Shown: in pieces, positions 1-64,000 of the stretch
Position numbering within the stretch: the first letter of the stretch is position 1
How the letters are laid out: each line of letters opens with the position of its first letter
IMG/VR virus record: IMGVR_UViG_3300025122_006404
Location: 1-64,000 of that record
DNA length: 64,000 nucleotides
Strand: one strand, 5' to 3'
DNA from: a virus
Position numbers and translations under genes: made by a program
Notes under the pieces: generated by a model
Told to the model about the DNA's origin: nothing
The model's input: the letters and a program-made list of their open reading frames with translations, nothing else
The model's database searches: none

Positions 1-2
1 AG

Positions 3-2534
3 ATTATTTGTGATGCAATTGAGAGAACGCACGATATTGCGTGGGATCAGTGTGAAGAGGTGTGGTTTGATGAGGAGGCAAAGCTGCCAACATTCGATAA
101 ACCAGGAAACTCTGCATTTAGCCAGCTCGTAAAGAGAGTTAAGAGTGCACTGGTAAAAGAAGATCTTCATACAGTTCAGGAATATGTGGATAGGACTAAG
201 ATGGAGCTCGAAGACATTAAGTATCTTGGATTTGAGAACTACTTTTTAACCATGACAAAGGTGTTTGATCTTGCCTCACAAAGCACTATCATCGGTCCTG
301 GCAGGGGATCGGGTGCAGGATCTCTGGTAAATTATCTTCTTGGAATTACCACAACAGACCCAATTAAATATGGTCTCTTATGGGAGAGGTTCCTTCATCG
401 ATCTAAGGCAGGATGGCCAGATATTGATACTGACGCGGGCGATAGAGATATTCTTATTGACTCTGCTCGACAGTTATTTGGCGAAGAGTCTGTCGTCCCC
501 GTTTCAAATTTTAACACGCTCAAGATAAAGTCTCTAATTAAGGACGTATCAAAGTTTTACGGCATTGACTTCGGAGAAGTAAATGCTATGACAAACAAGC
601 TTGAGAGAGATGTCATTCACAAAGCAATGGGTGATCACGAAGAGAGGTCTACTTACGTTTTAACTCATGAGGATTGTATGAAATACTCGAGTGATTATGT
701 TGACTTTATGGAAAAATATCCTAAGCTATGCGAGCATGTACAAAATCTCTTTATGGAGTCAAGATCGATTGGAAGACACGCAGGCGGTGTTCTTATTTGT
801 CCAAACCTTGAGAAGTACATGCCTGTTATCAAGGTCCGAGGCGAGCTTCAAACTCCATGGTCAGAAGGAATGAATTTTAGACACCTTGAGCCTAACGGAT
901 TTTTAAAATTTGATTTTCTGGGTCTCACCACTCTTAAAATGGTTGAGGATTGCATTCGTCTTGTTCTGAGGAAAGAAGGAAATAGCTCTCCCACATTTTC
1001 CCATATTCAAAAGTTTTTTGATGATAATATCAATTGTCGGTATAATGATCTTAATGATCAAAATGTCTGGGAGCATGTATATCACAAGGGAAGATTTGTT
1101 CAAATATTTCAATTTACCCAGCAAGGAGCAAGGAATTTTTGCATGACTGCTAAGCCTCGGACCCTTGAAGAGCTCGCTACCATCACAGCAATCTATAGGC
1201 CCGGACCGCTAGCAGCGGGAGTGCATAGAAAGTATGTGAAAGCAAAGAAATCTGTTGAGGATGGAAACCCAATTAAATACGATCATCCGGTGATCGAGGA
1301 AATCCTAAGTGAGACCTACGGTTTCATCTCTTTTCAAGAGCAGTTCATGCTTCTTGCTCAGAAGCTTGCAAACTTTGACAAGGGAGAATCTGACAAGATG
1401 AGAAAGACGCTTGTTAAGAAATCACTTGATTCTAATGATGCAAAAGTTAAAGAGAGAATAGCTTTAAGGAAGAAGTTTGTTGATGGAGCTGTTGAGACCT
1501 CTGAGATGGATAGAGACAAGGCTGAGAAGCTGTATGAGACCATCGAGTATTTTTCCGGGTATGGCTTCAACAAGTCTCATGCAGTGTCTTACGCCATTGA
1601 TTCCTACTACTCTGCATGGCTCCACACGTACTATGAGAAAGAGTGGCTCGCGACCTGTCTTCAGACTCAAAATGGAAGTAATAAGTTTGGAAAGGTAATA
1701 AGTGAGATAAAGTCTCTTGGATATACAATTCTTCCGCCGGATATAAATACCTCTTCAGACGTCTGGGTTTACAGTGAAGAAAGAAATGGATTTGTCCCAC
1801 CTTTAACCGCAATTAAAGGACTGGGTGACGCTGCAGTGTCTGAAATCATGGAAAGACGACCTTTTTCAAATATTGATGAGATGCTTTTTACTGAGGATGG
1901 AAAATGGAGTCCCTCCAAGATGAACAAGACATGCTTTGATTCCCTGTGTAAGGTGGAAGCATTTAATTCACTTAAAGAGCTCCGGGATGGAGATATTGAT
2001 AACCACCGACAGCTTCATGAGATTATAGTTGGAAATTATGACCTCCTTAAAAAGGGTCGATATGGAATGACAAAAACTGCTTTTAAAAGGCTAGAGAAGG
2101 CTGGCGAATTCGTTCCTGCCTTTATTCCTGAAAAGACAAGAGAATCTCATGATATTCAGGACTGGAACCGATCAGATAAAATAGGGTTTAGCATAGACTT
2201 GATGTCGGGAGTAGATGAGGACTTAGCTTTTCCACCTGGGCTTATGAAAAAAATTAGAAATTCTAAAGTTCCCTCTATTGCGTCATTATCTGGAAATCAA
2301 AAAAAGATTGCCTGGTTCTGCATACAGGAGATCGAAGAAAGGCAGACAAAAAATGGAAAAGTTTTTTACCGGATGAAGGTCTGTGACAATAATCTCGAAA
2401 CTTCATGGCTGAGAGTGTGGACTAAGTTTCAATCACTGCCTAGCTTGTACACGATCTGGATAGCTGAGGTAGCTTCAACTGAATCCTGGGGGTGTTCCAC
2501 TTCTTCCTACAAGATGAAGCAGATAAACATTTGA
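3..2534 (+). CDS. dnaE: DNA polymerase III alpha subunit (DnaE-type), 5'-truncated by the window edge
   Basis: Replicative polymerase. The frame is open from base 3, so the start lies upstream; the GTG at 60 is internal. The first visible residues match the end of the PHP region. The palm follows: GPGRGSGAGS (about nt 294-323), then PDIDTD (nt 417-434) with the first two catalytic aspartates. KFDFLG (about nt 906-923) carries the third. The fingers (IYRPGPL, FQEQFMLLAQ) and the helix-hairpin-helix segment (LTAIKGLGDAAV) are present. An OB-fold-like C-terminus ends at TGA 2532-2534. Bacterial family-C polymerases are usually over 1000 residues; about 843 are visible, so little beyond the PHP domain is missing. 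Recognition is firm. Confidence 0.95.
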   Translation: MICDAIERTHDIAWDQCEEVWFDEEAKLPTFDKPGNSAFSQLVKRVKSALVKEDLHTVQEYVDRTKMELEDIKYLGFENYFLTMTKVFDLASQSTIIGPGRGSGAGSLVNYLLGITTTDPIKYGLLWERFLHRSKAGWPDIDTDAGDRDILIDSARQLFGEESVVPVSNFNTLKIKSLIKDVSKFYGIDFGEVNAMTNKLERDVIHKAMGDHEERSTYVLTHEDCMKYSSDYVDFMEKYPKLCEHVQNLFMESRSIGRHAGGVLICPNLEKYMPVIKVRGELQTPWSEGMNFRHLEPNGFLKFDFLGLTTLKMVEDCIRLVLRKEGNSSPTFSHIQKFFDDNINCRYNDLNDQNVWEHVYHKGRFVQIFQFTQQGARNFCMTAKPRTLEELATITAIYRPGPLAAGVHRKYVKAKKSVEDGNPIKYDHPVIEEILSETYGFISFQEQFMLLAQKLANFDKGESDKMRKTLVKKSLDSNDAKVKERIALRKKFVDGAVETSEMDRDKAEKLYETIEYFSGYGFNKSHAVSYAIDSYYSAWLHTYYEKEWLATCLQTQNGSNKFGKVISEIKSLGYTILPPDINTSSDVWVYSEERNGFVPPLTAIKGLGDAAVSEIMERRPFSNIDEMLFTEDGKWSPSKMNKTCFDSLCKVEAFNSLKELRDGDIDNHRQLHEIIVGNYDLLKKGRYGMTKTAFKRLEKAGEFVPAFIPEKTRESHDIQDWNRSDKIGFSIDLMSGVDEDLAFPPGLMKKIRNSKVPSIASLSGNQKKIAWFCIQEIEERQTKNGKVFYRMKVCDNNLETSWLRVWTKFQSLPSLYTIWIAEVASTESWGCSTSSYKMKQINI

Positions 2535-2538
2535 GTAT

Positions 2539-2563
2539 AAAAATTAAACCTTTTTTAATTTTT
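2539..2563. terminator. A/T inverted repeat between convergent genes
   Basis: A perfect 10-bp inverted repeat (AAAAATTAAA at 2539-2548 and TTTAATTTTT at 2554-2563) with a 5-base loop sits between the polymerase stop and the stop of the minus-strand gene, overlapping the latter's 3' end. Each strand ends in a T-run, so it could terminate both transcripts. The stem is all A/T and therefore weak. Confidence 0.5.
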
Positions 2564-3074
2564 CTTCAGTTTCTTTGGCTAGGTTTGCTAGATCACTGCT
2601 GGATCGAATTTTTCCACCACCCACATTAAAAATGACTTTACATTCAATTTTTTCACATAGTTCAAACTCTGGGACATTTTGCGCAGAGTCCCTGTCACCA
2701 CCTTTGGTAAAATATTGCGGCTTCAGTGCTTCTATGGCACCGGTCACTGTTTGAGTTCCGTCATCCCAGCCAAGAACATAGTCAACTCCCTCAATTCCGG
2801 CAACAATCTCCATTCTTTCATTATGCGGCATAAAAGCGTAACCTTTTTTTCGATAGAGAAACCCATCTCCATTAACGATGACAACAAAAATTCCCGCATT
2901 TCCTTTTCTACTATCTTGGCACATCCGGGCTGTTTGTCGAATACACTTCAGATGTCCTACATGAAGAGGATCAAACCCTCCAGAAGTACAATATACATCA
3001 AATCCCAAAGAATCTAAAGACATTTTAAGATCGGTAACTTCTTGGTGAGAATATATTTTTTTATTTGATATCAT
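2544..3074 (-). CDS. HxGH cytidylyltransferase-family nucleotidyltransferase (RfaE2/HldE C-terminal-like)
   Basis: 176 residues. GGFDPLHVGHL near residues 32-42 is the nucleotide-binding HxGH motif. The later KGGDRDS segment followed by PE and a Gly-rich stretch resembles the adenylyltransferase half of heptose-phosphate enzymes (RfaE2). Family members transfer a nucleotidyl group to a sugar phosphate, glycerol phosphate or FMN; the substrate here cannot be told. It is one of few minus-strand genes in this part and is divergent from the 3139 gene across a 64-bp gap with overlapping promoter-like elements. A second HxGH protein lies at 19425. Confidence 0.8.
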   Translation of the reverse strand: MISNKKIYSHQEVTDLKMSLDSLGFDVYCTSGGFDPLHVGHLKCIRQTARMCQDSRKGNAGIFVVIVNGDGFLYRKKGYAFMPHNERMEIVAGIEGVDYVLGWDDGTQTVTGAIEALKPQYFTKGGDRDSAQNVPEFELCEKIECKVIFNVGGGKIRSSSDLANLAKETEEKLKKV

Positions 3075-3104
3075 TAAATGCTCCTATGCAAGTATCTATA
3101 GATT

Positions 3105-3133
3105 ATTATAAAATTTGATTCTGTGTGTATAAT
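3105..3133. promoter_or_regulatory. Overlapping divergent promoter-like elements
   Basis: Forward: TATAAT at 3128-3133 with TTATAA 16 bases upstream (3106-3111). Reverse: the complement of 3105-3110 reads TATAAT, with TTATAC 16 bases upstream (complement of 3127-3132). Each -10 overlaps the other's -35, so the two polymerases would exclude one another. The -35 hexamers differ from the TGTAAA class found elsewhere in the window. Confidence 0.45.
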
Positions 3134-3138
3134 AAACT

Positions 3139-4044
3139 ATGCTTACTTTTCCTACCCAAAATTTATTTATTGAAGGACCAGATTGTGCTGGAAAGACCAC
3201 AACGATTAGAAAAATTCATAATTTAAGCAATTATAGATGGCACATTCATGATAGATCACAAGTTTCTCGAAAGGTATTTGCAGAACTCTATGAAAGAAAA
3301 AATTCCAATATTAACTCTGATTTTCATTTTGAAATCTCCAATCTTAATAATCGATTTGTTTTTTTATTGCCACCCTTTGAAACCATTGAAGAAAGGTTTT
3401 TAAAAAGAGGAGATGACCTACATCAGGATCTCACCTCAATTAAAAATGTTTATGATGCTTTTTCGGAGGAGTGCGAAGGCCTCTTTTCCTTTCCTAATGT
3501 CATCGTATGCCGAGAAGAAAATACTGATAGTATTTCTGAGACGATATCCTGCTCTCTAACTCTCACTGAAAGATGTATGATCCAAGAGGTTTCAGATCAA
3601 GTTTTAGATTTTGTTAGATGCAAAGGAGGAGAGTCATATCCTTTGAAATTTACTCTCTATGATAATGGACAATTTGAAGAATCCAATTCAGAAATTCTTT
3701 GTCATGAATCTGAAGGAGACTATTATCGTCGAATTTTTAATTCATTTCATAAAAAAATTAATAATGAACTAGAGGGTAAAAATGAATATAGCAGGATTGA
3801 AACGCATAGATCCCGAAGATTTGTATATTCTGATCCATCATGTATCTCTTTTATTCACATGGCAGTAAGAGATAAAATTATGGATTTTCATTCAGTTATT
3901 AGATCAACTGATGTTAAAGAAATCTTTCCACACGATCTTAAGTTTCTTTACTATCTAGCCTCAACATGCTATGATAAATTTGAAAAAGATTGTGATAAGG
4001 TAAGAATGAGATTTAATTTAAATTCTGCGCATATTATTAATTGA
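3139..4044 (+). CDS. dTMP-kinase-like P-loop domain fused to a thymidylate-synthase-like domain
   Basis: 301 residues. FIEGPDCAGKTTTIRK (about residues 11-26) is a Walker A in the thymidylate-kinase style. The middle is unrecognised. The last 90 residues align by eye with the C-terminal half of thymidylate synthase/dCMP hydroxymethylase: SCISF in place of PCH-x-x-F, VRDKIMD, then RSTD where TS has RS(N/A)D, FPHDL, and a terminal NSAHI like the GD(A/T)H-Y stretch. Both halves would act on deoxypyrimidine monophosphates. The TS-like half lacks the usual N-terminal part, so it may be a degenerate or binding domain. The genes downstream are also nucleotide enzymes. Confidence 0.6.
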   Translation: MLTFPTQNLFIEGPDCAGKTTTIRKIHNLSNYRWHIHDRSQVSRKVFAELYERKNSNINSDFHFEISNLNNRFVFLLPPFETIEERFLKRGDDLHQDLTSIKNVYDAFSEECEGLFSFPNVIVCREENTDSISETISCSLTLTERCMIQEVSDQVLDFVRCKGGESYPLKFTLYDNGQFEESNSEILCHESEGDYYRRIFNSFHKKINNELEGKNEYSRIETHRSRRFVYSDPSCISFIHMAVRDKIMDFHSVIRSTDVKEIFPHDLKFLYYLASTCYDKFEKDCDKVRMRFNLNSAHIIN

Positions 4045-4092
4045 GATTTAAACTCTTTTTATTTATGGGTTAAAATATTTCTGGAGGTTATT

Positions 4093-5103
4093 TTGAAACG
4101 TGCATTAGTAACAGGAGGGTGTGGGTTCATAGGCTCTAATCTTTCTCACGAACTGGTAAAAAGAGGGTGGACAGTTGATATTATTGATGATATGTCTAAT
4201 GGGCATCTAGATCTTTTAGAAGGTCTAAAATTTCGGGCAATTCCTATAGATTTACTAGATGAATTTTATAATCAGAGGTATGCAGCGACAGGAAACACAA
4301 GAGACCCAAATGAGGTCCATGTAATTGAAGGAGATTTTGCACATCAAAATATTTGTAAAAATATTTCAGAAAAAATGTATGATGTTGTTTTTCATCAGGC
4401 AGCTGTACCGAGAGTTTCATACTCAGTTGAAAATCCTGCTCATACCACAGATGTGAATATTTCTTCAACTGTGAGGTTGTTTGAGGCCTGTCGGGGATCT
4501 GTTAACCGGATCGTCTGGGCGTCTTCTTCATCAGTGTATGGTGGAGCTGATACTCTTCCTACTGCGGAAACCACAGAAAAAAATCCAAAATCTCCCTATG
4601 CGTGGCAAAAAACTTCCATAGAAGACCTAGCGTCCCTTTTTGGATCTCTGTATGATCTTGACATTGTTTGTTTGAGATATTTTAATGTTTTTGGTCCAGG
4701 ACAATATGGCGACTCACCTTATGCAACTGCTGTTTCATCATGGTGTCATCGAACAAAAAATGCAATGCCCCTTCGATCTGACGGAGATGGATCTCAATCT
4801 AGAGATCTGTGTTACATTGATAATGTTGTTGAGGCTAATATTTTAGCAGCACTATCCGAGAGAAAATTTATGGGAGAAGCATATAATGTTGCCTGCGGAG
4901 ATAAAACAACTAATAGAGAAATTCTTGAACATTTTAAGAAAAAGTTTTCTCACACTATTGTGCAAGAAGCACCGTGGCGACCAGGAGACGTAATGCATAC
5001 ACAGGCAGATATTTCTAAAATTCAGAATGATTTAGGATATGAGGTTAAGGTAAGATTTTGGGCAGGGCTTCAAAAAACCCTGGACTGGTGGGGTCTGATT
5101 TAA
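4093..5103 (+). CDS. NAD-dependent epimerase/dehydratase (UDP-sugar 4-epimerase-like, extended SDR)
   Basis: 336 residues from a TTG start; GGAGG at 4083-4087 fixes that start. The Rossmann motif TGGCGFIGS is at residues 7-15, the SSSSVYGG segment supplies the active-site serine, and YAWQK (about residues 169-173) is the catalytic Tyr-x3-Lys. It probably interconverts nucleotide sugars for glycosylation of DNA, virion or host surface; the substrate is unknown. It ends one base before the next gene. Confidence 0.88.
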   Translation: MKRALVTGGCGFIGSNLSHELVKRGWTVDIIDDMSNGHLDLLEGLKFRAIPIDLLDEFYNQRYAATGNTRDPNEVHVIEGDFAHQNICKNISEKMYDVVFHQAAVPRVSYSVENPAHTTDVNISSTVRLFEACRGSVNRIVWASSSSVYGGADTLPTAETTEKNPKSPYAWQKTSIEDLASLFGSLYDLDIVCLRYFNVFGPGQYGDSPYATAVSSWCHRTKNAMPLRSDGDGSQSRDLCYIDNVVEANILAALSERKFMGEAYNVACGDKTTNREILEHFKKKFSHTIVQEAPWRPGDVMHTQADISKIQNDLGYEVKVRFWAGLQKTLDWWGLI

Positions 5104-5104
5104 T

Positions 5105-6127
5105 ATGAAAACATATTATTCATTTGATGACATATTTTTATTTCCACGCTATTCTGATTGTACATCTCGATCTGAAATTGATTCATCCGTCACCATTGGA
5201 GATTTTAAATTAAAGGTTCCAATCATTTCATCAAATATGGATACTGTAACAGAAAGCCATATGGCATCTACCCTCTGGGAGGCAGGTGCCGTGGGAGCTC
5301 TCCATAGATTTATGGATGTTAAAGAAAATGTTTGCGAGTATGGCAGGGTCCGGGATAAAAGAGCTGACTGTTTTGTGTCTGTAGGGATTAATGAAAATAA
5401 TAAAGAAAGGTCTAGAGCTTTGTATGCAGAAGGAGCAAGGCATTTTATTATTGATGTAGCTCATGGACATTCTGAGCTTATGAAAGATCAATTGTCTTGG
5501 ATGAGAGAGGAATTTGGAGATACAATTTATATCGTGGCGGGAAATGTAGCAACTCCCGGGGGAGTCAGACATTTGCACTCGTGGGGAGCAGACTGTATAA
5601 AGGTGGGAGTTGGGGGAGGCTCTTGTTGTAAGACCCGAGTGGTGACAGGTCACGGAGTCCCTATGTTTTCTTGTCTCTTAGAGTGCTGTGAGACAGCAGA
5701 TGAAAATAACATAAAGGTCATTGCAGACGGAGGAATAAGATCCTCAGGAGATATTGTTAAATCTCTCGCCACAGGTGCCAACCTTGTTATGTTGGGAAGT
5801 TTATTAGCAGGAACCACAGAAGCTCCAGGAGAAATAACTTATACCCCAGACGGCCCGAGTAAGGATTTTAGAGGAATGGCCTCCCAATTGGCAATGGAAA
5901 ACAGATACGGCAGCACAAGAGTTAGCTTTCCCACTGCAGAAGGGGTTGCCACGAGAGTCTCGTGTAAGGGTCCTGTAAAAGATGTAATAAATCATCTCGC
6001 CCTGGGATTAAAAAGTGGGATGTCATATTGCGGAGCTCAAACCATTTCAGAAATTCCAATTAAAGCCCGATGGGGGATCCAATCATACAATGGCTTCAAA
6101 GAGGGTATCCCCCATATAATTAGATAA
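5105..6127 (+). CDS. guaC: GMP reductase / IMP dehydrogenase family enzyme (GuaC-like)
   Basis: 340 residues, the length of GMP reductase. No CBS pair interrupts the TIM barrel as in most IMP dehydrogenases. VGVGGGSCCKTR near residue 170 holds the catalytic cysteine loop (usually GPGSxCxTR). ADGGIRSSGD and MLGSLLAGTTEAPGE are the phosphate-binding and flap-proximal signatures, and FRGMAS replaces the YRGM/YGMS flap motif. GMP reductase converts GMP to IMP, which would rebalance purines; IMP dehydrogenase activity cannot be excluded by reading. It lies in the nucleotide-metabolism run. Confidence 0.85.
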   Translation: MKTYYSFDDIFLFPRYSDCTSRSEIDSSVTIGDFKLKVPIISSNMDTVTESHMASTLWEAGAVGALHRFMDVKENVCEYGRVRDKRADCFVSVGINENNKERSRALYAEGARHFIIDVAHGHSELMKDQLSWMREEFGDTIYIVAGNVATPGGVRHLHSWGADCIKVGVGGGSCCKTRVVTGHGVPMFSCLLECCETADENNIKVIADGGIRSSGDIVKSLATGANLVMLGSLLAGTTEAPGEITYTPDGPSKDFRGMASQLAMENRYGSTRVSFPTAEGVATRVSCKGPVKDVINHLALGLKSGMSYCGAQTISEIPIKARWGIQSYNGFKEGIPHIIR

Positions 6128-6181
6128 TATGTCCAATATATTCGAGTCTAAAAAGCATGTTAGGTCTGCATGGAAGGGATC

Positions 6182-6757
6182 ATGGTAAATCCTGAATTTA
6201 TTATTTTTACTGGTCCCATGTTTGGGTCCAAGACAACAAGATTAATTGCTGCAGTGGACAGGTTTAGATACCAAAATAAAACTATTGCTGCATTTAAACC
6301 GAGTCTAGATAATCGATATGCCATATCAAAAATTAAAACCCACTCAGGTGGTACCCTCGATGCAGAATGTGTAAATTCAGGAAATGATATTATAAAATAT
6401 ATTTCTAACCATCACTCTGACATTGATGTCATTGCAGTAGATGAGGCTTTTATGATAAAGGACGTCGCTATTTCTTTAATCGATCTCTTTAAAAGAGGAA
6501 AAACTATTATTGTTTCTTCTATTCAAATTTCATCGAGTGGAAAGATATTTGAAGAAATTCGTGATATGATGCCCTGGGCCACTAAGATAGAGATTTGTCC
6601 GGCAGTGTGTACAGTTTCCGGAAATGACGCGTATTATACTTACAGAAAATCAGAAGAGATAAGAGAAATCGAGGTAGGGGGACCCGAGCTTTATGAACCT
6701 CGATGCTTTTGTCACCATATTCATATAAATTTAAGAGATTATCATGGCCCTCATTGA
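6182..6757 (+). CDS. tdk: Thymidine kinase (type II)
   Basis: 191 residues from ATG 6182, preferred over ATG 6170 because GAAGGGA lies about 4 bases upstream of it. The P-loop GPMFGSKTT is at residues 11-19 and the Walker-B VDEAF near residues 86-90. Of the C-terminal zinc lasso only CPAVC and a later Cys pair are seen. It phosphorylates thymidine to dTMP and fits with the kinase/TS-like and dCMP deaminase neighbours. It overlaps the next gene by 14 bases. Confidence 0.9.
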   Translation: MVNPEFIIFTGPMFGSKTTRLIAAVDRFRYQNKTIAAFKPSLDNRYAISKIKTHSGGTLDAECVNSGNDIIKYISNHHSDIDVIAVDEAFMIKDVAISLIDLFKRGKTIIVSSIQISSSGKIFEEIRDMMPWATKIEICPAVCTVSGNDAYYTYRKSEEIREIEVGGPELYEPRCFCHHIHINLRDYHGPH

Positions 6758-7751
6758 ATCCAATAACATTGACTGTGTGATCTACCATGCCGACTGTACG
6801 GATGGATTTGGAGCAGCTTATTCTGCTTGGAAACTTTTAGGTAATAGGGCAGAATATCACTCCTGCAAGCACGGTACAGTTCCTCCAGATATAAAGGGAA
6901 AAAATGTTGTAATTCTTGATTTTTCTTTTGACAATTCAACTACTAAAAAAATGATTGAAGAAGCTGAAGCTCTATTGATTATTGATCATCATAAGTCTGC
7001 AATGGTTGAGCTTCATGATATTTCTAATACTCAGTTTGACATGACTAAGTCAGGCGCTATTCTTGCATGGGAATTCTTTCATCCAGGGAAAGAGCCGCCG
7101 AAATTCATTCGATATATTCAAGATCGCGATCTTTGGAAGTGGGAACTTGAATACTCGAAAGAGTTCTCAGCCGCATTTGATATGGTTCCCTTTGAGTTTG
7201 AAGAGTTTGAAAAATTTGAGGATGACTCAGTCTTTGATGATGCTGTAAAAAGAGGATCTTATATTCTTGCATATTCAAAGACAGTTGTTAAAAAGGTGTG
7301 CGACAAAGCTGTATCTCGAAAATACAAAGGAATGAATGTCCTTGTTGTAAATTCATCTCACTGGATGTCAGAGATCGGCGCGAGACTAGCTCCAGACTGT
7401 GACTTTGCTATTAGCTGGTATTACGATCATGAGGACAAGATGATAAAGGTAAGTCTTAGATCCTTTCACGAAGCAGTAGACGTTTCTGAAATTGCTAAGG
7501 AATTTGGTGGCGGAGGCCATCGAAAAGCAGCAGGATTTCAATTAGCAGGAGATTTAAATGTTGATGACATTTTTGACATAGAGGAGGAAGAGATAGAGAC
7601 AATCTCAGAAAAAGCAGAGGAAATCAAAGAAGAGGTTCAAGTTCTAATTAAAAAGGCTGAAGAAGCAGGTGTCAATGTAAAAGTGGACTCCGAGGAAAAT
7701 ACAGTAGTGATTCAAGATGTTAAAATTCAAAATGAAAACTCTTCTGAGTGA
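6744..7751 (+). CDS. DHH/DHHA1 phosphoesterase
   Basis: 335 residues. HADCTDGFGAAY (residues 15-26) and the IIDHH motif (about residues 77-81) form the metal site. GGGGHRKAAGF (about residues 255-265) is the DHHA1 substrate-binding motif. Family members hydrolyse nanoRNA, pAp or cyclic dinucleotides. An acidic, coiled extension of about 60 residues follows the DHHA1 domain and is unusual. In this operon it may recycle short oligonucleotides or degrade a signalling nucleotide (inference). Confidence 0.85.
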   Translation: MALIESNNIDCVIYHADCTDGFGAAYSAWKLLGNRAEYHSCKHGTVPPDIKGKNVVILDFSFDNSTTKKMIEEAEALLIIDHHKSAMVELHDISNTQFDMTKSGAILAWEFFHPGKEPPKFIRYIQDRDLWKWELEYSKEFSAAFDMVPFEFEEFEKFEDDSVFDDAVKRGSYILAYSKTVVKKVCDKAVSRKYKGMNVLVVNSSHWMSEIGARLAPDCDFAISWYYDHEDKMIKVSLRSFHEAVDVSEIAKEFGGGGHRKAAGFQLAGDLNVDDIFDIEEEEIETISEKAEEIKEEVQVLIKKAEEAGVNVKVDSEENTVVIQDVKIQNENSSE

Positions 7752-7771
7752 TATCAGTTAAGGAGAAAACT

Positions 7772-8179
7772 ATGCGGCCTTCTTGGAATCACGTGTGGAT
7801 GAAGTTTGCTCATTCTATCGCCGAACGATCCTGTGATCCTCAATATAAAGTGGGAGCTATCGTAGTAACTCAGGATAACACTCAGGTTCTTGCTGTGGGA
7901 TATAACGGAGATCATGCAGGAGGACCAAATACAATTGATTCTCGCGAACCAGGCGAGTCGGGATTTATACACGCTGAGATCAATGCCTTAATAAAGTGTG
8001 ATTTTAACACCCCGAAGGAGAAAATAATGTATGTGACCCTTTCACCCTGTAAGATGTGCGCCAAGGCTATTATTAATGCAGGAATTTCTAGGGTAGTGTA
8101 TTGCGATGAATATAGGGACACTGCTGGGATCGAACTTTTAAATTCTTACAACATTAGAGTTGACAAATTTGACATGTGA
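7772..8179 (+). CDS. dCMP deaminase
   Basis: 135 residues from ATG 7772; AAGGAG eight bases upstream fixes this start rather than the GTG overlapping the previous stop. HAE (about residues 67-69) and PCKMC (Cys 93 and Cys 96) bind the catalytic zinc. It converts dCMP to dUMP for thymidylate synthesis. The 3' end carries a consensus promoter for the next gene. Confidence 0.92.
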   Translation: MRPSWNHVWMKFAHSIAERSCDPQYKVGAIVVTQDNTQVLAVGYNGDHAGGPNTIDSREPGESGFIHAEINALIKCDFNTPKEKIMYVTLSPCKMCAKAIINAGISRVVYCDEYRDTAGIELLNSYNIRVDKFDM

Positions 8180-8196
8180 CGTGATATTTATATAAT
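8169..8196 (+). promoter_or_regulatory. Near-consensus sigma70 promoter
   Basis: TTGACA (8169-8174) and TATAAT (8191-8196) separated by 16 bases, inside the end of the dCMP deaminase gene. The spacing equals that of the TGTAAA-class promoters elsewhere, but the -35 is the host consensus, so it may be read by host holoenzyme early. Confidence 0.7.
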
Positions 8197-8212
8197 AGAA
8201 ACGGCGTCTCAA

Positions 8213-8512
8213 TTGATCAAAACTTTAACCAGCGATGACATTATAAGAATTGCTCATAGAGAGAGTCAGCATCTCTCTCATGTTAGAGCTGAAGGAATTG
8301 ATCCATTCGTAGGAAAAGGAGACAATAAAAAGATAATTATAAAAAATGGATTAAAAATTCGCCATGATAACTCAGGATTAATCTATACAGTTTTAGAAGT
8401 AAAATTTATAAACAACGGGGAAAAGATAGACTGTATTTGCTTCGCTGAGAAGTCCGAAGGTAATATTATTATCATTCCACACACAGAATTTAAAAATTAT
8501 TCACGAGCGTAA
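8213..8512 (+). CDS. Hypothetical protein, 99 aa
   Basis: Not recognised. A TTG start is the only start in frame. It lies only 16 bases after the -10 at 8191-8196 and has no clear ribosome site, so the message would be almost leaderless. Lys/Ile-rich, mixed alpha/beta, soluble. It precedes the SOD-like gene by two bases. Confidence 0.6.
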   Translation: MIKTLTSDDIIRIAHRESQHLSHVRAEGIDPFVGKGDNKKIIIKNGLKIRHDNSGLIYTVLEVKFINNGEKIDCICFAEKSEGNIIIIPHTEFKNYSRA

Positions 8513-8514
8513 CT

Positions 8515-9219
8515 ATGTCAACTATTACAAATAAAGAATTAAAAGAAAATATCAAAGATTCCCTCGGGCTAGGCGTGAGTGACTCATCTCCCACTTTAAA
8601 TGAAGCTTATGTCATTCAGGAAAAATCTTTCAAGCTTCCTACTGAAATGCTTAGTTCAAAAAATAAAAGAAACCACATAGAGATCTACGATCAAAATGTC
8701 AAGGATTTTAATAGAATAAGTGCTGAGCTGGATGTCGCTGATAGATCTGCTGCATCTTCTGATCACTCGGAATATCGGTCTCTTAAACTTGATGAGACCT
8801 ATAATCTAAATGGATCCTATCTTCATGAACTTTATTTTGCTAACATTAGTGATCTTCACAGCGAAATTTCAATGGATTCTCTGACGTTTATGAGACTTGA
8901 AAGAGATTTTGGGACATTTGATGATTGGCAGCAGGATTTTATTGCATGTACACTATCTTCACGCTGCGGATGGGCCATAACTGGATTTAATCTTTATCTG
9001 CAGAGATATGTGAACTGCATGGTGGATTTACACAGTTTAAACGTTCCCGTCGGCATATATCCTGTAATTGTAATGGATGCGTGGCAGCATGCCTATTATA
9101 GGGATTATCTTAAGGATGTTAAGACCTATACATATGCAATGATGAAAGAGCTAAACTGGGAAGTAATTGAAAATAGATTTAAAAAGGCAGAAAGATTGGC
9201 CAAGGCTTTGAGAGATTAA
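8515..9219 (+). CDS. Fe/Mn superoxide dismutase-like protein
   Basis: 234 residues. All four metal ligands of Fe/Mn SOD can be placed: His54 (NHIEIY), His104 (LHELYF, like NHxxFF), Asp188 and His192 (DAWQHAYY, matching DxWEHAYY). FGTFDDW, CGWAI and NWEVIENRF also match family landmarks. It may remove superoxide, or the fold may be structural. About 40 extra N-terminal residues start with KELKENIKDSLG, the amphipathic segment shared by several other proteins here. It directly precedes the acidic 9221 gene. Confidence 0.82.
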   Translation: MSTITNKELKENIKDSLGLGVSDSSPTLNEAYVIQEKSFKLPTEMLSSKNKRNHIEIYDQNVKDFNRISAELDVADRSAASSDHSEYRSLKLDETYNLNGSYLHELYFANISDLHSEISMDSLTFMRLERDFGTFDDWQQDFIACTLSSRCGWAITGFNLYLQRYVNCMVDLHSLNVPVGIYPVIVMDAWQHAYYRDYLKDVKTYTYAMMKELNWEVIENRFKKAERLAKALRD

Positions 9220-9220
9220 T

Positions 9221-9853
9221 ATGAAAATTAGACTAGAAGATTTAAAAAAGATGATTTTTGAGGTAGCGGTCTATGATACTGAAATGTATATGACCACTGA
9301 TGCCACTCGACTTTCTCAGGATTCGGTGGACGATCAAATTGACTCTTATGTTCTTAAAGCAGAAACAGAATCTCTGCCAGAAGAGGGAGAGCCTGATGCG
9401 ACCATCACTGTTGATGTGGAGTCGTCAGATGAGTTACCGGGAGATGTAGAACTTGATGAGTCTTTAAAGAGGTGCTCACTATCCCTCTTTACCGAGCAGG
9501 ATGCTCCAGAAGCTGAGGAAGATAAGCTTTCCGGTAGCGAGGACATGGATATTGAAGAACCCGCTCAGGAAAAAAAGATTCCTAATATTGACATAGATGC
9601 ATTTACAAAAAAGGTTGCCAGATTAGCGATGAATTCAGCAGATTTACTTGACATAAAATCTGTAGTAATAAATAGAGCGATAAACTTTGTTAGAGAAAAC
9701 TATGATGAAGCCCATGTGGATGAGATGAAAGAGATTTTAGAGACGAATTTTGATTTCGATACAGGTGATGAGCCAGATTTTCCCTCTGCTCCAGCTGCAG
9801 CCGGCGCCGGAGTCGGCGGAGGCTCGATGGGAGGCGGAGGTGCTGTTGTTTAA
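9221..9853 (+). CDS. Acidic protein with amphipathic N-terminus and Gly-rich tail, 210 aa
   Basis: Not recognised. It starts with LEDLKKMIFEV (shared N-terminal pattern), continues with about 90 very acidic Ser/Glu/Asp-rich residues, then a helical domain (about residues 120-185), and ends in a low-complexity Ala/Gly tail. Such composition is common in phage structural or scaffold-associated proteins, but no family is evident. Confidence 0.65.
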   Translation: MKIRLEDLKKMIFEVAVYDTEMYMTTDATRLSQDSVDDQIDSYVLKAETESLPEEGEPDATITVDVESSDELPGDVELDESLKRCSLSLFTEQDAPEAEEDKLSGSEDMDIEEPAQEKKIPNIDIDAFTKKVARLAMNSADLLDIKSVVINRAINFVRENYDEAHVDEMKEILETNFDFDTGDEPDFPSAPAAAGAGVGGGSMGGGGAVV

Positions 9854-10149
9854 TGGGAAAATCAACTAAAACTTACGTAGACTTTGAAACTAAGAAGACA
9901 ATTCACTTCAATATCACTAGAGAGACTCACTCTCAATTGAGAATTGCATGTTTTAAACAAAAGTTGTCTATGCAAGAATTATTTGAAGAAATTTCACAAA
10001 AAATAGCTTCCGAAGATGCAGGAATGTTAAAGATTATGGATGCGTTATCGTTTAAAAAGAGAAATAAAATTATTAAAGATCTTTCTGTTTCTGATGCTGA
10101 GTCACTGTATAATGTTATTCAAGAGGAAAATCCATTATCAAAATTATGA
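9853..10149 (+). CDS. Ribbon-helix-helix-like small protein, 98 aa
   Basis: KTIHFNITRETHSQL (residues 14-28) followed by two helices with KQKLSMQELFEE is the layout of Arc/MetJ-type DNA-binding proteins: one strand, then helix-turn-helix. It probably binds DNA as a dimer, and its target is unknown. The start shares TAATG with the previous stop. Confidence 0.6.
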   Translation: MGKSTKTYVDFETKKTIHFNITRETHSQLRIACFKQKLSMQELFEEISQKIASEDAGMLKIMDALSFKKRNKIIKDLSVSDAESLYNVIQEENPLSKL

Positions 10150-10442
10150 ACAATTTACTTGATCAAATAAGAAATTTTATGAGTTCGAGTCAGGATTTAG
10201 AAAAGATTTCTGCCCTTTCTCACTCTAGCCTTGAGGAAAGAGTGGTATCACTAGAGGAAAAATTTTCTAATCTTGCAAAAGATATCACCGATAATAGAGA
10301 ACTTCTTCTTTTTCTTTCACAGATTCAATGTGACTTAGCAGGCGAGTATCATCTCTTAACAGGAGATATGGAAAAGTCTAAAAAATCGCTATCACTTCCA
10401 CTGTTTCCAATCAGGGATGATGATGATGATTTGATTAACTAA
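10146..10442 (+). CDS. Coiled-coil hypothetical protein, 98 aa
   Basis: Not recognised. Two heptad-rich helices (about residues 5-65) and a C-terminal Asp run. It overlaps the previous gene by ATGA, so the two are probably translated together. Confidence 0.6.
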   Translation: MNNLLDQIRNFMSSSQDLEKISALSHSSLEERVVSLEEKFSNLAKDITDNRELLLFLSQIQCDLAGEYHLLTGDMEKSKKSLSLPLFPIRDDDDDLIN

Positions 10443-10464
10443 CATCAACAATTAGGAGTAAACA

Positions 10465-10878
10465 ATGTTAGAACTATTACAGGTATGCTGGAATTTAGTA
10501 GTTGATCTTACGCATGTGGCGTGGGATCTTGTTAGTGCTATGGTAGTGTTTTTAAGTGAGTTGCTTTATCATTTGCATGTGAGCTCTCCTCGTCTTGAGG
10601 GTCTTTTAGTCGGCGTTGGGCTGGCATGGCTCCTCTCTCGACGTGATCGTCACCCGCTATTGAAAGTGTTAAGCTCTCCCCTTAAGTTAGTGCTAGATGT
10701 AGCCGACCTTGTGTGGGATCAGTGCGTAGAGGTGCTAAAGGATCTCTGGTCAGTGGCAAAATCATGGGTCCGCAGAGGACTATCTTTATGTGTTGACCTG
10801 CTTAAAAGTGTGTGGTCGAAAGGGGTAGGGGTCTTAGTAGGACTTAAAGACAGACTTTTAAAATCCAAGGGAGAATAA
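10465..10878 (+). CDS. Membrane/amphipathic protein rich in Leu-Val-Trp, 137 aa
   Basis: Preceded by TAGGAG. Residues 1-60 are strongly hydrophobic with at least two membrane-length segments. Then Trp-containing amphipathic repeats recur about every 20 residues (VWDQCVEVL, DLWSVAKSW, SVWSKGVGVL). The codon use is visibly richer in GTG/CTT than its neighbours. It opens a run of four membrane-associated genes that could form a lysis module, but there is no family match. Confidence 0.65.
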   Translation: MLELLQVCWNLVVDLTHVAWDLVSAMVVFLSELLYHLHVSSPRLEGLLVGVGLAWLLSRRDRHPLLKVLSSPLKLVLDVADLVWDQCVEVLKDLWSVAKSWVRRGLSLCVDLLKSVWSKGVGVLVGLKDRLLKSKGE

Positions 10879-11066
10879 TGAAAAAAGGAAAGCTAGATAT
10901 ATTTTTAGAAAAGCTTATTTCTAGAAAGTTATTGGTATTTCTTTCCGCGACTGGATTGATGGTATGGGATGGCCTTTCCTCAGAGACATGGGGAATGATA
11001 GCCATCGTATATATCGGATCTCAGGCTGCTGTGGATGCAATGAAAGTCTACCGACATGGGTCATAG
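10878..11066 (+). CDS. Small membrane protein, holin-like, 62 aa
   Basis: One or two hydrophobic segments (residues 16-30 and 37-52) behind a basic N-terminus. Size, position and composition suit a holin or antiholin, but holins have no diagnostic motif, so this rests on context. It starts by overlapping the previous stop (TAATG). Confidence 0.6.
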   Translation: MKKGKLDIFLEKLISRKLLVFLSATGLMVWDGLSSETWGMIAIVYIGSQAAVDAMKVYRHGS

Positions 11067-11068
11067 TC

Positions 11069-11470
11069 ATGAATCGGGCAGCTGCTACATATTTTTTTAA
11101 AAGAGTAAAAGCTTGGATTAAAAAACATTGGCAGCTGCTCGTTGGCATTGCAATTCCTATTATTCTTTATGTGGTTACCCGTCGTCCGGTTGATCTATCT
11201 AAAATTGTAAAAAGAACGCGTGAAGATTACGAAAAAGAAATAGATGCTCTCTCTAAAAATTATGAAAGAGAAATTGAGCAACGAGAAGAAGCCCAGAAGA
11301 GAGCTATCCAGGTTATGAGAGAGATAGAAGAAAAATATAGAGAAGATAAGAAAGATCTGGATAGTAAAAAAAGAAAAGAAATTCAGGAGATTCTCAACAA
11401 GTATCAGGATGATCCAGATGCAATTACACAACAAATTTCTGAACTTACTGGGTTTAAGGTGAAAGCATGA
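11069..11470 (+). CDS. Signal-anchor plus long coiled-coil protein (inner-membrane spanin-like), 133 aa
   Basis: Start taken at ATG 11069, immediately after the previous gene; the longer upstream frame overlaps it and looks non-coding. A single membrane helix (about residues 21-39) is followed by some 80 highly charged heptad residues. This is the architecture of an i-spanin, or of a membrane-tethered structural protein. It ends in an ATGA overlap with the next gene. Confidence 0.6.
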   Translation: MNRAAATYFFKRVKAWIKKHWQLLVGIAIPIILYVVTRRPVDLSKIVKRTREDYEKEIDALSKNYEREIEQREEAQKRAIQVMREIEEKYREDKKDLDSKKRKEIQEILNKYQDDPDAITQQISELTGFKVKA

Positions 11471-11922
11471 GAAATATAGTATCTTATTTTATACTAGCTA
11501 GTTTTTTTACAGTGATTGCTATCTTTCCTCGAACAGCCCACGGAGAAGAGTTGATTACAACACTTGATGAGGGAGAACCCGCACCTTTTGCAGGAACACT
11601 CTTTAACACAGAAGCAGCAGCTAGAATTCTATCGGAGCTTAAATTTACCGAGGAAATGTGTAACCTAGAAATAGAAAGGGAAGTAAGCCTAAACAGCGCT
11701 GAAATGCAACTTCAGGTTGACACCCTGTCAGCCAGACTAGAAAGCTGTGAAGCACGATATGAAGATATTTTAGTTATTAAAAATAATCATATTAATTTTT
11801 TAAGTGATGAACTCGCTGTCTCTCACAGACCTCGAGCAGAGATATGGTTAGCAGCCGGTGTTGTAGCGGGCATCGCCGTTACAATGGGATCAGCATGGGC
11901 TATGGGGCAGATGAATAATTAA
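11467..11922 (+). CDS. Exported coiled-coil protein with C-terminal membrane segment, 151 aa
   Basis: A Sec-type signal peptide ends near AHGEE (about residue 25). The EGEPAPFAGTLF stretch comes next, then a coiled coil with cysteines, then an Ala/Gly-rich membrane helix near the C-terminus. With the preceding anchored coiled-coil protein it may work in the envelope during lysis (inference). No lipobox, so it is not a classical outer-membrane spanin. Confidence 0.6.
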   Translation: MRNIVSYFILASFFTVIAIFPRTAHGEELITTLDEGEPAPFAGTLFNTEAAARILSELKFTEEMCNLEIEREVSLNSAEMQLQVDTLSARLESCEARYEDILVIKNNHINFLSDELAVSHRPRAEIWLAAGVVAGIAVTMGSAWAMGQMNN

Positions 11923-11978
11923 CTTAGTTTCTCTTTTTATATGTTTAAAAAGACAATCCGAATATTATTTATAATGTT

Positions 11979-13868
11979 ATGCAAATTATCGTTAAGAAAA
12001 AAGCACTGCAAGAGTTAATTTTAAAGCTTGTATCTAGACCTAATAGTAAAAAGATTTTAGAAATAGTTGATGCTCATTCAACTAATATTGCAGAAATACC
12101 TGCCAAAGCCGATGAAACTCCAATAGAGCCCACGCCTCAGATGGCACAGCAACTTTCAACAGATGTTCCTCCGGTGGATGATTCTGAATATTTGCCGCCT
12201 AACAGTGTAGATTTATCAAAAGCTGCATCAGCAATTGCAAAAGAAGTTCCTTCCGGACAGATTGAATTTTTCTATAGAATGTTACACAAAATTCTGGATA
12301 AAGCGGTAGAGAAGCATCAGTTTATAAAGTATACGGGAGCAAGTCTCAATGAAAATGATGAACCCAATGTGGAACCCGATCTGAAGCAAAGGAGATCTCC
12401 AGCTTCATATGAACACTACTATGAGAACTATATAGATGATATTATTAGTGAGATCATTAAGGGAAAGTATTATAAGCTTGGAGACACTCAGAGAGTAGCT
12501 ACTGCAGATGAGGTGTATGAAGTCATCGAAAATTCAAGGCAAAGCTTTAAAGTTAATAAGCTAATTAAGGATGCTATAGCAGCTACGGGACATAATGAAC
12601 ATACCATTATTCTTGATGTAGGTCGTCGACTTGTTCATGGGAAGGTGGTGAAACCAACAGACACATCAGTTTCACTTGAGATTACATCTGAAATGGCATC
12701 AAATATTATTATTGATAAGCTTTTTGATGAATCAGAAGAAAATATAGAGAAATTTACAAAACTGGTCCAGGCAGAAATTGAAAAAATAAAAAATGTTGAT
12801 ATTCATACTTTTTCTATTACTGGTCTGGGAAAATTTTCAATTCCTGGAGAAAAATTTGCTGATGAGCTTGAACAATCTCGCAAGGATAAAGTCAAGGTGC
12901 ACACGATTCAACAAAGTGTTCCAGATGAAGAAGAAGATGAGATTGAGTTTGATATTGAGTCAGCTCTTTTTGACAAACCCGTCGAAGAGATAACAGACGA
13001 GGATCTTGAAATCTTAAGACCCGTCATATTTGTTGAGATTGCTCGGGATCCCGAATTGCGACGTGAGATGATTTCAGTTCTTGCACAATCTGATGCCTCT
13101 GGAGGACTTGCAGGAGAGCTCGGAAGAAATTTGCAACGCAGGCTTTTAGAGTTAATTTACGTGGAGTATAGCGGAGAGGACATATCTCAGGTGATGAAAC
13201 GACCTGCTGCTGTTAATTCCATCCGAAATGTTTACTATGACTTTATGAAAAGACTGGGAGAATATCCTCCTCCTGCAGGAAGAACAATGCCTGTGGTGGT
13301 TGATCCTGAAAAAGCAGGGACAGTGGGTAAAATGGGATCTCTAATACATAAAAATCTCCTGAGCCTATTAATGACTAAGGATGGAAAGAACACTATTCAA
13401 AAGATAAATAATATTTTTACCAAGTCGGGCCTTTCACCAGTGGCCTTAAACAAGCTTGATTCAAACTTTAAGGAAATTTCAGCTCTTCCTCAAAATTCAT
13501 CGGAAAAATTACTGACACAGGGCTATATGTCAGCTATCTTAGACGATATCTACGCAGATGATTCTGCCGTTTCAATTGTTACTACATGGCATGAAATGGA
13601 GGGAGGAGATCCTCACAGTTCAGAAAATTCCCGTCACGGAGAAATAATAAGAGACTTAAGCCAGAATATTTCTACCATTGATAACGCAGATTTGCAACGA
13701 ATCGTTGCTAAAGCCGCTAAAAATGCTATAAGCAGAAAGAAAAAAGTGGATAAGATCGAACTAGCGAGAAAGTCAAATGAGGAAAAAGACGTCTCTGATG
13801 AAGATATTGCTTATGCTTTTGAAAAGGCCATGGCAGCCTCAAAGAAAAAAGCCGGGATTTCATCATGA
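11979..13868 (+). CDS. Large acidic helical protein of unknown function, 629 aa
   Basis: Not recognised. The N-terminus (KKALQELILKLV) is amphipathic. A Pro/Ala/Glu-rich linker spans about residues 35-75. The rest is a helical, Glu/Asp-rich protein with several separate domains and a basic C-terminal helix. Size and position beside other unknown acidic proteins suggest a virion or assembly role, with no direct evidence. TATAAT at 11970-11975 precedes the start but no good -35 is seen. Confidence 0.65.
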   Translation: MQIIVKKKALQELILKLVSRPNSKKILEIVDAHSTNIAEIPAKADETPIEPTPQMAQQLSTDVPPVDDSEYLPPNSVDLSKAASAIAKEVPSGQIEFFYRMLHKILDKAVEKHQFIKYTGASLNENDEPNVEPDLKQRRSPASYEHYYENYIDDIISEIIKGKYYKLGDTQRVATADEVYEVIENSRQSFKVNKLIKDAIAATGHNEHTIILDVGRRLVHGKVVKPTDTSVSLEITSEMASNIIIDKLFDESEENIEKFTKLVQAEIEKIKNVDIHTFSITGLGKFSIPGEKFADELEQSRKDKVKVHTIQQSVPDEEEDEIEFDIESALFDKPVEEITDEDLEILRPVIFVEIARDPELRREMISVLAQSDASGGLAGELGRNLQRRLLELIYVEYSGEDISQVMKRPAAVNSIRNVYYDFMKRLGEYPPPAGRTMPVVVDPEKAGTVGKMGSLIHKNLLSLLMTKDGKNTIQKINNIFTKSGLSPVALNKLDSNFKEISALPQNSSEKLLTQGYMSAILDDIYADDSAVSIVTTWHEMEGGDPHSSENSRHGEIIRDLSQNISTIDNADLQRIVAKAAKNAISRKKKVDKIELARKSNEEKDVSDEDIAYAFEKAMAASKKKAGISS

Positions 13869-14293
13869 TACTAAGAGATCGATGTCTATTAGCAAAGTTT
13901 GATCGAAGTGAGTCCGATCAGGAAAGAGTCCGAGATAGTACTTTACCCCACGGTCTCACTAACCTGACGGAGTCTATTGATCAAGATCTTCCCATATCAG
14001 TTCAAAAACCTACTTGGTCACTTCTCGAAAATCCTAACAGGATTTTTCGAAATTTTAAATTTGATAACATTAAAAGCCTGGAAGACTTTACAATGGAGTT
14101 AATAAGCTATCAGGAAAGTGTGGGTCATCACGCTAAAATTATAATAGAGAATTTAAATATCGGTATTGAGACGCATACCCATAATTTAAATGAAGTAACT
14201 GAGCTTGATTTAGAGCTTGCTAAGTTTTGTGATCTTCTTTACGAGGATGTAAAGCACTATTATTCACGAGATGAAGAGGACCAATCCTTATGA
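13865..14293 (+). CDS. Hypothetical protein, 142 aa
   Basis: Not recognised. The N-terminal third is charged and probably disordered. Residues 55-140 form an acidic helical region. ATGA overlaps on both sides place it in one operon with the 629-aa gene and the next. Confidence 0.6.
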   Translation: MILRDRCLLAKFDRSESDQERVRDSTLPHGLTNLTESIDQDLPISVQKPTWSLLENPNRIFRNFKFDNIKSLEDFTMELISYQESVGHHAKIIIENLNIGIETHTHNLNEVTELDLELAKFCDLLYEDVKHYYSRDEEDQSL

Positions 14294-14694
14294 AAGACAG
14301 TTCTATTTATATGAGTGACTCCATTGCAGATAAAGTTGATACTCGTCAATTTTATGAATCTCCAGATTTATCCGATAAAATTATAAGTGTAATCGCGTGT
14401 AGTATTGAAACGACGAGTGACAGATATTTAATCGACTTAATCTCATTTGAAAAAACAACAGATAAAGTTGAGTCCACTATAACTCTGACGTTTGATTCAG
14501 AAGCTACTCTTCTAGCTGATTTAATGAATCCTAAAAATATTCTTCAGGCAACGTTGCTGCATGGTGACAGGGAGATGCTTAATATTTCAGGAGATAAAAT
14601 TTCTGAAATTAAGAATCTTAAAGGTCTCTCGATTGGAATAAATCTCTATAGGGTGGAACTAACAATGCTATTACTAAAGGAATCAAATAATTAA
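14290..14694 (+). CDS. Hypothetical beta-rich protein, 134 aa
   Basis: Not recognised. Alternating hydrophobic strands (IISVIACSIE, TITLTFDSEA, INLYRVELTMLLL) suggest a small beta barrel or sandwich. Such proteins are often baseplate or tail parts in phages; that is only an analogy. Confidence 0.55.
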   Translation: MKDSSIYMSDSIADKVDTRQFYESPDLSDKIISVIACSIETTSDRYLIDLISFEKTTDKVESTITLTFDSEATLLADLMNPKNILQATLLHGDREMLNISGDKISEIKNLKGLSIGINLYRVELTMLLLKESNN

Positions 14695-14710
14695 TAAGGA
14701 GGGTGATATA

Positions 14711-14896
14711 ATGGCAAAATTAAATTTTGATAAATTTATAGAAGATATTTGTAATCGTGAAAAGTCAAATCAGGAAAACTTAAAAAAGATGACTGAAGAG
14801 AAAGAAGAGCTTCCTCAAAGAAGGTACAATAGACTTTATCGAGAAGCGTGGCAAAATTCGATTAGATTTGTCTCTAGAGATGGTAAGAAAAAGTGA
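14711..14896 (+). CDS. Small charged protein, 61 aa
   Basis: Not recognised. A good ribosome site (AAGGAGGGTG) precedes ATG 14711. Lys/Glu-rich and helical. It overlaps the next gene by four bases. Confidence 0.6.
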   Translation: MAKLNFDKFIEDICNREKSNQENLKKMTEEKEELPQRRYNRLYREAWQNSIRFVSRDGKKK

Positions 14897-15516
14897 AAGC
14901 AATAAAGGCAAATACTGCTACTGAGCTTGAAAGTTTTTTAAGAGTCTTAGCTGAAGAAAGTGTTAAGAAATCTAAAAGGACACTAGAGTCTGTAGATCCA
15001 GAGCAGAAATACTTTGTTGATAAAATTCAACAAGATTCACAAATATTTCTGGAGGATGAAGCAGAGGAAGTCAGTGTCAATGTGGACATTCCCGATGTAT
15101 CGTCTGAAACTGAGTCAGATATCTCCTTTATTAATCTTAGGGATGAACTTAACACCATAAGGAGTGGTAGATCTTTAAGGGATAAGGAGACTCGGCAACA
15201 GCTAGAGAAATATTTCAATGATCTAGATGTAAATGAAAAAGAGACTCTAATTGTTTTTCTTAAGTCAATTGCAGGAATTATGACAGACGTCCTTTCCAGT
15301 CAAAATGCTCCAGACCCAAGTGATCCTCCCACCTCTGTTAAAATGAGTAAGAAGGGAGAACCCACATCGCCTTCCCCCAGCTCTGGCAAAGCCGACCCCA
15401 GACCTCCTAAAAAATCTCAAAGGGAGCCAGCTGACATGCCGCCAGTTCAAGTGGGGTCGCCCCAGGTCACCGAGTCTTTAAGAAAAAAAGTTAGAGAATT
15501 AATGCGATCTTATTAG
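14893..15516 (+). CDS. Acidic protein with disordered Pro/Ser tail and terminal LRxxxRxL segment, 207 aa
   Basis: Not recognised. Residues 1-60 are helical and acidic, a second helical block covers about residues 75-130, then a Pro/Ser/Lys-rich disordered stretch. It ends in SLRKKVRELMRSY, resembling the amphipathic N-terminal segments of other proteins here but placed at the C-terminus. GTG start. Confidence 0.6.
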   Translation: MKAIKANTATELESFLRVLAEESVKKSKRTLESVDPEQKYFVDKIQQDSQIFLEDEAEEVSVNVDIPDVSSETESDISFINLRDELNTIRSGRSLRDKETRQQLEKYFNDLDVNEKETLIVFLKSIAGIMTDVLSSQNAPDPSDPPTSVKMSKKGEPTSPSPSSGKADPRPPKKSQREPADMPPVQVGSPQVTESLRKKVRELMRSY

Positions 15517-15553
15517 TTTTCATTTTTAAAATTTTTGTTATAATTTTAGTGAT

Positions 15554-15766
15554 ATGATTAAAAGAATAATAAAGCTTCCTGCAGGCGGCGAACTTGAAAT
15601 TGAGTATGAAGATGAGTTTCTCTTAAAGATAAGGGAAGGTCTTAATCTCAATAGCATAGATGAGATAACAGACTCACACATTAGAGAGTTTATCTATCGT
15701 GCCGGGATAACAGCTGTAGAAAAAGCAGAAAAAGAAATGGCCGAAGAAGAAGAAAGTCAATTTTAG
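15554..15766 (+). CDS. Small acidic protein, 70 aa
   Basis: Not recognised. A short beta hairpin (GGELEIEYEDE), then helices. TATAAT at 15539-15544 is just upstream, but no matching -35 at the expected distance. Confidence 0.55.
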   Translation: MIKRIIKLPAGGELEIEYEDEFLLKIREGLNLNSIDEITDSHIREFIYRAGITAVEKAEKEMAEEEESQF

Positions 15767-15790
15767 ATAATAATTATATTGAGGTGAATA

Positions 15791-16099
15791 ATGTCTCAAA
15801 ATGATTTATTAAGACTTGCTATCCGACAATCAATCAAGGAAGCTCTTGAAAAGCCTGTGAGAAAGTTTATGACACTCGAAGGCACGGAGGTGGAATACGG
15901 ATCCCAATCTCACGTAGACGAGTATGAGCAGACGATAAACGAACTAGTGAATATTAGAAAACAACTAAAAAGATCTGATAGAAAAGAACAAGATAGAATA
16001 ACTCGATGCTTAGAAAGTTTAAGACATCTCAGAAAAAAAGCATATAAGCTAGGATTGAGTTCCGGATTGATTCAGGAAACTGATGATCAGGAAAAATGA
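15791..16099 (+). CDS. Helical protein with LLRLAIRQSIKEAL N-terminus, 102 aa
   Basis: Not recognised. Starts after TTGAGGTGAATA (ribosome site GAGGTG). The first 18 residues fit the shared amphipathic pattern. The remainder is a basic, helical, coiled-coil-like domain. It overlaps the following nucleotidyltransferase by 17 bases. Confidence 0.6.
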   Translation: MSQNDLLRLAIRQSIKEALEKPVRKFMTLEGTEVEYGSQSHVDEYEQTINELVNIRKQLKRSDRKEQDRITRCLESLRHLRKKAYKLGLSSGLIQETDDQEK

Positions 16100-17111
16100 C
16101 ATTCTGAGAAGATATGTTCAGATTATTTTACACGAAGGTGGATTAAAATCATCAAAGACAGCCGGAGTTAAATTAGATCCAGCAGCTGTCAAAAAGACTG
16201 TTGAAATTTATGAGGATATTTTCAGACAGTGGAATGATTATCTTGAATCAAAAGGTTTTCTTCCCGTCGAGCTCGTTGGTCCAACTGGATCAACCTATTA
16301 TTATCAGAAAGATGCCATAGAAAATCCTGAAATATCGTATGGAGACACTGATTATCTCGTTACACTTAGTGCGACAGAGGCAGAAAAATCTGCTGTGCAA
16401 TCTGAATCAGATAGAAAAAAATTCAACAGGGATCTTCTAAAGAAGTATGAGAGCTTACTTGTAAAATTTCTTAGAGAAAAAAGACCAATTTTAGTTGATG
16501 TTGAGGAGACCACAAGATCTGTTCCCTGGATGTTGATTCTTAAAGTACCCGAAGTGGGACATGTTCAGGTGGATACAGTTATAACTTTTCCCGATAATGT
16601 TGACTGGATGCGAGGGAGATATACTCCCGAAAGAGGAAAAAAGGGATATACCATCGGACTTATTTACACGACCCTGGGCAATCTTTTGACTCTCGAGGCG
16701 GGAACCTCTGGTGTGATATCAAAGACGAAGGATGGAAAAAGGGTTTCTCGAATTGGAAAGGGTGTAGAGTCGAATTTAGTGTCAAGGGATCCAAGAAATT
16801 TTTTAATGCACATTGCACACTATCTCGGAGAAGATGATGTTAAAATTGACAAGTCACTCATTGATCATCCCGGGGTTGATCCTAACAATATTAAAATTTC
16901 GGATCTGGCAGCCGGAATAAAAGGCTTAATAAAAACGCTGTATCCCACAAACTATAGGGAGCTCTTAAAGGACTTTATTGATGATTATGCTACTCGACTA
17001 GAGGCTACAATTCAAAAAAAGCTTGCCAGAGGAATGCCTGAAGAAAAAGTTCCGATGCTGAGAGATCTAAATAGCGAAGTAATTAGCATTGTTTCTAGCA
17101 TTTTTATGTAA
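16083..17111 (+). CDS. Pol-beta superfamily nucleotidyltransferase-like protein, 342 aa
   Basis: GSTYYY near residue 69, GDTDYLV near residues 87-93 and QVDTVI near residue 162 give the GS...DxD...D catalytic pattern of the superfamily (CCA-adding, MNT and cGAS-like enzymes). The N-terminus (NDILRRYVQIIL) again carries the shared amphipathic segment. Substrate unknown. A second such domain occurs inside the 20236 protein, which suggests two nucleotidyl-transfer proteins in one pathway. Confidence 0.65.
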   Translation: MIRKNDILRRYVQIILHEGGLKSSKTAGVKLDPAAVKKTVEIYEDIFRQWNDYLESKGFLPVELVGPTGSTYYYQKDAIENPEISYGDTDYLVTLSATEAEKSAVQSESDRKKFNRDLLKKYESLLVKFLREKRPILVDVEETTRSVPWMLILKVPEVGHVQVDTVITFPDNVDWMRGRYTPERGKKGYTIGLIYTTLGNLLTLEAGTSGVISKTKDGKRVSRIGKGVESNLVSRDPRNFLMHIAHYLGEDDVKIDKSLIDHPGVDPNNIKISDLAAGIKGLIKTLYPTNYRELLKDFIDDYATRLEATIQKKLARGMPEEKVPMLRDLNSEVISIVSSIFM

Positions 17112-17134
17112 TTTTATCAAAATTGTGGTAAAAT
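17107..17134 (+). promoter_or_regulatory. TGTAAA-class phage promoter (helicase operon)
   Basis: TGTAATT (17107-17113), 15 bases, TAAAAT (17129-17134), overlapping the stop of the upstream gene. The -10 is preceded by TGTGG, a partial extended -10. One of ten sites with identical spacing. Confidence 0.65.
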
Positions 17135-17151
17135 TAAAAAGGAGATGTTAG

Positions 17152-18762
17152 ATGGAATATTCTCAATTTTTTCCTTATTCTGAGATAAGGGAAGCTCAAA
17201 AGGATGCAATTGAGTTCTGTCTCGATGCTTTTCTTAATAAGAAAAAGAGATTTGTCATCATTGAGGCAGGAACCGGCGTGGGAAAAAGCGCAATAGGATA
17301 TACCATATCCAAGTGTCTTTATGAGAAAATGAATGCTGAAGAGCTTTATGCCCAGGGATCGTGGTATGTGACAACACAAAAAATCTTACAGGATCAGTAT
17401 GTAAGAGATTACTCTCAGCTCGGAATGAAATCTATTAAAAGTTCTTCCAATTATCAGTGTAAATTTAAAAAGAAAAATACGTGTGCCGACAGTCTCAAGG
17501 AGCTACGAGCTGAGGAAAAAGGAACTAGATTCTGGAATGCATGTATGATTAACTGTATGTATCGAAAGGAAAAAGAAAAATTTCTCGGATCGCCGGATAG
17601 TGTGACAAATTTCTCTTATCTTTTAACAGAGGCAACGTATTCTAAAAAGATAGGCCCTAGAAATCTTCTAATAATTGATGAAGCACACAATGCAGAAACG
17701 GAATTAAGCAAGTTTATTGAAATAACTGTCACCGAGAGATTTTCAAAGTCGCTACTCAAGATTTCCATTCCAGATCTTAAAACCCAATATCAGTCTCATC
17801 GATGGCTTCGAGACGTATATTATCCAAAGCTCTCCTCATATAAGAAACATGTCTCTGAGCTACTAGAAAAGCATCACGGACTTAAGTCAAAGATAGCTGA
17901 ATTCGTGTCTTTGGCTCGTCAGCTTGAGCTTTTAGACGGTCACTATGAAAAAATTAAAAGATTTTTAAGTATCTATGACAAAGAGAACTGGGTGTGTGAT
18001 ATTGTGGACAAGCACGGGAAAAAGAGTAGGAGAATTCAATTTAAACCAATTGACGTATCCCCTTATTCTGAGCAAATTCTTTTTAGACTTGGAAAAAATA
18101 TTCTTATGATGTCTGCCACAATCCTCGATAAGGAGGCATTCTGTGAATCCCTGGGAATTTCTAGAAATGAGGCAGAGTTTATCTCTCTTCTTTCACCCTT
18201 TCCTCATAAGAATCGACCAATTATTGCCGCGTCAGTGGGAAGAATGTCAGCTTCAGAAATTGATAAGACACTTCCCAAGCTTTGTGTTGCTGTTAAGGAA
18301 ATACTAAAACAACATAAAAATGAGAAAGGAATTATTCACTGTCACACCTTTAAAATTGCCAACTACCTTAAGCAAAATATTAGATCATCTAGATTGTTGG
18401 TTCATAATAGTGAAAATCGGGATAAAGTTTTAAAAGAGCACATAAGCTCTGAGAAACCGACTGTCCTTTTATCTCCTTCGATGACTGAGGGTGTGGATCT
18501 TGTGGGTGATACTAGTCGATTTCAAATCATCTGTAAGGTGCCATATCCCTATTTGGGAGATAAGCTTGTTAAGAAAAGAATGAATAAGTGGGAGTGGTGG
18601 TATCCTTTAAAGACGGCAAAAACAATTGTTCAAGCTGCAGGAAGAAGTGTGAGAAACATGGACGACTATGCTGTAACTTATATTTTAGATTCAGACTGGA
18701 GAAGATTTTATGGTAGAAATAGAAGATTTTTTTCAGATGATTTTAAAAAGTCTATTATTTAG
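17152..18762 (+). CDS. DinG/XPD (Rad3)-family superfamily 2 DNA helicase
   Basis: 536 residues; AAGGAG precedes ATG 17152. EAGTGVGKS (about residues 38-46) is the Walker A and IIDEAHN (about residues 175-181) the DEAH box. Four cysteines between them (CKFKKKNTC ... CMINC) fit the 4Fe-4S cluster of this family. SATILD, SPSMTEGVDL and QAAGRSVRN are motifs III, V and VI. A 5'-3' helicase, probably for replication or repair. An own promoter and the following phosphoesterase suggest a DNA-processing operon. Confidence 0.9.
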   Translation: MEYSQFFPYSEIREAQKDAIEFCLDAFLNKKKRFVIIEAGTGVGKSAIGYTISKCLYEKMNAEELYAQGSWYVTTQKILQDQYVRDYSQLGMKSIKSSSNYQCKFKKKNTCADSLKELRAEEKGTRFWNACMINCMYRKEKEKFLGSPDSVTNFSYLLTEATYSKKIGPRNLLIIDEAHNAETELSKFIEITVTERFSKSLLKISIPDLKTQYQSHRWLRDVYYPKLSSYKKHVSELLEKHHGLKSKIAEFVSLARQLELLDGHYEKIKRFLSIYDKENWVCDIVDKHGKKSRRIQFKPIDVSPYSEQILFRLGKNILMMSATILDKEAFCESLGISRNEAEFISLLSPFPHKNRPIIAASVGRMSASEIDKTLPKLCVAVKEILKQHKNEKGIIHCHTFKIANYLKQNIRSSRLLVHNSENRDKVLKEHISSEKPTVLLSPSMTEGVDLVGDTSRFQIICKVPYPYLGDKLVKKRMNKWEWWYPLKTAKTIVQAAGRSVRNMDDYAVTYILDSDWRRFYGRNRRFFSDDFKKSII

Positions 18763-18770
18763 GGGATTTG

Positions 18771-19403
18771 ATGGCATTTTTCTTTACGAGCGATCTTCAT
18801 TTCGGACACAGAAACATCATTGACTTTTGTAATCGACCGTTCAATTCAGCAGATGAGATGAACAGAGAGATGATTAAACGGTGGAATGATAAGGTTTCAA
18901 ACAATGATACTGTTATTGTTGTGGGAGATGTGTTTTTATGCTCTACACGAGAGGGAGAGGAGCATGTTAGACAACTTAATGGAAAGAAAATTTTAATCAA
19001 GGGTAATCATGATAGAAGCACTAGTGTGATGAAAGAGTGCGGATTTGATGAGGTTCACAAGCAGATGGACTTTTATCTGCCAGACGGTCGGAAGTCTCTC
19101 GTTAAGCATTATCCGGTTCCTAATTGTTTTCTTAAGGGATACGATGTTATGATTCACGGCCACATCCATCTCGCCCCTAAAGTAAGAGGGAAGCACATTA
19201 ATGTGAGCACAGACATGTGGAATTTTTCACCAATTAGTCTGTTTGAAATTCAGGATCTCTCTTTGGAAACGCCTACTCCGGATTCCTGTGAATTCAAAAT
19301 TAATGAAAATAGAATTCAAATTTCAGGAGAGTTTCACATCGATGATTTTTCTGAGATAATAGATAAAGTCTATTCAGAGGCTTATTCGTTGAGAAAATCA
19401 TAA
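18771..19403 (+). CDS. Calcineurin-like metallophosphoesterase
   Basis: 210 residues from ATG 18771 (a TTG lies one codon upstream). SDLHFGH, VGDVF, KGNHD and HGHIH are the successive metal-binding motifs. Family members hydrolyse nucleic acids, cyclic nucleotides or nucleotide 2',3'-phosphates. A C-terminal extension of about 60 residues after the catalytic core is unrecognised. It lies between the helicase and the nucleotidyltransferases. Confidence 0.88.
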   Translation: MAFFFTSDLHFGHRNIIDFCNRPFNSADEMNREMIKRWNDKVSNNDTVIVVGDVFLCSTREGEEHVRQLNGKKILIKGNHDRSTSVMKECGFDEVHKQMDFYLPDGRKSLVKHYPVPNCFLKGYDVMIHGHIHLAPKVRGKHINVSTDMWNFSPISLFEIQDLSLETPTPDSCEFKINENRIQISGEFHIDDFSEIIDKVYSEAYSLRKS

Positions 19404-19424
19404 ATATTTATATTGGAGAGCTAA

Positions 19425-20234
19425 ATGAAGCTAGGACTTTACGGAGGAGGGTTTAAACCCTTCCATGCGGGACATTTTTCGAAGCTAAAGCTTGCGCTAG
19501 AGAGCAATGATAGGGTTTTTTTATTTTTTGGAATTCAGAAACAAGGGTATAGCAAGATCACAGGAAAAAAGACAGCTACAAAATTTAGACCTTTTGGTTC
19601 GGATCGAGGCGCTCGGAGATACAATGAACAAATGCAGGAAGCAATTTTTGCAATTTACGAAGAGGTCCTAGAGGAAAACTTTCCAGATAAGCTTGATGCA
19701 ATTGCTATTCGAGGCACTTCACCGATGGCAGAAGTAAATCGAGTTTTAGATATGTTTGCTAATACTTTGATAAATGGAGAAGAGATCTCGTATAAGGGTG
19801 TAAATCTGATGAACGTTGATGAAATAAATGTTTATGGCGGGGATGAAGACATCAAAAACCAGGTTATTGGATCAATCAAGAGACGAGAGATGGGTGATAA
19901 CCCAGTGGGGAAAAAGCTCGCAAGTCTTATGGATGCCCCATCAGATCCAAAAATATCCTTTAATAGCGGATATCATCCTTCCACTCCCATCGAGAAGACT
20001 GAAATTCACGGAGATCATATAAGAAACTATTTAGCAATAGGCCAAGAGGAAAAGGTAAAAGATAATCTTCCCAATATCACCGGAGATCCTAAGTTTGACG
20101 ATCAGGTAAAGGAAAGAATTATTACGGCACTAAAGGCTGAATATTCAATTCCTGAATATCAGCCAAAAACTCAGGATGAAGAGCTGGAAGAGATCTATCT
20201 TCGCGCGCTAATTAAAGGAATGATTAGAGGCTGA
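19425..20234 (+). CDS. HxGH nucleotidyltransferase (NMNAT/cytidylyltransferase-like), 269 aa
   Basis: GGGFKPFHAGHFSKL (residues 7-21) is the T/HxGH nucleotide-binding motif, and HGDHIRNYL (about residues 190-198) resembles the ISSTxIR element. Family members include NMN adenylyltransferase and pantetheine-phosphate adenylyltransferase. Next to a ligase-like protein it could supply NAD or a capped nucleotide (inference). It ends in YLRALIKGMIRG, an amphipathic tail like those at other N-termini. Confidence 0.75.
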   Translation: MKLGLYGGGFKPFHAGHFSKLKLALESNDRVFLFFGIQKQGYSKITGKKTATKFRPFGSDRGARRYNEQMQEAIFAIYEEVLEENFPDKLDAIAIRGTSPMAEVNRVLDMFANTLINGEEISYKGVNLMNVDEINVYGGDEDIKNQVIGSIKRREMGDNPVGKKLASLMDAPSDPKISFNSGYHPSTPIEKTEIHGDHIRNYLAIGQEEKVKDNLPNITGDPKFDDQVKERIITALKAEYSIPEYQPKTQDEELEEIYLRALIKGMIRG

Positions 20235-20235
20235 T

Positions 20236-23200
20236 ATGGCGATTTTAATTTCACCCTTCATGATCGAGCAGGTCTCTTCGGACAAGAAACAGGCGTCTTC
20301 TACTGTGGATGAGCTGCCAGGCCATATTTGGAATTTTTATGAGGATTTTAATCTCCCGCTATCTGATCTTTATGAGCTCATTGATGCCATCGATAACGGA
20401 GAACTAAAAGACATTTCAGAAAAAATGGACGGACAAAATATCACCTTCAGCGTAAAATATGATGATCGAGCTGAACCCACACTTCTATTCTTTAATAAGG
20501 GAGCCACCTATAGAAATGTTATTCAGAATAAAGGAAAAAACAAAGAAGGGATTTCTTCTCATCCTTATCCTGAAAGTGTGAAAAGCGCTTTTCTTAAAGC
20601 TTACGATGCGTTAAGCTTAGCAGCTGTCCCTCCCCAGAAAAAAACGATGTGGGATGACCTTTTCTTGAATGGAAGGGTGCTTATTGAGACCGCACTATTG
20701 ACTCCTGAGAATCCCAATACAATTTTTTATGATAAACCTGAGATTAAATTTATCCAGGCTGCTGCAGTTGGACCCGACGCAGTTGTCAATGAGGATCTCT
20801 ATAGAGAATTTATCTCGTATGCAAGTGATATAGCTAATGAAAGCTTTGAGATGGGTCCCACTCCGATTTTAAATCTTTCACGAGCGCTTGAAAATACAAA
20901 GAAATATGCGAAGGCAATTAAAAATTCTTTTTCTGAGCTGGTGTCCGACTATGGCTTAAATGAGAAAAATACCATGGGAGACTTAGCTGAAGCAATGGTT
21001 CGAGAGAGATTACCTGAAAACATTCCTGAGTCTATGAAAGGTCCTGCTGCTCGGAGAATTGTGACCGGTCGAGCATCTGGAGCCAGTGCGCGTCAATTTG
21101 CTGCAGCAGGAGGAGACTGGGATGAATTCAAGGAAATTTTGGATAGAAGAGTAACGTTTCTGGCTGAATCAATTATTCCACTTGAGAAAATTATTCAGAG
21201 AGTGGGCGATCTTGCTTTTAGAAATCTTGAATTTACATTAAAAGCTAGTGGAATTCACTTCGAGGGAGAGGCTCATGACCCCGTTAAATTTATTGGTGAA
21301 ATTAGAAGTGCTTTTCAATCCGGACATGTTATTGCAGATCCCAAAGAAATGGATAAGATTAGAGTTGCTCTGGATAGAATTGGAGAGGATGAGAATCTAT
21401 ATAAAAATACAGAGGGAATCGTATTTTCTTGGAAGGGCGAGACAAAAAAGCTCACCGGCCTTTTCACTCCCATTAATAAACTTAGAGGATTTTTTGCTTA
21501 TGGCGGAGCAAAAATAAAGGATTCAGACAGCGAGACAGAAATGAGAGAGTGGGTGAAAACAAAGCTAAGAAGTGTCATTTTTCACGATTCCGTTTATCCC
21601 CTTCTAAGTGAAAGTGGAATTGCCTTTGGTACCCGCAAGCTTACTCGAGATGAGGTAAATAGAACCCTAGATAAGAATAGGTCCGATTCTTTCTATTCTC
21701 AAATATTGGCTCCATTGGGACTCGAAATAGAGGCACTTGGCAGTGCTGGTGATCCTGATCATCAGATCGTGGGTGATATAGATGTTATGACTCCGACAGA
21801 TGAAACTCCTTCTATGTTACGTGCAAAAATAGAAAAAATTGTTGGACCAGAAAATGTTAAACAGTTTCCCCAGCACGTAACTGTCAACTTTATTATTCCT
21901 GAGACTGAAGATCCCATTGCAATAGACATTGTTCCTACACAATATCCAGATGCCACCCGATATGCCATGAAAGGCGGCACCGTAGGTGGCGTCAAAGCTT
22001 CCTATCGTAACCTTCTTTTTGGACTAACAGCAAAGATTCTCGGAGAAAATGAATCTACATCTGACCTCGAGGTGAAATATACCTATCCACTTAAAGGAGG
22101 ATTAAGAAAAAGAACTCGCAGAAGAGACGCTAATCTTAAGAAAAATCAGTGGGAGACAGATGAGATTAACTGGAATCCCAGTGAGTACATTCCACAATTG
22201 ATGGGAGTGTTACCAGACGAGATAATCTCACAAACAAATCCCTCGGGATTTGATAAGGCTGATGTCGATACATTTGAAGAGCTAGTTGGATATCTTAAAA
22301 GGTCGGGAAGGCAAGATGTTCTCTCTAGGTTTGAAGAGTATATCGACAGATATCTACGACAGCATCCAGAAACAGCTCAGAAAGCAATTGACATTCTTTA
22401 TGACAAGGAAGAAAAAGGAGAAGAAAAAATGGCTACTATTACTGAAGATTCCCTAAGATCACTAATTAGAAAGGCTTTATCGGAGGACCTTGTATATCAC
22501 TCCTATAGGTTTGGAGACCTTGCTATAGATGATGATTCTCTTTCTCCGGGATCTATTACAAGTCTTGCAGATCTATTTGAAAAATTTAAGGATGAAGGAT
22601 TTAAAAAACAGGCCTCACTGGTCAAAATCTTAAACGAAGAGCTTACAGCAATTGTAAACTTTCCAGATAAGTACAAGTCAGCCTGGGAGACTGTGGGTGA
22701 ACACATGCTCTCCAGCTTAAATTTTATTCAGCAGACGGATATTGAGGGCGGTCCTAAAGTTGCAACCTTTTATGATGTTATAAGTCCGAGCGGAGTTCAT
22801 TTTTCTGTTAAGACTTCGCTAAAAAACCCGGGCGGCACCAGTGGAAATACTGCGACGTCCTCCTCTAATTTAAAACTTTCTCAGATGAAATATGTTTTGA
22901 ATAATCCCAGTTTAAAATTTGGTGTAATCGGATGTTTCAAAACAAAAGATAAGAAAAGCATCGTGTGGGAAGCAACTCCTTCTTTAAGTGGGGGAGAAAT
23001 TGAAATGCCCGAAGACCTTAACTCTCCTGATCAAATGATAGAAAGGCAATCGGTCATTTATAAGGTGAAGGGTAATGACGTTGAGGTAAGCTTTATTGGA
23101 ACATATAGAGGAGGAGATATTAGGCTGGAAGGCTCTGCAGCAATTAAGATCTTTGGCCAGTGGGAAAATTTATGGATAATCAATCTCATGCCGGTGGAGG

Positions 23201-23379
23201 AAACAGATGTCGAAATAGAAGAGCTCAGGCTGGCTTTGTTGCGATATGTAGGAGGGGCCTCAGATGATTCTCTTAAAAATATTTTAACAGCAATGGATGC
23301 TGCGGGAATAGAGATAGGAATAGAGATAAAAGGGTCACCTATTTCCGAGCATATTTCTTCTTCTGATAAAAATGAGTGA
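20236..23379 (+). CDS. Multidomain nucleotidyltransferase: ligase-like adenylation domain, pol-beta NTase domain, C-terminal domain
   Basis: 1047 residues in one frame. EKMDGQNI (Lys63) matches ligase motif I KxDG; NGRVLIETALL, TEGIVFSW (about residue 393) and KKLTGLF fit motifs III, IV and V of ATP-dependent ligases and capping enzymes. GSAGDPD...VGDIDVM (about residues 500-515) and AIDIVPT (about residue 562) form a pol-beta GS..DxD..D set. Residues 732-1047 begin at an internal ATG with its own ribosome site and shared amphipathic segment, so they may also be made separately. Possibly nucleic-acid repair or RNA end-modification; substrate unknown. Confidence 0.72.
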   Translation: MAILISPFMIEQVSSDKKQASSTVDELPGHIWNFYEDFNLPLSDLYELIDAIDNGELKDISEKMDGQNITFSVKYDDRAEPTLLFFNKGATYRNVIQNKGKNKEGISSHPYPESVKSAFLKAYDALSLAAVPPQKKTMWDDLFLNGRVLIETALLTPENPNTIFYDKPEIKFIQAAAVGPDAVVNEDLYREFISYASDIANESFEMGPTPILNLSRALENTKKYAKAIKNSFSELVSDYGLNEKNTMGDLAEAMVRERLPENIPESMKGPAARRIVTGRASGASARQFAAAGGDWDEFKEILDRRVTFLAESIIPLEKIIQRVGDLAFRNLEFTLKASGIHFEGEAHDPVKFIGEIRSAFQSGHVIADPKEMDKIRVALDRIGEDENLYKNTEGIVFSWKGETKKLTGLFTPINKLRGFFAYGGAKIKDSDSETEMREWVKTKLRSVIFHDSVYPLLSESGIAFGTRKLTRDEVNRTLDKNRSDSFYSQILAPLGLEIEALGSAGDPDHQIVGDIDVMTPTDETPSMLRAKIEKIVGPENVKQFPQHVTVNFIIPETEDPIAIDIVPTQYPDATRYAMKGGTVGGVKASYRNLLFGLTAKILGENESTSDLEVKYTYPLKGGLRKRTRRRDANLKKNQWETDEINWNPSEYIPQLMGVLPDEIISQTNPSGFDKADVDTFEELVGYLKRSGRQDVLSRFEEYIDRYLRQHPETAQKAIDILYDKEEKGEEKMATITEDSLRSLIRKALSEDLVYHSYRFGDLAIDDDSLSPGSITSLADLFEKFKDEGFKKQASLVKILNEELTAIVNFPDKYKSAWETVGEHMLSSLNFIQQTDIEGGPKVATFYDVISPSGVHFSVKTSLKNPGGTSGNTATSSSNLKLSQMKYVLNNPSLKFGVIGCFKTKDKKSIVWEATPSLSGGEIEMPEDLNSPDQMIERQSVIYKVKGNDVEVSFIGTYRGGDIRLEGSAAIKIFGQWENLWIINLMPVEETDVEIEELRLALLRYVGGASDDSLKNILTAMDAAGIEIGIEIKGSPISEHISSSDKNE
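22429..23379 (+). CDS. Probable internally initiated C-terminal product, 316 aa
   Basis: Same frame as the 1047-aa gene. AAGGAG at 22415-22420, eight bases before ATG 22429, is as good as any ribosome site in the window. The protein would start MATITEDSLRSLIRKALSE, the N-terminal pattern of independent genes here, and is preceded by a Glu/Lys-rich linker. The body is mixed alpha/beta and unrecognised. Either two fused genes that kept the second start, or dual translation. Confidence 0.55.
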   Translation: MATITEDSLRSLIRKALSEDLVYHSYRFGDLAIDDDSLSPGSITSLADLFEKFKDEGFKKQASLVKILNEELTAIVNFPDKYKSAWETVGEHMLSSLNFIQQTDIEGGPKVATFYDVISPSGVHFSVKTSLKNPGGTSGNTATSSSNLKLSQMKYVLNNPSLKFGVIGCFKTKDKKSIVWEATPSLSGGEIEMPEDLNSPDQMIERQSVIYKVKGNDVEVSFIGTYRGGDIRLEGSAAIKIFGQWENLWIINLMPVEETDVEIEELRLALLRYVGGASDDSLKNILTAMDAAGIEIGIEIKGSPISEHISSSDKNE

Positions 23380-23641
23380 TATTCCCAAGGTAATTTTAGA
23401 GCAAGTTAGCTTTGTTTCGTCATATGCTGAAAAGTGTGATGACTGGGTTACAATCAAAAAGGAAATTATGAGAGGAATTCCCTCTCATCTGAGAAAAAAC
23501 TTTTCTACCAGGGATCCCAAGAGTAAAGAGCAGTGGCTAAATGAATTTGAAAAGAAGTTAATTGAGTACTATAAAGATCTCACCGGGGTTGATCTTATTC
23601 TTCGATCCCTCGAAGAAAGAAGAAATAATGACATTTTATAG
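23372..23641 (+). CDS. Hypothetical helical protein, 89 aa
   Basis: Not recognised. Charged, helical and soluble. It overlaps the end of the long NTase gene by eight bases, so it is probably its translational partner. Confidence 0.55.
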   Translation: MSDIPKVILEQVSFVSSYAEKCDDWVTIKKEIMRGIPSHLRKNFSTRDPKSKEQWLNEFEKKLIEYYKDLTGVDLILRSLEERRNNDIL

Positions 23642-23714
23642 CCGACTTAGTAAACGAATTTAAATTTTAATATAAAATTTTAAAAATTGTTATAAAATAA
23701 TTTAGGAGAGAACA

Positions 23715-24077
23715 ATGAGTTCGGATAGTGATAATAGTAAGTGGATTCCTGAAATAATGTATGAGGAAACTGCAGAGGGAGACTCTTCCACCATACCTTT
23801 TGTTATGGTGCCGGAAGGGAAGCTTATGCCTAATGTTCTGTTTATTTTCGAAAGTCGAGAAACTGGGGAATTTGAACCAGGCTCGGAAGGAGAAGAAGTT
23901 CCAGTTCTTGAATGGAACCTGCATCAATATGCAGATATGGAGGTCTTGAGAAAAAATTTAAACTGGATTGAATATGATAATGTTAGATTTGCCCTAGGGC
24001 TCGAGCCGATAGAAAAAGCAGCAGCGCTAGGAAAACAAATTAGCGAAACAATTAGAAATACGGTTGAAAAAAAGTGA
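23715..24077 (+). CDS. Hypothetical acidic protein, 120 aa
   Basis: Not recognised. TTAGGAGAG precedes ATG 23715. Acidic, with a beta-rich centre (FVMVPEGKLMPNVLFIFE). A weak promoter-like pair (TATAAAA 23671-23677, N15, TAAAAT 23693-23698) lies upstream. It overlaps the nuclease-like gene by four bases. Confidence 0.6.
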   Translation: MSSDSDNSKWIPEIMYEETAEGDSSTIPFVMVPEGKLMPNVLFIFESRETGEFEPGSEGEEVPVLEWNLHQYADMEVLRKNLNWIEYDNVRFALGLEPIEKAAALGKQISETIRNTVEKK

Positions 24078-24838
24078 TAGATTATCTCGACCGAGAGATG
24101 ATGAGAAATGCACTCATCAGAATGCAAATTTTTCATAAAGAAATGAACGATCTTCATAAAAAATTTGAAATAAGTTTCTTAGAAAATCTGGGGCGAAGAA
24201 ACAATATTATGTCTCAATCTCAGGAAAACTTTATTGCTCACGAGATTGCTAAATCTTTTGAAGGTGTAGTTTGTGATGGAAGAACTGGGAAAGCGGACAT
24301 TAGAATTGAATCTTTAGACGCTGAGCTTGAATGTAAACTTACTACTAGAAACAGATCAGGTCAGATTAGTTTACAGACTGATTATGAGACTTTGAAATCA
24401 AAAGGCAGCTTAGATTACATTTATGTCATAGCGTCGGATGATTTTAATTCCTTTGCAGCTCTCCATTTTAAAGGTTTGACTTGCGATGACTTCCGAGTTC
24501 CCTCTCTGGGTGCTAGAGGGAAGTCACAAATGATTAAATCAAAGGCAATGCTAAAATGCAAGGCACTGATGGGGGAAGTGATAAATAATAACGAAATTGA
24601 GCTGGACAAGCTTTCAGCAAGATATTCTCAAACTTTAAAGGAGTCTGACGTCCGTCTTGGGGAAATTGGTAATCGACTCAAAGAATCAGCTAGGAAAAAA
24701 GAGTCTGCAATGTTACAGAGAATGATGACTCAAGAAAGTCAGAGATTTGATAAGAAAATAAAAAATATTTTAAAAAAAATTGATTACTGGAAAATTTCCA
24801 CGACCAGGTTTAGCATTGATCTTGAAAAGATATCTTAA
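24074..24838 (+). CDS. PD-(D/E)XK-like nuclease with C-terminal coiled coil, 254 aa
   Basis: The segment GRTGKADIRIE followed by AELECKL (about residues 70-90) gives the Asp and Glu-x-Lys of a PD-(D/E)XK active site, with a preceding helix (FIAHEIAKSF) as in the Vsr/Mrr-type core. The last 90 residues are a Lys/Glu/Arg-rich coiled coil. GTG start, overlapping the previous stop. Probably a DNA endonuclease; its target is unknown. Confidence 0.6.
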   Translation: MIDYLDREMMRNALIRMQIFHKEMNDLHKKFEISFLENLGRRNNIMSQSQENFIAHEIAKSFEGVVCDGRTGKADIRIESLDAELECKLTTRNRSGQISLQTDYETLKSKGSLDYIYVIASDDFNSFAALHFKGLTCDDFRVPSLGARGKSQMIKSKAMLKCKALMGEVINNNEIELDKLSARYSQTLKESDVRLGEIGNRLKESARKKESAMLQRMMTQESQRFDKKIKNILKKIDYWKISTTRFSIDLEKIS

Positions 24839-24904
24839 AGCTATTAATATCAAAGCATTTTACTTCTTTGCCATATATTTAATAAGGAATAGGAGATCAT
24901 ACTA

Positions 24905-25576
24905 ATGAATTTTGATGCTAATCGGCTAGCTAAGCTTGCTGGACTTTCTACCGACCAATCAAAAAGAGTTTTATCTGAGGGCCAGCTTCAGGAACTTGGA
25001 AATCAGCGTAAAAGAGATGAGCAGGGTGACCAAGATGAAGGCGGTCATGATCTTGCAGAGTTAAAAGATATTGAATGGCTCGGTGAAGAAGATGACGATG
25101 ACTGGGGCAGCGATGAGGATGAGTATAAACGCCGCGACGGACATCGCACCGGTGATGTCGAAGGTCATTACAAGGACTACGAGCTGGGAGAGAATGAGGA
25201 CGAAGAGCTCTCTGGGACCACATCCAGCAAAGATGATCTGTCAAAAACTCACCGAGATGGAGAGGGTGAGTTAGCCGATCCCGAGTTAGATTATGATGAG
25301 GATGAACTCGTCGATGAGAATAGTGTGATCGAGATAGATGAGAACATGCTTAAAAGAGAAATTTTAAGAATGAAAGCTAAAAGAAAGAAAAATCTTCAGG
25401 AAAATAATTTTAGAAAGATGATTCGAAGCGAAATCCAGCAAGTTATTAAGTCTCTATCAGAATCTGATTCAGACCTATACACTGATTCCTCCTGGCTGTA
25501 TGGTGATAATAAGCCAACACTAAGCAAAAAGGGTCAGATAATTAGAGGAATTCCTGGAATTGGCTTTAAGAGGTAA
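24905..25576 (+). CDS. Highly acidic protein with C-terminal LRxxI-like helix, 223 aa
   Basis: Not recognised. Asp/Glu make up a large share of residues 30-150, with probable disorder. Near residue 173 comes NNFRKMIRSEIQQVIKSL, the amphipathic pattern seen at N-termini elsewhere. Acidic polypeptides of this sort occur as DNA mimics or scaffolds, but nothing here decides. AATAGGAGATC precedes the ATG. Confidence 0.6.
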   Translation: MNFDANRLAKLAGLSTDQSKRVLSEGQLQELGNQRKRDEQGDQDEGGHDLAELKDIEWLGEEDDDDWGSDEDEYKRRDGHRTGDVEGHYKDYELGENEDEELSGTTSSKDDLSKTHRDGEGELADPELDYDEDELVDENSVIEIDENMLKREILRMKAKRKKNLQENNFRKMIRSEIQQVIKSLSESDSDLYTDSSWLYGDNKPTLSKKGQIIRGIPGIGFKR

Positions 25577-25599
25577 TCTTCTAAATATTCAACAGAGAT

Positions 25600-25782
25600 A
25601 TGAAACTTCACCAAACTGTTATTGAAAAGTTAGTGACCGTTTTCGAAAAATACGGCGGTCATAGAGAAGAGATAAAATTAAAAGAAGCTTTGAATGAATT
25701 AAGCTTTACTGTATATGCACAGCAATCTACAGGAAATGATATTTTAGTTCTTACCGAAGACATGGAAAAACATAGAACATAG
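25600..25782 (+). CDS. Hypothetical protein, 60 aa
   Basis: Not recognised. Helix-rich, soluble. It is the last gene before a strong terminator. Confidence 0.55.
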   Translation: MKLHQTVIEKLVTVFEKYGGHREEIKLKEALNELSFTVYAQQSTGNDILVLTEDMEKHRT

Positions 25783-25805
25783 AGAAATATTTTTATTTGA
25801 ATCTT

Positions 25806-25835
25806 AGAAGTCATTAACTTGACTTCTTTTTTTTT
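25806..25835 (+). terminator. Rho-independent terminator
   Basis: Perfect 8-bp stem (AGAAGTCA 25806-25813 / TGACTTCT 25820-25827), six-base loop, then nine T residues through 25835. It closes the operon that ends with the 60-aa gene. Confidence 0.88.
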
Positions 25836-25863
25836 GTAAAAATAGGAGTGTTATCTTTATGAT
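25835..25863 (+). promoter_or_regulatory. TGTAAA-class promoter variant directly after the terminator
   Basis: TGTAAAA (25835-25841), 16 bases, TATGAT (25858-25863). Spacing is one base longer than in the ten main sites. Its position between a terminator and the GroEL operon supports a real promoter. Confidence 0.45.
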
Positions 25864-25872
25864 GTTAAAGAG

Positions 25873-26292
25873 ATGAGATACAGTGTCGGTCAGGTAATAT
25901 ATCTTTTATTAAATAGTGAAAGAAAGGTAGTGCCTGCTCAAATTATTGAACAAATTGTACGTAAGACTCTAGAGGGAGAGAGTATTTCCTATCTAGTAGA
26001 ATTCCCAGACAATAAAAGATCGAAAGCTCACTTAGAAAAACTAGACGCACAAATTTTTACATCTTCCGATGAAATTAAAAATAAAATGATTAAAAATGCT
26101 AAAGAAATGATTGAGTCAATCATCGGAGAAGCAGAAGCTACAGCGAATCAAAGTTTTGATGTTTTATCTTCAGAGGTCCCCGTTGAAGACGAACCACCCC
26201 CTGCAGTGGAAAATATTGATTCTCATTCGCCTATAAAGGTCGACCTCGGCGATGGTTTTACTGGAAATTTTAACTTTACAGAAAGTTCTTAA
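25873..26292 (+). CDS. Hypothetical protein with SH3-like N-terminus, 139 aa
   Basis: YSVGQVIYLLLNSERKVVPA followed by a strand-rich stretch to YLVEFPD resembles a small SH3-like barrel, distantly like the GDLV proteins. The C-terminal half is acidic and probably disordered. It is first in the GroEL operon. No family assigned. Confidence 0.55.
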   Translation: MRYSVGQVIYLLLNSERKVVPAQIIEQIVRKTLEGESISYLVEFPDNKRSKAHLEKLDAQIFTSSDEIKNKMIKNAKEMIESIIGEAEATANQSFDVLSSEVPVEDEPPPAVENIDSHSPIKVDLGDGFTGNFNFTESS

Positions 26293-26303
26293 CAGGAGAA
26301 AGA

Positions 26304-26489
26304 ATGGAAAAAACTTTAACAGAGAATGAATTAAAAAAGCTTAGAGAAGCTCACATATTAGAGAAGGATGAAATTGCATTTCAATCTGGGGATCTCTTCG
26401 TGGCCGAAAATGTTTGTACCCGAAAGCGAAGGATAATAGAGGTGAATAAGATTCTGGGTGAATCAGGAAGAAAAATCTTAAAGGGATAA
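26304..26489 (+). CDS. Hypothetical protein, 61 aa
   Basis: Not recognised. ACAGGAGAAAGA precedes the ATG. Lys/Glu-rich. It sits where groES is often found but lacks GroES features (no mobile loop, no beta barrel), so it is not a GroES. Confidence 0.6.
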   Translation: MEKTLTENELKKLREAHILEKDEIAFQSGDLFVAENVCTRKRRIIEVNKILGESGRKILKG

Positions 26490-26490
26490 A

Positions 26491-28164
26491 ATGAATAGCA
26501 CTTATAAATTAATTGAATTTGATTCTGTAGCTAGAGAGCTCCTTCTTGAAGGAGTTAATATTCTCTCAAATGCGGTAAAAGTTACAATGGGTCCCCGGGG
26601 AAGGAACGTGATCATTGAGAACCCTGGAGACTATCCTGTTTTAACAAAAGACGGGGTAACTGTTGCCCGAGCCATCAATTTAAGAAATCAATTTTTAAAT
26701 CTAGGTGCACAGATGGTGAAGCAAGCTGCTTCCCGTACTTCTGATGTGGCTGGGGACGGCACCACCACAGCCACAGTTCTATCTCAAGCAATATTTTTAG
26801 AAGGGGTCAAGATGATAGCTGCCGGATATCCGGCAGCTGACATTAGAAAAGGAATAAATTTTGCAACGGAGAAAGCAATTAAAAATCTTAAATTACTTGC
26901 CATTCCCGTAACAGAAGATGAAGAGGTGAAACAGGTGGGAACTATCTCTGCTAATGGTGAAGAAGAGATAGGAGAGTTACTTTTAGAAGCTTTGAATGCA
27001 GTGGGACGAGACGGTGTGATAACAGTAGAAGAAGCAAAAGGGTTTAATACTTCATTAGACATAATCGAAGGTATGCAGCTTGAAAGAGGGTATCTTTCGC
27101 CTTATTTTGTTACAAATCAAGAAAGGATGACATGTGACCTTGAAAAGCCTCTAATCTTGATGTGCAGCAAAAAGCTTGATAATTTAAAGGAAGTCATGCC
27201 CATTCTTGAAAAAGTTTTAAATACACAAAGAAGCCTGCTTATTATTTCTGATGATGTCGATGGTGATGCAATGCAAGGGCTGGTTGTAAATAAAATGAGA
27301 GGCGCTCTTAGAGTTTGTGCAATTAGGTCGCCAGGCTTTGGAGAGAATCGAATTAATATGATGAAAGACGTTGCAGTCCTGACAGGATGTAAAAAAATAA
27401 TCTCAGACGCCTCAGGAGAGACACTTAGTGATATCGGGATCGAAGATCTAGGTACATGCAAGAAAGCTATTATAGGAAAGATGGGAACCTTGATCATGGG
27501 AGGCGCGGGATCGTCAGAAAACATAGCGAATAGAATTAAGGAAATTAAAGAACAATTAGAGAATGATCTTCTTGAAGAAGATGAGTCGGGTTATTTAAAG
27601 ATGAGACTCGCTAAGCTGGCCGGAGGGGTGGCAGTTTTACGTGTGGGAGGATCCACGGAGGCTGAAATGGGAGAAAGAAAGGACCGGGTGGAAGATGCTC
27701 TTAATGCAACACAGGCAGCCATTGAGGAAGGAATTGTTCCTGGAGGTGGAGTGGCTTTAGTAAGAAGTGTTAAAGACTTAAAACCTCCCAAGGATCACAA
27801 GGATGACGGATTCGGTGCCGGAGTGGATATTATAAAAAAAGCCTGCCTTTCTCCGTTGAGACAGATCGTAAGAAATTCAGGGGGCACCCCTGATGTTGTG
27901 CTTGAAAAAATTCGAAACGGAGGAGAGGAATACGGATACAATGCTCAGGAGGATTGCTACGGAGACATGTTTAAGATGGGAATAATAGATCCTCTCAAAG
28001 TGGTACGGAGCGCCCTAGAAAATGCTGCATCTTCTGCGTCAATGTTACTGACCATAGGATGTGCCATGATCGAAGAAAGAGAGTCCGAATCTTTAGACAG
28101 TGGACTTTTTAACAAAAGTCGTGGACGAAAAGAATATTTAAATATAGATGATCCCTACTCCTGA
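26491..28164 (+). CDS. groEL: GroEL-type chaperonin (Hsp60)
   Basis: 557 residues, full length. VTMGPRGRNV and GDGTTTATVL (Asp89) form the ATP site. The apical domain contains SPYFVTNQ and LKEVMPILEKV. GGVAVLRVGGSTEAE and EEGIVPGGGVAL mark the returning intermediate and equatorial domains. The usual GGM-repeat tail is absent; the end is a charged segment with NKSRGRKEYLN. It probably folds virion proteins. No groES is seen in the window, so it must use host GroES or a distant phage cochaperonin. A 22-bp palindrome lies inside the gene (26817-26838). Confidence 0.96.
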   Translation: MNSTYKLIEFDSVARELLLEGVNILSNAVKVTMGPRGRNVIIENPGDYPVLTKDGVTVARAINLRNQFLNLGAQMVKQAASRTSDVAGDGTTTATVLSQAIFLEGVKMIAAGYPAADIRKGINFATEKAIKNLKLLAIPVTEDEEVKQVGTISANGEEEIGELLLEALNAVGRDGVITVEEAKGFNTSLDIIEGMQLERGYLSPYFVTNQERMTCDLEKPLILMCSKKLDNLKEVMPILEKVLNTQRSLLIISDDVDGDAMQGLVVNKMRGALRVCAIRSPGFGENRINMMKDVAVLTGCKKIISDASGETLSDIGIEDLGTCKKAIIGKMGTLIMGGAGSSENIANRIKEIKEQLENDLLEEDESGYLKMRLAKLAGGVAVLRVGGSTEAEMGERKDRVEDALNATQAAIEEGIVPGGGVALVRSVKDLKPPKDHKDDGFGAGVDIIKKACLSPLRQIVRNSGGTPDVVLEKIRNGGEEYGYNAQEDCYGDMFKMGIIDPLKVVRSALENAASSASMLLTIGCAMIEERESESLDSGLFNKSRGRKEYLNIDDPYS

Positions 28165-28549
28165 AAAAAACTTTAGAAGCTCTATTCAATCTATTCTTGA
28201 ACAATCGGAACCTGAGTCTGAGTTTAGACTAGACAGAGAGCTAGTAAATGTTACATGTCAGCTGAATCTTGATGATCGTGTACATGTTCCCGACTTGCTG
28301 ACACGAATAAGGGTTCTACCCACAGTCTCTGTTGTAGGACAAACAGAGAAAGTGATAAGGTCTTCAGCTGCTGGCGGCAAAGCGAGCCTTGATATTTATA
28401 TTAAATTTTTACCTGCTCCCGGAAATACCCTTAAGAATCTTCGTGCAATGGCACGATTGGTGAAGTCATTGCCGGGAGTTAATATTGTAAAAATCATAGC
28501 TGTCGGGGGAAAAAGGGTGATGTATCAAGGGAAGCCCTTAGTAATTTAA
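28148..28549 (+). CDS. Hypothetical protein, 133 aa
   Basis: Not recognised. It overlaps groEL by 17 bases. The first 20 residues include NFRSSIQSILEQS, the shared amphipathic pattern. Residues 40-133 read as an alpha/beta ferredoxin-like fold (LLTRIRVLPTVSVVG ... LPGVNIVKIIAVGG). Confidence 0.55.
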   Translation: MIPTPEKNFRSSIQSILEQSEPESEFRLDRELVNVTCQLNLDDRVHVPDLLTRIRVLPTVSVVGQTEKVIRSSAAGGKASLDIYIKFLPAPGNTLKNLRAMARLVKSLPGVNIVKIIAVGGKRVMYQGKPLVI

Positions 28550-28831
28550 ATGTCACATGAGCTAAACGCTTTCATTAGAGAGTGCCTTATAGAGTCAAAA
28601 AAAATTAAAAGACCTCATAAAAAAACTGCACGAATTATTTGTGCATTTCCCGGTAATCTTAGACACATCCTCAATTGGCTCCAGCTTAACAAGGCTTGCA
28701 AATCAATTGGTGAAATTAAAAAGGCAGGCAATATTTATTATGTCACAGTTAGAGTTTCATCCACTTCCGGTAGACAGAAAGTTAAAGATCTCGTAAAGAG
28801 CAGATTTGGTAATATCGGGAGGGTTGAATAA
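28550..28831 (+). CDS. Hypothetical basic protein, 93 aa
   Basis: Not recognised. Starts directly after the previous stop. The N-terminus LNAFIRECLIESK fits the shared pattern, followed by a basic alpha/beta domain that may have the same fold as the 28148 product. The high Lys/Arg content suggests nucleic-acid contact. Confidence 0.55.
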   Translation: MSHELNAFIRECLIESKKIKRPHKKTARIICAFPGNLRHILNWLQLNKACKSIGEIKKAGNIYYVTVRVSSTSGRQKVKDLVKSRFGNIGRVE

Positions 28832-29166
28832 TGCCAAACGGAACAACAGAAGACTGGGTAGGAAAGCTGCAAGATGCGCTAACAGAGCTAAAGATATCTT
28901 CAGTAAACGTTGAGGCCAAGTTAGATCAAATTCAAATTGCATTTCAGAAAATTGAAAGCAACATGGAGGATATGCAGTCGGCTTCTTCTGATCAGGAAAC
29001 TCGATTGCAGCTTTTAGAAGCTCACTGTGGGAGAATTCCAGATCGATTAAATGAGGATCTTGCTCTACTTAAGGCACAGGTTTCAACATATCAAAAATTT
29101 TTATGGGTAGTGACAATAGGGCTTACTGGTGTGATAATAAACATATTTTTTAGACATCTTATATAA
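28831..29166 (+). CDS. Coiled-coil, tail-anchored membrane protein, 111 aa
   Basis: A long acidic coiled coil (about residues 10-85), then one C-terminal membrane helix (WVVTIGLTGVIINIFF). The plan resembles XhlA-type haemolysin/holin-associated phage proteins, but no sequence motif proves it. TAATG overlap with the previous gene. Confidence 0.6.
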   Translation: MPNGTTEDWVGKLQDALTELKISSVNVEAKLDQIQIAFQKIESNMEDMQSASSDQETRLQLLEAHCGRIPDRLNEDLALLKAQVSTYQKFLWVVTIGLTGVIINIFFRHLI

Positions 29167-29173
29167 AATTTCA

Positions 29174-29201
29174 TGTAAATACCTTTTAGATGTGGTATAA
29201 T
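29174..29201 (+). promoter_or_regulatory. TGTAAA-class phage promoter (sigma-factor operon)
   Basis: TGTAAAT (29174-29180), 15 bases, TATAAT (29196-29201), preceded by TGTGG. One of the best matches to the proposed consensus. It drives the genes leading into the sigma factor. Confidence 0.72.
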
Positions 29202-29223
29202 AGATACAATCTAGAGAAATACT

Positions 29224-29415
29224 TTGTTTTCTAATGATGATGTCGTCAGAATGCCCACCGAAGGTTTAATAGAGTATTCTCGGTATCTATTAAAAAAAAT
29301 TGAAAAACTTAAAAAGAAAAATTCAAATACAAAACAAGCTGAAATTGAGTTTTGCTATATTCACAGACGGATCGAAAAAAGATTGAAAAAGGTCAACGAT
29401 CCCCTTTCCCATTAG
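29224..29415 (+). CDS. Small basic helical protein, 63 aa
   Basis: TTG start. KKIEKLKKKNSNTKQAEIEF resembles RKIEKFKKKNWNIEGLQKEL in the 46804 gene, so the two are probably paralogues. Function unknown. Confidence 0.55.
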   Translation: MFSNDDVVRMPTEGLIEYSRYLLKKIEKLKKKNSNTKQAEIEFCYIHRRIEKRLKKVNDPLSH

Positions 29416-29451
29416 ACAATAGTGTCTATATTTTCATGTTAGGAAAATTTT

Positions 29452-30222
29452 ATGTCAACAACAATTGATTCTTACTTTAAAGATGTTTCTAGAACTCGTC
29501 TTCTCACTAGGGAGGAAGAGGTTCTACTTTCTCAACGGATAGAAAAAGGGGACAAAAGTGCCCGGGACATAATGATAGAATCTAATCTTAGGCTGGCAAT
29601 CAGCATTGCTAAGAAATACTCTCGTGGTGGTGGAAATCTACCCGATCTAATTCAGGAATCTAACATTGGATTAATGAAGGCGGTAGATAGATATGACTGG
29701 AGAAGAGGATTTAAATTTAGCACCTATGCCAGCTGGTGGATTAGACAGTCCGTTACTAGGCACTTGTGTACACACGGGAGCACTGTGCGAATCCCTTCAC
29801 ACACCTCGGGTTTAATTTATAAAATTTCTCGAGTTACCCGAGAATATTCTCAGGAATTTGGACAAAATCCTACATCTTCTGAACTGGCCGATTTGCTCAA
29901 TGTCTCTGAATCATTGATAAAAGTGAGCCTTGAGTCCATGACCTTAAGAAATATGCTATCGATTGACGCATCGATCAATAATGATAGTGATAATCGCAGG
30001 TTTGCCGAAGTTCTTGCTGATCCCAATTCAATTGATCCCAATAAGATTATGGATCGACAAAAAATTATGGATGCAATTTGTGAGTGTCTTGGGCAGCTTT
30101 CAGAAAGAGAAGAGAAAATTTTAAGACTTCGGTTTGGAATCGTCCAGGACCTTCTTACATTAGATGATTTAGAAATTTCTGAATCAGAAACTAACAAAAT
30201 TAAACTACAGGAGAGAAAGTAG
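29452..30222 (+). CDS. RNA polymerase sigma factor (sigma70 family) with shortened region 4.2
   Basis: 256 residues. Region 1.2 (LTREEEVLLSQRIEKGD), region 2 (NLRLAISIAKKYS, DLIQESNIGLMKAVDRYDWRRGFKFSTYASWWIRQ) and region 3 (TVRIPSH) are clear. Region 4.1 is present (LSEREEKILRLRFGI), but after it the helix-turn-helix that reads the -35 is replaced by a short tail (LTLDDLEISESET...). A separate HTH protein starts two bases after the stop. It probably directs host polymerase to phage promoters with an unusual -35. Confidence 0.92.
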   Translation: MSTTIDSYFKDVSRTRLLTREEEVLLSQRIEKGDKSARDIMIESNLRLAISIAKKYSRGGGNLPDLIQESNIGLMKAVDRYDWRRGFKFSTYASWWIRQSVTRHLCTHGSTVRIPSHTSGLIYKISRVTREYSQEFGQNPTSSELADLLNVSESLIKVSLESMTLRNMLSIDASINNDSDNRRFAEVLADPNSIDPNKIMDRQKIMDAICECLGQLSEREEKILRLRFGIVQDLLTLDDLEISESETNKIKLQERK

Positions 30223-30223
30223 A

Positions 30224-30517
30224 ATGGCAATGCCTAAAGGATATAAAATTGCAGGGGGATACGCGACCGTTGGAAGTGACATTGGAGGAATGGGGTATAG
30301 AGAGATTTCTGAAAAAATGACTGAGAATGGATTTAAAATGAATCACTCTACTGCTAGAAATATATTTTTGTCTGCTATGAGAAAGTTTGCAGCTGAAGTT
30401 TGTAAAATTTATAGTATCTCCCCGACTCGGGAAAATCTTGATATGATTTCAGCTGATCCTAGATTTCAATCTGGAATATTTGAAATAATGAGCCTGAATG
30501 ATAAGACTGGTGATTAA
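30224..30517 (+). CDS. HTH protein, possible detached sigma region 4 partner, 97 aa
   Basis: GMGYREISEKM followed by MNHSTARNIFLSAMRKFA (about residues 24-56) has the pattern of a sigma region 4.2 HTH (YREIA..., S-x-S-T-A-R-N-I...A). It begins two bases after the sigma stop, behind GGAGAG. The frame continues past UAA 30515-30517 for 29 more protein-like codons to TGA 30605-30607, whose last base begins the next ATG. This suggests the C-terminus has been cut by a nonsense change or is reached by readthrough. Confidence 0.7.
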   Translation: MAMPKGYKIAGGYATVGSDIGGMGYREISEKMTENGFKMNHSTARNIFLSAMRKFAAEVCKIYSISPTRENLDMISADPRFQSGIFEIMSLNDKTGD

Positions 30518-30606
30518 AAAGGCTGGAGTGAAGATCCTGATAGGGAGTGGTGGAGAAGAGTCTATATTGCAGTTATTCAAAAACCACTCATTGATCTGGA
30601 CAGCTG

Positions 30607-30897
30607 ATGAACGATTTTTTTAAAAAACTTTCTTTCACACGTCGTTATACAGAGATTCTGGAAGCTTGTGAGTGGGACGAGGAAAGGGTTAAAGCTCTGT
30701 TTTTAACCACAGTGTCTTTAGTTGAAAAACTTAAAAAGGAAGATCAGCTTGTTTCTTCTTACTCAGATTTTGAAAAACTTTTGAAGAGTAAACTAGAGGG
30801 AAACGATCGAAATGGAGAAATAAATATATTATTGGAGATATTAAAAGACGATCTTCAAAATTTAGATTTATTTGGAGAATACAAAGATGACAATTAG
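30607..30897 (+). CDS. Hypothetical acidic helical protein, 96 aa
   Basis: Not recognised. No ribosome site of its own is seen. Its ATG shares TGATG with the stop of the extended upstream frame, as if translation were coupled to that frame. Confidence 0.6.
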   Translation: MNDFFKKLSFTRRYTEILEACEWDEERVKALFLTTVSLVEKLKKEDQLVSSYSDFEKLLKSKLEGNDRNGEINILLEILKDDLQNLDLFGEYKDDN

Positions 30898-31210
30898 CTG
30901 GGATTTTTTTACAGGAAGAAGAAGGATTGACGTTAAAAAGTGGGTGACAGAAAATAATGTTACAAGCTATGAGAAGCTCGTTAGATCTTTAAAGAAGATA
31001 GATGTGGTTCCTCCGCCACCCGGACACTCAGATATTTCGAATATGGGCTTTACAGAAACTCTCCGAGACCCTTCAGAAGAAGGGAAGAGTGGTAAGCCAG
31101 GGTTGAAAAGACCCACTCAGAAAAAATCTTCTAAAAACTCTCCAAAGAGAAAAAGCACCACGAGATCGACGCCAAGTAGAGCAAGAAAAAAATCAGGGAA
31201 AAAGAAGTGA
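30887..31210 (+). CDS. Small protein with very basic Ser/Lys/Arg tail, 107 aa
   Basis: Start set at ATG 30887 (GGAG nine bases upstream), overlapping the previous gene by 11 bases. Residues 1-40 form a folded part; the last 45 are Lys/Ser/Arg/Pro-rich and histone-tail-like, probably binding nucleic acid. Confidence 0.62.
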   Translation: MTISWDFFTGRRRIDVKKWVTENNVTSYEKLVRSLKKIDVVPPPPGHSDISNMGFTETLRDPSEEGKSGKPGLKRPTQKKSSKNSPKRKSTTRSTPSRARKKSGKKK

Positions 31211-31416
31211 TATCTAATATGAGTAGATTAAGATTGGGATCTGGAGATGTTGTAGTGAACAACAGGCTAGATTCAAGAAATATAGGGGTTCTTATTGAAA
31301 AATGCGATCTCCATGAGGATTACTGGAAGGTTCTCTGTGAGGGAGATATTGTCGTGTGGTTCAATCCTAATCTTCAGCGAATCCAGGATAAGGCTAGTGA
31401 ATCCCAAAGAGCCTAA
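31207..31416 (+). CDS. GDLV-family-like small protein, 69 aa
   Basis: GTG 31207 or ATG 31219 start. LGSGDVVVNN then NIGVLIEKC then WKVLCEGDIVVWFNP reproduces the order of short strands in the GDLV proteins: GD(L/V)V, Gly-(I/V)-(L/I)-(I/L), then a Trp-containing strand. A probable small SH3-like barrel. Confidence 0.58.
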   Translation: MISNMSRLRLGSGDVVVNNRLDSRNIGVLIEKCDLHEDYWKVLCEGDIVVWFNPNLQRIQDKASESQRA

Positions 31417-31648
31417 GCAATTAACTAACACTTCTTGGTATGATGAATCTGAGCAAACTGTAGTTTTTGCTGTGGATCGGGTTACAGTTGCACTAGATGT
31501 TGAAGAGTTTTTGGACTTTTATAATATGATCCAGGATACTAAAGAAGCTCTAGTCCTTGAGGCATCTTTAGAAATCGGAGCAGTTCAAGAGGACGATGAG
31601 ACTCGGTATCAATTTATTCCTACTCCCGATATTGACGACTATAACTAG
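31397..31648 (+). CDS. Hypothetical acidic protein, 83 aa
   Basis: Start set at GTG 31397; the longer upstream frame overlaps the preceding gene and is not protein-like. Acidic alpha/beta protein, unrecognised. Confidence 0.55.
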   Translation: MNPKEPKQLTNTSWYDESEQTVVFAVDRVTVALDVEEFLDFYNMIQDTKEALVLEASLEIGAVQEDDETRYQFIPTPDIDDYN

Positions 31649-31656
31649 AAAGATAA

Positions 31657-32181
31657 ATGACTATTAGAAAAATACTTTTATGGCCTGACGCGGGTCTATG
31701 TAGATCATCAGCAAAAGTTTCTTCATTAGAAAAAGATGATAAAGTTTTAATTGATGATATGATAGAAACAATGCAAAGCCTGGGAGCTCTGGGAATCTCT
31801 GCTCCTCAATTTGGTATTTCAAAAAAAATATCTGTCATTGATCTTCCCAAGATTGATAAACGATTTGATGATGTTTTAGTTCTTATCAATCCATCTCTTC
31901 GAGATGGATTTGGAGAGAGAGTTTTTGAAGAAGGCTGCCTCTCGGTTCCCACTGTATGTGTTCCCACTTTAAGAGCGGAGATTGCTGTAATTGAATATGA
32001 GGATGTCGAGGGAGAAAAGCACGAATTAAACGCTACAGGTTTGCTCGCAGCAGTTGTTCAACACGAAATCGATCATCTACAGGGAGATGTTATTGTGGAA
32101 AAGCTTAGCAAGGATGATCGAAAGAAGATTATGAATCGAATGGAAAGTTTTAAAAAAGATGAAAGCTTTGTTAGTACATGA
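31657..32181 (+). CDS. def: Peptide deformylase
   Basis: 174 residues. All three metal-site motifs are intact: GISAPQFG (residues 46-53), EEGCLSVP (Cys94), and HEIDHLQG (His136, Glu137, His140). It removes the formyl group from new proteins. Phage deformylases are known in marine phages and often lack the C-terminal helix; here a charged C-terminal helix is kept. It overlaps the ligase gene by 23 bases. Confidence 0.95.
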   Translation: MTIRKILLWPDAGLCRSSAKVSSLEKDDKVLIDDMIETMQSLGALGISAPQFGISKKISVIDLPKIDKRFDDVLVLINPSLRDGFGERVFEEGCLSVPTVCVPTLRAEIAVIEYEDVEGEKHELNATGLLAAVVQHEIDHLQGDVIVEKLSKDDRKKIMNRMESFKKDESFVST

Positions 32182-33388
32182 GATCCTAGAGGAGATTCGC
32201 TTAGCTCGAGGTCCAAAGTTAAAATCTAAGATTCTCTTGGAGCATAAAGAGAATGAAATTCTGCGGAGAATCTTAAGATATGCCGGAGATCCTTATTTGA
32301 CTTTTAATATTGTAAAGGTACCCTCTATTAAAAAGAGATATCCTGCTCAAGATGAGAATCTCCGATGGAACTCCTTTTTTGAAATGGCTGATCTGTGCCA
32401 GAAAAGAGAGTATACAGGAAACTATGCAATTGAAATGATACAAGGCTCGTTTTGTGTTGCTGTTGAGGAGGAAGAAAAATGGATGAGAAAGATTCTTAAA
32501 AAGCATCTTAACATTGGAGCTTCAACAAAAACTATCAATAAGGTTTTTCCGGGATTAATTCCGACTTTTGACGTCTCGCTGGCACAGAAATTTGAGGAGA
32601 AAAGAGTTGTTGAAAAGAGAGTTGCAGTTGAACCTAAGCTTGATGGAATCCGATGTTTTACGGTTGTTGAAAATGGTAATGCTTTAATGTATGCTCGTTC
32701 TGGAAAGCTTATTACAAACTTTGATAACACGATCGGAGAAGAGATATCTAAATTAGGCGACGGCTGCTATGATGGAGAGATCATGGGAAAAGATTTTATA
32801 GAGCTGATGCGCCAAGCATATCGCAAAGAGGATGTAAATACTGACGGGACGTATCTTGCTTTGTTTGACTATCTTCCCATCCGAGAGTGGAAAGAGAGGC
32901 AAGCAAAGTTAAGCTGTGAACAGCGCTATAGCATTCTTGTCAAAAGGGTTCCTAAAATATCAAAGCATCTACGAGTAGTTCAACGATTATCTACAGCATC
33001 TAGCTATCAAGAGATTAAAAAGCTACATGATAAATTTGTCTTAGAAGGGTATGAGGGTGTTATGATCAAAGATCTTGACTCTCCGTATATATTTGGACGA
33101 GGATATGAAGTTATGAAGCTTAAGGCATTTTTTGATTCTGATTGCGAAGTAGTGAGAATTGAAGAAGGAACGGGAAAGTATGGAGGGATGTGTGGCAGCA
33201 TCGTGGTTGATTTTAACAGCGTCCAGGTAGGAATAGGCAGCGGGCTGTCTGATGAACAACGTAAAGCAATCTGGGATCACCCAGAGGCCTATATTGGGCG
33301 TACCGTGGAAGTGAGATATCAGGAGATCACCCCAGACGGGAGCTTAAGATTTCCAACGTTCGTATGCTGGAGAAATGATAAAGATTAG
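32159..33388 (+). CDS. ATP-dependent DNA ligase
   Basis: 409 residues. Motif I is EPKLDGIR with catalytic Lys160. YDGEIMG is motif III, YEGVMIKD motif IV, MKLKAF motif V. An OB-fold domain follows (GSIVVDF, VEVRYQEIT). The N-terminal 150 residues form an accessory domain starting KALLVHEILEEIRLA. It seals nicks during phage replication. Confidence 0.92.
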   Translation: MKALLVHEILEEIRLARGPKLKSKILLEHKENEILRRILRYAGDPYLTFNIVKVPSIKKRYPAQDENLRWNSFFEMADLCQKREYTGNYAIEMIQGSFCVAVEEEEKWMRKILKKHLNIGASTKTINKVFPGLIPTFDVSLAQKFEEKRVVEKRVAVEPKLDGIRCFTVVENGNALMYARSGKLITNFDNTIGEEISKLGDGCYDGEIMGKDFIELMRQAYRKEDVNTDGTYLALFDYLPIREWKERQAKLSCEQRYSILVKRVPKISKHLRVVQRLSTASSYQEIKKLHDKFVLEGYEGVMIKDLDSPYIFGRGYEVMKLKAFFDSDCEVVRIEEGTGKYGGMCGSIVVDFNSVQVGIGSGLSDEQRKAIWDHPEAYIGRTVEVRYQEITPDGSLRFPTFVCWRNDKD

Positions 33389-33480
33389 TAATAAAATTCT
33401 ATTCTAGAATTTAAATTATATTTTTATCCCATAGATATGATTTACCCATAACTAATAACAATACAGGAGTAATAAAAATA

Positions 33481-33963
33481 ATGGAAAAGAGATTAATCAC
33501 AATTGAAGGATACAGCAAGCTAGTTGAGGATCTAGATCACTATCTAACTGTAGTAAGACCCCAGGTCGTTAAAGATATCGAAGATGCCCTGTCTTTTGGA
33601 GATTTGAGAGAAAATGCTGAATATTCCTTCGCCAAAGAGCGCCAGGCCCAAATAGAAGATAAGATTATAAAGCTTTCAGAAATCATTAAAAATTCTAAAG
33701 CTATAGATATTAAAAATCTATCTAATGATAATATCGTTTCATTTGGATCAAGAGTTAGAATTTTAAATCTGGAAACAGACGTAGAAAAAGTCTATCAGCT
33801 TGTAGGAAAATCAGAATTTGATGCCAAGAAGGGAAAAATAAGCTACATGTCTCCCGTGGGAAAAGAGCTTATGGGAAAATCTCCCGGAGATGATATTGAA
33901 GTCACTGTTCCTGCGGGAGATCAAATTTGGGAAATATTGGAAATAGTTTCTGAGCCACTGTAG
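33481..33963 (+). CDS. greA: Transcript cleavage factor GreA
   Basis: 160 residues. GDLRENAEYS puts the catalytic Asp41 and Glu44 at exactly the numbering of bacterial GreA at the coiled-coil tip. The C-terminal FKBP-like domain ends with SPVGKELMGKSPGD. It rescues backtracked RNA polymerase and would help host polymerase transcribe the phage genome. The last ten bases, with the UAG stop, are also the start of tRNA-Thr. A 92-bp gap upstream shows ACAGGAG but no clear promoter. Confidence 0.95.
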   Translation: MEKRLITIEGYSKLVEDLDHYLTVVRPQVVKDIEDALSFGDLRENAEYSFAKERQAQIEDKIIKLSEIIKNSKAIDIKNLSNDNIVSFGSRVRILNLETDVEKVYQLVGKSEFDAKKGKISYMSPVGKELMGKSPGDDIEVTVPAGDQIWEILEIVSEPL

Positions 33964-34025
33964 CTCAATGGCAGAGCTCCGCTCTTGTAAAGCGGGGGTT
34001 AAGGGTTCAAATCCCTTCGGTGGCT
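33954..34025 (+). tRNA. tRNA-Thr (anticodon UGU)
   Basis: Acceptor GCCACTG/CGGTGGC, D-stem GCTC/GAGC, anticodon stem CCGCT/AGCGG with loop CTTGTAA (anticodon TGT), T-arm AAGGG-TTCAAAT-CCCTT. CCA is not encoded. The acceptor 5' strand overlaps the greA stop codon. Confidence 0.93.
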
Positions 34026-34053
34026 CCGCCCTTTATTAAAAAAATTATACTAT

Positions 34054-34082
34054 TGTATACGATATCATTAAAATGATATAAT
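34054..34082 (+). promoter_or_regulatory. TGTA-type promoter variant
   Basis: TGTATAC (34054-34060), 16 bases, TATAAT (34077-34082) between tRNA-Thr and the 34103 gene. It resembles the TGTAAA class with one extra spacer base. Confidence 0.5.
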
Positions 34083-34102
34083 CTATGAAGAGGATTTAAA
34101 AC

Positions 34103-34285
34103 ATGGAAGAAAAACTATTAAACGATTTAATAAAGCTGCGAGAATTTGTTATCTCACGTTACGATAAGCTAGATGGCAGAACCGAATCAAGTGCCATGAT
34201 GAAGCAAGATGAAGTTGCTTTCGATTTCGAGACAATAGTCCGCAGCATTGACGATCTTTTAAAGAATGATGTTAAATTTGAATAG
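34103..34285 (+). CDS. Hypothetical helical protein, 60 aa
   Basis: Not recognised. GAGGATTTAAAAC precedes the ATG. Charged and helical, with its own promoter-like element. Confidence 0.55.
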   Translation: MEEKLLNDLIKLREFVISRYDKLDGRTESSAMMKQDEVAFDFETIVRSIDDLLKNDVKFE

Positions 34286-34322
34286 TTGAAATTATAAAAA
34301 ATTAATTCCTCATATTTATTAA

Positions 34323-35201
34323 ATGAGGATGTCTAAACTATTTAAAATATGGGGAATGTCCTTCCTGTTTTTCGGGGGGTGTTCCCCTGACTATTCAATC
34401 AATGACCAGCAAGAAACTAGAGTCGTTGTCGACTCCTTTGTTCAAGCCGAAGAGATAGAAGATCTCGATGTACTGGTGGTAGTGGATACTTCTGGTTCAA
34501 TGCTAGATGATGCAGATGAGGTGGGATCGGGTCTTGAGATATTTAGGTCTGATATTGAGGGGTTGACCTCCACCTATAGAATCGCTTTTATAACAACAGA
34601 CGCCGATCGATTGGGATACACAGGATACTATGACACCTCGTCATCATCAATTGATTTAATGCTAGCACCGGGTCTTCTACCCTCTGTCTCTGGAGAAGCA
34701 GGTTTCGAATCTACTTATGTTTTTATTTCCAGCGACGAGGGAATAGAGTTTAAAAGAGACGAAGCGGATTTTCTTTTATTTTTAATATCAGATGAAGATG
34801 AACAAAGCAGTATTTCTTCTGCTATATTTAAAGACTGGTTACAGAATGAGTTTTCCGAAGTCAACCATGACGTGGTTTCCATCACCTCCCTCGAAGATAG
34901 TGAGTGCTCCTGGGAGATAGGATTTAAATATATTGAATTATCTGCTCTTTACAATAAGGATGCTATTGATATATGTGCTGAAGGCTGGGAAGTTTGGTTA
35001 GCAGAAAGCTCTTTTCTCACTCAGATGATTAGAGAAATTCAACTTACTGAAATCCCTATTTTAGAATCAGTGGTGGTCTATGTGGATCAGCAGATTACTT
35101 ATGCATGGACGTACAGCGAGCCTAGTAATTCAATATATTTAGACGTGATTCCTGACTATGGATCGGTGGTTGAAGCAGGTTACAAGGTTTATATGGATTA
35201 A
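34323..35201 (+). CDS. VWA-domain lipoprotein
   Basis: 292 residues. Signal peptide with lipobox FFGGC (Cys20), then a von Willebrand A domain with MIDAS VVDTSGSM (Asp55). A C-terminal beta segment (VVVYVDQQITYAWTYS) resembles the end of the VWA protein at 38968 (IIVSVDGLLSADWTYD), so they are paralogues. It is probably anchored in the host envelope and binds a ligand through a metal ion. It opens the exported-protein island and looks host-acquired. Confidence 0.85.
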   Translation: MRMSKLFKIWGMSFLFFGGCSPDYSINDQQETRVVVDSFVQAEEIEDLDVLVVVDTSGSMLDDADEVGSGLEIFRSDIEGLTSTYRIAFITTDADRLGYTGYYDTSSSSIDLMLAPGLLPSVSGEAGFESTYVFISSDEGIEFKRDEADFLLFLISDEDEQSSISSAIFKDWLQNEFSEVNHDVVSITSLEDSECSWEIGFKYIELSALYNKDAIDICAEGWEVWLAESSFLTQMIREIQLTEIPILESVVVYVDQQITYAWTYSEPSNSIYLDVIPDYGSVVEAGYKVYMD

Positions 35202-35251
35202 ATGTCGATATAAGCCTATTTTTAAAATAATTAGATATAGAGGGGTGATTT

Positions 35252-35470
35252 GTGAAACCAGGCGATTTAGTAACTTTAAAAGAAAACATTGAGCGCTTAG
35301 ATAAAAGTGAAATTTTATTAAATAATGACCTGGGTATAGTAATAAATTCCAGTGATCGCAGGTGTAAAGTATTAATAAGGGGCACAGTTTGGGGATTTAA
35401 AAGTGATATGCTTTTAAAGCTAGATGAATATGACAAAGGTCAAGCACATGCCCAAGATGAGCCCAACTAA
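35252..35470 (+). CDS. GDLV-family small protein, 72 aa
   Basis: GTG start after GAGGGGTGATT. KPGDLVTLKENIE, then LGIVINS, then VWGFKSDMLLKL: the standard three-part order of this family. Its 3' end overlaps the convergent 35420 gene by about 50 bases. Confidence 0.65.
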   Translation: MKPGDLVTLKENIERLDKSEILLNNDLGIVINSSDRRCKVLIRGTVWGFKSDMLLKLDEYDKGQAHAQDEPN

Positions 35471-35656
35471 TAATGACAACATTAAAGCAATTCCATGCTG
35501 CCGGGATTGCTTAGTAAGGTGGCTTTTTTCAATTCTAAGCATCTCATAGTCAGAATATAATCTTTCTTGAGCTATCTTAACTTGTTCTTCAAGATGTTCT
35601 AGCTCTTTTTCTTTCATTTGTATTAATCGAGGGTGAGAGATAAGATTGTCGTCCAC
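35420..35656 (-). CDS. Coiled-coil membrane protein, 78 aa
   Basis: A coiled coil (about residues 12-50) and one C-terminal membrane helix (IALMLSLLVGLILGMC). Function unknown. It starts eight bases beyond the stop of the thioredoxin-like gene in the same direction. Confidence 0.6.
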   Translation of the reverse strand: MDDNLISHPRLIQMKEKELEHLEEQVKIAQERLYSDYEMLRIEKSHLTKQSRQHGIALMLSLLVGLILGMCLTFVIFI

Positions 35657-35664
35657 TTTAATTC

Positions 35665-36327
35665 CTATAGAAGAGACTCTATTTCTTCAACAATAACACT
35701 TTCATTCCAGCCGGGAAGATAAAATTCTGTGATCATATCTCGATTAATAATAAAAAATGTCGGCCAACTACTTACCTGCCACCCAGACTCCCCGTCCGGA
35801 TCAATTAGAGATCTATTTCCAATTAAAACGGGGGATGAAGTCATTCCGTACTGAGAAGACCAAGAGTAGATATCTGATATACCTGGTTCGGAGCCAGTTT
35901 GATCGTCTATGAGGATGGTTATGTATACAAAATTTTGATCCTCATACGTGTCTTGTATAATTTGAGAATTAGGTGCTATCATTTTACATACAGGGCACCA
36001 CATCGTTGAAAAGTCTAAAACAATTACCTTTCCCATATGATCGTAAAGAGAAAATTCATTTCCATTTTGATCAATGAGATTAAACTCGCAGGGATGATCT
36101 TGGAGATCATAGGAGCAATTGGACCACGTGACTAGAGGGTTTTCTCCTGAAGAATCTGGAGTCCCGCTATCCAAAAACTTGTGAGGATAAATTTCTATAT
36201 TTAAATCTCTCCCACTGGGAGAAATTTCAGTCTTAACGGGTTCATCATCTCTTTCCGTAGATGTGTCATTAGAATGTAATAGACACGAGCAGAGAAAAAA
36301 GAACAAAGTGGTAAATCCAATATTCAT
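35665..36327 (-). CDS. TlpA-like thioredoxin-fold lipoprotein, paralogue 1
   Basis: 220 residues. Signal peptide with Cys13/Cys15 (FLCSC) as possible lipobox, a disordered acidic linker, then a redoxin domain: DFSTMWCPVCK with the active CxxC, and the cis-Pro motif SSWPTFFII. HPCEFNLIDQNGNEFSLYD before it is shared with the two paralogues at 37596 and 38209. Periplasmic thiol-disulfide exchange or cytochrome maturation is typical for the family; the role in phage infection is unknown. Confidence 0.85.
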   Translation of the reverse strand: MNIGFTTLFFFLCSCLLHSNDTSTERDDEPVKTEISPSGRDLNIEIYPHKFLDSGTPDSSGENPLVTWSNCSYDLQDHPCEFNLIDQNGNEFSLYDHMGKVIVLDFSTMWCPVCKMIAPNSQIIQDTYEDQNFVYITILIDDQTGSEPGISDIYSWSSQYGMTSSPVLIGNRSLIDPDGESGWQVSSWPTFFIINRDMITEFYLPGWNESVIVEEIESLL

Positions 36328-36379
36328 TTTTATAAAAGTTATTAATTTTATCTTATCAATTTCCTATAATTAATATAGG

Positions 36380-37156
36380 ATGCTTAAATTTAAAAATAAA
36401 TTTCTACTTAGGCTGTCGGTTATAGGGTTTTTATTTTGTATCTGCTGCTATAGTTTTAGCTCTTACTCACCCCAATCGGAATCCAGAGAACTTTCTACTG
36501 CTACGATGGGACCCGAGCTCATTAAAAGCTCAAATGATATTCCCAGGTCTCTTAGGAGATCTTTGCGTTTATCTGTGGTTAAAGTCAAGTCCGTTCTTAT
36601 TCCTACAGGTCCTGATACAGATCTTCTCTATCGATATGGAAGCGGATCTTACATGATTTTTGAAGATAGGCACTTTGTTATCACAGCTGCTCATGTTCTT
36701 CGCGATGCGGGAGTTGTCATCGTAGCAGGTTTTTCTGAAGAGGTCCTCGCAACTCCCGTTTATATCGATTTTGAATCAGATGTGGCTGTGCTATTGATTC
36801 CCCGAATGGATTCTCGGTCTCCAGTAGCATTTAATCCCATTAAATTTCCCAGAAGTCGAAATATTGCAGGAGAAAATATCGTATATGCAGGATATCCTAA
36901 TTCTCATGATGAACCCTTAGTTTTATCTGGTATTATCGCAGGATATGAGAATGATAGATTAATTCTTCAATCGTATGCGTGGATGGGATCTTCAGGGTCA
37001 TGTATATTTGATCATCGAGGAAGAATCGTTGGAATTGTGTCCGGCATAGAGATAGGATCATCTAACCATTTTCCTCCTCAGCTAATTGAAAGCATGATTT
37101 GGGCATCTCCGGCGTGGAATTTAAGTAAATCTCGAATGAGAGAAATTCTAAATTGA
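36380..37156 (+). CDS. Trypsin-like serine protease with N-terminal membrane anchor/signal
   Basis: 258 residues. Hydrophobic N-terminus with three cysteines (FCICC). The catalytic triad is visible: His105 (TAAHVL), Asp134 (FESDVAVL), Ser205 (WMGSSGS). No PDZ domain, so it is not a full DegP. Probably exported and active in the periplasm. It is divergent from the thioredoxin-like gene. Confidence 0.85.
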   Translation: MLKFKNKFLLRLSVIGFLFCICCYSFSSYSPQSESRELSTATMGPELIKSSNDIPRSLRRSLRLSVVKVKSVLIPTGPDTDLLYRYGSGSYMIFEDRHFVITAAHVLRDAGVVIVAGFSEEVLATPVYIDFESDVAVLLIPRMDSRSPVAFNPIKFPRSRNIAGENIVYAGYPNSHDEPLVLSGIIAGYENDRLILQSYAWMGSSGSCIFDHRGRIVGIVSGIEIGSSNHFPPQLIESMIWASPAWNLSKSRMREILN

Positions 37157-37161
37157 TTTGA

Positions 37162-37189
37162 TGTAAATTGTATTTCTCTATGATATAAT
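37162..37189 (+). promoter_or_regulatory. TGTAAA-class phage promoter (deaminase gene)
   Basis: TGTAAAT (37162-37168), 15 bases, TATAAT (37184-37189). The -10 overlaps an ATG at 37188, so that ATG cannot lie in the transcript and the GTG at 37218 is the likelier start. Confidence 0.72.
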
Positions 37190-37217
37190 GTTACATATAT
37201 CGGAGAAGAAATGTCTA

Positions 37218-37583
37218 GTGTATTACCTGGCTCGTGAAAGAGCCTTAAATAACGGTAGAGTTTATCATATTGCAGCAATTTTGCGAAGAGGAAAGCATAT
37301 TGTTAAAATTGGAGTAAACTCAAGCAAAACTCATCCTCAATTTGGAAGAGTGTATCCTGATGGATCATGCGCTTATCACATGCATGCTGAAATGGACGCG
37401 CTACGTTTTGCCCAGCCCGGAGATACTCTAGAAGTTATGAGATTTCGTAAGTCAGATAATGAATATGCTATTGCGAAGCCTTGTGAGTTTTGCATGAAAC
37501 ATATTATAGAAGCTGGAATTAAAAAGGTTAAATATACTAACGATCTAGGTGAATGGGAAACAATGAGAGTTTTTCCCGCGTAG
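37218..37583 (+). CDS. Cytidine/deoxycytidylate deaminase-fold protein
   Basis: About 121 residues from GTG 37218 (131 if ATG 37188 were used; see the promoter entry). HAEMDA and KPCEFCMKHI are the zinc-binding motifs of the deaminase superfamily. It is distinct from the dCMP deaminase at 7772. Substrate unknown: free nucleotide, RNA or another amine. Confidence 0.78.
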   Translation: MYYLARERALNNGRVYHIAAILRRGKHIVKIGVNSSKTHPQFGRVYPDGSCAYHMHAEMDALRFAQPGDTLEVMRFRKSDNEYAIAKPCEFCMKHIIEAGIKKVKYTNDLGEWETMRVFPA

Positions 37584-37595
37584 GAATAGTTTTTT

Positions 37596-38183
37596 TTACT
37601 GATTCAGAGTTTCTTGAATCAGTGTGTCAATCCAGGTGGAGCTAAATCCTTGTAATCTAGTGTGTAGTACCATCTCATCAGTAATAAAAAAGAAAGTCGG
37701 CCATGCTGTTAATGGCCATCCATTTGTTCCGCTTACATCAATTAAATCACGTGAGCCAGCGAGGACTGGAGAGGTAATCCCATAGGTGTCACACCAATAG
37801 GTGATATCTGCTGCAGTGGGAGGGTCTCCCGTAGAATTTTCAATTAATACAGTGATATAGGTAATTTCTTCTGCATATTGATCTTGGACTTGCTGGACTT
37901 CTGCAGCTGCACTGTTGCAAGGTCCACACCACATCGTAGAGAGATCGAGAACAATAACACCACCATAATAATCATAAAGAGAAATATCCATCAACAGCTG
38001 ATTGCTTAGGGTAAAATTACAGGGATGATCTCCAGTATTTTGTGAGCAGGATTCCCACGACGCCCAGGGATAAGGATCAGCTACGGGAGTATTGCTGGTA
38101 TCGCCAGATGTCAGACTAGGCTTGCATCCCCCGAGTCCCATTATCATTAGTAGTCCCCAGTTTATCAAATTATTTTTTAACAT
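37596..38183 (-). CDS. TlpA-like thioredoxin-fold lipoprotein, paralogue 2
   Basis: 195 residues. Lipobox GLGGC (Cys20), a short Thr/Asp linker, DLSTMWCGPCN with CxxC, and TAWPTFFFI with the cis-Pro. HPCNFTLSNQ...SLYD repeats the paralogue signature. A 9-bp inverted repeat lies at its 3' end (37598-37623), but without a T-run in the right place. Confidence 0.86.
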   Translation of the reverse strand: MLKNNLINWGLLMIMGLGGCKPSLTSGDTSNTPVADPYPWASWESCSQNTGDHPCNFTLSNQLLMDISLYDYYGGVIVLDLSTMWCGPCNSAAAEVQQVQDQYAEEITYITVLIENSTGDPPTAADITYWCDTYGITSPVLAGSRDLIDVSGTNGWPLTAWPTFFFITDEMVLHTRLQGFSSTWIDTLIQETLNQ

Positions 38184-38208
38184 CTTAATTTCTAGTGCTC
38201 CTTATTTC

Positions 38209-38964
38209 TTACCGAACTATCCCAAATACATCATCAACCCAGCCGAAAACTATTTCCTCATTCCACCCAAGTAGACCGTTATGGACGGTTAGAGTCTCAT
38301 CTACCACCACAATTGTTGGCCACGCAGAAATTGGATAACCATCTTCGGCAGTAAGATCGATAATGCTTCTATCTCCAGCCAAGACAGGGGAAGTGGTCAT
38401 GCCATACCTAGAAACCCAATCCTGAATTTCTGATGGCGTCGGCGGCGTTCCCCACGATGGTCCATCTACTAATACCGTTACCCATAAGAAATCGTAGCCT
38501 AAAGCTGTGTAGGTATCTTGATGAATCTGAGCGTCTCCGGCGATACTGTTGCAGACTCCGCACCAGATTGTAGAAAAATCGACAACCATAACAGTGCCAT
38601 AGTTGTCATAGAGTGACCAATCATTTCCATTTTGATCTTGGAATGTAAAGTCGCAAGCTTTTTCCCCGGGTTTTCCGCTACATTCAGTCCACGTAATGGG
38701 AGATGGATCTGTGTCCTCGACTGCAGAGTCACTATCACTGTCGGAAGTATCCGTGTTCGTGATATGAGTATCTTTAATGACAGAATCATCATCGACGACG
38801 GAATCATCATCGACTGTGTCTTCTTCTATGACTGTGTCGTTCGAAGTTTTATCATTTATGCCTGTTGAAGTCTCCCCAGGCGTCGCGCAGCTTATGAGAT
38901 TAGCTGTTGTGAAATTGGCCCACGCAAGTGCGGCCAAAAATATAAGTGATTTGTGTTTTAACAT
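38209..38964 (-). CDS. TlpA-like thioredoxin-fold lipoprotein, paralogue 3, with long Asp/Thr linker
   Basis: 251 residues. Signal peptide ending LISC (Cys26), then about 60 residues of Asp/Ser/Thr/Val-rich low-complexity linker, typical of Myxococcota-type lipoproteins. The redoxin domain follows: DFSTIWCGVCN and SAWPTIVVV. It is tandem with paralogue 2 and the VWA/ASH gene, probably one minus-strand operon. Confidence 0.86.
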   Translation of the reverse strand: MLKHKSLIFLAALAWANFTTANLISCATPGETSTGINDKTSNDTVIEEDTVDDDSVVDDDSVIKDTHITNTDTSDSDSDSAVEDTDPSPITWTECSGKPGEKACDFTFQDQNGNDWSLYDNYGTVMVVDFSTIWCGVCNSIAGDAQIHQDTYTALGYDFLWVTVLVDGPSWGTPPTPSEIQDWVSRYGMTTSPVLAGDRSIIDLTAEDGYPISAWPTIVVVDETLTVHNGLLGWNEEIVFGWVDDVFGIVR

Positions 38965-38967
38965 GTT

Positions 38968-40581
38968 TTATTCTCCAGTGTCACAGTCCGCCCAAGCTGC
39001 ATATTGTATATCAATTGAACTTTCATCTGCAGGCGCTACAGTAAATGAAACAGAATTGGCTGCGGTGTCATATGTCCAATCTGCTGAAAGTAAACCATCA
39101 ACACTCACTATGATAGTGTCTTCAATGGGATAATCTGATAAAGGAAAAGAGAGCATCGACATTGAGTCTCTAGCTAATGTGTCCATAGTGACACTCCAAT
39201 CTGCAGCGCAGATTGACATAAACGTTCCGCCCAGATCAGCCACGACGTCATAATATCCATCGCCGAACTGGGCGCTGCCATTTGACGTGCATCCAGAAGG
39301 ATAATCACCAGCGACCGCATGTGCCACAACAAGCTCGTGAGAGCTTTTCAATGATTGAAGGTGCGTAGAATAATCAGAAGGAGTCATTCCAGCTGATCCT
39401 CCTCCGTAGGCTGAAGTATTGGTAGAGGCATCAGGTTCGTCGGAAACATATACCACCACTAAGCGAGCCGATGCTCTAAAAAATCCCGTTGCTGATCCCG
39501 GAGCTGCATCTCCACCAGTAGCTGTGGATTCATATGAATACCACAATCCTTTTTCAATTGGTGCTCCGTGGTATCCAATCGCATCGACCTGGTTGCTAAA
39601 TTCTGCTACTGGATCAGGAGTAGCGGGAGTGATTATGTTTCCTACAAAACTGGCATCATCTGTGGTTATTAGAGCTACTTGATAATCTACTCCAGCACCT
39701 ACAAAGACGGACATAAAATCTCCGAAATTATTTTTTAGATTAGTCTGATTAGAAGACATAGACCCAGAGTTATCAACAACAAAAAGAATGTCTACTATTG
39801 CTTCTCCATCTTGTGTAAAATTATCTATCACCCAATACTCATAAGCTCCTAGTGCGCTGTGATCTGACATAACAACGGGGTTAAGCGGATCGCTAGATAC
39901 TATTTCAACATATGCATCGTCTGATAATAAGTCTAGCGGGGTGTAGTAAATTGTAAGGCTTAAAGAATCACTGGGGGCAATAATCCACGGTAACGGTCCA
40001 TTTTCAATTTCGTATTGAATCATTGAAAAGTCAACAGGGACTGTAACATAATATCTGATGTCATTTATTTCCAAATTAGCATTGCCAATATTTGAGATAG
40101 TAATATCAAATGAGTCATCACATCCAAGATAAACTGTTCCTAAGTCATGCGCGGCAGGATCTACTTCAATCACAGGAGCGTCACCTTTTCCAGATAGATT
40201 GACTGTAACAATTTCCTCGTCTGGATCGTCTGATAAAATTGAAATCGAATTTATATTTGATTCGTAGGTAATTGGGTCATAGGAAACTATAAGATCTGTA
40301 GATTTTCCCGGCTCTATTTCATTTGAAATTATATTTGTTATGGAATAAACTGACGTTGATAGATTAAATTTGATTGCATTAATATTGAGAACTTCATTCC
40401 CTGCGTTTGAGATCGTAATTGTTTCAAGAGATAGTTCGTATCCTGCATTTAATGATCCGAAATCAACTGTAGTTGGATTTACATCTATGTCAGGCTCACG
40501 GTCTACTTTTGGATGAAGTGCATAATCTGAGCAACTAAATAGAGAAAGAAGAATAACAAGTGACTGAATTAAACGAAACAT
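38968..40581 (-). CDS. Lipoprotein with two ASH-type domains and a VWA domain
   Basis: About 537 residues from the ATG at 40581; a longer start at 40608 would add nine residues before the signal peptide. Lipobox LFSC (Cys17). Two ASH/SPD-2-Hydin-like immunoglobulin-type repeats follow (VNPTTVDFGSLNAGYEL; VDPAAHDLGTVYLGCD). Next comes a VWA domain with MIDAS FVVDNSGSMS, and a C-terminal beta segment matching the 34323 protein. An adhesin-like or envelope scaffold protein, host-derived in character. Confidence 0.86.
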   Translation of the reverse strand: MFRLIQSLVILLSLFSCSDYALHPKVDREPDIDVNPTTVDFGSLNAGYELSLETITISNAGNEVLNINAIKFNLSTSVYSITNIISNEIEPGKSTDLIVSYDPITYESNINSISILSDDPDEEIVTVNLSGKGDAPVIEVDPAAHDLGTVYLGCDDSFDITISNIGNANLEINDIRYYVTVPVDFSMIQYEIENGPLPWIIAPSDSLSLTIYYTPLDLLSDDAYVEIVSSDPLNPVVMSDHSALGAYEYWVIDNFTQDGEAIVDILFVVDNSGSMSSNQTNLKNNFGDFMSVFVGAGVDYQVALITTDDASFVGNIITPATPDPVAEFSNQVDAIGYHGAPIEKGLWYSYESTATGGDAAPGSATGFFRASARLVVVYVSDEPDASTNTSAYGGGSAGMTPSDYSTHLQSLKSSHELVVAHAVAGDYPSGCTSNGSAQFGDGYYDVVADLGGTFMSICAADWSVTMDTLARDSMSMLSFPLSDYPIEDTIIVSVDGLLSADWTYDTAANSVSFTVAPADESSIDIQYAAWADCDTGE

Positions 40582-40621
40582 GTCATTAATATATATGTGC
40601 TCATGCAAGGTATGCCGATCA

Positions 40622-40649
40622 TGTAAATCCTTTTCTTTTGAGATATAAT
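40622..40649 (+). promoter_or_regulatory. TGTAAA-class phage promoter (tilS)
   Basis: TGTAAAT (40622-40628), 15 bases, TATAAT (40644-40649), preceded by TTGAGA. It lies between the divergent VWA/ASH gene and tilS. Confidence 0.72.
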
Positions 40650-40678
40650 AAGGATAGAAACTATCGGGATGGTTTAAA

Positions 40679-41284
40679 GTGATTCATCTGTTTGGAAAGA
40701 TTCCTACAAAGGTTCATGTAGCGTGCTCAGGAGGCCCGGACTCCATGGCTGTTCTTGATTTTCTTTTAAATGGTCGAAAGTCTATTACTGTAGTGCATTT
40801 TGATCATGGAACAGAGCATGCAAATGTGGCGAGACAATTTATTACTGACTATTGCAGGTTCAAAAAAATTCCCATCGTAGTGAAAGAAATTCAGAGATCA
40901 AAAAGTAAAGAGGAATCTCCCGAGGAATATTGGAGAAATGAGAGATATCGATTTTTTAGAGGGATAAGCTCTCCTATTGTTACCGGTCATAATTTAGATG
41001 ACGCTGTAGAGTGGTGGATAATGACTGCGATGCACGGACAGCCACGACTGATTCCCTACCGGCATGGAAATGTCATTAGGCCTTTTTTGCTTGCTGAAAA
41101 GTCAGAATTGCTTGAGTGGGTGGAAAGAAAAAATATTCCCTATGTGCTAGATCCTTCTAATAAGTCAGATAAATTTTCTCGCTCTATTGTAAGAGAACAT
41201 ATAATGCCACATGCACTTAAGGTAAATCCTGGAATTAGGAAAGTGGTCAAACGTCTTTTAAAAGAGAGCACTACTTCATTTTGA
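40679..41284 (+). CDS. tilS: TilS-like tRNA(Ile) lysidine synthetase, N-terminal catalytic domain only
   Basis: 201 residues. ACSGGPDSMAVL (residues 15-26) is the PP-loop, HFDHGTEH and TGHNLDDAVE match TilS active-site segments, and DPSNKSDKFSRSIVREHIMP matches the conserved (E)DxSN...RNxIR motif. The C-terminal tRNA-binding domains of E. coli TilS (about 430 aa) are absent, as in short TilS proteins. TilS changes C34 of tRNA-Ile(CAU) to lysidine. A phage tRNA with a CAU anticodon lies 2.7 kb downstream. Confidence 0.82.
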   Translation: MIHLFGKIPTKVHVACSGGPDSMAVLDFLLNGRKSITVVHFDHGTEHANVARQFITDYCRFKKIPIVVKEIQRSKSKEESPEEYWRNERYRFFRGISSPIVTGHNLDDAVEWWIMTAMHGQPRLIPYRHGNVIRPFLLAEKSELLEWVERKNIPYVLDPSNKSDKFSRSIVREHIMPHALKVNPGIRKVVKRLLKESTTSF

Positions 41285-41312
41285 TGTAGCTTTCAAAAAA
41301 AAATGGTATAAT
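41285..41312 (+). promoter_or_regulatory. TGTAAA-class phage promoter (HExxH lipoprotein)
   Basis: TGTAGCT (41285-41291), 15 bases, TATAAT (41307-41312), preceded by ATGG. It starts at the tilS stop. Confidence 0.68.
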
Positions 41313-41328
41313 AATAAAAGGAGATAAA

Positions 41329-42036
41329 ATGATATATTCTATAGCTATAGCAAGTTTGTTGATGGGATGCCAGGATAAATCCCATTCCCTATTAGTTTTC
41401 GAAACCGCTGACAGGCTAAATACTTCTCATGGCGTGGCTGGCAGTATTGGTTCAAAGGATAGAGAAGAGACTGTTGCCATAGAGCCAACTGAGTTTTGGG
41501 TCAGTAGTGACAACAGCAGAGAAGATACCATGTTTGTTGCTACTCACTTTATACGATCATCTAGGATGATTTTCTCTGAAATGATCGCCGTAATCGACGA
41601 TTCCGACCGAATCGACGTCGATGACCAGGGACCCATCTTTTGGCAGAAGATCTTTGATTCAGAGCTTTCTTGTCTTGCGGATTCCCAGCTTAGGATTTTT
41701 GATATCTCTGAACAAAAGATCAATGATCCTGAGGTTATGACATTTTATACGCCCGAGGTAATCCCACCTCCTCCAGCTACTATTTCAGGGATGACAGCCC
41801 CCATAAGTGATTGGGATTTTTACCTGTTTGTGTGTCGAGATTGTGGGGATGAGAGAGAAGAGACTATTGCTCATGAAGTGTCACATTACTGGTTTAATGT
41901 ATGTGATCATAATCTTCCATATGACGTCGAATCATTTGCCAATAAAATTGAAAAGGCCTACGTTGAATCAATCGGCAAGGAATATAAAAGCGTCAGGCCA
42001 GATCTAAACGCTGTGATTCCTATTCACAGGTTCTGA
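41329..42036 (+). CDS. Lipoprotein with HExxH metalloprotease-like motif
   Basis: 235 residues; AAAGGAGATAAA precedes the ATG. Lipobox LLMGC (Cys14). HEVSHYWFNVC near residue 186 gives HExxH, with VESFANKIE downstream as a possible third-ligand region. Family unknown. It may be an envelope peptidase, or the site may be non-catalytic. Its 3' end overlaps the convergent metzincin gene by 13 bases. Confidence 0.7.
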   Translation: MIYSIAIASLLMGCQDKSHSLLVFETADRLNTSHGVAGSIGSKDREETVAIEPTEFWVSSDNSREDTMFVATHFIRSSRMIFSEMIAVIDDSDRIDVDDQGPIFWQKIFDSELSCLADSQLRIFDISEQKINDPEVMTFYTPEVIPPPPATISGMTAPISDWDFYLFVCRDCGDEREETIAHEVSHYWFNVCDHNLPYDVESFANKIEKAYVESIGKEYKSVRPDLNAVIPIHRF

Positions 42037-42575
42037 ACCAGGCCTTCGTCGTTCCAGCCCCCATTTTCAAGAATAGGGTGCATTAGATGTCCACGACGGT
42101 TTATGTGCAGCCACCCCAGTGCATGACCGATTTCGTGTTCTAGAATTCTTTCCCTGAGATTTTCTTTAAGCTCAATCCTCACCCGCACAATCTCGCCTGT
42201 TTCGCGATCAAATCTTATAAATGTGGTGGCGTGATTCGAAGGATTAAAATTCTCTTGACTAATTAAAGAGATCACAATAGATCCGTACGCGGAGCCAACA
42301 ATACATCCGTTACCGTGGCCAGCTTCAACAATATTACCAAAGGTGTATCCTCTGGTTTTCCACCATTCAACTGCTGCTGCCACTTCTGCACGTGCAGCAG
42401 GAGATCCTTCGCAAATTTGAATGTCAGGAGGAAATTTCCAGCTTCCTAGCTTTTCTATCTCCCCGCCTCTAAGTCGAACATCGACATATGGATCCTCAAT
42501 TAGAACAGGAGTTGATCCAGATAAAACGGGGGATAGAATAATTAAAAATAACAAGCGTTTAAAAAAGTTCGTCAT
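42024..42575 (-). CDS. Exported metzincin-type zinc metalloprotease
   Basis: 183 residues from the ATG at 42575; the frame is open further upstream, but a signal peptide begins here (FFKRLLFLIILSPVLS). HEIGHALGWLHINRRGHLMHP has the HExxHxxGxxH zinc site followed by a His/Met region like the Met-turn. Matrixin-like and small. Probably periplasmic or secreted. Confidence 0.83.
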   Translation of the reverse strand: MTNFFKRLLFLIILSPVLSGSTPVLIEDPYVDVRLRGGEIEKLGSWKFPPDIQICEGSPAARAEVAAAVEWWKTRGYTFGNIVEAGHGNGCIVGSAYGSIVISLISQENFNPSNHATTFIRFDRETGEIVRVRIELKENLRERILEHEIGHALGWLHINRRGHLMHPILENGGWNDEGLVQNL

Positions 42576-42642
42576 ATAATAAACTATTTCATTGCAGGCT
42601 TTTAAGCATGTACAGTCTTGTGGGAGAAGAGTAGAATTAAAC

Positions 42643-42885
42643 ATGAAAAGTAAAAATTCATCTAAAATTGCACTTAAAATGCTTAAAAAAGAGGTTGATA
42701 AAATAACTACGGGAGTTTTTAAGATAGAGCAGACTTCGGATGACGGGGGTCCCCTCTTTGAGGTGAGGACTGATAAGAGAAAATCCAAGAGAATGAGGCA
42801 GAAGCTCCCCTTGGTTTACATGGGCAGCCGGATTGTAGTGACACAAGTAGCAAGAGAGACGCTAATTCACAGTGCTAGTAGATAG
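42643..42885 (+). CDS. Small basic protein, 80 aa
   Basis: Not recognised. Start set at ATG 42643; an upstream TTG in frame lacks support. Lys-rich, with a helical N-terminus and a beta-rich end. It overlaps the next gene by 14 bases. Confidence 0.5.
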   Translation: MKSKNSSKIALKMLKKEVDKITTGVFKIEQTSDDGGPLFEVRTDKRKSKRMRQKLPLVYMGSRIVVTQVARETLIHSASR

Positions 42886-43060
42886 TTATCAAAAAATTTA
42901 TATTCGGTCAGCCAAGGATTGGATTCTCGTCTCGGGAACTATTTTTGGAGGATTTTTATCTTTTTCTAGCAGTTTCTGGCTAGGGATAGGTTTCTGTGTA
43001 TCTATTGCATTGATGGGAGCACTAGGATACTTTCTCTCGTGGCTCAAAGATGGTTTATAG
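42872..43060 (+). CDS. Two-helix membrane protein, 62 aa
   Basis: GTG start. Two membrane segments (ILVSGTIFGGFLSF and FWLGIGFCVSIALMGALGYFL). Unknown function; size and shape would suit a holin or membrane effector. Confidence 0.55.
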   Translation: MLVDSYQKIYIRSAKDWILVSGTIFGGFLSFSSSFWLGIGFCVSIALMGALGYFLSWLKDGL

Positions 43061-43069
43061 GGAAGTGAT

Positions 43070-43366
43070 GTGAGCTCCATCGACGAGATAATTCAACAGA
43101 TAGAAAAATTACAAAATCTAGCTCTAATGAGGCTCAAGACCAGATGCGAACAGCTTATTAAATCTTCTCAGGAAAGCCTGGATAAAATTGAAAATTTGGG
43201 ATTAATGGGATACTATAGTGTAAATCATGATTGCTATAGATATGCCTGTGATGTTCATAGAATATCAAATGAATTAGGAAACATGAGAGCTATAAAGGAA
43301 AATATTATTAAGATCAAGAATACAGTGACACTAGTGGAGGTTGTTGAAGATCTTGAGGAAGAATAG
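43070..43366 (+). CDS. Helical hypothetical protein, 98 aa
   Basis: Not recognised. GTG start. Amphipathic helices throughout with a Cys/Tyr-rich middle (DCYRYACDVH). It ends in an acidic tail. Confidence 0.55.
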   Translation: MSSIDEIIQQIEKLQNLALMRLKTRCEQLIKSSQESLDKIENLGLMGYYSVNHDCYRYACDVHRISNELGNMRAIKENIIKIKNTVTLVEVVEDLEEE

Positions 43367-43415
43367 GATTAATATTAAACTTTTTCATAGATATATAGAT
43401 AATAGTTAAGACTTC

Positions 43416-43703
43416 ATGGCATCAAAACAAATTGGTAAAGTTGGTCCCGATCTACAGGAAGAAAAGTCTGTATCTTTTAGGCGAAAAGAAGACGGATTTT
43501 TTGAAAAAATCGAGCTAATTGCCGTACGAGACTTAAAGATTGGCAAGATAATTCGTTCATCTAAGATCGTAGCAGAGGAAGATTACGAGCTCATTTCTGA
43601 TTCTTCCGAAGATTTTGATGAGACGATGTCTTATGAGGACATCGATGGAAAGACAGTGACCTTAAAATTTAAAAGACTTGAAAATACAGACAATGAGAAA
43701 TGA
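43416..43703 (+). CDS. Hypothetical acidic protein, 95 aa
   Basis: Not recognised. A beta-rich N-terminal half and an acidic SSEDFDETMSYED segment. It overlaps the next gene by 11 bases. Confidence 0.55.
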   Translation: MASKQIGKVGPDLQEEKSVSFRRKEDGFFEKIELIAVRDLKIGKIIRSSKIVAEEDYELISDSSEDFDETMSYEDIDGKTVTLKFKRLENTDNEK

Positions 43704-43899
43704 TAAAGATAACGTGATTGATTTTTTATCTTTCCTGAGAAAAACGTCTAGATCTAAAAAGACAGATAATGCTAATGAAAATGAGGTATCCTTTAAGCCA
43801 GCAGGAATAAGCTTGCCAGAAAAAATTCTGATCAGTCTCTGTTTCATGTCTCTGTTTGGAATAGTGTTATTTGCTATTGTGGCAATTTTTCTCCCATAG
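43693..43899 (+). CDS. Single-helix tail-anchored membrane protein, 68 aa
   Basis: Start set at ATG 43693. A polar N-terminus and a C-terminal membrane helix (CFMSLFGIVLFAIVAIFLP). Unrecognised. Confidence 0.55.
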   Translation: MRNDKDNVIDFLSFLRKTSRSKKTDNANENEVSFKPAGISLPEKILISLCFMSLFGIVLFAIVAIFLP

Positions 43900-43910
43900 C
43901 TCTGCATTCG

Positions 43911-43938
43911 TGTAAATCGCTTACTTCTGTGATATAAT
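43911..43938 (+). promoter_or_regulatory. TGTAAA-class phage promoter (tRNA cluster)
   Basis: TGTAAAT (43911-43917), 15 bases, TATAAT (43933-43938), preceded by TGTGA. It lies 14 bases before tRNA-Met, so it drives the tRNA-Met/Lys/Leu cluster. Confidence 0.74.
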
Positions 43939-43951
43939 TTTACTATGATTT

Positions 43952-44028
43952 CGGCTTCTAGCTCAATCGGTCAGAGCAACGGTCTCATAAACCGTAGGTT
44001 CTGGGTTCAAGTCCCAGGGAGCCGACCA
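43952..44028 (+). tRNA. tRNA with CAU anticodon (elongator Met, or Ile2 if lysidine-modified)
   Basis: Acceptor CGGCTTC/GGAGCCG with a C1-G72 pair, discriminator A and encoded CCA. Anticodon stem ACGGT/ACCGT, loop CTCATAA. It lacks the C1-A72 mismatch and three G-C pairs of an initiator, so it is an elongator or Ile2. C4-G69 is shared with E. coli tRNA-Ile2. TilS is encoded nearby. Confidence 0.93.
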
Positions 44029-44039
44029 ATTTTTAGTGG

Positions 44040-44114
44040 GGGACCTTAGCTCATCGGGTAGAGCACTGGACTTTTAATCCAGCGGGCAGGGTTCGAGTCC
44101 CTGAGGTCCCACCA
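44040..44114 (+). tRNA. tRNA-Lys (anticodon UUU)
   Basis: Acceptor GGGACCT/AGGTCCC, anticodon stem CTGGA/TCCAG with loop CTTTTAA, TTCGAGT T-loop, discriminator A and encoded CCA. Eleven bases after the CAU tRNA. Confidence 0.95.
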
Positions 44115-44149
44115 TCTTTAGAATCTATTTGAGTAGGAGAAATATACAA

Positions 44150-44329
44150 ATGGAGATAAGCTATACCATTATGGTTTATAATAAGAAAACACAGAAATAT
44201 ACAGAAATAGTTCCCTCTTTCTTAGGAAAAAGTCGAGAAGATGCTGAGCAAAGATTTAAGAGAGAGAGGAACTGGAAGCCTATTTCGAGTGATGAGGTGC
44301 TATTTGTAAAGGGTCCGGTGTGTAGATGA
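44150..44329 (+). CDS. Hypothetical protein, 59 aa
   Basis: Not recognised. Start set at ATG 44150 with AGGAG upstream. Basic, with a beta hairpin then a helix. It sits between tRNA genes on the same transcript. Confidence 0.58.
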   Translation: MEISYTIMVYNKKTQKYTEIVPSFLGKSREDAEQRFKRERNWKPISSDEVLFVKGPVCR

Positions 44330-44334
44330 TATAG

Positions 44335-44417
44335 GGCCGGGTGGTGGAATCGGTAGACACGACAGACTCAAAATCTGTTACCCATTGGGTGTGAGGGTTC
44401 GAGTCCCTCTCTGGCCA
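44335..44417 (+). tRNA. tRNA-Leu (anticodon CAA)
   Basis: Type II tRNA. Acceptor GGCCGGG/TCTGGCC with two G-U pairs, anticodon stem ACAGA/TCTGT with loop CTCAAAA, a long variable arm (TACCCATTGGGTG), TTCGAGT T-loop. CCA is not encoded. Confidence 0.93.
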
Positions 44418-44449
44418 CTCTTTAACTAGACTTTTCACGAGAGTAATAA

Positions 44450-44704
44450 ATGAATGATATCTTAGCTAAAAATGTGGGAGTCCAGCTTTTAATGATGCAG
44501 GATTATAAAAAGGCGGCGAAATACTTATTCGATATGATTAAAAATAATATTCTTTGTGAGAATAAAGACATCAAGAATTATCTGATCTCTCTAATGGAGG
44601 TAATTTCATCGCATGACGATCAGTATGCTCAAGATATGGTTCTTCACTTTACGGATGTGTTAGTTCCAGAATTAAAAAAGGAGGTAAAAAGTGAAAAACA
44701 GTGA
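44450..44704 (+). CDS. Helical hypothetical protein, 84 aa
   Basis: Not recognised. Helix-rich throughout. It overlaps the next gene by 14 bases. Confidence 0.58.
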   Translation: MNDILAKNVGVQLLMMQDYKKAAKYLFDMIKNNILCENKDIKNYLISLMEVISSHDDQYAQDMVLHFTDVLVPELKKEVKSEKQ

Positions 44705-45104
44705 ATGGAGTCAGACATCTATGCTCACAACTATTGTTAATCCAACTGTGCAAGGGTATGAGATTAAGATTAAAAGTCCTGAGGTGACATTTCTAGGGGT
44801 AAAGGATCAGCCTGACTTTGCTGATTTATATCTTACTTTTTATCCGGAAGAAAAGGTGATAGAGCTTAAGTCTTTTAAAAAATATCTTCATCAATTTAGA
44901 AATAAAATTATTTCCTATGAGAGATTAATTAATGTAATCTATGATGATGTGATGAGAACATACAAGCCTAATCGATTAAGAATTGTAATGACGTGCAATC
45001 CAAGAGGCGGAATTAGTTCTCGATTGACTATCGATTCTGACTGGGAAATTCGCGGAGGAAAAGAAGCCTATCGAGACTGGACTGGCCAATCTGACGAGTG
45101 GTAA
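44691..45104 (+). CDS. Hypothetical alpha/beta protein, 137 aa
   Basis: Not recognised. GTG start behind AGGAGG. The C-terminal half (RIVMTCNPRGGISSRLTIDSDWE) resembles the C-terminal strand of NADPH-dependent 7-cyano-7-deazaguanine reductase (QueF-like proteins end ...FNPRGG...), and VIELKSFKKYLHQFRN fits the QueF substrate-binding stretch (ELKSLKxYxxSFR). A QueF-type reductase is therefore plausible, in a queuosine or deazaguanine pathway, though no partner gene is seen nearby. Confidence 0.7.
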   Translation: MKNSEWSQTSMLTTIVNPTVQGYEIKIKSPEVTFLGVKDQPDFADLYLTFYPEEKVIELKSFKKYLHQFRNKIISYERLINVIYDDVMRTYKPNRLRIVMTCNPRGGISSRLTIDSDWEIRGGKEAYRDWTGQSDEW

Positions 45105-45201
45105 TGCTGCTAGGGTACAAGTAATTCAGATACTAATTAACAATGCTTTAAATGCTGAAATTGATAGGAGAATTAGATCTGTAATTTCAAGCAGGTTCAA
45201 G

Positions 45202-45423
45202 ATGGATAACAAACATCTTGAACCTTCATTTATTCACTACGATCCCGTTTGGGGAAAAGGGCAGAATGGAAACAAGTCTTTAAAATCAATAAGGGTGAAG
45301 AGGTTTAAGCAGGAAAGAGGATACGCGGTTATAGATGAAAAATATTCATCATCATTTAAAGTGATGCTTCCAGAGATTATTAAATTTTTTGAGACATGGG
45401 GAGCTACAAGAACTCGATTTTAA
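45202..45423 (+). CDS. Hypothetical basic protein, 73 aa (possibly longer at the N-terminus)
   Basis: Not recognised. ATG 45202 is the only standard start, with weak AGCAGG upstream. The frame stays open back to 45025 and reads as a good amphipathic helical protein (RVQVIQILINNALNAEIDRR), so the gene may start at a non-AUG codon or arise by +1 frameshift from the 44691 gene. Confidence 0.55.
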   Translation: MDNKHLEPSFIHYDPVWGKGQNGNKSLKSIRVKRFKQERGYAVIDEKYSSSFKVMLPEIIKFFETWGATRTRF

Positions 45424-45466
45424 TAGTTGAAAATGAGATATTTATGATTAGAATAAGGAGTTAATC

Positions 45467-45718
45467 ATGAAGTCTATTGCAATTTTCAATAGTGGGGATG
45501 AGTGGTACAGTTCGAGTGAGATAAGTCTTGTATTTTGGGAAGATGATCTGACATTTGATCAATTTACAGAGAGATATAATGATGGAGACTATTTAGATGC
45601 AGCGAGAGATGATATTGCTCGAGGCAGGGCTACGTCAGTTCAGCTGTGTGAAATAGTTAGATTTTATGAAAAATTTATTCTTGGAGTAAATAGTGTAAAC
45701 TTAAAATCTTCCAAGTAA
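45467..45718 (+). CDS. Hypothetical acidic protein, 83 aa
   Basis: Not recognised. ATAAGGAG precedes the ATG. Acidic alpha/beta protein ending just before tRNA-Arg. Confidence 0.6.
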   Translation: MKSIAIFNSGDEWYSSSEISLVFWEDDLTFDQFTERYNDGDYLDAARDDIARGRATSVQLCEIVRFYEKFILGVNSVNLKSSK

Positions 45719-45729
45719 ATTATTACTAA

Positions 45730-45806
<77 letters not shown>

Positions 45807-45827
45807 TTCTGCAGGATACGATACAAT

Positions 45828-46043
45828 ATGATTCAAAAAATTTTATTAAAACTACTTTTTAAAACTCACGAGGTTAGACTCGGTTCACTGATGTGCGGCG
45901 ATATAGTTTTACATCAAGGGGAACTATGGAGAATTATTAATCCAATGAAGGGAGGAAAGCTTGCTGCAAAGGTGGGAGACGACCATGTTTCTGCTTGCCT
46001 TGGGGTGGGAATGTATAGGACAGTTTTAGGACTAAGATTTTAG
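45828..46043 (+). CDS. GDLV-like small protein, 71 aa
   Basis: Start set at ATG 45828, because the longer frame begins inside tRNA-Arg. GSLMCGDIVLHQGELWRII is the GD(I/L)V core, with a longer N-terminus than most members. Confidence 0.55.
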   Translation: MIQKILLKLLFKTHEVRLGSLMCGDIVLHQGELWRIINPMKGGKLAAKVGDDHVSACLGVGMYRTVLGLRF

Positions 46044-46049
46044 GTTGAT

Positions 46050-46706
46050 ATGAAAGATTATTATTCAATTTTAGGTGTGGATGAAACTGCCTCAATGAGT
46101 CAAATTAAAAAGGCTTACCGTAAACTTGCTCAAAAATATCATCCAGATAAAAATCCAGGAAACTCCGAAGCAGAAGTAAAGTTTAAGGAAATAAGTGAGG
46201 CGTATGATACTTTATCCAATAAATCTAATAAGGAGAGATATGATGGCATGAGAAATGGATCAGCTTTCGGAGACGATTTTGGTTTCAATGATTTATTTGA
46301 GAGTATATTTGGGCTAGGAGATATCTTCGGGAGTGGCGGACACAGGAGGCAAACTCGTCAACCTCAACAAGAGAGAGTTATCAGATTTGATATCCCGCTG
46401 AGTGAGCTGCAATCAGAAAGAAAAATCAACAAGTCTTTTCAAGTGCAATATCAGGAAACGTGTTCATCTTGTGAAGGCTGCGGCGGCAGTGATATCCAGA
46501 AATGCCCGGCGTGTGGTGGATCGGGAAAAATTATTCAGTTTCATAAACAAGGTCCTCTGACATTTCAATCTTCGATTGCGTGCTCACACTGCCGAGGTGC
46601 GGGAAAAATTATTCACACGCCCTGTGGGCTTTGCCAAGGGGCAGGGATTATTCTTAAAACTGCAGAGTACGATGTGACAATTAGCTGTCACAAGAAAAAT
46701 AAATAA
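46050..46706 (+). CDS. dnaJ: DnaJ-type cochaperone, C-terminally shortened
   Basis: 218 residues. J domain with HPDKNP, Gly/Phe-rich linker (FGFNDLFESIFGLGDIFG), first beta domain, and four CxxCxGxG-type zinc motifs. It stops soon after the zinc region, so the second C-terminal domain and dimerisation helix of full DnaJ (about 375 aa) are missing. It would recruit host DnaK. With phage GroEL it suggests a heavy folding need. Confidence 0.9.
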   Translation: MKDYYSILGVDETASMSQIKKAYRKLAQKYHPDKNPGNSEAEVKFKEISEAYDTLSNKSNKERYDGMRNGSAFGDDFGFNDLFESIFGLGDIFGSGGHRRQTRQPQQERVIRFDIPLSELQSERKINKSFQVQYQETCSSCEGCGGSDIQKCPACGGSGKIIQFHKQGPLTFQSSIACSHCRGAGKIIHTPCGLCQGAGIILKTAEYDVTISCHKKNK

Positions 46707-46803
46707 AGCTGTTATTTTGATATCTAAATCAGAATAGTGATTAAATACATCTGAGACAGCTAGTATATTATTATACGATAAGATCATCTAAGGAGAATAA
46801 ATT

Positions 46804-47001
46804 TTGGGATCAAAAAGTCATCGTCAAAATCAGCACGTTAATCGCTTAATGAGAAAAATTGAAAAATTTAAAAAAAAGAATTGGAATATTGAAGGTTTGC
46901 AAAAAGAATTATCTTATGCAACCGGAGAGAAGGAAAGACCTGAATTTAAAACCGGCAGAGATGCTGATCCCCGATTAAAGCGTAAATATTTTAATGATTA
47001 G
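46804..47001 (+). CDS. Small basic helical protein, 65 aa
   Basis: TTG start, eight bases after AAGGAG. RKIEKFKKKNWNIEGLQKEL matches the 29224 product, a likely paralogue. Very basic; may bind nucleic acid. It is followed immediately by tRNA-Asn. Confidence 0.6.
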   Translation: MGSKSHRQNQHVNRLMRKIEKFKKKNWNIEGLQKELSYATGEKERPEFKTGRDADPRLKRKYFND

Positions 47002-47005
47002 GAGA

Positions 47006-47081
47006 TGGGGTGTAGTTCAATTGGCAGAACGTCGGACTGTTAATCCGGAAGTTGGAGGTTCGAGTCCTCCCGCCCCAGCCA
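47006..47081 (+). tRNA. tRNA-Asn (anticodon GUU)
   Basis: Acceptor TGGGGTG/CGCCCCA, D-stem GTTC/GAAC, anticodon loop CTGTTAA, TTCGAGT T-loop, discriminator G and encoded CCA. Confidence 0.95.
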
Positions 47082-47096
47082 CTAATAGAGGAAGTG

Positions 47097-47330
47097 ATGT
47101 CGCAATTTAAATTTCAAGATGGGGAGCTGGTAAAGATAAGACAATGGGATGAAGATAAAAATGATGAGAAACCAGAAAAGCCGGTAGGCGTAATAGTTTC
47201 AAAAAGTTCCACGTCGCTATATGATATATGGAATCCCGGTAGATCGGTTATTCAGAATACTTATAGAATTCTATTGAACGGATCTTTAGTTAGCAAAGAC
47301 GAAGAAGAGATTCAGAAAGTATCACCATGA
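47097..47330 (+). CDS. GDLV-family protein, 77 aa
   Basis: Start set at ATG 47097, since the longer frame begins inside tRNA-Asn. FQDGELVKIRQWDED, PVGVIVS and TYRILLNGSLV follow the family order. It overlaps the next family member by ATGA, a tandem pair. Confidence 0.65.
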   Translation: MSQFKFQDGELVKIRQWDEDKNDEKPEKPVGVIVSKSSTSLYDIWNPGRSVIQNTYRILLNGSLVSKDEEEIQKVSP

Positions 47331-47533
47331 AAATAGGAGATTTAATTAAAGTAAAATTTCACTATGACGCTACTTTGAGTGTGGGTGATCTCGGGGTTAT
47401 TATTGAAAAAAATATTATTGCTTTTGATGAAGAAAACCCCAAAGAGACAACTACCCCGGTATACAGGATTTTGTGTGGAGGAACAGACGAGCTCTGTTAT
47501 CCTGAAGATCTTGAAATAATTTCTACACTATAA
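47327..47533 (+). CDS. GDLV-family protein, 68 aa
   Basis: KIGDLIKVKFHYD, then LGVIIEKN, then VYRILCGGTDELCYPEDLEII. Tandem to the 47097 gene. Confidence 0.68.
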   Translation: MKIGDLIKVKFHYDATLSVGDLGVIIEKNIIAFDEENPKETTTPVYRILCGGTDELCYPEDLEIISTL

Positions 47534-47634
47534 TAATTTTTAACATATAGATTTATAGATATAATGTTTTATCACGGCACACCTTGCACGATGATTAAAA
47601 TGTTACGTTAGTTAAGATATTTTGTGAGTTTGTA

Positions 47635-47835
47635 ATGAAATTTAAAGATTTTCTTTTAAGATATAAAATAGCTGATAATCAAAAAACAGAAATAGAAATA
47701 GAAAAACATACCGATGATATGGAAATTTCTTTCTTAGAGATGAAAGATCGATATGATTTAACGACCGAAGAAGTAGAGATTGCTTTAAAGCCATATAGAA
47801 ATCGATATCAAGAAAAAAAGACACGAGGAAGATAA
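47635..47835 (+). CDS. Hypothetical charged protein, 66 aa
   Basis: Not recognised. Lys/Glu-rich, helical. TATAAT at 47560-47565 lies upstream without a clear -35. It is two bases from malate synthase, so it is probably the first gene of that operon. Confidence 0.55.
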   Translation: MKFKDFLLRYKIADNQKTEIEIEKHTDDMEISFLEMKDRYDLTTEEVEIALKPYRNRYQEKKTRGR

Positions 47836-47837
47836 TA

Positions 47838-49370
47838 ATGCTATCTTGCTATAGTGAAATATTGTCGCCAGACGCTTCGTATTTTTTAGAAGCTCTTTTT
47901 TCGTGTTTTCAAGACGATCTTAAATCTCTGCTAGAAGCCAGACAAGAAAGGCAGAAAGAATATGATCTTGGTAAGCTTCCAGATTTTCTTGAAGAGACTG
48001 CCAGCATTAGAGATGATAGTGTTTGGAAAGTCTCTGAAATCCCTCACGAGCTCTTAAATAGAAGAGTAGAAATAACTGGTCCAACTGATAGAAAAATGGT
48101 GATAAATGCTCTTAATTCGGGAGCAAATGTTTTTATGGCAGATTTTGAAGATTCTCTTTCTCCTACTTGGAAAAACATCATAGAAGGTCAAAAAAATCTT
48201 AAAGATGCTGTTAACAGAACAATAGCATATGATCATCCTACTAAAGGAACCTATACACTAGACGATCAAACGTCTGTGTTGTTCGTTCGCCCTCGAGGCT
48301 TACACTTAAAAGAGAAAAATTTTGAAATTAATGATAGTTCGATTTCTGCTTCGCTTTTTGATTTTGGAATATTCATGTATCATAATGCAAATGAATTAGT
48401 GCAGCAGGGAACAGCTCCGTATTTTTATTTACCAAAGATTGAACACTACTTAGAAGCTAGATGGTGGAATAATGTTTTTAACTGGGCACAGGACTATCTA
48501 TCTATTCCAAGAGGTACGATTAGAGCAACAGTCTTAATCGAAACTTTGCCTGCAGCTTTTCAAATGGATGAAATTCTGTATGAGTTAAAAGACCATTCCG
48601 CCGGATTGAACTGCGGCAGGTGGGACTATATTTTTAGTTTTATTAAAACTATTAGAAATCATCCTGATAAAATTTTGCCTAACAGATCACAGGTTACGAT
48701 GATGTCTCATTGTATGAAGTCCTATAGAGATCTTCTCATACACACGTGTCACAAAAGAGGAATCCATGCCATGGGAGGGATGGCAGCACAAATACCAATT
48801 AGAGACAATCCAGAAGAAAATGAAAAAGCTTTACAAGCTGTGAGAGAAGACAAGATCAGAGAAGTGCTTGCAGGCCATGATGGAACATGGGTAGCTCATC
48901 CAGGATTGATTCAGGTCGCCAAAGAAGTGTTTGATGAAATGATGCCTCATTCTAATCAGATTGAATTTTTAACACCCAAAGTAAAAATTCAGAGCTCGGA
49001 CTTGCTAAAGACTCCTCAAGGAGAAATCACAGAAGAAGGTCTTCGAAATAACATTAATATCGGGATCAGATATGTTGAATCGTGGCTTCGGGGAAATGGA
49101 TGTGTTCCGCTTTATAATCTAATGGAAGATGCTGCCACAGCCGAAATTTCTAGAACTCAAGTGTGGCAGTGGATAAGACATGGTAAATTTACAGAGAAGG
49201 AATTTAAAAAAATATTAAGTGATGAGGTAAATAATATTAGAGTTCAAGTGGGAAATGTTGAGTTTATCAATGGGAGATTTGCTGAAGCAGTATCTCTATT
49301 TGAAAAGTTATCAGTAGGTGAAGAGTTAGAGAATTTCTTAACTCTAGCAGCATATAAAAACATTGCATAG
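47838..49370 (+). CDS. aceB: Malate synthase (AceB/MSA type)
   Basis: 510 residues, full length for the A type (E. coli AceB is about 530). [27 protein letters not shown] (about residues 150-158), [25 protein letters not shown] and [13 protein letters not shown] with the catalytic Asp (about residue 430) are all intact. It condenses glyoxylate and acetyl-CoA to malate. Eight bases separate it from isocitrate lyase, as in bacterial aceBA operons. No frameshift or loss of key residues. Confidence 0.96.
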
Positions 49371-49378
49371 GATTTAAA

Positions 49379-50623
49379 ATGATTAATGATAAAAGTGAAA
49401 GATGGAAAGGAACGAAAAGGGAGTGGACCCAAAGCGATGTGGATCGACTAAGGGGTAGTTTAAAAATAGAGTATTCTCTAGCACGACATGGTGCAGAAAA
49501 ATTGTGGAATTTATTACATAGTGACGATCCAGTGGCTGCACTGGGTGCATTAACTGGCAATCAAGCTGTTCAGCAAGCAAGAGCCGGCTTAAAAGCTGTT
49601 TACTTGTCTGGTTGGCAAGTTGCTGCCGATGCTAATCTTTCGGGACACATGTATCCAGATCAAAGTCTATATCCGGCCAATAGTGTTCCTCATGTTGTAA
49701 AGAGAATAAATCAAGCTCTTCAAAGAGCTGACCAAGTTGAGAGTGTGGAAGGAAAGATTACTCGAGACTGGATGATTCCTATCGTGGCAGATGCAGAAGC
49801 TGGATTTGGGGGTCCTTTGAACGCTTATGAGCTAATGAAAGGAATGATTGAGTCCGGTGCAGCCGGAGTTCACCTTGAAGATCAGCTCTCTTCAGAGAAA
49901 AAATGTGGCCATCTTGGAGGAAAAGTCTTAATTCCAACACAGCAATTTATAGTTACTCTTAAAGCTGCCAGGCTTGCTGCTGATGTCATGGGAGTACCTA
50001 CAATTTTAATTGCTCGGACAGATGCTAACAGCGCTAAGATGATGACTTCTGATATAGATCCCTATGACCATCCATTTATGACTGGAGAACGGACTCCAGA
50101 AGGATTCTATAGGATTACAGGAGGCATAGAATGTGCCATAGCTAGAGGATTAGCGTATGCACCCTATGCAGATCTATTGTGGTGTGAAACATCAACTCCT
50201 GATCTCGATGAAGCTCAAAGATTTGCTGATGCTATTCACGAGAAACATCCGGGAAAGCTACTTGCGTATAATTGTTCTCCGTCATTTAACTGGAGAAAGA
50301 ATCTAGATGATGACACAATTGGCAAATTTCGACACGAACTAAACCGGATGGGGTATAAGTTTCAATTTGTTACGCTAGCAGGCTTTCATTCTCTCAACTA
50401 CAGCATGTTTGATCTAGCTAGTGAATATGAGAAAAAAGGAATGACAGCTTACGTGTCTCTTCAACAGAGAGAATTCGGCGCCGAGGACAGAGGATATACA
50501 GCTACCCGTCACCAGAGAGAGGTGGGAACCGGGTACTTTGATAGCGTGAGTGGAGTGCTAAGTAAAGGGAAATCTTCTACTCTCGCACTCAGTGAGTCTA
50601 CAGAGAGCGATCAATTTGAATAA
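49379..50623 (+). CDS. aceA: Isocitrate lyase (AceA)
   Basis: 414 residues, slightly shorter than E. coli AceA (434). [16 protein letters not shown], the signature KKCGHLGGK with the catalytic Cys (about residue 177), RTDANSA, and YNCSPSFNW are all present. It splits isocitrate into succinate and glyoxylate. With aceB it forms a complete glyoxylate shunt bypassing both decarboxylations of the TCA cycle. The C-terminus is Ser/Glu-rich. Confidence 0.96.
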
Positions 50624-50667
50624 TCATAAAGATTATGTAGATATGATGAGATATTTATATCTGAGAA

Positions 50668-51549
50668 ATGAAGATCAAGATACGCCATCTAAGACAGATA
50701 ATTTCTGAGGAACTGGAGTCCAGAGAGAAAGAGGCTCAGGAAGAAGTGAACCTTCCAGTCAGTGAATTTAGCCCTCCTGAAAAAACATTCTATATCTACG
50801 TGGTTGATAAAGATGATGCTCTTTATGAGAGATTTTCTTCTCTATTTAAGGCAGATCTATTTGGACATGGATTTTTTATTAAAGGTTCCAATCTGATTGT
50901 CATCGACGGAGGAATAAAAGATGAGCCATGGTTTACTCGTGATCACATGAAGGCAATTGAGGCACACGAGGCAGCACACGGGATTGCGGGTCATGATCAG
51001 TATGGGATTCTAGAGCATGAAATTGAAGCTGATGAAATTGCAATTGAGCTTTTAAATGATAAAGGATACTCTAGAGCTGCGGAGCTTTTGGCTGCGAGAT
51101 TAGAAGACATGAGAGAGGAAGAGCCGACTCCTTTGCAGGAATCGATAGTTTTTAAAAATTTTAACATTCGATTACCCACTCAGAAAATCCAGTGTCTCGG
51201 AAAATCTATTGTTGTTGAAATTGCTCGAACACCTGAAACCAGGAAAGATGGACTAATGAATAGAATGCAATTAGAAGAAAATAGCGGGATGCTTTTTGTT
51301 TTTCCCACGACAGACAGGCAATCCTTTTGGATGGAAAACACCTATATTCCTCTCTCCATAGCATTCCTCAATGAAAACGGAAGGATCCTTAATATTGAGA
51401 ACATGAAGCCTTTTGACAAGGTAAATAAATGCTCACGCGGTGCAGCAAAGTTTGCTCTTGAAATGAATCAAGGGTGGTTTAAAAGAAACGGCGTGACGTC
51501 AGGTGACGTGATTGAAGAAATTTTAAATCTAGCTGAAGGAGTTAGGTGA
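50668..51549 (+). CDS. HExxH domain fused to DUF192 domain, with amphipathic N-terminus
   Basis: 293 residues. KIRHLRQIISEELESREKEA is the clearest example of the shared N-terminal pattern. EAHEAAHGIAGHD (about residue 98) is an HExxH-type metal site with HEIEADE downstream, as in gluzincin-like peptidases. Residues 180-290 match DUF192: RTPETRKDGLMNRM, GMLFVFP, FWMENTYIPLSIAF. Neither half's substrate is known; DUF192 proteins are usually exported, but no signal peptide is seen here. Confidence 0.78.
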   Translation: MKIKIRHLRQIISEELESREKEAQEEVNLPVSEFSPPEKTFYIYVVDKDDALYERFSSLFKADLFGHGFFIKGSNLIVIDGGIKDEPWFTRDHMKAIEAHEAAHGIAGHDQYGILEHEIEADEIAIELLNDKGYSRAAELLAARLEDMREEEPTPLQESIVFKNFNIRLPTQKIQCLGKSIVVEIARTPETRKDGLMNRMQLEENSGMLFVFPTTDRQSFWMENTYIPLSIAFLNENGRILNIENMKPFDKVNKCSRGAAKFALEMNQGWFKRNGVTSGDVIEEILNLAEGVR

Positions 51550-51821
51550 TGCTATTTTTTTTAATTGGGTGCGCCACCACATTAAGATTTCCGGTAAATT
51601 CTTTGCCTCCGGAGCCGTGCCTGGTGCAGGTTTTTATCGTGGAACAGTGGGATGACGAAGATCCAACATACACATGGAATCTCAGGTCTTCCCAGTGTCC
51701 ACATAAGCAATATCCTGTCTCTTACTGGAGAAAAGGAAGGTGGGAAACCAGTGAGTGGGGGATTTTTTGGAACTCCGGTGAGTGGATTGTTCCGCTTAGA
51801 AGGAACGGCATCCGGAGATGA
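51549..51821 (+). CDS. Small lipoprotein, 90 aa
   Basis: ATG overlaps the previous stop (TGATG). Lipobox FLIGC within the first ten residues, so the signal is very short. The mature part is Trp-rich (YWRKGRWETSEWGIFWNSGEW). Function unknown. Confidence 0.62.
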   Translation: MLFFLIGCATTLRFPVNSLPPEPCLVQVFIVEQWDDEDPTYTWNLRSSQCPHKQYPVSYWRKGRWETSEWGIFWNSGEWIVPLRRNGIRR

Positions 51822-52156
51822 TAAAAATCTTTGAGGCGCTGAAATTTAAAATAAACAGCTCCCTGATGAAAAAAATCCTCCTCCATCCACAAAATTCCAA
51901 AAATACTCATGTATTTCTAAAAAATATCAAGGACCAGTCTGATGGCGATTTGGTATCTTTTCTTGACGAGCTTGAATTAAGAATAGAAATGTGGTTAAGG
52001 TTTTTAGGGGTTAAAAAAAATCATCTTGATGCCAATATAAAAAATCTCGATCACATAATTGATCATGTGAATTCATCTCGAGATCTCTCAGATCATGAAA
52101 AGAAAAGGGTCATCGATTTCATCAGCGTTGTCTCCGAAAAAATAAAAAATCTTTAA
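51818..52156 (+). CDS. Helical hypothetical protein, 112 aa
   Basis: Not recognised. ATGA overlap with the previous gene. Helix-rich and charged. Confidence 0.55.
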   Translation: MIKIFEALKFKINSSLMKKILLHPQNSKNTHVFLKNIKDQSDGDLVSFLDELELRIEMWLRFLGVKKNHLDANIKNLDHIIDHVNSSRDLSDHEKKRVIDFISVVSEKIKNL

Positions 52157-52213
52157 AATCCCATGTTGTCATAATCAATCTAGCTAGATGTTTTAAAATA
52201 AACATAGGATTAT

Positions 52214-52366
52214 ATGAAAGTACATCTTCCGAGATTTCCTGGTCTTGCTTTTGTTTCTTTGTTGCTAGCAATTTGTCTCTGGGTATATGTCGTAATGGAA
52301 AAAGAAAAGATAAAAACACAAGAGCGAGATAGCTTTTCCTCTTCATCCCAGCAAAGAGATAGGTAA
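52214..52366 (+). CDS. Single-helix membrane peptide, 50 aa
   Basis: Short basic N-terminus, one membrane helix (LAFVSLLLAICLWVYVV), and a polar Ser/Gln/Arg tail. The ribosome site (AGGA) is weak. Function unknown. Confidence 0.5.
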   Translation: MKVHLPRFPGLAFVSLLLAICLWVYVVMEKEKIKTQERDSFSSSSQQRDR

Positions 52367-52415
52367 GCTGGATTAATTTATTATATTGAAGGTATATTTA
52401 TACTTGAGGTAAGAG

Positions 52416-52730
52416 ATGAAGCTCACTGAGTCTCAGATTAGAAGAATCGTCCAGCAAGAGATAAAAAGAATTTTTGAACTGGAACGCTATGTTGGTAAGA
52501 CAGTCGATGAGATTGTTAAGTCTCCCTCACCTCCCCAGGCTTTTCCGGGTGTCGTAGGTGCACCTGTTGCAGAGAAAAGACCCTGCACCACCATTAACGC
52601 TGAGATCTCGAGCACGGAAGCACAGATTGCAGCTCTGACGAGCTCTAACGCGGATCAAGCTAAAAAACCTGCCCTACAACAAGCTCTCGATGATCTTAAA
52701 AGCGAACAGCAAACCTGTTCGGGCGACTAG
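52416..52730 (+). CDS. Protein with LRxxI-type N-terminus, 104 aa
   Basis: MKLTESQIRRIVQQEIKRIF is a strong example of the shared amphipathic segment. A Pro-rich linker follows, then an Ala/Gln coiled-coil region with two cysteines. Unrecognised. Confidence 0.65.
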   Translation: MKLTESQIRRIVQQEIKRIFELERYVGKTVDEIVKSPSPPQAFPGVVGAPVAEKRPCTTINAEISSTEAQIAALTSSNADQAKKPALQQALDDLKSEQQTCSGD

Positions 52731-52755
52731 ATAATTTTACGAGAAAGAGCATTTC

Positions 52756-53001
52756 ATGATATTTATGAATAGCATGGATCTTAGCATGTTAAAATTCAAA
52801 CCAGGTGATTTACTTAGGGTGAAATTTTCGATGGGTCAGATTGAATCCTGTTTGACTCCCTCTATTCTAGTGCTTGAGATCCGAGATAGATTAGACTTGC
52901 TAGCTCACGTAAGTGTTCCCCACTACGTGATTTTTGACAAAGGCGGTGTAAGTGAAATAAGTGCCAGCATCTCTCACAGTCTAATGGAAAAAATTGTCTA
53001 A
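52756..53001 (+). CDS. GDLV-family protein, 81 aa
   Basis: FKPGDLLRVKFSMGQIE, LVLEIRD and HYVIFDKGG reproduce the family order. Four in-frame ATGs (52756, 52765, 52774, 52786) leave the start uncertain. It ends directly before the next gene. Confidence 0.6.
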   Translation: MIFMNSMDLSMLKFKPGDLLRVKFSMGQIESCLTPSILVLEIRDRLDLLAHVSVPHYVIFDKGGVSEISASISHSLMEKIV

Positions 53002-53337
53002 ATGATGTATTGGCTTTTAGTATTTTTGAGCGCCTGTTCTCTCAAGCTAAATATTGCAGGTAAGAATTTTATCGCTAGTGAGAGTCTCTGCATTGACGGA
53101 GCGATGGTAAATATCGATGCAGCGGGATGTGAGTCTCTTTACTTTGGTGTTATTCCTCGAGATAACACCGTAAAAATTCGGTGCACATATTCTCCTAAAG
53201 AGAATTACTGGACGCAGTCCAGTTTTTATGCCACACCAAAAGATGCACAGACTTTAAATTTTTGGACCCTGATCTGTATTGATCCTCTCGTAAATCTATA
53301 TGCGGTCTCACCGCCTATTAGATTAAAAAATGAGTAG
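53002..53337 (+). CDS. Lipoprotein, 111 aa
   Basis: Short signal with lipobox FLSAC (Cys12). The mature part is beta-rich with five further cysteines. Unrecognised. Envelope location is inferred from the lipobox. Confidence 0.62.
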   Translation: MMYWLLVFLSACSLKLNIAGKNFIASESLCIDGAMVNIDAAGCESLYFGVIPRDNTVKIRCTYSPKENYWTQSSFYATPKDAQTLNFWTLICIDPLVNLYAVSPPIRLKNE

Positions 53338-53404
53338 CTCGGTGATATAGTATTAAGGTCGTCTTTCTATTTTATAGAGAAGGTATAATTCTTAGGAGAA
53401 TAAA

Positions 53405-53632
53405 ATGACTGAACATAAATTTATCGGGTGGCTGCAGAAATATCTTGATCACAATTATGATAAAGTGCTCAATGAAAGGCAAGTCAACCTAATTAGAAGA
53501 ACTTTACTCACAGTCCGTGAGACTGATACTGATGATATCTTGGATAAAAAACCGATTGATCGTGCGATTGAAGGGCTCGAAGAAGAGTACGAAGATGAAA
53601 TTGAACTTTATGAGACTTTCGGCGGGGACTAG
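53405..53632 (+). CDS. Hypothetical acidic helical protein, 75 aa
   Basis: Not recognised. TTAGGAGAATAAA precedes the ATG. Helical with an acidic C-terminus. Confidence 0.62.
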   Translation: MTEHKFIGWLQKYLDHNYDKVLNERQVNLIRRTLLTVRETDTDDILDKKPIDRAIEGLEEEYEDEIELYETFGGD

Positions 53633-53726
53633 CAGGATCGAGTTCTCAGACAATGACTATAAGCAATATAACTTTATAGATCCTAAATATTACTATAACG
53701 GAATACTAAAGATTCGTGAACTCTAA
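53610..53726 (+). CDS. Possible small protein, 38 aa
   Basis: The frame is open from 53517, but only the part after ATG 53610 looks protein-like (SDNDYKQYNFIDPKYYYNG). It overlaps both neighbours by 11-23 bases. Uncertain. Confidence 0.35.
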   Translation: MRLSAGTSRIEFSDNDYKQYNFIDPKYYYNGILKIREL

Positions 53727-54570
53727 TTTTTCATCATTGCGTCAATTTGTGAGCGAGGTTCTAAGAGAATCTAAGTATTCTGGAATGTCGATAGAGGATA
53801 TTCTCTCCTATTTTGAGGGTTTTGGAAACAATACATGGATATTTTTTGACACAGAGACAACCGGATTGCCAAAAACTGTACATACAGGACAGATAACAGA
53901 GATAGCAGCAGTTGCTATAAATCCTAAAAACTGGAACGACGAGGCTGAGGTCCTGGGCAAGTTTAATGAGAAGATAGTATTAAACCCCCAGACGATTGCA
54001 ACCATCGAGAAACAGAAAACAGATGCAGAAAAAAAATCAAGGTCGAGTCGGGAGTGGACCATAGAAAAAGCTCTCGATGTCACAAGATATCATGAGTGGG
54101 ATAGAGACTATAAAGACGAACAGGAAGTAATCAAAGGATTTATAGAGTTTGTTCAGTCATTTCCAGGTCCAGTTCTTGTCGCACAAAATGCTTCATTCGA
54201 TATGAAGTGGATTTTTGCAAGATCACAAATGGAAATGAACAGGTATCCCATAATAGATACAATGAGAATTATGCAGCTCTTTCTCATACCACTTCTTAGA
54301 ACCCTTAGAGATCCACCTTACGATGATTCTGAGGCTGCTGAATTTTTATCAAAAATTAAGCGAGGGAGAAGGTATAGTGCATCTCAAGGAGTAGTGGCCG
54401 GTGCGTATGGTATATCCACTGATGACTGGCACAGCGCGCTAGCAGACGTTAAAATGTTAATGAGCATGCTAGAGCATGTTGTCAAGACCCTGCGTGGGGG
54501 AAGAGATATCGATATAAGCAAGCAACATGGCAGTGCTGCATCCTATTTTTCCCGGCAGAAGAAAAGATAA
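53716..54570 (+). CDS. DnaQ-type (DEDDh) 3'-5' exonuclease with amphipathic N-terminus
   Basis: 284 residues, GTG start. FDTETTGL (Asp45, Glu47) is ExoI, NASFDMKW ExoII, and HSALADV ExoIII with the His of the DEDDh class. A 60-residue insertion between ExoI and ExoII is unusual. The N-terminus FSSLRQFVSEVLRESK fits the shared pattern. It may proofread for the phage DnaE, which has no exonuclease of its own, or act separately. Confidence 0.88.
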   Translation: MNSNFSSLRQFVSEVLRESKYSGMSIEDILSYFEGFGNNTWIFFDTETTGLPKTVHTGQITEIAAVAINPKNWNDEAEVLGKFNEKIVLNPQTIATIEKQKTDAEKKSRSSREWTIEKALDVTRYHEWDRDYKDEQEVIKGFIEFVQSFPGPVLVAQNASFDMKWIFARSQMEMNRYPIIDTMRIMQLFLIPLLRTLRDPPYDDSEAAEFLSKIKRGRRYSASQGVVAGAYGISTDDWHSALADVKMLMSMLEHVVKTLRGGRDIDISKQHGSAASYFSRQKKR

Positions 54571-54593
54571 ACAATAATATCTGAGGAGACTTT

Positions 54594-54788
54594 ATGAAAA
54601 AATTTGTAGACTCATGCCACCACCTGATAGATTCTCTTTTTTTGGGATCATATAGATTGATGTGGTGGGGGGTGTTTGGTTTGATCTGGATGGATGGAAT
54701 CATATGTGGGATCTGGCTTCTTCCTTTAATTTTAGAAGCTTTCGGTGTTACTCCTGATCCCGCTTATTTTCCACTACCTCCCTTGTAA
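54594..54788 (+). CDS. Membrane protein, 64 aa
   Basis: GAGGAG precedes the ATG. One long or two short Trp-rich membrane segments (LMWWGVFGLIWMDGIICGIWLLPLIL). Function unknown. A TGTAAA-class promoter overlaps its end. Confidence 0.6.
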   Translation: MKKFVDSCHHLIDSLFLGSYRLMWWGVFGLIWMDGIICGIWLLPLILEAFGVTPDPAYFPLPPL

Positions 54789-54811
54789 AATTTAAAATAA
54801 GGAGATAAAAT
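54784..54811 (+). promoter_or_regulatory. TGTAAA-class phage promoter
   Basis: TGTAAAA (54784-54790), 15 bases, TAAAAT (54806-54811), 25 bases before the methyltransferase start. Confidence 0.62.
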
Positions 54812-54835
54812 AAGTAAAAAGGAAATATAGATGGC

Positions 54836-55639
54836 ATGTCGTATTTAGGATTAGTTAGAAGTATTTGTAGAGATTACTTGCCTCAAGTAACAGCCGCTCC
54901 TGCTATTTTAGAAATTGGCGTAGATAAAGGACAATCTATGCTTCCCATTGTTCAAAATGTGGCGTACAAATTTGATAATTTTGTATGTATGGGTATTGAT
55001 ATTTTAATACAGCTTGATCTAGTAGAGCAGATTAGTCAATTTGAAAATGTCTCTATCTATGGGCTAGATGATTTAACAGGTCGTGATGTCATCTTGATTC
55101 AAGAAAATAGCTTATCGTGGCTCTCCCGTCATGTAAGTGTGGCTACTTCGAATTCACCATATGCAACGAAGTTTGATTTAGTTTTTATAGATGGTGATCA
55201 CAATTATCACACAGTTTTAAATGAGTTGAAGCTAGTTCAGAATTTTCTTAAACCTACGTCACTTATCATTTGCGATGATTATGGTGGGCGATGGTCTGAA
55301 AAAGATCTTTTTTATTCTGAAAGAGAAGAATATAAATCAGTTGACATAGCTACACCGAGACAAGAAAGTGAAAAACAGGGAGTTAAGCCCGCCATAGATG
55401 ATTTTATCGCTTCTTCACTGTGGGAAGGGAAGTCTTATAATGACATGGCGGCAATTATACTTTATCGCGAAGATGTCTGGCAGCCCATCCACCGCATCTC
55501 ACCACCCGGAACGCTATTGCGAGACTGCAAATTTAAAGTTGAGCGGCTGGAGAGATCGAATCACTCAATGCCAGACTCCCCGGTTTTAAGGAATACTAGG
55601 TCTTTTCCATCTCCAGTTGTAAAATTTAAAAGCCTATAG
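54836..55639 (+). CDS. Class I SAM-dependent methyltransferase (Methyltransf_24-like)
   Basis: 267 residues. ILEIGVDKGQSM (about residues 24-35) is the SAM motif I, and LVFIDGDHNYHTVLNEL (about residues 119-135) the acidic motif of the CmcI/Methyltransf_24 group, followed by LIICDDYGG. Such enzymes often methylate sugars or small molecules. The C-terminal 60 residues are unrecognised. Confidence 0.78.
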   Translation: MSYLGLVRSICRDYLPQVTAAPAILEIGVDKGQSMLPIVQNVAYKFDNFVCMGIDILIQLDLVEQISQFENVSIYGLDDLTGRDVILIQENSLSWLSRHVSVATSNSPYATKFDLVFIDGDHNYHTVLNELKLVQNFLKPTSLIICDDYGGRWSEKDLFYSEREEYKSVDIATPRQESEKQGVKPAIDDFIASSLWEGKSYNDMAAIILYREDVWQPIHRISPPGTLLRDCKFKVERLERSNHSMPDSPVLRNTRSFPSPVVKFKSL

Positions 55640-55645
55640 TAAAAT
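55618..55645 (+). promoter_or_regulatory. TGTAAA-class phage promoter
   Basis: TGTAAAA (55618-55624), 15 bases, TAAAAT (55640-55645). It ends 10 bases before the next ATG, so the transcript would be nearly leaderless. Confidence 0.58.
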
Positions 55646-55655
55646 TTAAATAGGA

Positions 55656-55859
55656 ATGGAAGACTTTGAAATCGGACAGCGTATTTGGTGCGTAACTGTC
55701 AACGGTAAGATCATTAAAGGAAAAATCCTCGATTTCTATCCTAATGATGACCAGGGTCCAGCTGTGAGCTTGATTGATGAAAGTACCGGATCTTTCCGAG
55801 TAGTTCTATTAGAGACATGTTCACTAACTCGAATTTCTAAGTCGAGAAAGAAAAAATAA
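55656..55859 (+). CDS. GDLV-like small barrel protein, 67 aa
   Basis: FEIGQRIWCVTVNGKIIKGKILDFYP has the family's strand order with GQRI in place of GDLV. Basic C-terminus. One base from the GIY-YIG gene. Confidence 0.58.
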   Translation: MEDFEIGQRIWCVTVNGKIIKGKILDFYPNDDQGPAVSLIDESTGSFRVVLLETCSLTRISKSRKKK

Positions 55860-55860
55860 A

Positions 55861-56430
55861 ATGAATCATATATGGAAATTTGATGAATGGAAAGATCTTG
55901 AGCTTCATTCTGTTAAAGATAAGATTTTAAATATAAGTGCTAATTCACTGAGGCTCGGTGATCTTACAGTTAGAGACCTCTGCTTATTGGCATCCTCTAA
56001 TAAAACTCCCGTTGGTCTTTACGTTTTTTCTGACACCCGTGAGGTTCTTTATGCTGGAAAAACCCATGGAAGGTCTCTCCATGAAAGGATGATAAGTCAT
56101 ATTGATCACAGAGATCCTATTGCTGGATCTCCACATCTTGCTCGGTTAGCACAGTCATTAGTTAAATTAGGAGATGCTCTTTCGGGGTCGGAAGCTGTTG
56201 AAAGAATTCTTGATATGAAAACAATATGGCTGCCTATTCCTTCCAGTGTGTGCTCTCATGGGAATCATAAAAAATTTATTGCAATGGTTGAAAGACGTTT
56301 ATTGTGGCACGGATGTCTTGATCCTAAATACAATTCTCCTCGAGTAAAAAGAAACGATACATTTTCTATTAAAGGAAGGAGATATGATCTGACTCCAGAG
56401 ACAGCTTTAGGATCTGTATCTTTAATTTAA
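55861..56430 (+). CDS. GIY-YIG-like endonuclease, 189 aa
   Basis: GLYVFSD followed by VLYAGKTHGRSLHERMISHI (about residues 52-80) has the GIY..(Y)YxGx...R core; the catalytic Glu may be in VERRLL. Probably a DNA endonuclease. A start-less GDLV-like frame follows directly. Confidence 0.68.
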   Translation: MNHIWKFDEWKDLELHSVKDKILNISANSLRLGDLTVRDLCLLASSNKTPVGLYVFSDTREVLYAGKTHGRSLHERMISHIDHRDPIAGSPHLARLAQSLVKLGDALSGSEAVERILDMKTIWLPIPSSVCSHGNHKKFIAMVERRLLWHGCLDPKYNSPRVKRNDTFSIKGRRYDLTPETALGSVSLI

Positions 56431-56432
56431 AA

Positions 56433-56618
56433 TCAGAAGTTTCTTTAAAGACAGGAGATCTCGTTTCTCTTACTAATAACGAAGTGATAGGATTGGTAGT
56501 CTATAAACATCCTACAAAGGAAGTTGCCCAAATACTCTGGTCTAATTTGAATTCTACTTGGGAACCTTGTAAAAAGGTTAAACTGATAGCAAGACTTAAA
56601 GCAGATGTATCGACTTAA
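56433..56618 (+). pseudogene. GDLV-like frame without a standard start codon
   Basis: Codons from 56433 read SEVSLKTGDLVSLTNNE, then IGLVVYKHP, then QILWSNLNSTWEP, a full family member ending at TAA 56616-56618. Between the in-frame TGA at 56385-56387 and this core there is no ATG, GTG or TTG. It could be a decayed copy, use a rare start such as ATC, or be reached by -1 frameshift from the GIY-YIG gene, whose frame ends at 56430. Confidence 0.5.
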
Positions 56619-56622
56619 TTCA

Positions 56623-56650
56623 TGTAAATTTTAAGAAATTGAGATAAAAT
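56623..56650 (+). promoter_or_regulatory. TGTAAA-class phage promoter (GDLV cluster)
   Basis: TGTAAAT (56623-56629), 15 bases, TAAAAT (56645-56650). The following ATG is only seven bases away. Confidence 0.64.
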
Positions 56651-56656
56651 TAAATC

Positions 56657-56902
56657 ATGGATAATTGCTTTATTGGAGATCTTGTCGAGTTTATTCACTA
56701 TGCAGATTTTTGGGATGCATCAATGATTGAATGTGAATCACCGCCAAGTGATCCAAATGCATTGATTACAGTAGGAAAAAATGAAAAAGGTGTTGTAACC
56801 CAGTCATTCGGGGATGATTTCTATGAGGTGTTTACCCGAGGAAAAAGAATCCTCGTTAAGGGTGAAGAGATTCAAGTTTTAGCTGGCAGCAGTGAGGTAT
56901 AA
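56657..56902 (+). CDS. GDLV-family protein, 81 aa
   Basis: CFIGDLVEFIHYADFWD, then EKGVVTQSFGDDFYEVFTRG: family order with a longer loop after the first strand. First of three consecutive members. Confidence 0.68.
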   Translation: MDNCFIGDLVEFIHYADFWDASMIECESPPSDPNALITVGKNEKGVVTQSFGDDFYEVFTRGKRILVKGEEIQVLAGSSEV

Positions 56903-56905
56903 ATA

Positions 56906-57208
56906 ATGCCCAGGTATAAAGCAGGAGATATTGTACTTTATGAGACTTTTGCTGGAATCAATATTCATGCAAAAGTAATCAGAAAAACGAAAGATAACGA
57001 ACCGGGTCATCCAGGATTTGATTTCAAGCTAACAGAGAGATCGGATGCAGAAATGCTCAAAAGAGCTAGTGTACCGGTTGATCTTGATAACTTTAAGGAA
57101 GAGATTAGTTTTGGGTACGACTGGAAAATAAAAAAAGTAATTGAGAGGGCTCCGAGAAAAAACTCTAAAGGAAAAAGGCGTAGAATAGTTAGGAATTCTA
57201 AAAAGTGA
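56906..57208 (+). CDS. GDLV-family protein with basic tail, 100 aa
   Basis: YKAGDIVLYETFAGINIHAKVIRK starts the barrel. The C-terminus is Lys/Arg-rich (RAPRKNSKGKRRRIVRNSKK) and may bind nucleic acid. Confidence 0.68.
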   Translation: MPRYKAGDIVLYETFAGINIHAKVIRKTKDNEPGHPGFDFKLTERSDAEMLKRASVPVDLDNFKEEISFGYDWKIKKVIERAPRKNSKGKRRRIVRNSKK

Positions 57209-57402
57209 GAATTAGAATCGGAGATCTTGTAATCCATGTTAACGGAAGAATATGCTTGGTGATTGAGATAGATGAATATAATAACAGCGCCAGCTTTTTA
57301 TCTTCGGGCGGAGAGATTAGTGAAATATCTCTAGGCTTAGCAGAAGTATCTTTTAGAATCCTTGAGCCGAAACCTTATGTTCCCATAGAGTGCTTCAATT
57401 AG
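57205..57402 (+). CDS. GDLV-family protein, 65 aa
   Basis: IRIGDLVIHVNGRICLVIEIDEYN is a compact version of the motif. GTG start overlapping the previous stop. Confidence 0.68.
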   Translation: MRIRIGDLVIHVNGRICLVIEIDEYNNSASFLSSGGEISEISLGLAEVSFRILEPKPYVPIECFN

Positions 57403-57490
57403 GGATGTTACCGGGATCTAGAAGAAGTTTTTTATTTTATATTGAATAAATTAGCCCTCTCATGCTTATAATATATTAGGAGTTAATAAA

Positions 57491-57841
57491 ATGATTATTA
57501 CGTTTATGCTAGCATCGCTTCTTGGATGCACTGCTCATGCTCATGTGTCGGGACCCCCGCCATCTGTTGCTACCTCAACTGTTAGCGTGTCAAGCAGTTG
57601 GACATGGGTACCGGGTCACTGGACCTATTTGAAGGTCGGATCCCGATCTCATACTGTCTACCGTCAACACAAATGGATTTCAGGCTACTGGACTCACGCG
57701 CAGCGAGGAAAGTCTTATAGAACTCGAGATCAAGGCCCACCGCCACCGAGAGCCCATGCTGGAGCTCGATGGATCCCGGGACACTGGCAAGGCCACGGAC
57801 ATCACCGACGCTGGGTAGACGGTCGATGGGTCCGGCGCTAG
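57491..57841 (+). CDS. Lipoprotein with WxxGxW repeats, 116 aa
   Basis: Lipobox SLLGC. Four Trp repeats follow (WVPGHW, WISGYW, WIPGHW, WVDGRW) with His/Arg-rich spacers, like the YXWGQ/BcpO-type repeat proteins of Gram-negative bacteria. TATAAT at 57467-57472 and TTAGGAG lie upstream. Composition is more GC-rich than its neighbours, which suggests recent acquisition. Confidence 0.75.
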   Translation: MIITFMLASLLGCTAHAHVSGPPPSVATSTVSVSSSWTWVPGHWTYLKVGSRSHTVYRQHKWISGYWTHAQRGKSYRTRDQGPPPPRAHAGARWIPGHWQGHGHHRRWVDGRWVRR

Positions 57842-57880
57842 TATTCTTTAATATTTTCTAGGAAATTAGAGGAGAATCGC

Positions 57881-58072
57881 ATAGATATCCTTGTGAAAAA
57901 TAAGGACGACAAGTGCTATGTGGTGGACGAGAAGGAAAATATAATAAATGTTTTTTTCCAAAAAGAAGACTTAATCAATTATTTAGCTGAGATTAAGCTA
58001 GAATATTCGGAAAAATATAGAGCCTTTATTAGAATAGATCCTTCTGCCAAGCGGGAAAAAATATCTAAATAA
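57881..58072 (+). CDS. Small charged protein, 59-63 aa, non-standard start possible
   Basis: The open frame reads KNKDDKCYVVDEKENIINVF and ends at TAA 58070-58072. GAGGAG (57869-57874) lies six bases before an ATA at 57881; the first standard start is GTG 57893, 18 bases from that site. Unrecognised. Confidence 0.5.
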   Translation: MDILVKNKDDKCYVVDEKENIINVFFQKEDLINYLAEIKLEYSEKYRAFIRIDPSAKREKISK

Positions 58073-58114
58073 AAAATATACAGTCACATTTTTTAATTTA
58101 GGATAACTAACTTC

Positions 58115-58142
58115 AGGGAGATGCTTGTCATCTCTCTTTTTT
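58115..58142 (+). terminator. Rho-independent terminator
   Basis: Stem GGAGATG/CATCTCT with loop CTTGT, then a T-run. It ends 14 bases before the next ATG (58157). Confidence 0.72.
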
Positions 58143-58156
58143 ACTTTGGAGAATAT

Positions 58157-58375
58157 ATGAAAAATATCGGAATATCAGTATTGCTACTCATTGGAATTAT
58201 TGATAGCGTTGAAGAAGATTTTGCAGTAACAGAGATAACCATGAGCGGTGAAGAAATTTTAACAGTTGAACTACCTCTTATCTTTTTTCCGTGTGAGATA
58301 AAAGAGGGAGACCTGTTTCATTTCGAATACTCAGACGGTGTATCTGAGATAAGGTGCGGTGAACCTGACGCTTAG
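58157..58375 (+). CDS. DUF3006-like small protein with hydrophobic start, 72 aa
   Basis: Start at ATG 58157 (GGAG upstream); the longer frame runs through the terminator. Hydrophobic N-terminus, then IDSVEEDFAVTEI, LPLIFFPCEIKEGDLFHFEY, close to the DUF3006 pattern (D-R-x-E...AVLE...P...KEGD). Function unknown. Confidence 0.6.
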   Translation: MKNIGISVLLLIGIIDSVEEDFAVTEITMSGEEILTVELPLIFFPCEIKEGDLFHFEYSDGVSEIRCGEPDA

Positions 58376-58414
58376 GCTGATCTGAATCACTAAATCATAA
58401 GAGTTAACTTAACT

Positions 58415-58442
58415 GAGACACACTCTGGTGTCTCTATTTTTT
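58415..58442 (+). terminator. Rho-independent terminator
   Basis: Perfect 7-bp stem GAGACAC/GTGTCTC, loop ACTCTG, then TATTTTTT. It lies 18 bases before the next small gene, the same layout as the terminator at 58115. Confidence 0.82.
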
Positions 58443-58459
58443 ACATAAGGAGAAGAAAA

Positions 58460-58549
58460 ATGATGAGTATAATGGGAGCATCTATGTTTGCCTCACTCTG
58501 GCTTTTAGCTGGAGGCGCAATGATCGTCGTCACTCTACACGATGAATAG
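58460..58549 (+). CDS. Membrane peptide, 29 aa
   Basis: AAGGAGAAGAAAA precedes ATG 58460. One membrane helix (MFASLWLLAGGAMIVVTL) and a short acidic tail. The strong ribosome site supports translation. Confidence 0.6.
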   Translation: MMSIMGASMFASLWLLAGGAMIVVTLHDE

Positions 58550-58560
58550 ATAATAAACGA

Positions 58561-58588
58561 TGTAGATAACAAGCCTGTGTGGTATAAT
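58561..58588 (+). promoter_or_regulatory. TGTAAA-class phage promoter (second GDLV cluster)
   Basis: TGTAGAT (58561-58567), 15 bases, TATAAT (58583-58588), preceded by TGTGG. It drives the run of GDLV genes from 58624. Confidence 0.7.
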
Positions 58589-58623
58589 GATAGAGTTCCA
58601 CACGCTACAAGGAAATCATCATA

Positions 58624-58920
58624 GTGAAAGTCGGAGATCTGGTGTGGTATAATGTAGGAGGATCACAAGAAATGGGAATAATCCTACAGAGAAAAATGAT
58701 GAAACTAGACGAATCTTTCGGGCTTCAGGATATGGTCCTTATTCTATGGAGCAAAGCTGGGAAAAAAGAGAGTCTAGATCCTCGGGGTCTTAGGCCGCGG
58801 ACCTACGATGAGAATGGTCGACGATGGTCTCACTACTCTAAAGATAGGTCGATCTCCTGGGTGCGAGCCAAAACTTCAAGCGGATCTAGCATGTTTAAGG
58901 TGATCAGTGAAAGTCGGTGA
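58624..58920 (+). CDS. GDLV-family protein, 98 aa
   Basis: KVGDLVWYNVGGSQEMGIILQRK, then VLILWSKAG, with an Arg-rich C-terminus. GTG start. Confidence 0.7.
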   Translation: MKVGDLVWYNVGGSQEMGIILQRKMMKLDESFGLQDMVLILWSKAGKKESLDPRGLRPRTYDENGRRWSHYSKDRSISWVRAKTSSGSSMFKVISESR

Positions 58921-59107
58921 CCTGGTTTATATTTGTCCCGGTGATTCCACCATCGGAGTGTTTCTAGGCCCAGATGAAGATTATTTCTCGTATGAGCCCG
59001 AATCGAACGGGACGGTGCATCCTCTTAACCGATCTGAGGTATTTTTCGATAAAATCATTTGTTCTGTCCCAACGTTTCAACTTGAAGCAATCAATGAAAA
59101 TAGGTGA
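58907..59107 (+). CDS. GDLV-family protein, 66 aa
   Basis: KVGDLVYICPGDSTIGVFLGPD. GTG start inside the previous gene (14-base overlap). Confidence 0.7.
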   Translation: MKVGDLVYICPGDSTIGVFLGPDEDYFSYEPESNGTVHPLNRSEVFFDKIICSVPTFQLEAINENR

Positions 59108-59291
59108 TTTAGTCACAGTTAAAGATAAAGATAGCCACGGAATAATTGTCGGAAGATTTCAAGCTTCACCTGGCCTATCACGTGGGTATCTAGTGCTTAT
59201 TGAAGAAGAGATTGAGGAACGTTATAAATATGAGCTCTCAGTGAGGAAAGACTATGCAACCCGGAGACCTAGTAAGGTTTATGAAAAGTAA
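59094..59291 (+). CDS. GDLV-family protein, 65 aa
   Basis: Start set at ATG 59094 (KIGDLVTVKDKDSHGIIVGR), overlapping the previous gene by 14 bases. RGYLVLIEEE is the third strand. Confidence 0.7.
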   Translation: MKIGDLVTVKDKDSHGIIVGRFQASPGLSRGYLVLIEEEIEERYKYELSVRKDYATRRPSKVYEK

Positions 59292-59436
59292 TATGAAGGA
59301 CCCAGAGTGGAGAATTGGAATACTTATTGAATACCAGAAGTGGGAAAAAATTGCTAGAATTTTATACGAGGGAAAAGTAATATCAATGAGGCCAGACCTT
59401 GTACAAGTTTATAAAAGAGGTAATAATTTAAAATGA
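59254..59436 (+). CDS. GDLV-family protein, 60 aa
   Basis: QPGDLVRFMKSN, IGILIEYQKWEKIARILYEGKV. This stretch is nearly the same as MGLLIEYHNWEKIAMILYRGKI in the 61308 gene, so they are recent duplicates. Confidence 0.7.
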   Translation: MQPGDLVRFMKSNMKDPEWRIGILIEYQKWEKIARILYEGKVISMRPDLVQVYKRGNNLK

Positions 59437-59663
59437 ATCAAATTATGGATTGGAATGGTCGCTGTCACAGGTGCGGAGCTGAAACAGTTTTTCACACGAT
59501 GTCTATATTTGACTGTGCACTTGTTTGCAAGAAGTGTTTTGACAGTGAAAGTAAGCATCCCAAGTATCTGCCAACTTCAACAAAAAAGCCTTCATCTACT
59601 TCGAGAGAAACCCCAGAGGTTTCTGGATCACTAGAGGAGTCAGCGGATGAAGTGGGAAGTTAA
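59433..59663 (+). CDS. Zinc-ribbon-like small protein, 76 aa
   Basis: CHRCGAE and CKKCFDSE form two CxxC pairs separated by about 20 residues, followed by a Ser/Thr/Pro-rich tail. Probably zinc-binding; partner unknown. Confidence 0.65.
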   Translation: MNQIMDWNGRCHRCGAETVFHTMSIFDCALVCKKCFDSESKHPKYLPTSTKKPSSTSRETPEVSGSLEESADEVGS

Positions 59664-59814
59664 AAAATTTAAAAACGGATGGGGAATCTTTCTAATGAAA
59701 GAGTTCTGTAAGACCGACGAACCAGTATGTTATGGGCTTAGCCTAAACAAGAAATCAGCTAAGAAAGCTGTTGAAAGATTAAACAATCCAATGTACGTTG
59801 AAGATCTATCATGA
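59647..59814 (+). CDS. Small basic protein, 55 aa
   Basis: KWEVKKFKNGWGIFLMKEFC, then a helix KKSAKKAVERLN. Looks like a complete small alpha/beta domain, unrecognised. It overlaps genes on both sides. Confidence 0.55.
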   Translation: MKWEVKKFKNGWGIFLMKEFCKTDEPVCYGLSLNKKSAKKAVERLNNPMYVEDLS

Positions 59815-59897
59815 AAAAGAGAATAATTGAAGCAGGACTTTTTATGACTTTGATGATTTTGTGTACAGCCCTGGTATTTGTTCTAGCTGGAATGTAA
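59811..59897 (+). CDS. Membrane peptide, 28 aa
   Basis: KKRIIEAG followed by one membrane helix (FMTLMILCTALVFVLAGM). ATGA overlap with the previous gene; the next gene starts directly after. Confidence 0.55.
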   Translation: MKKRIIEAGLFMTLMILCTALVFVLAGM

Positions 59898-60092
59898 GTG
59901 AAAGTTGGAGACTTGGTACACTGGCTTGATTCTGTTGAGCTAGAAAAGGGATTAGGGATGGTGATAAAAATTGTGAGGAAACCCAAGATCACAGACTGCG
60001 GATTCTATAGCGAATATCATATTCTTTCTGATGAGCCCGATATAAGGGCGTTTTTAGATTATGAATTAAAGGCACTAAGTGAAGCTAGTTAG
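59898..60092 (+). CDS. GDLV-family protein, 64 aa
   Basis: GTG start. KVGDLVHWLDSVELEKGLGMVIKI. It overlaps the MazG-like gene by 14 bases. Confidence 0.7.
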   Translation: MKVGDLVHWLDSVELEKGLGMVIKIVRKPKITDCGFYSEYHILSDEPDIRAFLDYELKALSEAS

Positions 60093-60384
60093 AGACCGAA
60101 TTCCTCAAATAATTGAAGAAGGAGGAGGGTCGTGTGAATATCACGTTGCTGATTCTGATGAGTTTAAACAAAGACTATCTGACAAGATGAGGGAAGAGCT
60201 TAATGAGTTTATCGTTGATCCTTGTGTGGAAGAGGCAGCCGACATGCTTGAAGTCTTATTTGCGTTAACAGAGACTATCGACGTGGACTTCGAAGATGTT
60301 TTAGAAGTTGCACATAATAAGTTTGAAAAGCGAGGAGGCTTTAAAAACAGGATAGTCTTGGAGAAAGTAAATGAGATTGAGTAA
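60079..60384 (+). CDS. MazG-like nucleotide pyrophosphohydrolase, 101 aa
   Basis: KLVRDRIPQIIEE at the start, MREELNEF and VEEAADMLEVL as the two acidic metal-binding helices, and a terminal KRGGFKNRIVL. This is the phosphoribosyl-ATP pyrophosphohydrolase/MazG fold. Probably removes unwanted NTPs or lowers ppGpp-linked signalling (inference). Confidence 0.82.
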   Translation: MKLVRDRIPQIIEEGGGSCEYHVADSDEFKQRLSDKMREELNEFIVDPCVEEAADMLEVLFALTETIDVDFEDVLEVAHNKFEKRGGFKNRIVLEKVNEIE

Positions 60385-60547
60385 TCTAATCTTAGGATTA
60401 TTTTTTGGATGTAATTCTGGGCTTTACCCATTAAACAATAGCTGTCCAGGCGGAAATGATTGTTGGTGTGAATGGGATACAGGGCATCAATATTATCCAC
60501 TGTTAGATGAATTTGGTAATATTATGTGTGACACGGGGGAAGAATGA
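60371..60547 (+). CDS. Small Cys-rich lipoprotein, 58 aa
   Basis: NLILGLFFGC is a short signal with lipobox. The mature part has further cysteines (SCPGGNDCWCEWD). Overlaps on both sides. Confidence 0.58.
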   Translation: MRLSNLILGLFFGCNSGLYPLNNSCPGGNDCWCEWDTGHQYYPLLDEFGNIMCDTGEE

Positions 60548-60714
60548 AAGTTGGTGATTTGGTACAGAACGAGGAATTCGTCGGAATAGTCTTAAAGGCT
60601 GGAATAAACATGTGGGGTGAAGAGGTGATTCCGTCTGGCGTGCAAGTTTTGTGGAACGACGGCGAGATAGAAGTTGATTGGGAAGATGAGCTGGAGGTAA
60701 TTGGTGAAATCTAA
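60544..60714 (+). CDS. GDLV-family protein, 56 aa
   Basis: KVGDLVQNEEFVGIVLKAG, then VQVLWNDGEIEVDW: the shortest clean version of the family. ATGA overlap with the lipoprotein gene. Confidence 0.7.
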   Translation: MKVGDLVQNEEFVGIVLKAGINMWGEEVIPSGVQVLWNDGEIEVDWEDELEVIGEI

Positions 60715-60988
60715 GGAGTGGTATCTTTATGTTGTTGAGTGCAGCGATGGAACATTCTACACCGGAGTGACTACTGATATTCCTCGCAGGGTAAATGAGC
60801 ATAACACAAGCGCAAGAGGAGCAAAGTACACTCGCAGTCGTCGACCGGTGAGAACGGTGTACTGGCGTAAGATGGAAGATAAGTCCTCAGCACAGACGGA
60901 AGAGTCCAAGTTTAAAAGACTAAGTCGAAAACAAAAGCAGGAAATAATTTCAAGTCACCTTTTGGAGAAGATAGGTGAACATAGGTGA
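60704..60988 (+). CDS. GIY-YIG protein, UPF0213/YhbQ-like
   Basis: 94 residues from GTG 60704 (GGAGG six bases upstream; a TTG precedes it). WYLYVVECSDGTFYTGVTTDIPRRVNEHN is the complete GIY-YIG core with the catalytic Arg. RSRRPVRTVYW and ESKFKRLSRKQK match YhbQ-type proteins. Probably a structure-specific nuclease. Confidence 0.85.
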   Translation: MKSKEWYLYVVECSDGTFYTGVTTDIPRRVNEHNTSARGAKYTRSRRPVRTVYWRKMEDKSSAQTEESKFKRLSRKQKQEIISSHLLEKIGEHR

Positions 60989-61181
60989 TCTGGTGAAAAT
61001 TGTTCCAAATAAGCCTCGGCATTATTACTCAAGCCAACATCAGGCTGGTTCAGAATTAGAAATTGTCGGAATTCTAGTGAGCTTTGAGAAAAAGGAAAAA
61101 GATGGCGGTTGGGTAATTATGACCGGTAGCAGCTTAGAGACATACATTTCTACTTGGTGGAGCTGCGAGGTTATATCATGA
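60975..61181 (+). CDS. GDLV-family protein, 68 aa
   Basis: GTG start. NIGDLVKIVPNKPRHYYSS, then LEIVGILVSFEK. Confidence 0.68.
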   Translation: MNIGDLVKIVPNKPRHYYSSQHQAGSELEIVGILVSFEKKEKDGGWVIMTGSSLETYISTWWSCEVIS

Positions 61182-61321
61182 ATTACATAGTGAATTACGC
61201 TGTTGGTAGCATGTTATGTGCATATATTTTTGGATTTATAACAGGCTGCTTAGTAGAAACTTATTATAGAGACTCAATGAATTTACAGAAAAAAGCTAAC
61301 AAAAACAATGAAAGCCGGTGA
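61178..61321 (+). CDS. Membrane peptide, 47 aa
   Basis: One membrane helix (VGSMLCAYIFGFITGCLVE) and a basic tail. Overlaps by four bases upstream and 14 downstream. Confidence 0.55.
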   Translation: MNYIVNYAVGSMLCAYIFGFITGCLVETYYRDSMNLQKKANKNNESR

Positions 61322-61490
61322 GATGGTGAGATTCCGCACTAAGTCAAAATCATTTTTTTCTAGATATGAGACCTGGGAAATGGGGTTGCTAATTGAATAT
61401 CACAATTGGGAAAAGATCGCTATGATACTCTACAGGGGAAAAATATTTAGAGTTAGAGAATCAGATACCCAGAGATTAGAGGAAAAGTAA
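61308..61490 (+). CDS. GDLV-family protein, 60 aa
   Basis: KAGEMVRFRTKSKS, then MGLLIEYHNWEKIAMILYRG, closely matching the 59254 product. Confidence 0.68.
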   Translation: MKAGEMVRFRTKSKSFFSRYETWEMGLLIEYHNWEKIAMILYRGKIFRVRESDTQRLEEK

Positions 61491-61493
61491 AAG

Positions 61494-62339
61494 ATGATAT
61501 CTTGGGAAAAAAAATTTCTTTTTATCCACCCCCAAAAAACAGGTGGAACTTCTATTAAAGATATATTAAAAAAATATGAAGAGAGAGGGATGTTTGATAC
61601 CTATGCGAGTGAATATTTTGATGGCTTAGAAGAAAATAATTGGAGAACTCATGAGGAATTTATTAAAAATTTTAGACAGACATTGCATCCTGGATTTCAA
61701 GAACATCTAGGCAACACGCGCCGCCCAAAATTTAAAACTAATAATTTTTATCACCTTAGTTATGAACAGTATAAGTCTCTGATCCCCTTGGAACTTTTAA
61801 ACGGGTTATGTAAATTTGCCACTATTAGAAATCCATTTGATAGAATGATTTCTTTATACTTGTTCGACAATAACAACGAGTTCAATAGAGATGATTTTGT
61901 TAATAATATAAAGGAAAAACAGCATCAGCTGTTCAACGCCTGGAATCCCCAAGTCTATCATATACAGAATATAGTTCTTTCCCCCGCCGCAGACCCTCTT
62001 CCACCGGAAGAGATTCCTGGCTGGTATAGCAAGGCATCCAATGTCAAAAGAATATCTGTGGGAGGTGGTGTTGATTTTTGTTTAAAATTTGAAAGGGAGC
62101 TCCGGGATCCCATTATAATAAACAACTTATGTAACTTCTTAGGGGTTGAGTCTAAGACTCTCCGTCATTTAAATAAAAATACAGGTACCCATCGAAAACA
62201 CTATTCACATTACTATGATTCGGAATTAAGGACTCTTGTGGAGGATGCTTACTGCCTCGATCTTGAAATACTCAATTATGATTTTGAAGAAGATAGAAAA
62301 TATTTTTCACTTTCATCTCCCACGAGCTCTGAAGAGTAA
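61494..62339 (+). CDS. Sulfotransferase-family protein
   Basis: 281 residues. IHPQKTGGTSIKDIL (about residues 11-25) is the 5'-phosphosulfate loop for PAPS and ATIRNPFDRMISLY (about residues 109-122) the 3'-phosphate loop. It would sulfate a sugar or other acceptor; the acceptor is unknown. Possibly modifies virion or host-surface glycans together with the epimerase at 4093. Confidence 0.83.
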   Translation: MISWEKKFLFIHPQKTGGTSIKDILKKYEERGMFDTYASEYFDGLEENNWRTHEEFIKNFRQTLHPGFQEHLGNTRRPKFKTNNFYHLSYEQYKSLIPLELLNGLCKFATIRNPFDRMISLYLFDNNNEFNRDDFVNNIKEKQHQLFNAWNPQVYHIQNIVLSPAADPLPPEEIPGWYSKASNVKRISVGGGVDFCLKFERELRDPIIINNLCNFLGVESKTLRHLNKNTGTHRKHYSHYYDSELRTLVEDAYCLDLEILNYDFEEDRKYFSLSSPTSSEE

Positions 62340-62404
62340 GGAATAATTAGCTGTGCGCATTATTCAGCCTGGATCATTTTTGGTATAATGGTAGAGGCTA
62401 TAAA

Positions 62405-62623
62405 GTGAATAAGAAAGAAGCAGTAAATCATCCTGAGCACTATAATCAGGGGAAGATTGAGATAATTGATGCCATCGAGGATTGGGATCTTAATTTCTGT
62501 GAGGGAAATGTAATTAAATACGTGGCTCGACATCGTCATAAGGGAGTTCCCCTTGAAGATCTTAAAAAGGCAAGATGGTATCTTGATCGATTGATTTCGA
62601 GCTGGGAAAAAATAAAGGAATAA
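62405..62623 (+). CDS. DUF3310 phage protein
   Basis: 72 residues. VNHPEHYNQGKIEIIDAIE and GNVIKYVARHRHKG are the family signature, known from many phages. Function unsettled. GTG start; TATAAT at 62384-62389 lies upstream without a TGTA element. Confidence 0.9.
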   Translation: MNKKEAVNHPEHYNQGKIEIIDAIEDWDLNFCEGNVIKYVARHRHKGVPLEDLKKARWYLDRLISSWEKIKE

Positions 62624-62629
62624 AGAAAA

Positions 62630-63685
62630 ATGGGTGGATCTGACTCGATAGTCTTTAATCAGCAAAAATCATTAATTGATATTTTTTTGGAACACGATAT
62701 TTTTCGTGTAGAAAATATTAAAAAAATTGCATGGCTCGGCCTTTCAGATTTTAATAATGAGACTCTGCAACATTACAGTAAACTATTTCCTGAGGCAGAA
62801 ATGAATCTCTTCGATATAGATTTAGGCAACTGGGATATTAACAAGTCATGGGATAATATTAGATCCTTTGACCTGGTGGTGTGTCATAGAGTAACTCCCT
62901 ATGTAGATGACATGGATAACTTTGTAGAGGAATTAAAAAAGTGTATTCAGTATAATAAAAATGTTATTTGTGATTTCACCTTGTATGCAAAATATTTGGG
63001 TGACTTTAAAGACGTTCACCCCCATTGGGAGAAAGGCTCGGGTCGGGCTGCCCCAGGACTAGAGGGAAATAAATTTGATTTTAGAAATATTTTTAATTTT
63101 AGATTATTTCACAATGTCGAGAGTTCAAATCCGCACAATATTCATGTTATTCCGCTTAAAGAGGGAGAGTACCTAAGCTTCCCATATCCCTCTGTACCCG
63201 ATGCATTTACAGAAAAAAACCTGATCGAAGAAGGTATTATTCCCGATTTTCATGTTTCTCTCCTCAATTTAATAAAAGCGGATGTTTTGACATATGCTCT
63301 GTGGGCTTCAACCAAAACAAAGATATCTCAGAAGAACATTTTTAGGAAGATGATTTCGGCTTCCTATGGATATGACCTGTCTGTTCGAGAAATTCCCCGC
63401 GATTCTCATTTTTTCGAAAATCCCAAAAGTGAGAATGAAGATGAAAACAAGATGAAAACCAATAAAGAAAAATATGATGATCTTATGCTTCGATTTGCGA
63501 AAGAGATGCATGAGGTTGGAGTTACAGAGGGGATGAAGAAGATTGTAGAGGCCCAACTTAATAGAATGCCCAATTCTGTTCAGAGCAGCGCAGACGAGAC
63601 GACTCGCAAATTCACCTATATTCATGACGGTTACATGATTCAAGCCGAGCAAAAAGTTACTTTGACGGTAAAGAAGTGCAAGTAG
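62630..63685 (+). CDS. Hypothetical protein with methyltransferase-like N-terminal fold, 351 aa
   Basis: KKIAWLGLSDFNNET, NLFDIDLGNWD and FDLVVCHRVTPYV have the strand order of a SAM methyltransferase, but the Gly-rich loop is poor, so it may be degenerate. Residues 230-270 form a second domain; the C-terminal 70 are coiled and charged. Function unknown. Confidence 0.55.
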   Translation: MGGSDSIVFNQQKSLIDIFLEHDIFRVENIKKIAWLGLSDFNNETLQHYSKLFPEAEMNLFDIDLGNWDINKSWDNIRSFDLVVCHRVTPYVDDMDNFVEELKKCIQYNKNVICDFTLYAKYLGDFKDVHPHWEKGSGRAAPGLEGNKFDFRNIFNFRLFHNVESSNPHNIHVIPLKEGEYLSFPYPSVPDAFTEKNLIEEGIIPDFHVSLLNLIKADVLTYALWASTKTKISQKNIFRKMISASYGYDLSVREIPRDSHFFENPKSENEDENKMKTNKEKYDDLMLRFAKEMHEVGVTEGMKKIVEAQLNRMPNSVQSSADETTRKFTYIHDGYMIQAEQKVTLTVKKCK

Positions 63686-63903
63686 GTGATTTGGTTATTC
63701 CGTGGGCAAGTTATCCACCAGCCTTCCCGTCTTTTTCAGATATCACAAGAAGTGATATCGGTATAGTAACCCAGCTGACAAGGATCGACGGCGATGCCAT
63801 CGCCTGGGTTTTCTGGAATGACGGAAAGCATGAGTGGTCACCCAGAAAAGATATTGCAGTAATAAGCGATAGAGAAGAAGATTGGTTCAAACGAAAGCCA
63901 TAA
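63676..63903 (+). CDS. GDLV-family protein, 75 aa
   Basis: GTG start overlapping the previous gene by 10 bases. QVGDLVIPWASYPPAF, then DIGIVTQ, then AWVFWNDGKHEWSPRKDI, one of the clearest members. Confidence 0.7.
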   Translation: MQVGDLVIPWASYPPAFPSFSDITRSDIGIVTQLTRIDGDAIAWVFWNDGKHEWSPRKDIAVISDREEDWFKRKP

Positions 63904-63924
63904 TTATAATACGGAGACGTTAAC

Positions 63925-64000
63925 ATGAAAAAGGGAGACAGGGTGAAGATAAGAACATGTATGTCTAATTCTGGTGATTTTTCGATGTCTGGAAATGTGA
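63925..64000 (+). CDS. GDLV-like protein, 3'-truncated by the window edge
   Basis: ACGGAGACG precedes ATG 63925. KKGDRVKIRTCMSNSGD begins like the family. The frame is open to the end of the window. Confidence 0.5.
   Translation, partial: MKKGDRVKIRTCMSNSGDFSMSGNV

Follow-up and report, generated by a model that had tools for sequence, protein, structure and literature searches.

A putative split RpoD-like sigma factor, divided inside region 4, encoded by two neighbouring phage genes

The sigma operon and its two central products

The window (the whole stretch of DNA analysed) covers positions 1–64,000 of an IMG/VR virus record of 87,671 bases, and the operon considered here lies on its plus strand. 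It is preceded by a promoter at 29174–29201, composed of TGTAAA (29174–29179), a 16-base spacer and TATAAT (29196–29201); the sequence of the spacer ends in TGG, that is, in an extended -10. The first gene, ORF63 (29224–29415), recognized from the list of open reading frames and from its relatives, is a small conserved operon leader present at 56 of 67 main-set loci and at 50 of 79 distant HTH loci; this family displays a conserved CY[IVL].RE-like segment and lies upstream of sigma. The leader is followed by the gene of a truncated RpoD-like sigma factor of 256 aa (29452–30222) and by that of a 97-aa helix-turn-helix (HTH) protein (30224–30517), the candidate free-standing -35 reader and stand-in for region 4.2. 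The sequence-only reading had counted two bases after the sigma stop and had extended the feature to 30607; the stop is in fact the TAG at 30220–30222, one base before the ATG at 30224, while the HTH gene ends at 30517 and 30607 is the start of the next gene, ORF96 (30607–30897), conserved in the nearer relatives (40/67 main-set loci). ORF96 overlaps a gene of the ORF112 family (30887–31210), whose products of 107–112 aa consist of a small N-terminal domain and a basic, low-complexity tail; the family is found at 55/67 main-set loci and at all 79 distant HTH loci, as well as at L014 and L018, and its protein may be a third component of the sigma system.

Other genes of the record are worth recording in their own right. 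A few genes away from the sigma operon, positions 33481–33963 appear, judged by eye from a sequence motif, to encode a GreA-type transcript cleavage factor, possibly another phage transcription component. A malate synthase (47838–49370; PF01274, 3.8e-111) adjoins an isocitrate lyase (49379–50623; PF00463, 2.1e-104), so that both enzymes of the glyoxylate shunt are carried on a phage record; by eye, GroEL-like (26491–28164) and J-domain-like (46050–46706) phage chaperones are also present.

Both central open reading frames were borne out by the analysis, as was the view that the sigma protein has regions 1.2 to 4.1 and lacks region 4.2. Pfam places region 1.2 at residues 5–35, region 2 at 41–105, region 3 at 122–197 and region 4 at 212–232; the first three pass the cut-offs (PF00140, 3.2e-11; PF04542, 5.3e-19; PF04539, 7e-10), so that the RpoD-like regions 1.2, 2 and 3 are present, while only the first 18 of the 50 positions of PF04545 are matched, below the cut-off, nothing of 4.2 remains, and the chain thus has no complete region 4. 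In an alignment of 66 sigmas, the protein of the window continues for 27 residues after RLRFG, without a 4.2, and its relatives terminate 3–56 residues past the RLRFG-like motif which closes region 4.1; the tail replacing 4.2 is short and acidic, with a conserved aromatic residue and an IT..E pattern, and is a candidate docking site for the HTH protein. The sigma matches 245 named-phage records, seven of which were examined, six of these supplying region-4 sequences to the comparison set. A single sigma region 2 per record was found in 39 of 40 records, and the beta' domain PF00623 was absent from all 40 records searched.

In the HTH protein, an alignment of 67 sequences locates the HTH motif at about residues 25–62 and the recognition segment, MNHSTARN, at residues 39–46; R45 and N46 are invariant, M39, N40, H41, T43 and A44 occur in at least 90% of the rows, and the recognition helix is the best-conserved portion of the protein. 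Searches with the HTH protein gave no meaningful match in Pfam (best 0.012, unrelated), none below 0.07 in PHROGs, no solved relative among PDB sequences and no match in 50,697 named-phage records; no gp33-named PHROG or Pfam family was matched in those searches. Comparison with Sigma70_r4 by hhalign yields the expected register at E 0.057–0.13, values not above background, since the unrelated sigma region 3 scores 2.2e-4; Sigma70_r4_2 is weakly matched by 4 of the 67 members (best 0.06). Descent of the HTH protein from region 4.2 is therefore not statistically secure and is not claimed as proven; the profiles being short of proof of homology, 4.2 was possibly replaced by an unrelated HTH.

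The AlphaFold2 (AF2) model of the HTH protein alone is confident over residues 21–90 (mean pLDDT 82), with helices at 25–34 and 41–62; a structure search with it returned nothing above chance, and the 16 and 10 matches listed included no chain of the sigma70 family, a result which excludes nothing. A read-through model was also built from the sigma of locus L029, one residue replacing its stop, and the HTH protein, with a 51-row alignment. Its HTH part reaches pLDDT 95–97, and its residues 1–323 align with sigmaS, SigA and sigma70 chains up to their C-terminal ends (Z 19.9, rmsd 16.0 and 268 aligned residues against 5ipl), with the caveat that a sequential aligner tends to pair the next helices in any case. 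Given a pTM of 0.51 and an overall rmsd of 15–16 Å, the model fixes neither the domain arrangement nor the packing on 4.1; it is compatible with the HTH protein filling the place of 4.2.

Pairing of the truncated sigma with the HTH gene

Searched with an alignment of 11 HTH rows, IMG/VR yielded 102 relatives, and 80 of them were retained; a truncated sigma lies upstream on the same strand at 79 of these 80 loci, L093 being the one without. A second alignment including more distant rows gave 237 relatives, and each of the 80 kept is preceded by a truncated sigma. Some records belong to both sets; once collapsed by identical sigma, the sets amount to 128 distinct loci (L038 classed by eye), 127 of which carry the truncated sigma upstream, while the remaining one has no sigma in its 38.6-kb contig. 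In this last contig, which may be a fragment, the HTH gene is at 3926–4303 and no sigma region 2 is seen.

Searches anchored on the sigma, which provided 22 loci plus 80 kept out of 578, led to 87 distinct sigmas (four rows classed by eye): 69 are truncated and accompanied by the HTH gene, 16 are intact and have no HTH gene, two are truncated and have none, and no intact sigma is accompanied by one. Near 52 further intact phage sigmas (53 loci, one without a sigma open reading frame), no HTH gene was found within the locus (0/52). A whole-record check of 20 records, including those of L110 and L093, which were both HTH-positive, detected no HTH gene in the two exceptions or in the 16 intact-sigma records. 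These counts (69 against 2, 16 + 52, and 0) describe two complementary chains that are obligately paired, as expected of a split sigma. The two exceptions, L286 (2974–3660) and L295 (2974–3663), encode a different truncated sigma which ends directly after RLKYGIK; their whole contigs, which may be fragments, contain no relative of the HTH gene, and perhaps these sigmas represent another solution to the -35, or work without one.

The genes nearly touch or overlap at many loci, which might suggest an originally complete sigma interrupted by a stop, or one whose halves are joined by programmed frameshifting or read-through. Yet every one of the three possible frame relations occurs between the sigma stop and the HTH start (37, 23 and 19 of 79 loci), the distance between them ranges from -167 to +490 bases, some loci having intervening genes, and both reading frames are conserved at more than 100 loci; neither a frameshift nor a recent breakage accounts for the split, and such an origin has a negligible probability. 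Recurring in more than 100 distinct phage loci, the arrangement is not due to chance.

A natural fusion of the two chains was encountered in a contig assigned to a Flavobacteriales MAG (L112), where a single 357-aa reading frame runs from sigma2 to 4.1 and then directly into the HTH, the protein being recognized by both the sigma model (E 2.7e-37) and the HTH model (E 5.8e-20); it is a metagenome contig in which an assembly indel is possible, and in L111, a near relative of L112, two overlapping genes are found instead. A search with the fused protein returned 52 intact sigmas and no further fusion.

The observation of such a fusion bears on the possibility that the HTH protein acts as an independent activator of the MotA type, binding near the -35 by itself and touching sigma or the beta flap, and completing no sigma4. 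The HTH protein is indeed a separate chain, with conserved N-terminal (MSMPKG..GYATV) and C-terminal (DPRFQ) parts of its own which are absent in region 4.2, and its homology to 4.2 is statistically insecure; however, the fused form places the HTH immediately after 4.1, and the partner sigma always lacks a 4.2, whereas the sigma with which MotA works has one. The element described below, moreover, is at the -35 spacing of a sigma factor (16 bases), against 12 +/- 1 for the MotA box as given in the available part of PMC2988021. A MotA-like role is consequently regarded as improbable.

A shared promoter element and its candidate reader

Phages with the sigma–HTH pair share the promoter GTGYAAA-N16-TATAAT. 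In the 87.7-kb record, TGTAAA occurs 15–19 bases before TATAAT five times, the site upstream of the operon included, against 0.18 expected, which upholds the TGTAAA -35 proposed from the sequence alone. The other exact sites (TGTAAA-N16-TATAAT, plus strand) are at 37162–37189 and 43911–43938, both intergenic, at 40622–40649, preceding a PP-loop ATPase gene, and at record position 65279, beyond the window. All five lie between genes, on the coding strand, in a record whose coding density is 0.935; in pieces of two relatives, no more than 8 of 18 sites and 6 of 11 are mostly noncoding.

The element emerges also when only one half of it is fixed. With TATAAT as the sole anchor, a scan of the region 15–19 bases upstream in 67 nonredundant loci (543 kb) gives GTGTAA 25 times (0.69 expected), TGTAAA 28 (1.33), GTGCAA 16 (0.87) and TGCAAA 16 (1.68), while TTGACA is outside the 15 top hexamers listed; conversely, TGTAAA as anchor recovers TATAAT (30 against 1.87 expected) and TTGACA as anchor recovers nothing notable. 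The spacer length peaks at 16 (20 of 36 TGTAAA pairs, in a scan from 10 to 24 bases), and, among 63 distinct N16 sites, TGYAAA is preceded by a G in 44, while TGn is present in 23.

Whole-record counts were made at N15–17 in 39 records, chosen by the authors from the loci, the control being the pattern read backwards: TGTAAA gives 95 matches against 7, with a match in 31 of the 39 records, TGCAAA 47 against 2 (29 of the 47 within two records) and TTGACA 7 against 10. TGTAAA sites are absent from 8 of the 39 records, particularly the GC-rich members, and a de novo dyad search in the records without TGTAAA disclosed no alternative promoter, its top matches being other repeats. Ten intact-sigma records show no clear enrichment of the motif (5 against 3), and no such hexamers came out of 37 nonredundant intact-sigma control loci.

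A site lies within 1 kb upstream of the sigma at 37 of 66 nonredundant loci; on the other strand the figure is 2 of 66, with each of five further hexamer sets it is 0–2, and downstream it is 6 of 66, so that the operon is probably autoregulated. Most reading frames downstream of the promoters have no match; the others include a RecA/KaiC-like ATPase, an AAA ATPase and PP-loop proteins, and point to no particular temporal class (early, middle or late). Recurrent two-part motifs distinct from the -35/-10 were also seen, in L138–L141 (G009), L128–L130 (G034) and L149–L152 (G027), examples being CAACT N17 AAGAG (12 against 0.27 expected) and CAGCT N17 AAGAG (8 against 0.10); they are maybe translation or termination signals.

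The presence of TGn at 23 of the 63 sites and the two truncated sigmas without an HTH gene would be in keeping with a truncated sigma working alone on extended -10 promoters, the HTH protein regulating something else or being an anti-sigma. That reading is very improbable: the -35 motif is enriched in exactly the sigma–HTH phages and not in the intact-sigma controls, and no HTH gene accompanies any intact sigma.

The element and the recognition segment shift together. The ratio of T to A at the last -35 base is 15:4 at loci with an xxVRN segment (22 loci) and 3:35 at those with xxARN (102 loci), an association for which a Fisher test gives 1e-7, sites whose last -35 base is C or G (2 and 15) being set aside; in the V clade, whose recognition helix is changed, the -35 is CGTGTAAT. 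As the sites share descent, this shift is a correlation between clades and no proof, and, since it follows clades, it represents few independent events. Serine or alanine at position 42 of the HTH protein bears no clean relation to a TGT or TGC -35. Distances among the HTH proteins closely follow those among the sigmas (Mantel r 0.84, n 123); this correlation, the conserved recognition helix and a near-constant -35 across the family lend no support to the earlier idea of a -35 reader which, thanks to the split, the phage can vary independently.

Proposed mechanism and comparison with known systems

The obligate pairing, the mutual exclusion with an intact 4.2, the natural fusion, the presence of GTGYAAA at sigma spacing and the joint shift of reader and element suggest, with a probability of roughly 0.82, that the two genes encode a natural split RpoD-like sigma, used with the host core at a private -35. 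This comparative evidence strongly supports the part of the sequence-only reading which saw a split sigma recognizing a TGTAAA-type -35; the independent variation of the reader found no support. With sigma2 and region 4.1, the larger chain would bind the RNA polymerase core of the host, and it would read TATAAT, helped by TGn; the HTH protein would dock in the 4.2 position, on 4.1 and/or on the short acidic tail, and read the phage-specific -35 GTGYAAA, 16–17 bases upstream; the resulting holoenzyme would transcribe phage transcription units, its own operon included. We infer that the two chains dock physically, that the -35 is read by the HTH protein and that the host core is used. A more elaborate version is put forward tentatively and is rather doubtful as a whole: in a large group of uncultured phages the sigma, cut inside sigma4, would obligately consist of several subunits, perhaps with the ORF112 protein as the third; the reader being a free chain, one sigma could serve extended -10 promoters alone and GTGYAAA promoters with the reader, an infection-time switch; and the -35 code would have been rewritten together with a residue of the recognition helix (A44 to V, GTGTAAA to CGTGTAAT).

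Normally, gripping the beta flap and reading the -35 are tasks of a single folded unit, sigma4; a natural separation of grip and reader into two genes, with a matching private -35 in many phages, would show that these functions are separable. It would also offer an orthogonal promoter/sigma set with a testable change of the -35 code, and give a function to a previously unnamed family of phage genes. Although split sigmas are known, the literature search found none split inside sigma4.

T4 gp55 belongs to the small, divergent sigmas, and the T4 late promoters are not known to have a -35, whereas the present sigma is RpoD-like, has regions 1.2–4.1 and would use a -35. According to the portion of PMC2988020 available, T4 gp55 and gp33, termed a split sigma, similarly spread the sigma function over two small phage proteins on the host core, gp33 occupying the position of sigma4 on the beta flap; gp33, however, does not resemble sigma in sequence, and the promoter system relies on a sliding clamp (PMC2988020). 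The T4 AsiA/MotA system is alike in that a phage DNA-binding protein takes over the -35 contact while sigma keeps the -10, and, as far as the accessible text goes, it employs an intact host sigma70 and a MotA box 12 +/- 1 from the -10 (PMC2988021). The system described here differs in having the phage's own sigma, devoid of 4.2, and an element 16–17 bases from the -10, outside the MotA spacing.

In phage SPO1, gp33 is needed together with gp34. The likeness to this pair is by description only, gp33 and gp34 being presented in the available part of PMC9429907 as late phage regulators, with gp34 a sigma factor. The consulted portion of an overview of jumbo phages (PMC7824862) covers minimal single-HTH sigmas, complete RpoD-like sigmas and gp33 orthologues, and describes no split between 4.1 and 4.2. 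In Bacillus subtilis, SigO and RsoA form a two-subunit sigma from two genes, cut, in the available part of the source, between domains, with sigma2 in RsoA and sigma4 in SigO (PMC8103513); here, instead, sigma2, sigma3 and region 4.1 are kept in one chain, and the cut falls inside sigma4, between 4.1 and 4.2.

Follow-up and report, generated by a model that had tools for sequence, protein, structure and literature searches.

Exported VWA lipoproteins with thioredoxin and protease partners in large, partly T4-like phages: a candidate module for remodelling the infected cell's surface

Llp of T5, described as a small protein that jams FhuA, is among the phage lipoproteins known to exclude superinfection (PMC9586334). 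The locus analysed here resembles that system in that lipoproteins encoded by a phage would be located in the outer membrane of the host while it is infected, a placement that their lipoboxes suggest, and departs from it in design: Llp is a small single-domain protein, whereas the lipoproteins here are multi-domain VWA proteins of 292 and 546 aa with a MIDAS, accompanied by thioredoxin and protease partners. Among bacterial proteins, the Myxococcota-type ASH/VWA lipoproteins (VGRE01000003, JAUXTN010000218 and others) have the same lipobox-ASH-ASH-VWA-C-terminal layout and reach up to 497 bits against the phage profile, but they are stand-alone genes that, unlike those of the phages, have no module partners within 5 kb. 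The TlpA/ResA/Etrx oxidoreductases share the thioredoxin fold, membrane anchor, CxxC and WPT (cis-Pro) motif with the phage thioredoxins, which differ by an extra conserved upstream cysteine pair, by phage-specific subfamilies and by their three copies in the phage considered here. HtrA/DegP/DegS have the same exported trypsin-like domain with an H/D/S triad as the phage protease, which is without PDZ. No VWA lipoproteins of phages were found in the open-access literature, and a search of 50,697 isolated-phage records returned no match for the longer VWA protein or the protease and one weak match, at 26% identity, for the thioredoxins.

The locus and its exported proteins

The window, as we call the whole 64,000-nt stretch of DNA that was analysed, is part of an 87,671-base IMG/VR virus record and contains phage-like genes for a DnaE-type polymerase, a helicase, an ATP-dependent ligase, a sigma factor and GroEL. 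An initial annotation had described an island of host-like exported proteins in it, and all the exported or lipidated genes named there were recovered at 34323-42788 from open reading frames, motifs and Pfam, the end that it gave, 42575, being the likely start of the metzincin. The genes of the island are as follows:

34323-35201, plus strand: short VWA lipoprotein, 292 aa, with lipobox FFGGC, MIDAS DTSGS and a C-terminal beta domain
35665-36327, minus strand: TlpA/ResA-like thioredoxin lipoprotein, WCPVC
36380-37156, plus strand: exported trypsin-like (HtrA-type, no PDZ) protease, 258 aa, Trypsin_2 with intact H/D/S triad
37188-37583: dCMP/cytidine deaminase, without export signal and outside the exported set
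37596-38183, minus strand: TlpA/ResA-like thioredoxin lipoprotein, WCGPC, of the subfamily that adjoins VWA-ASH in relatives
38209-38964, minus strand: TlpA/ResA-like thioredoxin lipoprotein, WCGVC, with a long acidic linker
38968-40608, minus strand: ASH-ASH-VWA lipoprotein (VWA-ASH), 546 aa, with MIDAS and four invariant cysteines; likely start at the ATG at 40581
40679-41284: TilS-like PP-loop protein (PP-loop, 113 bits), without export signal and outside the exported set
41329-42036, plus strand: lipoprotein with an HEVSH (HExxH) motif, whose membership in the module is unproven
42024-42788, minus strand: exported metzincin, HEIGHALGWLH, likely start 42575

Export signals were sought with a simple consensus scan for lipoboxes with a background control, as distinct from a trained predictor, which recognised 37 of 44 VWA-ASH proteins, 15 of 17 short VWA proteins and 12 of 13 thioredoxins, against 13 of 951 other open reading frames in the same virus loci; several of the misses are truncated or distant family members. 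Residue +2 of the detected lipoboxes is never Asp and mostly Ser or Gln, and because Asp is missing there the lipoproteins are predicted to lie mainly in the outer membrane, on the assumption that the +2 rule, which is that of E. coli, carries over to this host. Further along the window, the initial annotation spoke of five more lipoproteins and listed four positions (51546/51549, 53002, 57491 and 60371), all four of which have a lipobox. The gene at 53002-53337 encodes a small lipoprotein, and similar 'SLCxDAxxxN' proteins occur in the loci L008, L009, L021 and L034.

In the VWA-ASH protein, PF22544 (ASH/HYDIN Ig-like) is recognised in two stretches with 66.4 bits against a cut-off of 25.5; the Pfam VWA score is below cut-off, and the VWA assignment comes from the DxSxS motif together with the structure model, the only one built for a protein of the module. 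This AlphaFold2 model, which is confident (mean pLDDT 89.7, pTM 0.53), predicts Ig-like ASH domains and an integrin/ITIH-like VWA domain. Foldseek relates the ASH part to HYDIN and CEP192 and the VWA part to integrin beta and ITIH1, with an RTX adhesin among the matches, at TM-scores that are low overall because the domains match one at a time. Across an alignment of 36 sequences (33 viral and three bacterial), the lipobox cysteine, the MIDAS residues D269, S271 and S273, T305/T306 and D380 are invariant, as are the cysteines C153, C430, C457 and C532. The short VWA protein has no Pfam hit on its own; it matches its larger counterpart at E 3.9e-9 and keeps the DxSxS motif.

All three thioredoxins are recognised by Pfam as AhpC-TSA/thioredoxin, and their CxxC motifs are intact (CPVC, CGPC and CGVC in the order of the list). 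W134-C135-C138 and W215-P216-T217 (cis-Pro) are invariant in the aligned sequences, ResA is among the best PDB sequence matches, and CxxC, cis-Pro and membrane anchor place these lipoproteins with the TlpA/ResA type. The three copies fall at different viral positions in the tree and are therefore old paralogues. The protease, whose triad H105, D134 and S205 is invariant in the aligned sequences, has DegP/DegQ/DegS as its best PDB matches, and its 258 aa give Trypsin_2 and no C-terminal PDZ domain in Pfam. In the metzincin, the HExxHxxGxxH motif is followed by the Met-turn HLMHP; its Matrixin score of 24.5 bits is barely above the cut-off of 24, and a homologue in L003 has D as the third ligand. 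The HExxH lipoprotein could be assigned convincingly to no family, and none of the virus loci compared encodes a homologue of it. Mutated active sites, which the initial annotation had named as grounds for abandoning its proposal, were found nowhere in the set. Signal peptides with a lipobox and intact active sites together support its picture of an exported, envelope-directed and plausibly active set of proteins.

Other genes of the phage and its relatives deserve mention in their own right. The TilS-like protein has homologues in L008, L012 and L014, and a phage tRNA with a CAU anticodon at 43952-44028 is a candidate tRNA-Ile2 substrate for it. An Fe/Mn superoxide dismutase C-terminal domain (PF02777, 57 bits) is encoded at 8515-9219, with homologues in L010 and L011. 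At 47838-50623, malate synthase (PF01274, 370 bits) adjoins isocitrate lyase (PF00463, 350 bits), making up the glyoxylate shunt. An aceBA operon has been reported in the T4-like marine virus TARA_ERS478052_N000008, a large phage genome that has isocitrate lyase, malate synthase and some T4-like structural genes, as here; the two are possibly related, likened by description, and the passage that describes the marine virus mentions no VWA module (PMC5332604). In L006 and L007 (record positions 64001-87671), at least 10 otherwise unlike proteins start with a 'MKITRRQLRRIIREE'-type tag, and in L003 several start with 'MKLLLENWRKFLNE'; by analogy with T4, such shared N-terminal tags may possibly target internal, injected head proteins to the capsid. 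The promoter-type motif TATAAATA is mildly enriched in the window (10 found against 4.9 expected), and no late-promoter signal of this type was seen upstream of capsid genes in relatives.

Distribution, exchange and kinship

VWA-ASH relatives occur in 49 IMG/VR contigs of 7-317 kb and relatives of the short VWA protein in 14 viral contigs. The protease accompanies VWA-ASH in 30 and the thioredoxin in 15 of the 38 VWA-ASH records longer than 40 kb, figures that become 13 and 10 of 15 for records above 100 kb. Gp23, the T4-type capsid protein, is encoded in 13 of the 49 VWA-ASH records, including 10 of the 15 above 100 kb; the 87.7 kb record that contains the window, probably a fragment, lacks it. 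When neighbours within 8 kb were clustered at 42 loci, the protease was found at 31, the metzincin at 11 and the thioredoxin at 10, and all six contigs of at least 97 kb that share the window's polymerase carry a member of the VWA family. The order protease, short VWA, VWA-ASH, thioredoxin with overlapping frames is seen in L011 and L018, and the thioredoxin directly follows VWA-ASH, in frames that overlap or nearly touch, in L009/L016, L011, L013, L018, L019, L021 and L029. The layout of the window, on both strands and with three thioredoxins, differs from this compact operon of its relatives. Judged by gene content, the island is one version of a conserved exported-protein module of large, partly T4-like phages. 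Not every part of it seems to be needed, because the HExxH protein has no relatives, the thioredoxin is missing from part of the records and the protease is likewise missing from some.

A break in composition, the other objection that the initial annotation had foreseen, is present in slight form: the island's GC of 39.8% lies at the upper end of the range, against a mean of 38.4% for the window, and no other 8.5 kb of the window deviates as much in tetranucleotides, though the margin is small. Recurrence of these genes in many independent phage contigs nevertheless shows that the island is phage DNA. An artefact of assembly or binning was rejected for the same reason, several of these contigs having a capsid gene.

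In pairs with measurable dS, dN/dS of VWA-ASH is 0.05-0.11, and protease and thioredoxin pairs of like closeness give 0.06-0.16; the overall range of 0.05-0.16 holds for such close pairs and excepts the more divergent protease and metzincin pairs. By this measure the module genes are under purifying selection, and together with the intact motifs it rejects the possibility that they are pseudogenes. The module does not follow the polymerase. The nearest polymerase (L033/L184) is 83% identical to that of the window while its VWA-ASH is only 42% identical, whereas L008/L197, with 70% for the polymerase, has 64% for VWA-ASH. As read from these comparisons, the module is reassorted between phage lineages, and its repeated replacement would fit this disagreement, the differing layout of the window and the slightly atypical composition. 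Incongruence of this kind is what a surface trait would show under changing pressure.

A bacterial scan with the whole VWA-ASH alignment was empty because the peptides used were phage-specific, and a scan with the VWA core gave more than 400 bacterial relatives. The 79 bacterial loci that were kept are nearly all titled Myxococcota, Deltaproteobacteria, Bdellovibrionota or unplaced proteobacteria. Full-length VWA-ASH relatives, with 434-497 bits to the phage profile, are found in four MAG genomes (G001-G004), of which two are implausibly labelled Klebsiella. The tree places 36 viral sequences in one clade (SH-aLRT 88); beside it, the four bacterial sequences group with the viral sequence L048 (96), and more divergent viral sequences lie outside. 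Within 5 kb of the VWA-ASH genes of the four closest bacterial relatives the other module families were not found, nor was the metzincin found in nine genomes by a search that was run without a positive control. The label 'host-like' thus stands in part: distant relatives are a speciality of Myxococcota, delta-type bacteria and Bdellovibrionota, yet the phage proteins form a deep and diverse family of their own, travel together and are nearer to those of other phages than to any bacterium found. Recent capture from a host by this phage was rejected, phage homologues being closer than any bacterial one and most of them lying in one clade. With four bacterial sequences nested next to the main phage clade, genes were probably exchanged with hosts at some stage. 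The host probably comes from the Myxococcota/delta/Bdellovibrionota group of phyla, as judged from gene kinship only.

Several of the loci compared have peculiarities. L074 and L077 (CAMAWH01 and CAMBIK01) belong to MAGs labelled Klebsiella pneumoniae, have 65% GC and carry Myxococcota-type gene families as in delta MAGs, and the label is probably wrong. L075 (PBNR01000076.1), a 15 kb contig of 37% GC from a Gammaproteobacteria MAG, resembles a phage contig with VWA-ASH and a deaminase-like gene. In L167-L170 and L173-L175, the matching stretch of the bacterial thioredoxin-lipoprotein relatives contains a TGA codon in frame, which in L169 follows 'FW', and selenocysteine thioredoxins are possible.

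Possible functions of the module

Envelope remodelling is the best reading of the module, within which exclusion of rivals and adhesion are not separable by sequence. We propose tentatively, with confidence somewhat short of even, that the exported module remodels the surface of the infected cell and that the most likely gain is the exclusion of competing phages. Through the metal at their MIDAS, the two VWA lipoproteins would engage a partner at the surface or in the periplasm; the thioredoxin lipoproteins would ensure correct pairing of the four cysteines that are invariant in VWA-ASH, and the exported HtrA-type protease, with the metzincin where present, would trim or remove envelope proteins. 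Binders, redox/folding helper and trimming enzyme would together alter the cell's surface, and receptors would be masked or removed, with the exclusion of competing phages as the outcome. Such exclusion fits the precedent of T5 Llp and the pattern of exchange, although VWA-ASH, at 546 aa, is unlike small exclusion lipoproteins of the Llp kind.

HtrA-like proteases and thioredoxins are envelope quality-control proteins in bacteria, and the same phage encodes GroEL, a DnaJ-like protein, superoxide dismutase and the glyoxylate shunt, all of which would suit auxiliary genes of a slow or halted infection that maintain and protect the envelope of a long-lived infected cell by stress proteolysis and disulfide repair. 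This role is nonetheless unlikely: VWA-ASH, the member of the module found most widely, is a binder and no quality-control enzyme, and the protease is without HtrA's PDZ domain. Adhesion, by which displayed VWA lipoproteins would glue the infected cell to other cells, particles or prey and so let progeny meet new hosts, seems rather unlikely, as by itself it leaves the protease and the thioredoxins unexplained. It draws on the combination of MIDAS VWA domains with Ig-like repeats, typical of adhesive proteins, on the integrin beta, ITIH1 and RTX adhesin matches of Foldseek, and on the VWA relatives, commonest in Myxococcota and Bdellovibrionota, phyla with predatory and social members.

Exported proteases and outer-membrane lipoproteins (o-spanins) join in envelope disruption in other phages, and the module could by that token weaken the outer membrane or its tethers late in infection; we regard this as quite improbable, the module proteins being neither small nor spanin-like, no lysin or holin being recognised in the island, and purifying selection on a MIDAS binding site being unexpected for a disruptor. 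That the proteins end in, or process, the phage particle is very improbable, for while some phage proteins in BFVD have VWA and Ig-like domains, the Sec signal peptide and lipobox that nearly every member has would take them out of the cytoplasm, the site of head and tail assembly, and the module genes of the window adjoin no recognised structural gene.

Returning to envelope remodelling, the module may represent an undescribed system, a suggestion that we make with more doubt than conviction: a mobile cassette of two MIDAS-VWA lipoproteins, thioredoxin lipoproteins and an HtrA-type protease, widespread in a group of large phages, that would build and service a protein layer on the outer membrane of the infected host and decide how it interacts with other phages or cells. 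Most known cases of envelope proteins made by phages involve one small gene, whereas here a multi-gene exported set comes with its own redox and protease helpers. The kinship of its genes indicates Myxococcota/Bdellovibrionota-like hosts for phages otherwise without an assigned host, and the module supplies concrete genes on which a possible remodelling of the Gram-negative surface by large phages can be tested.
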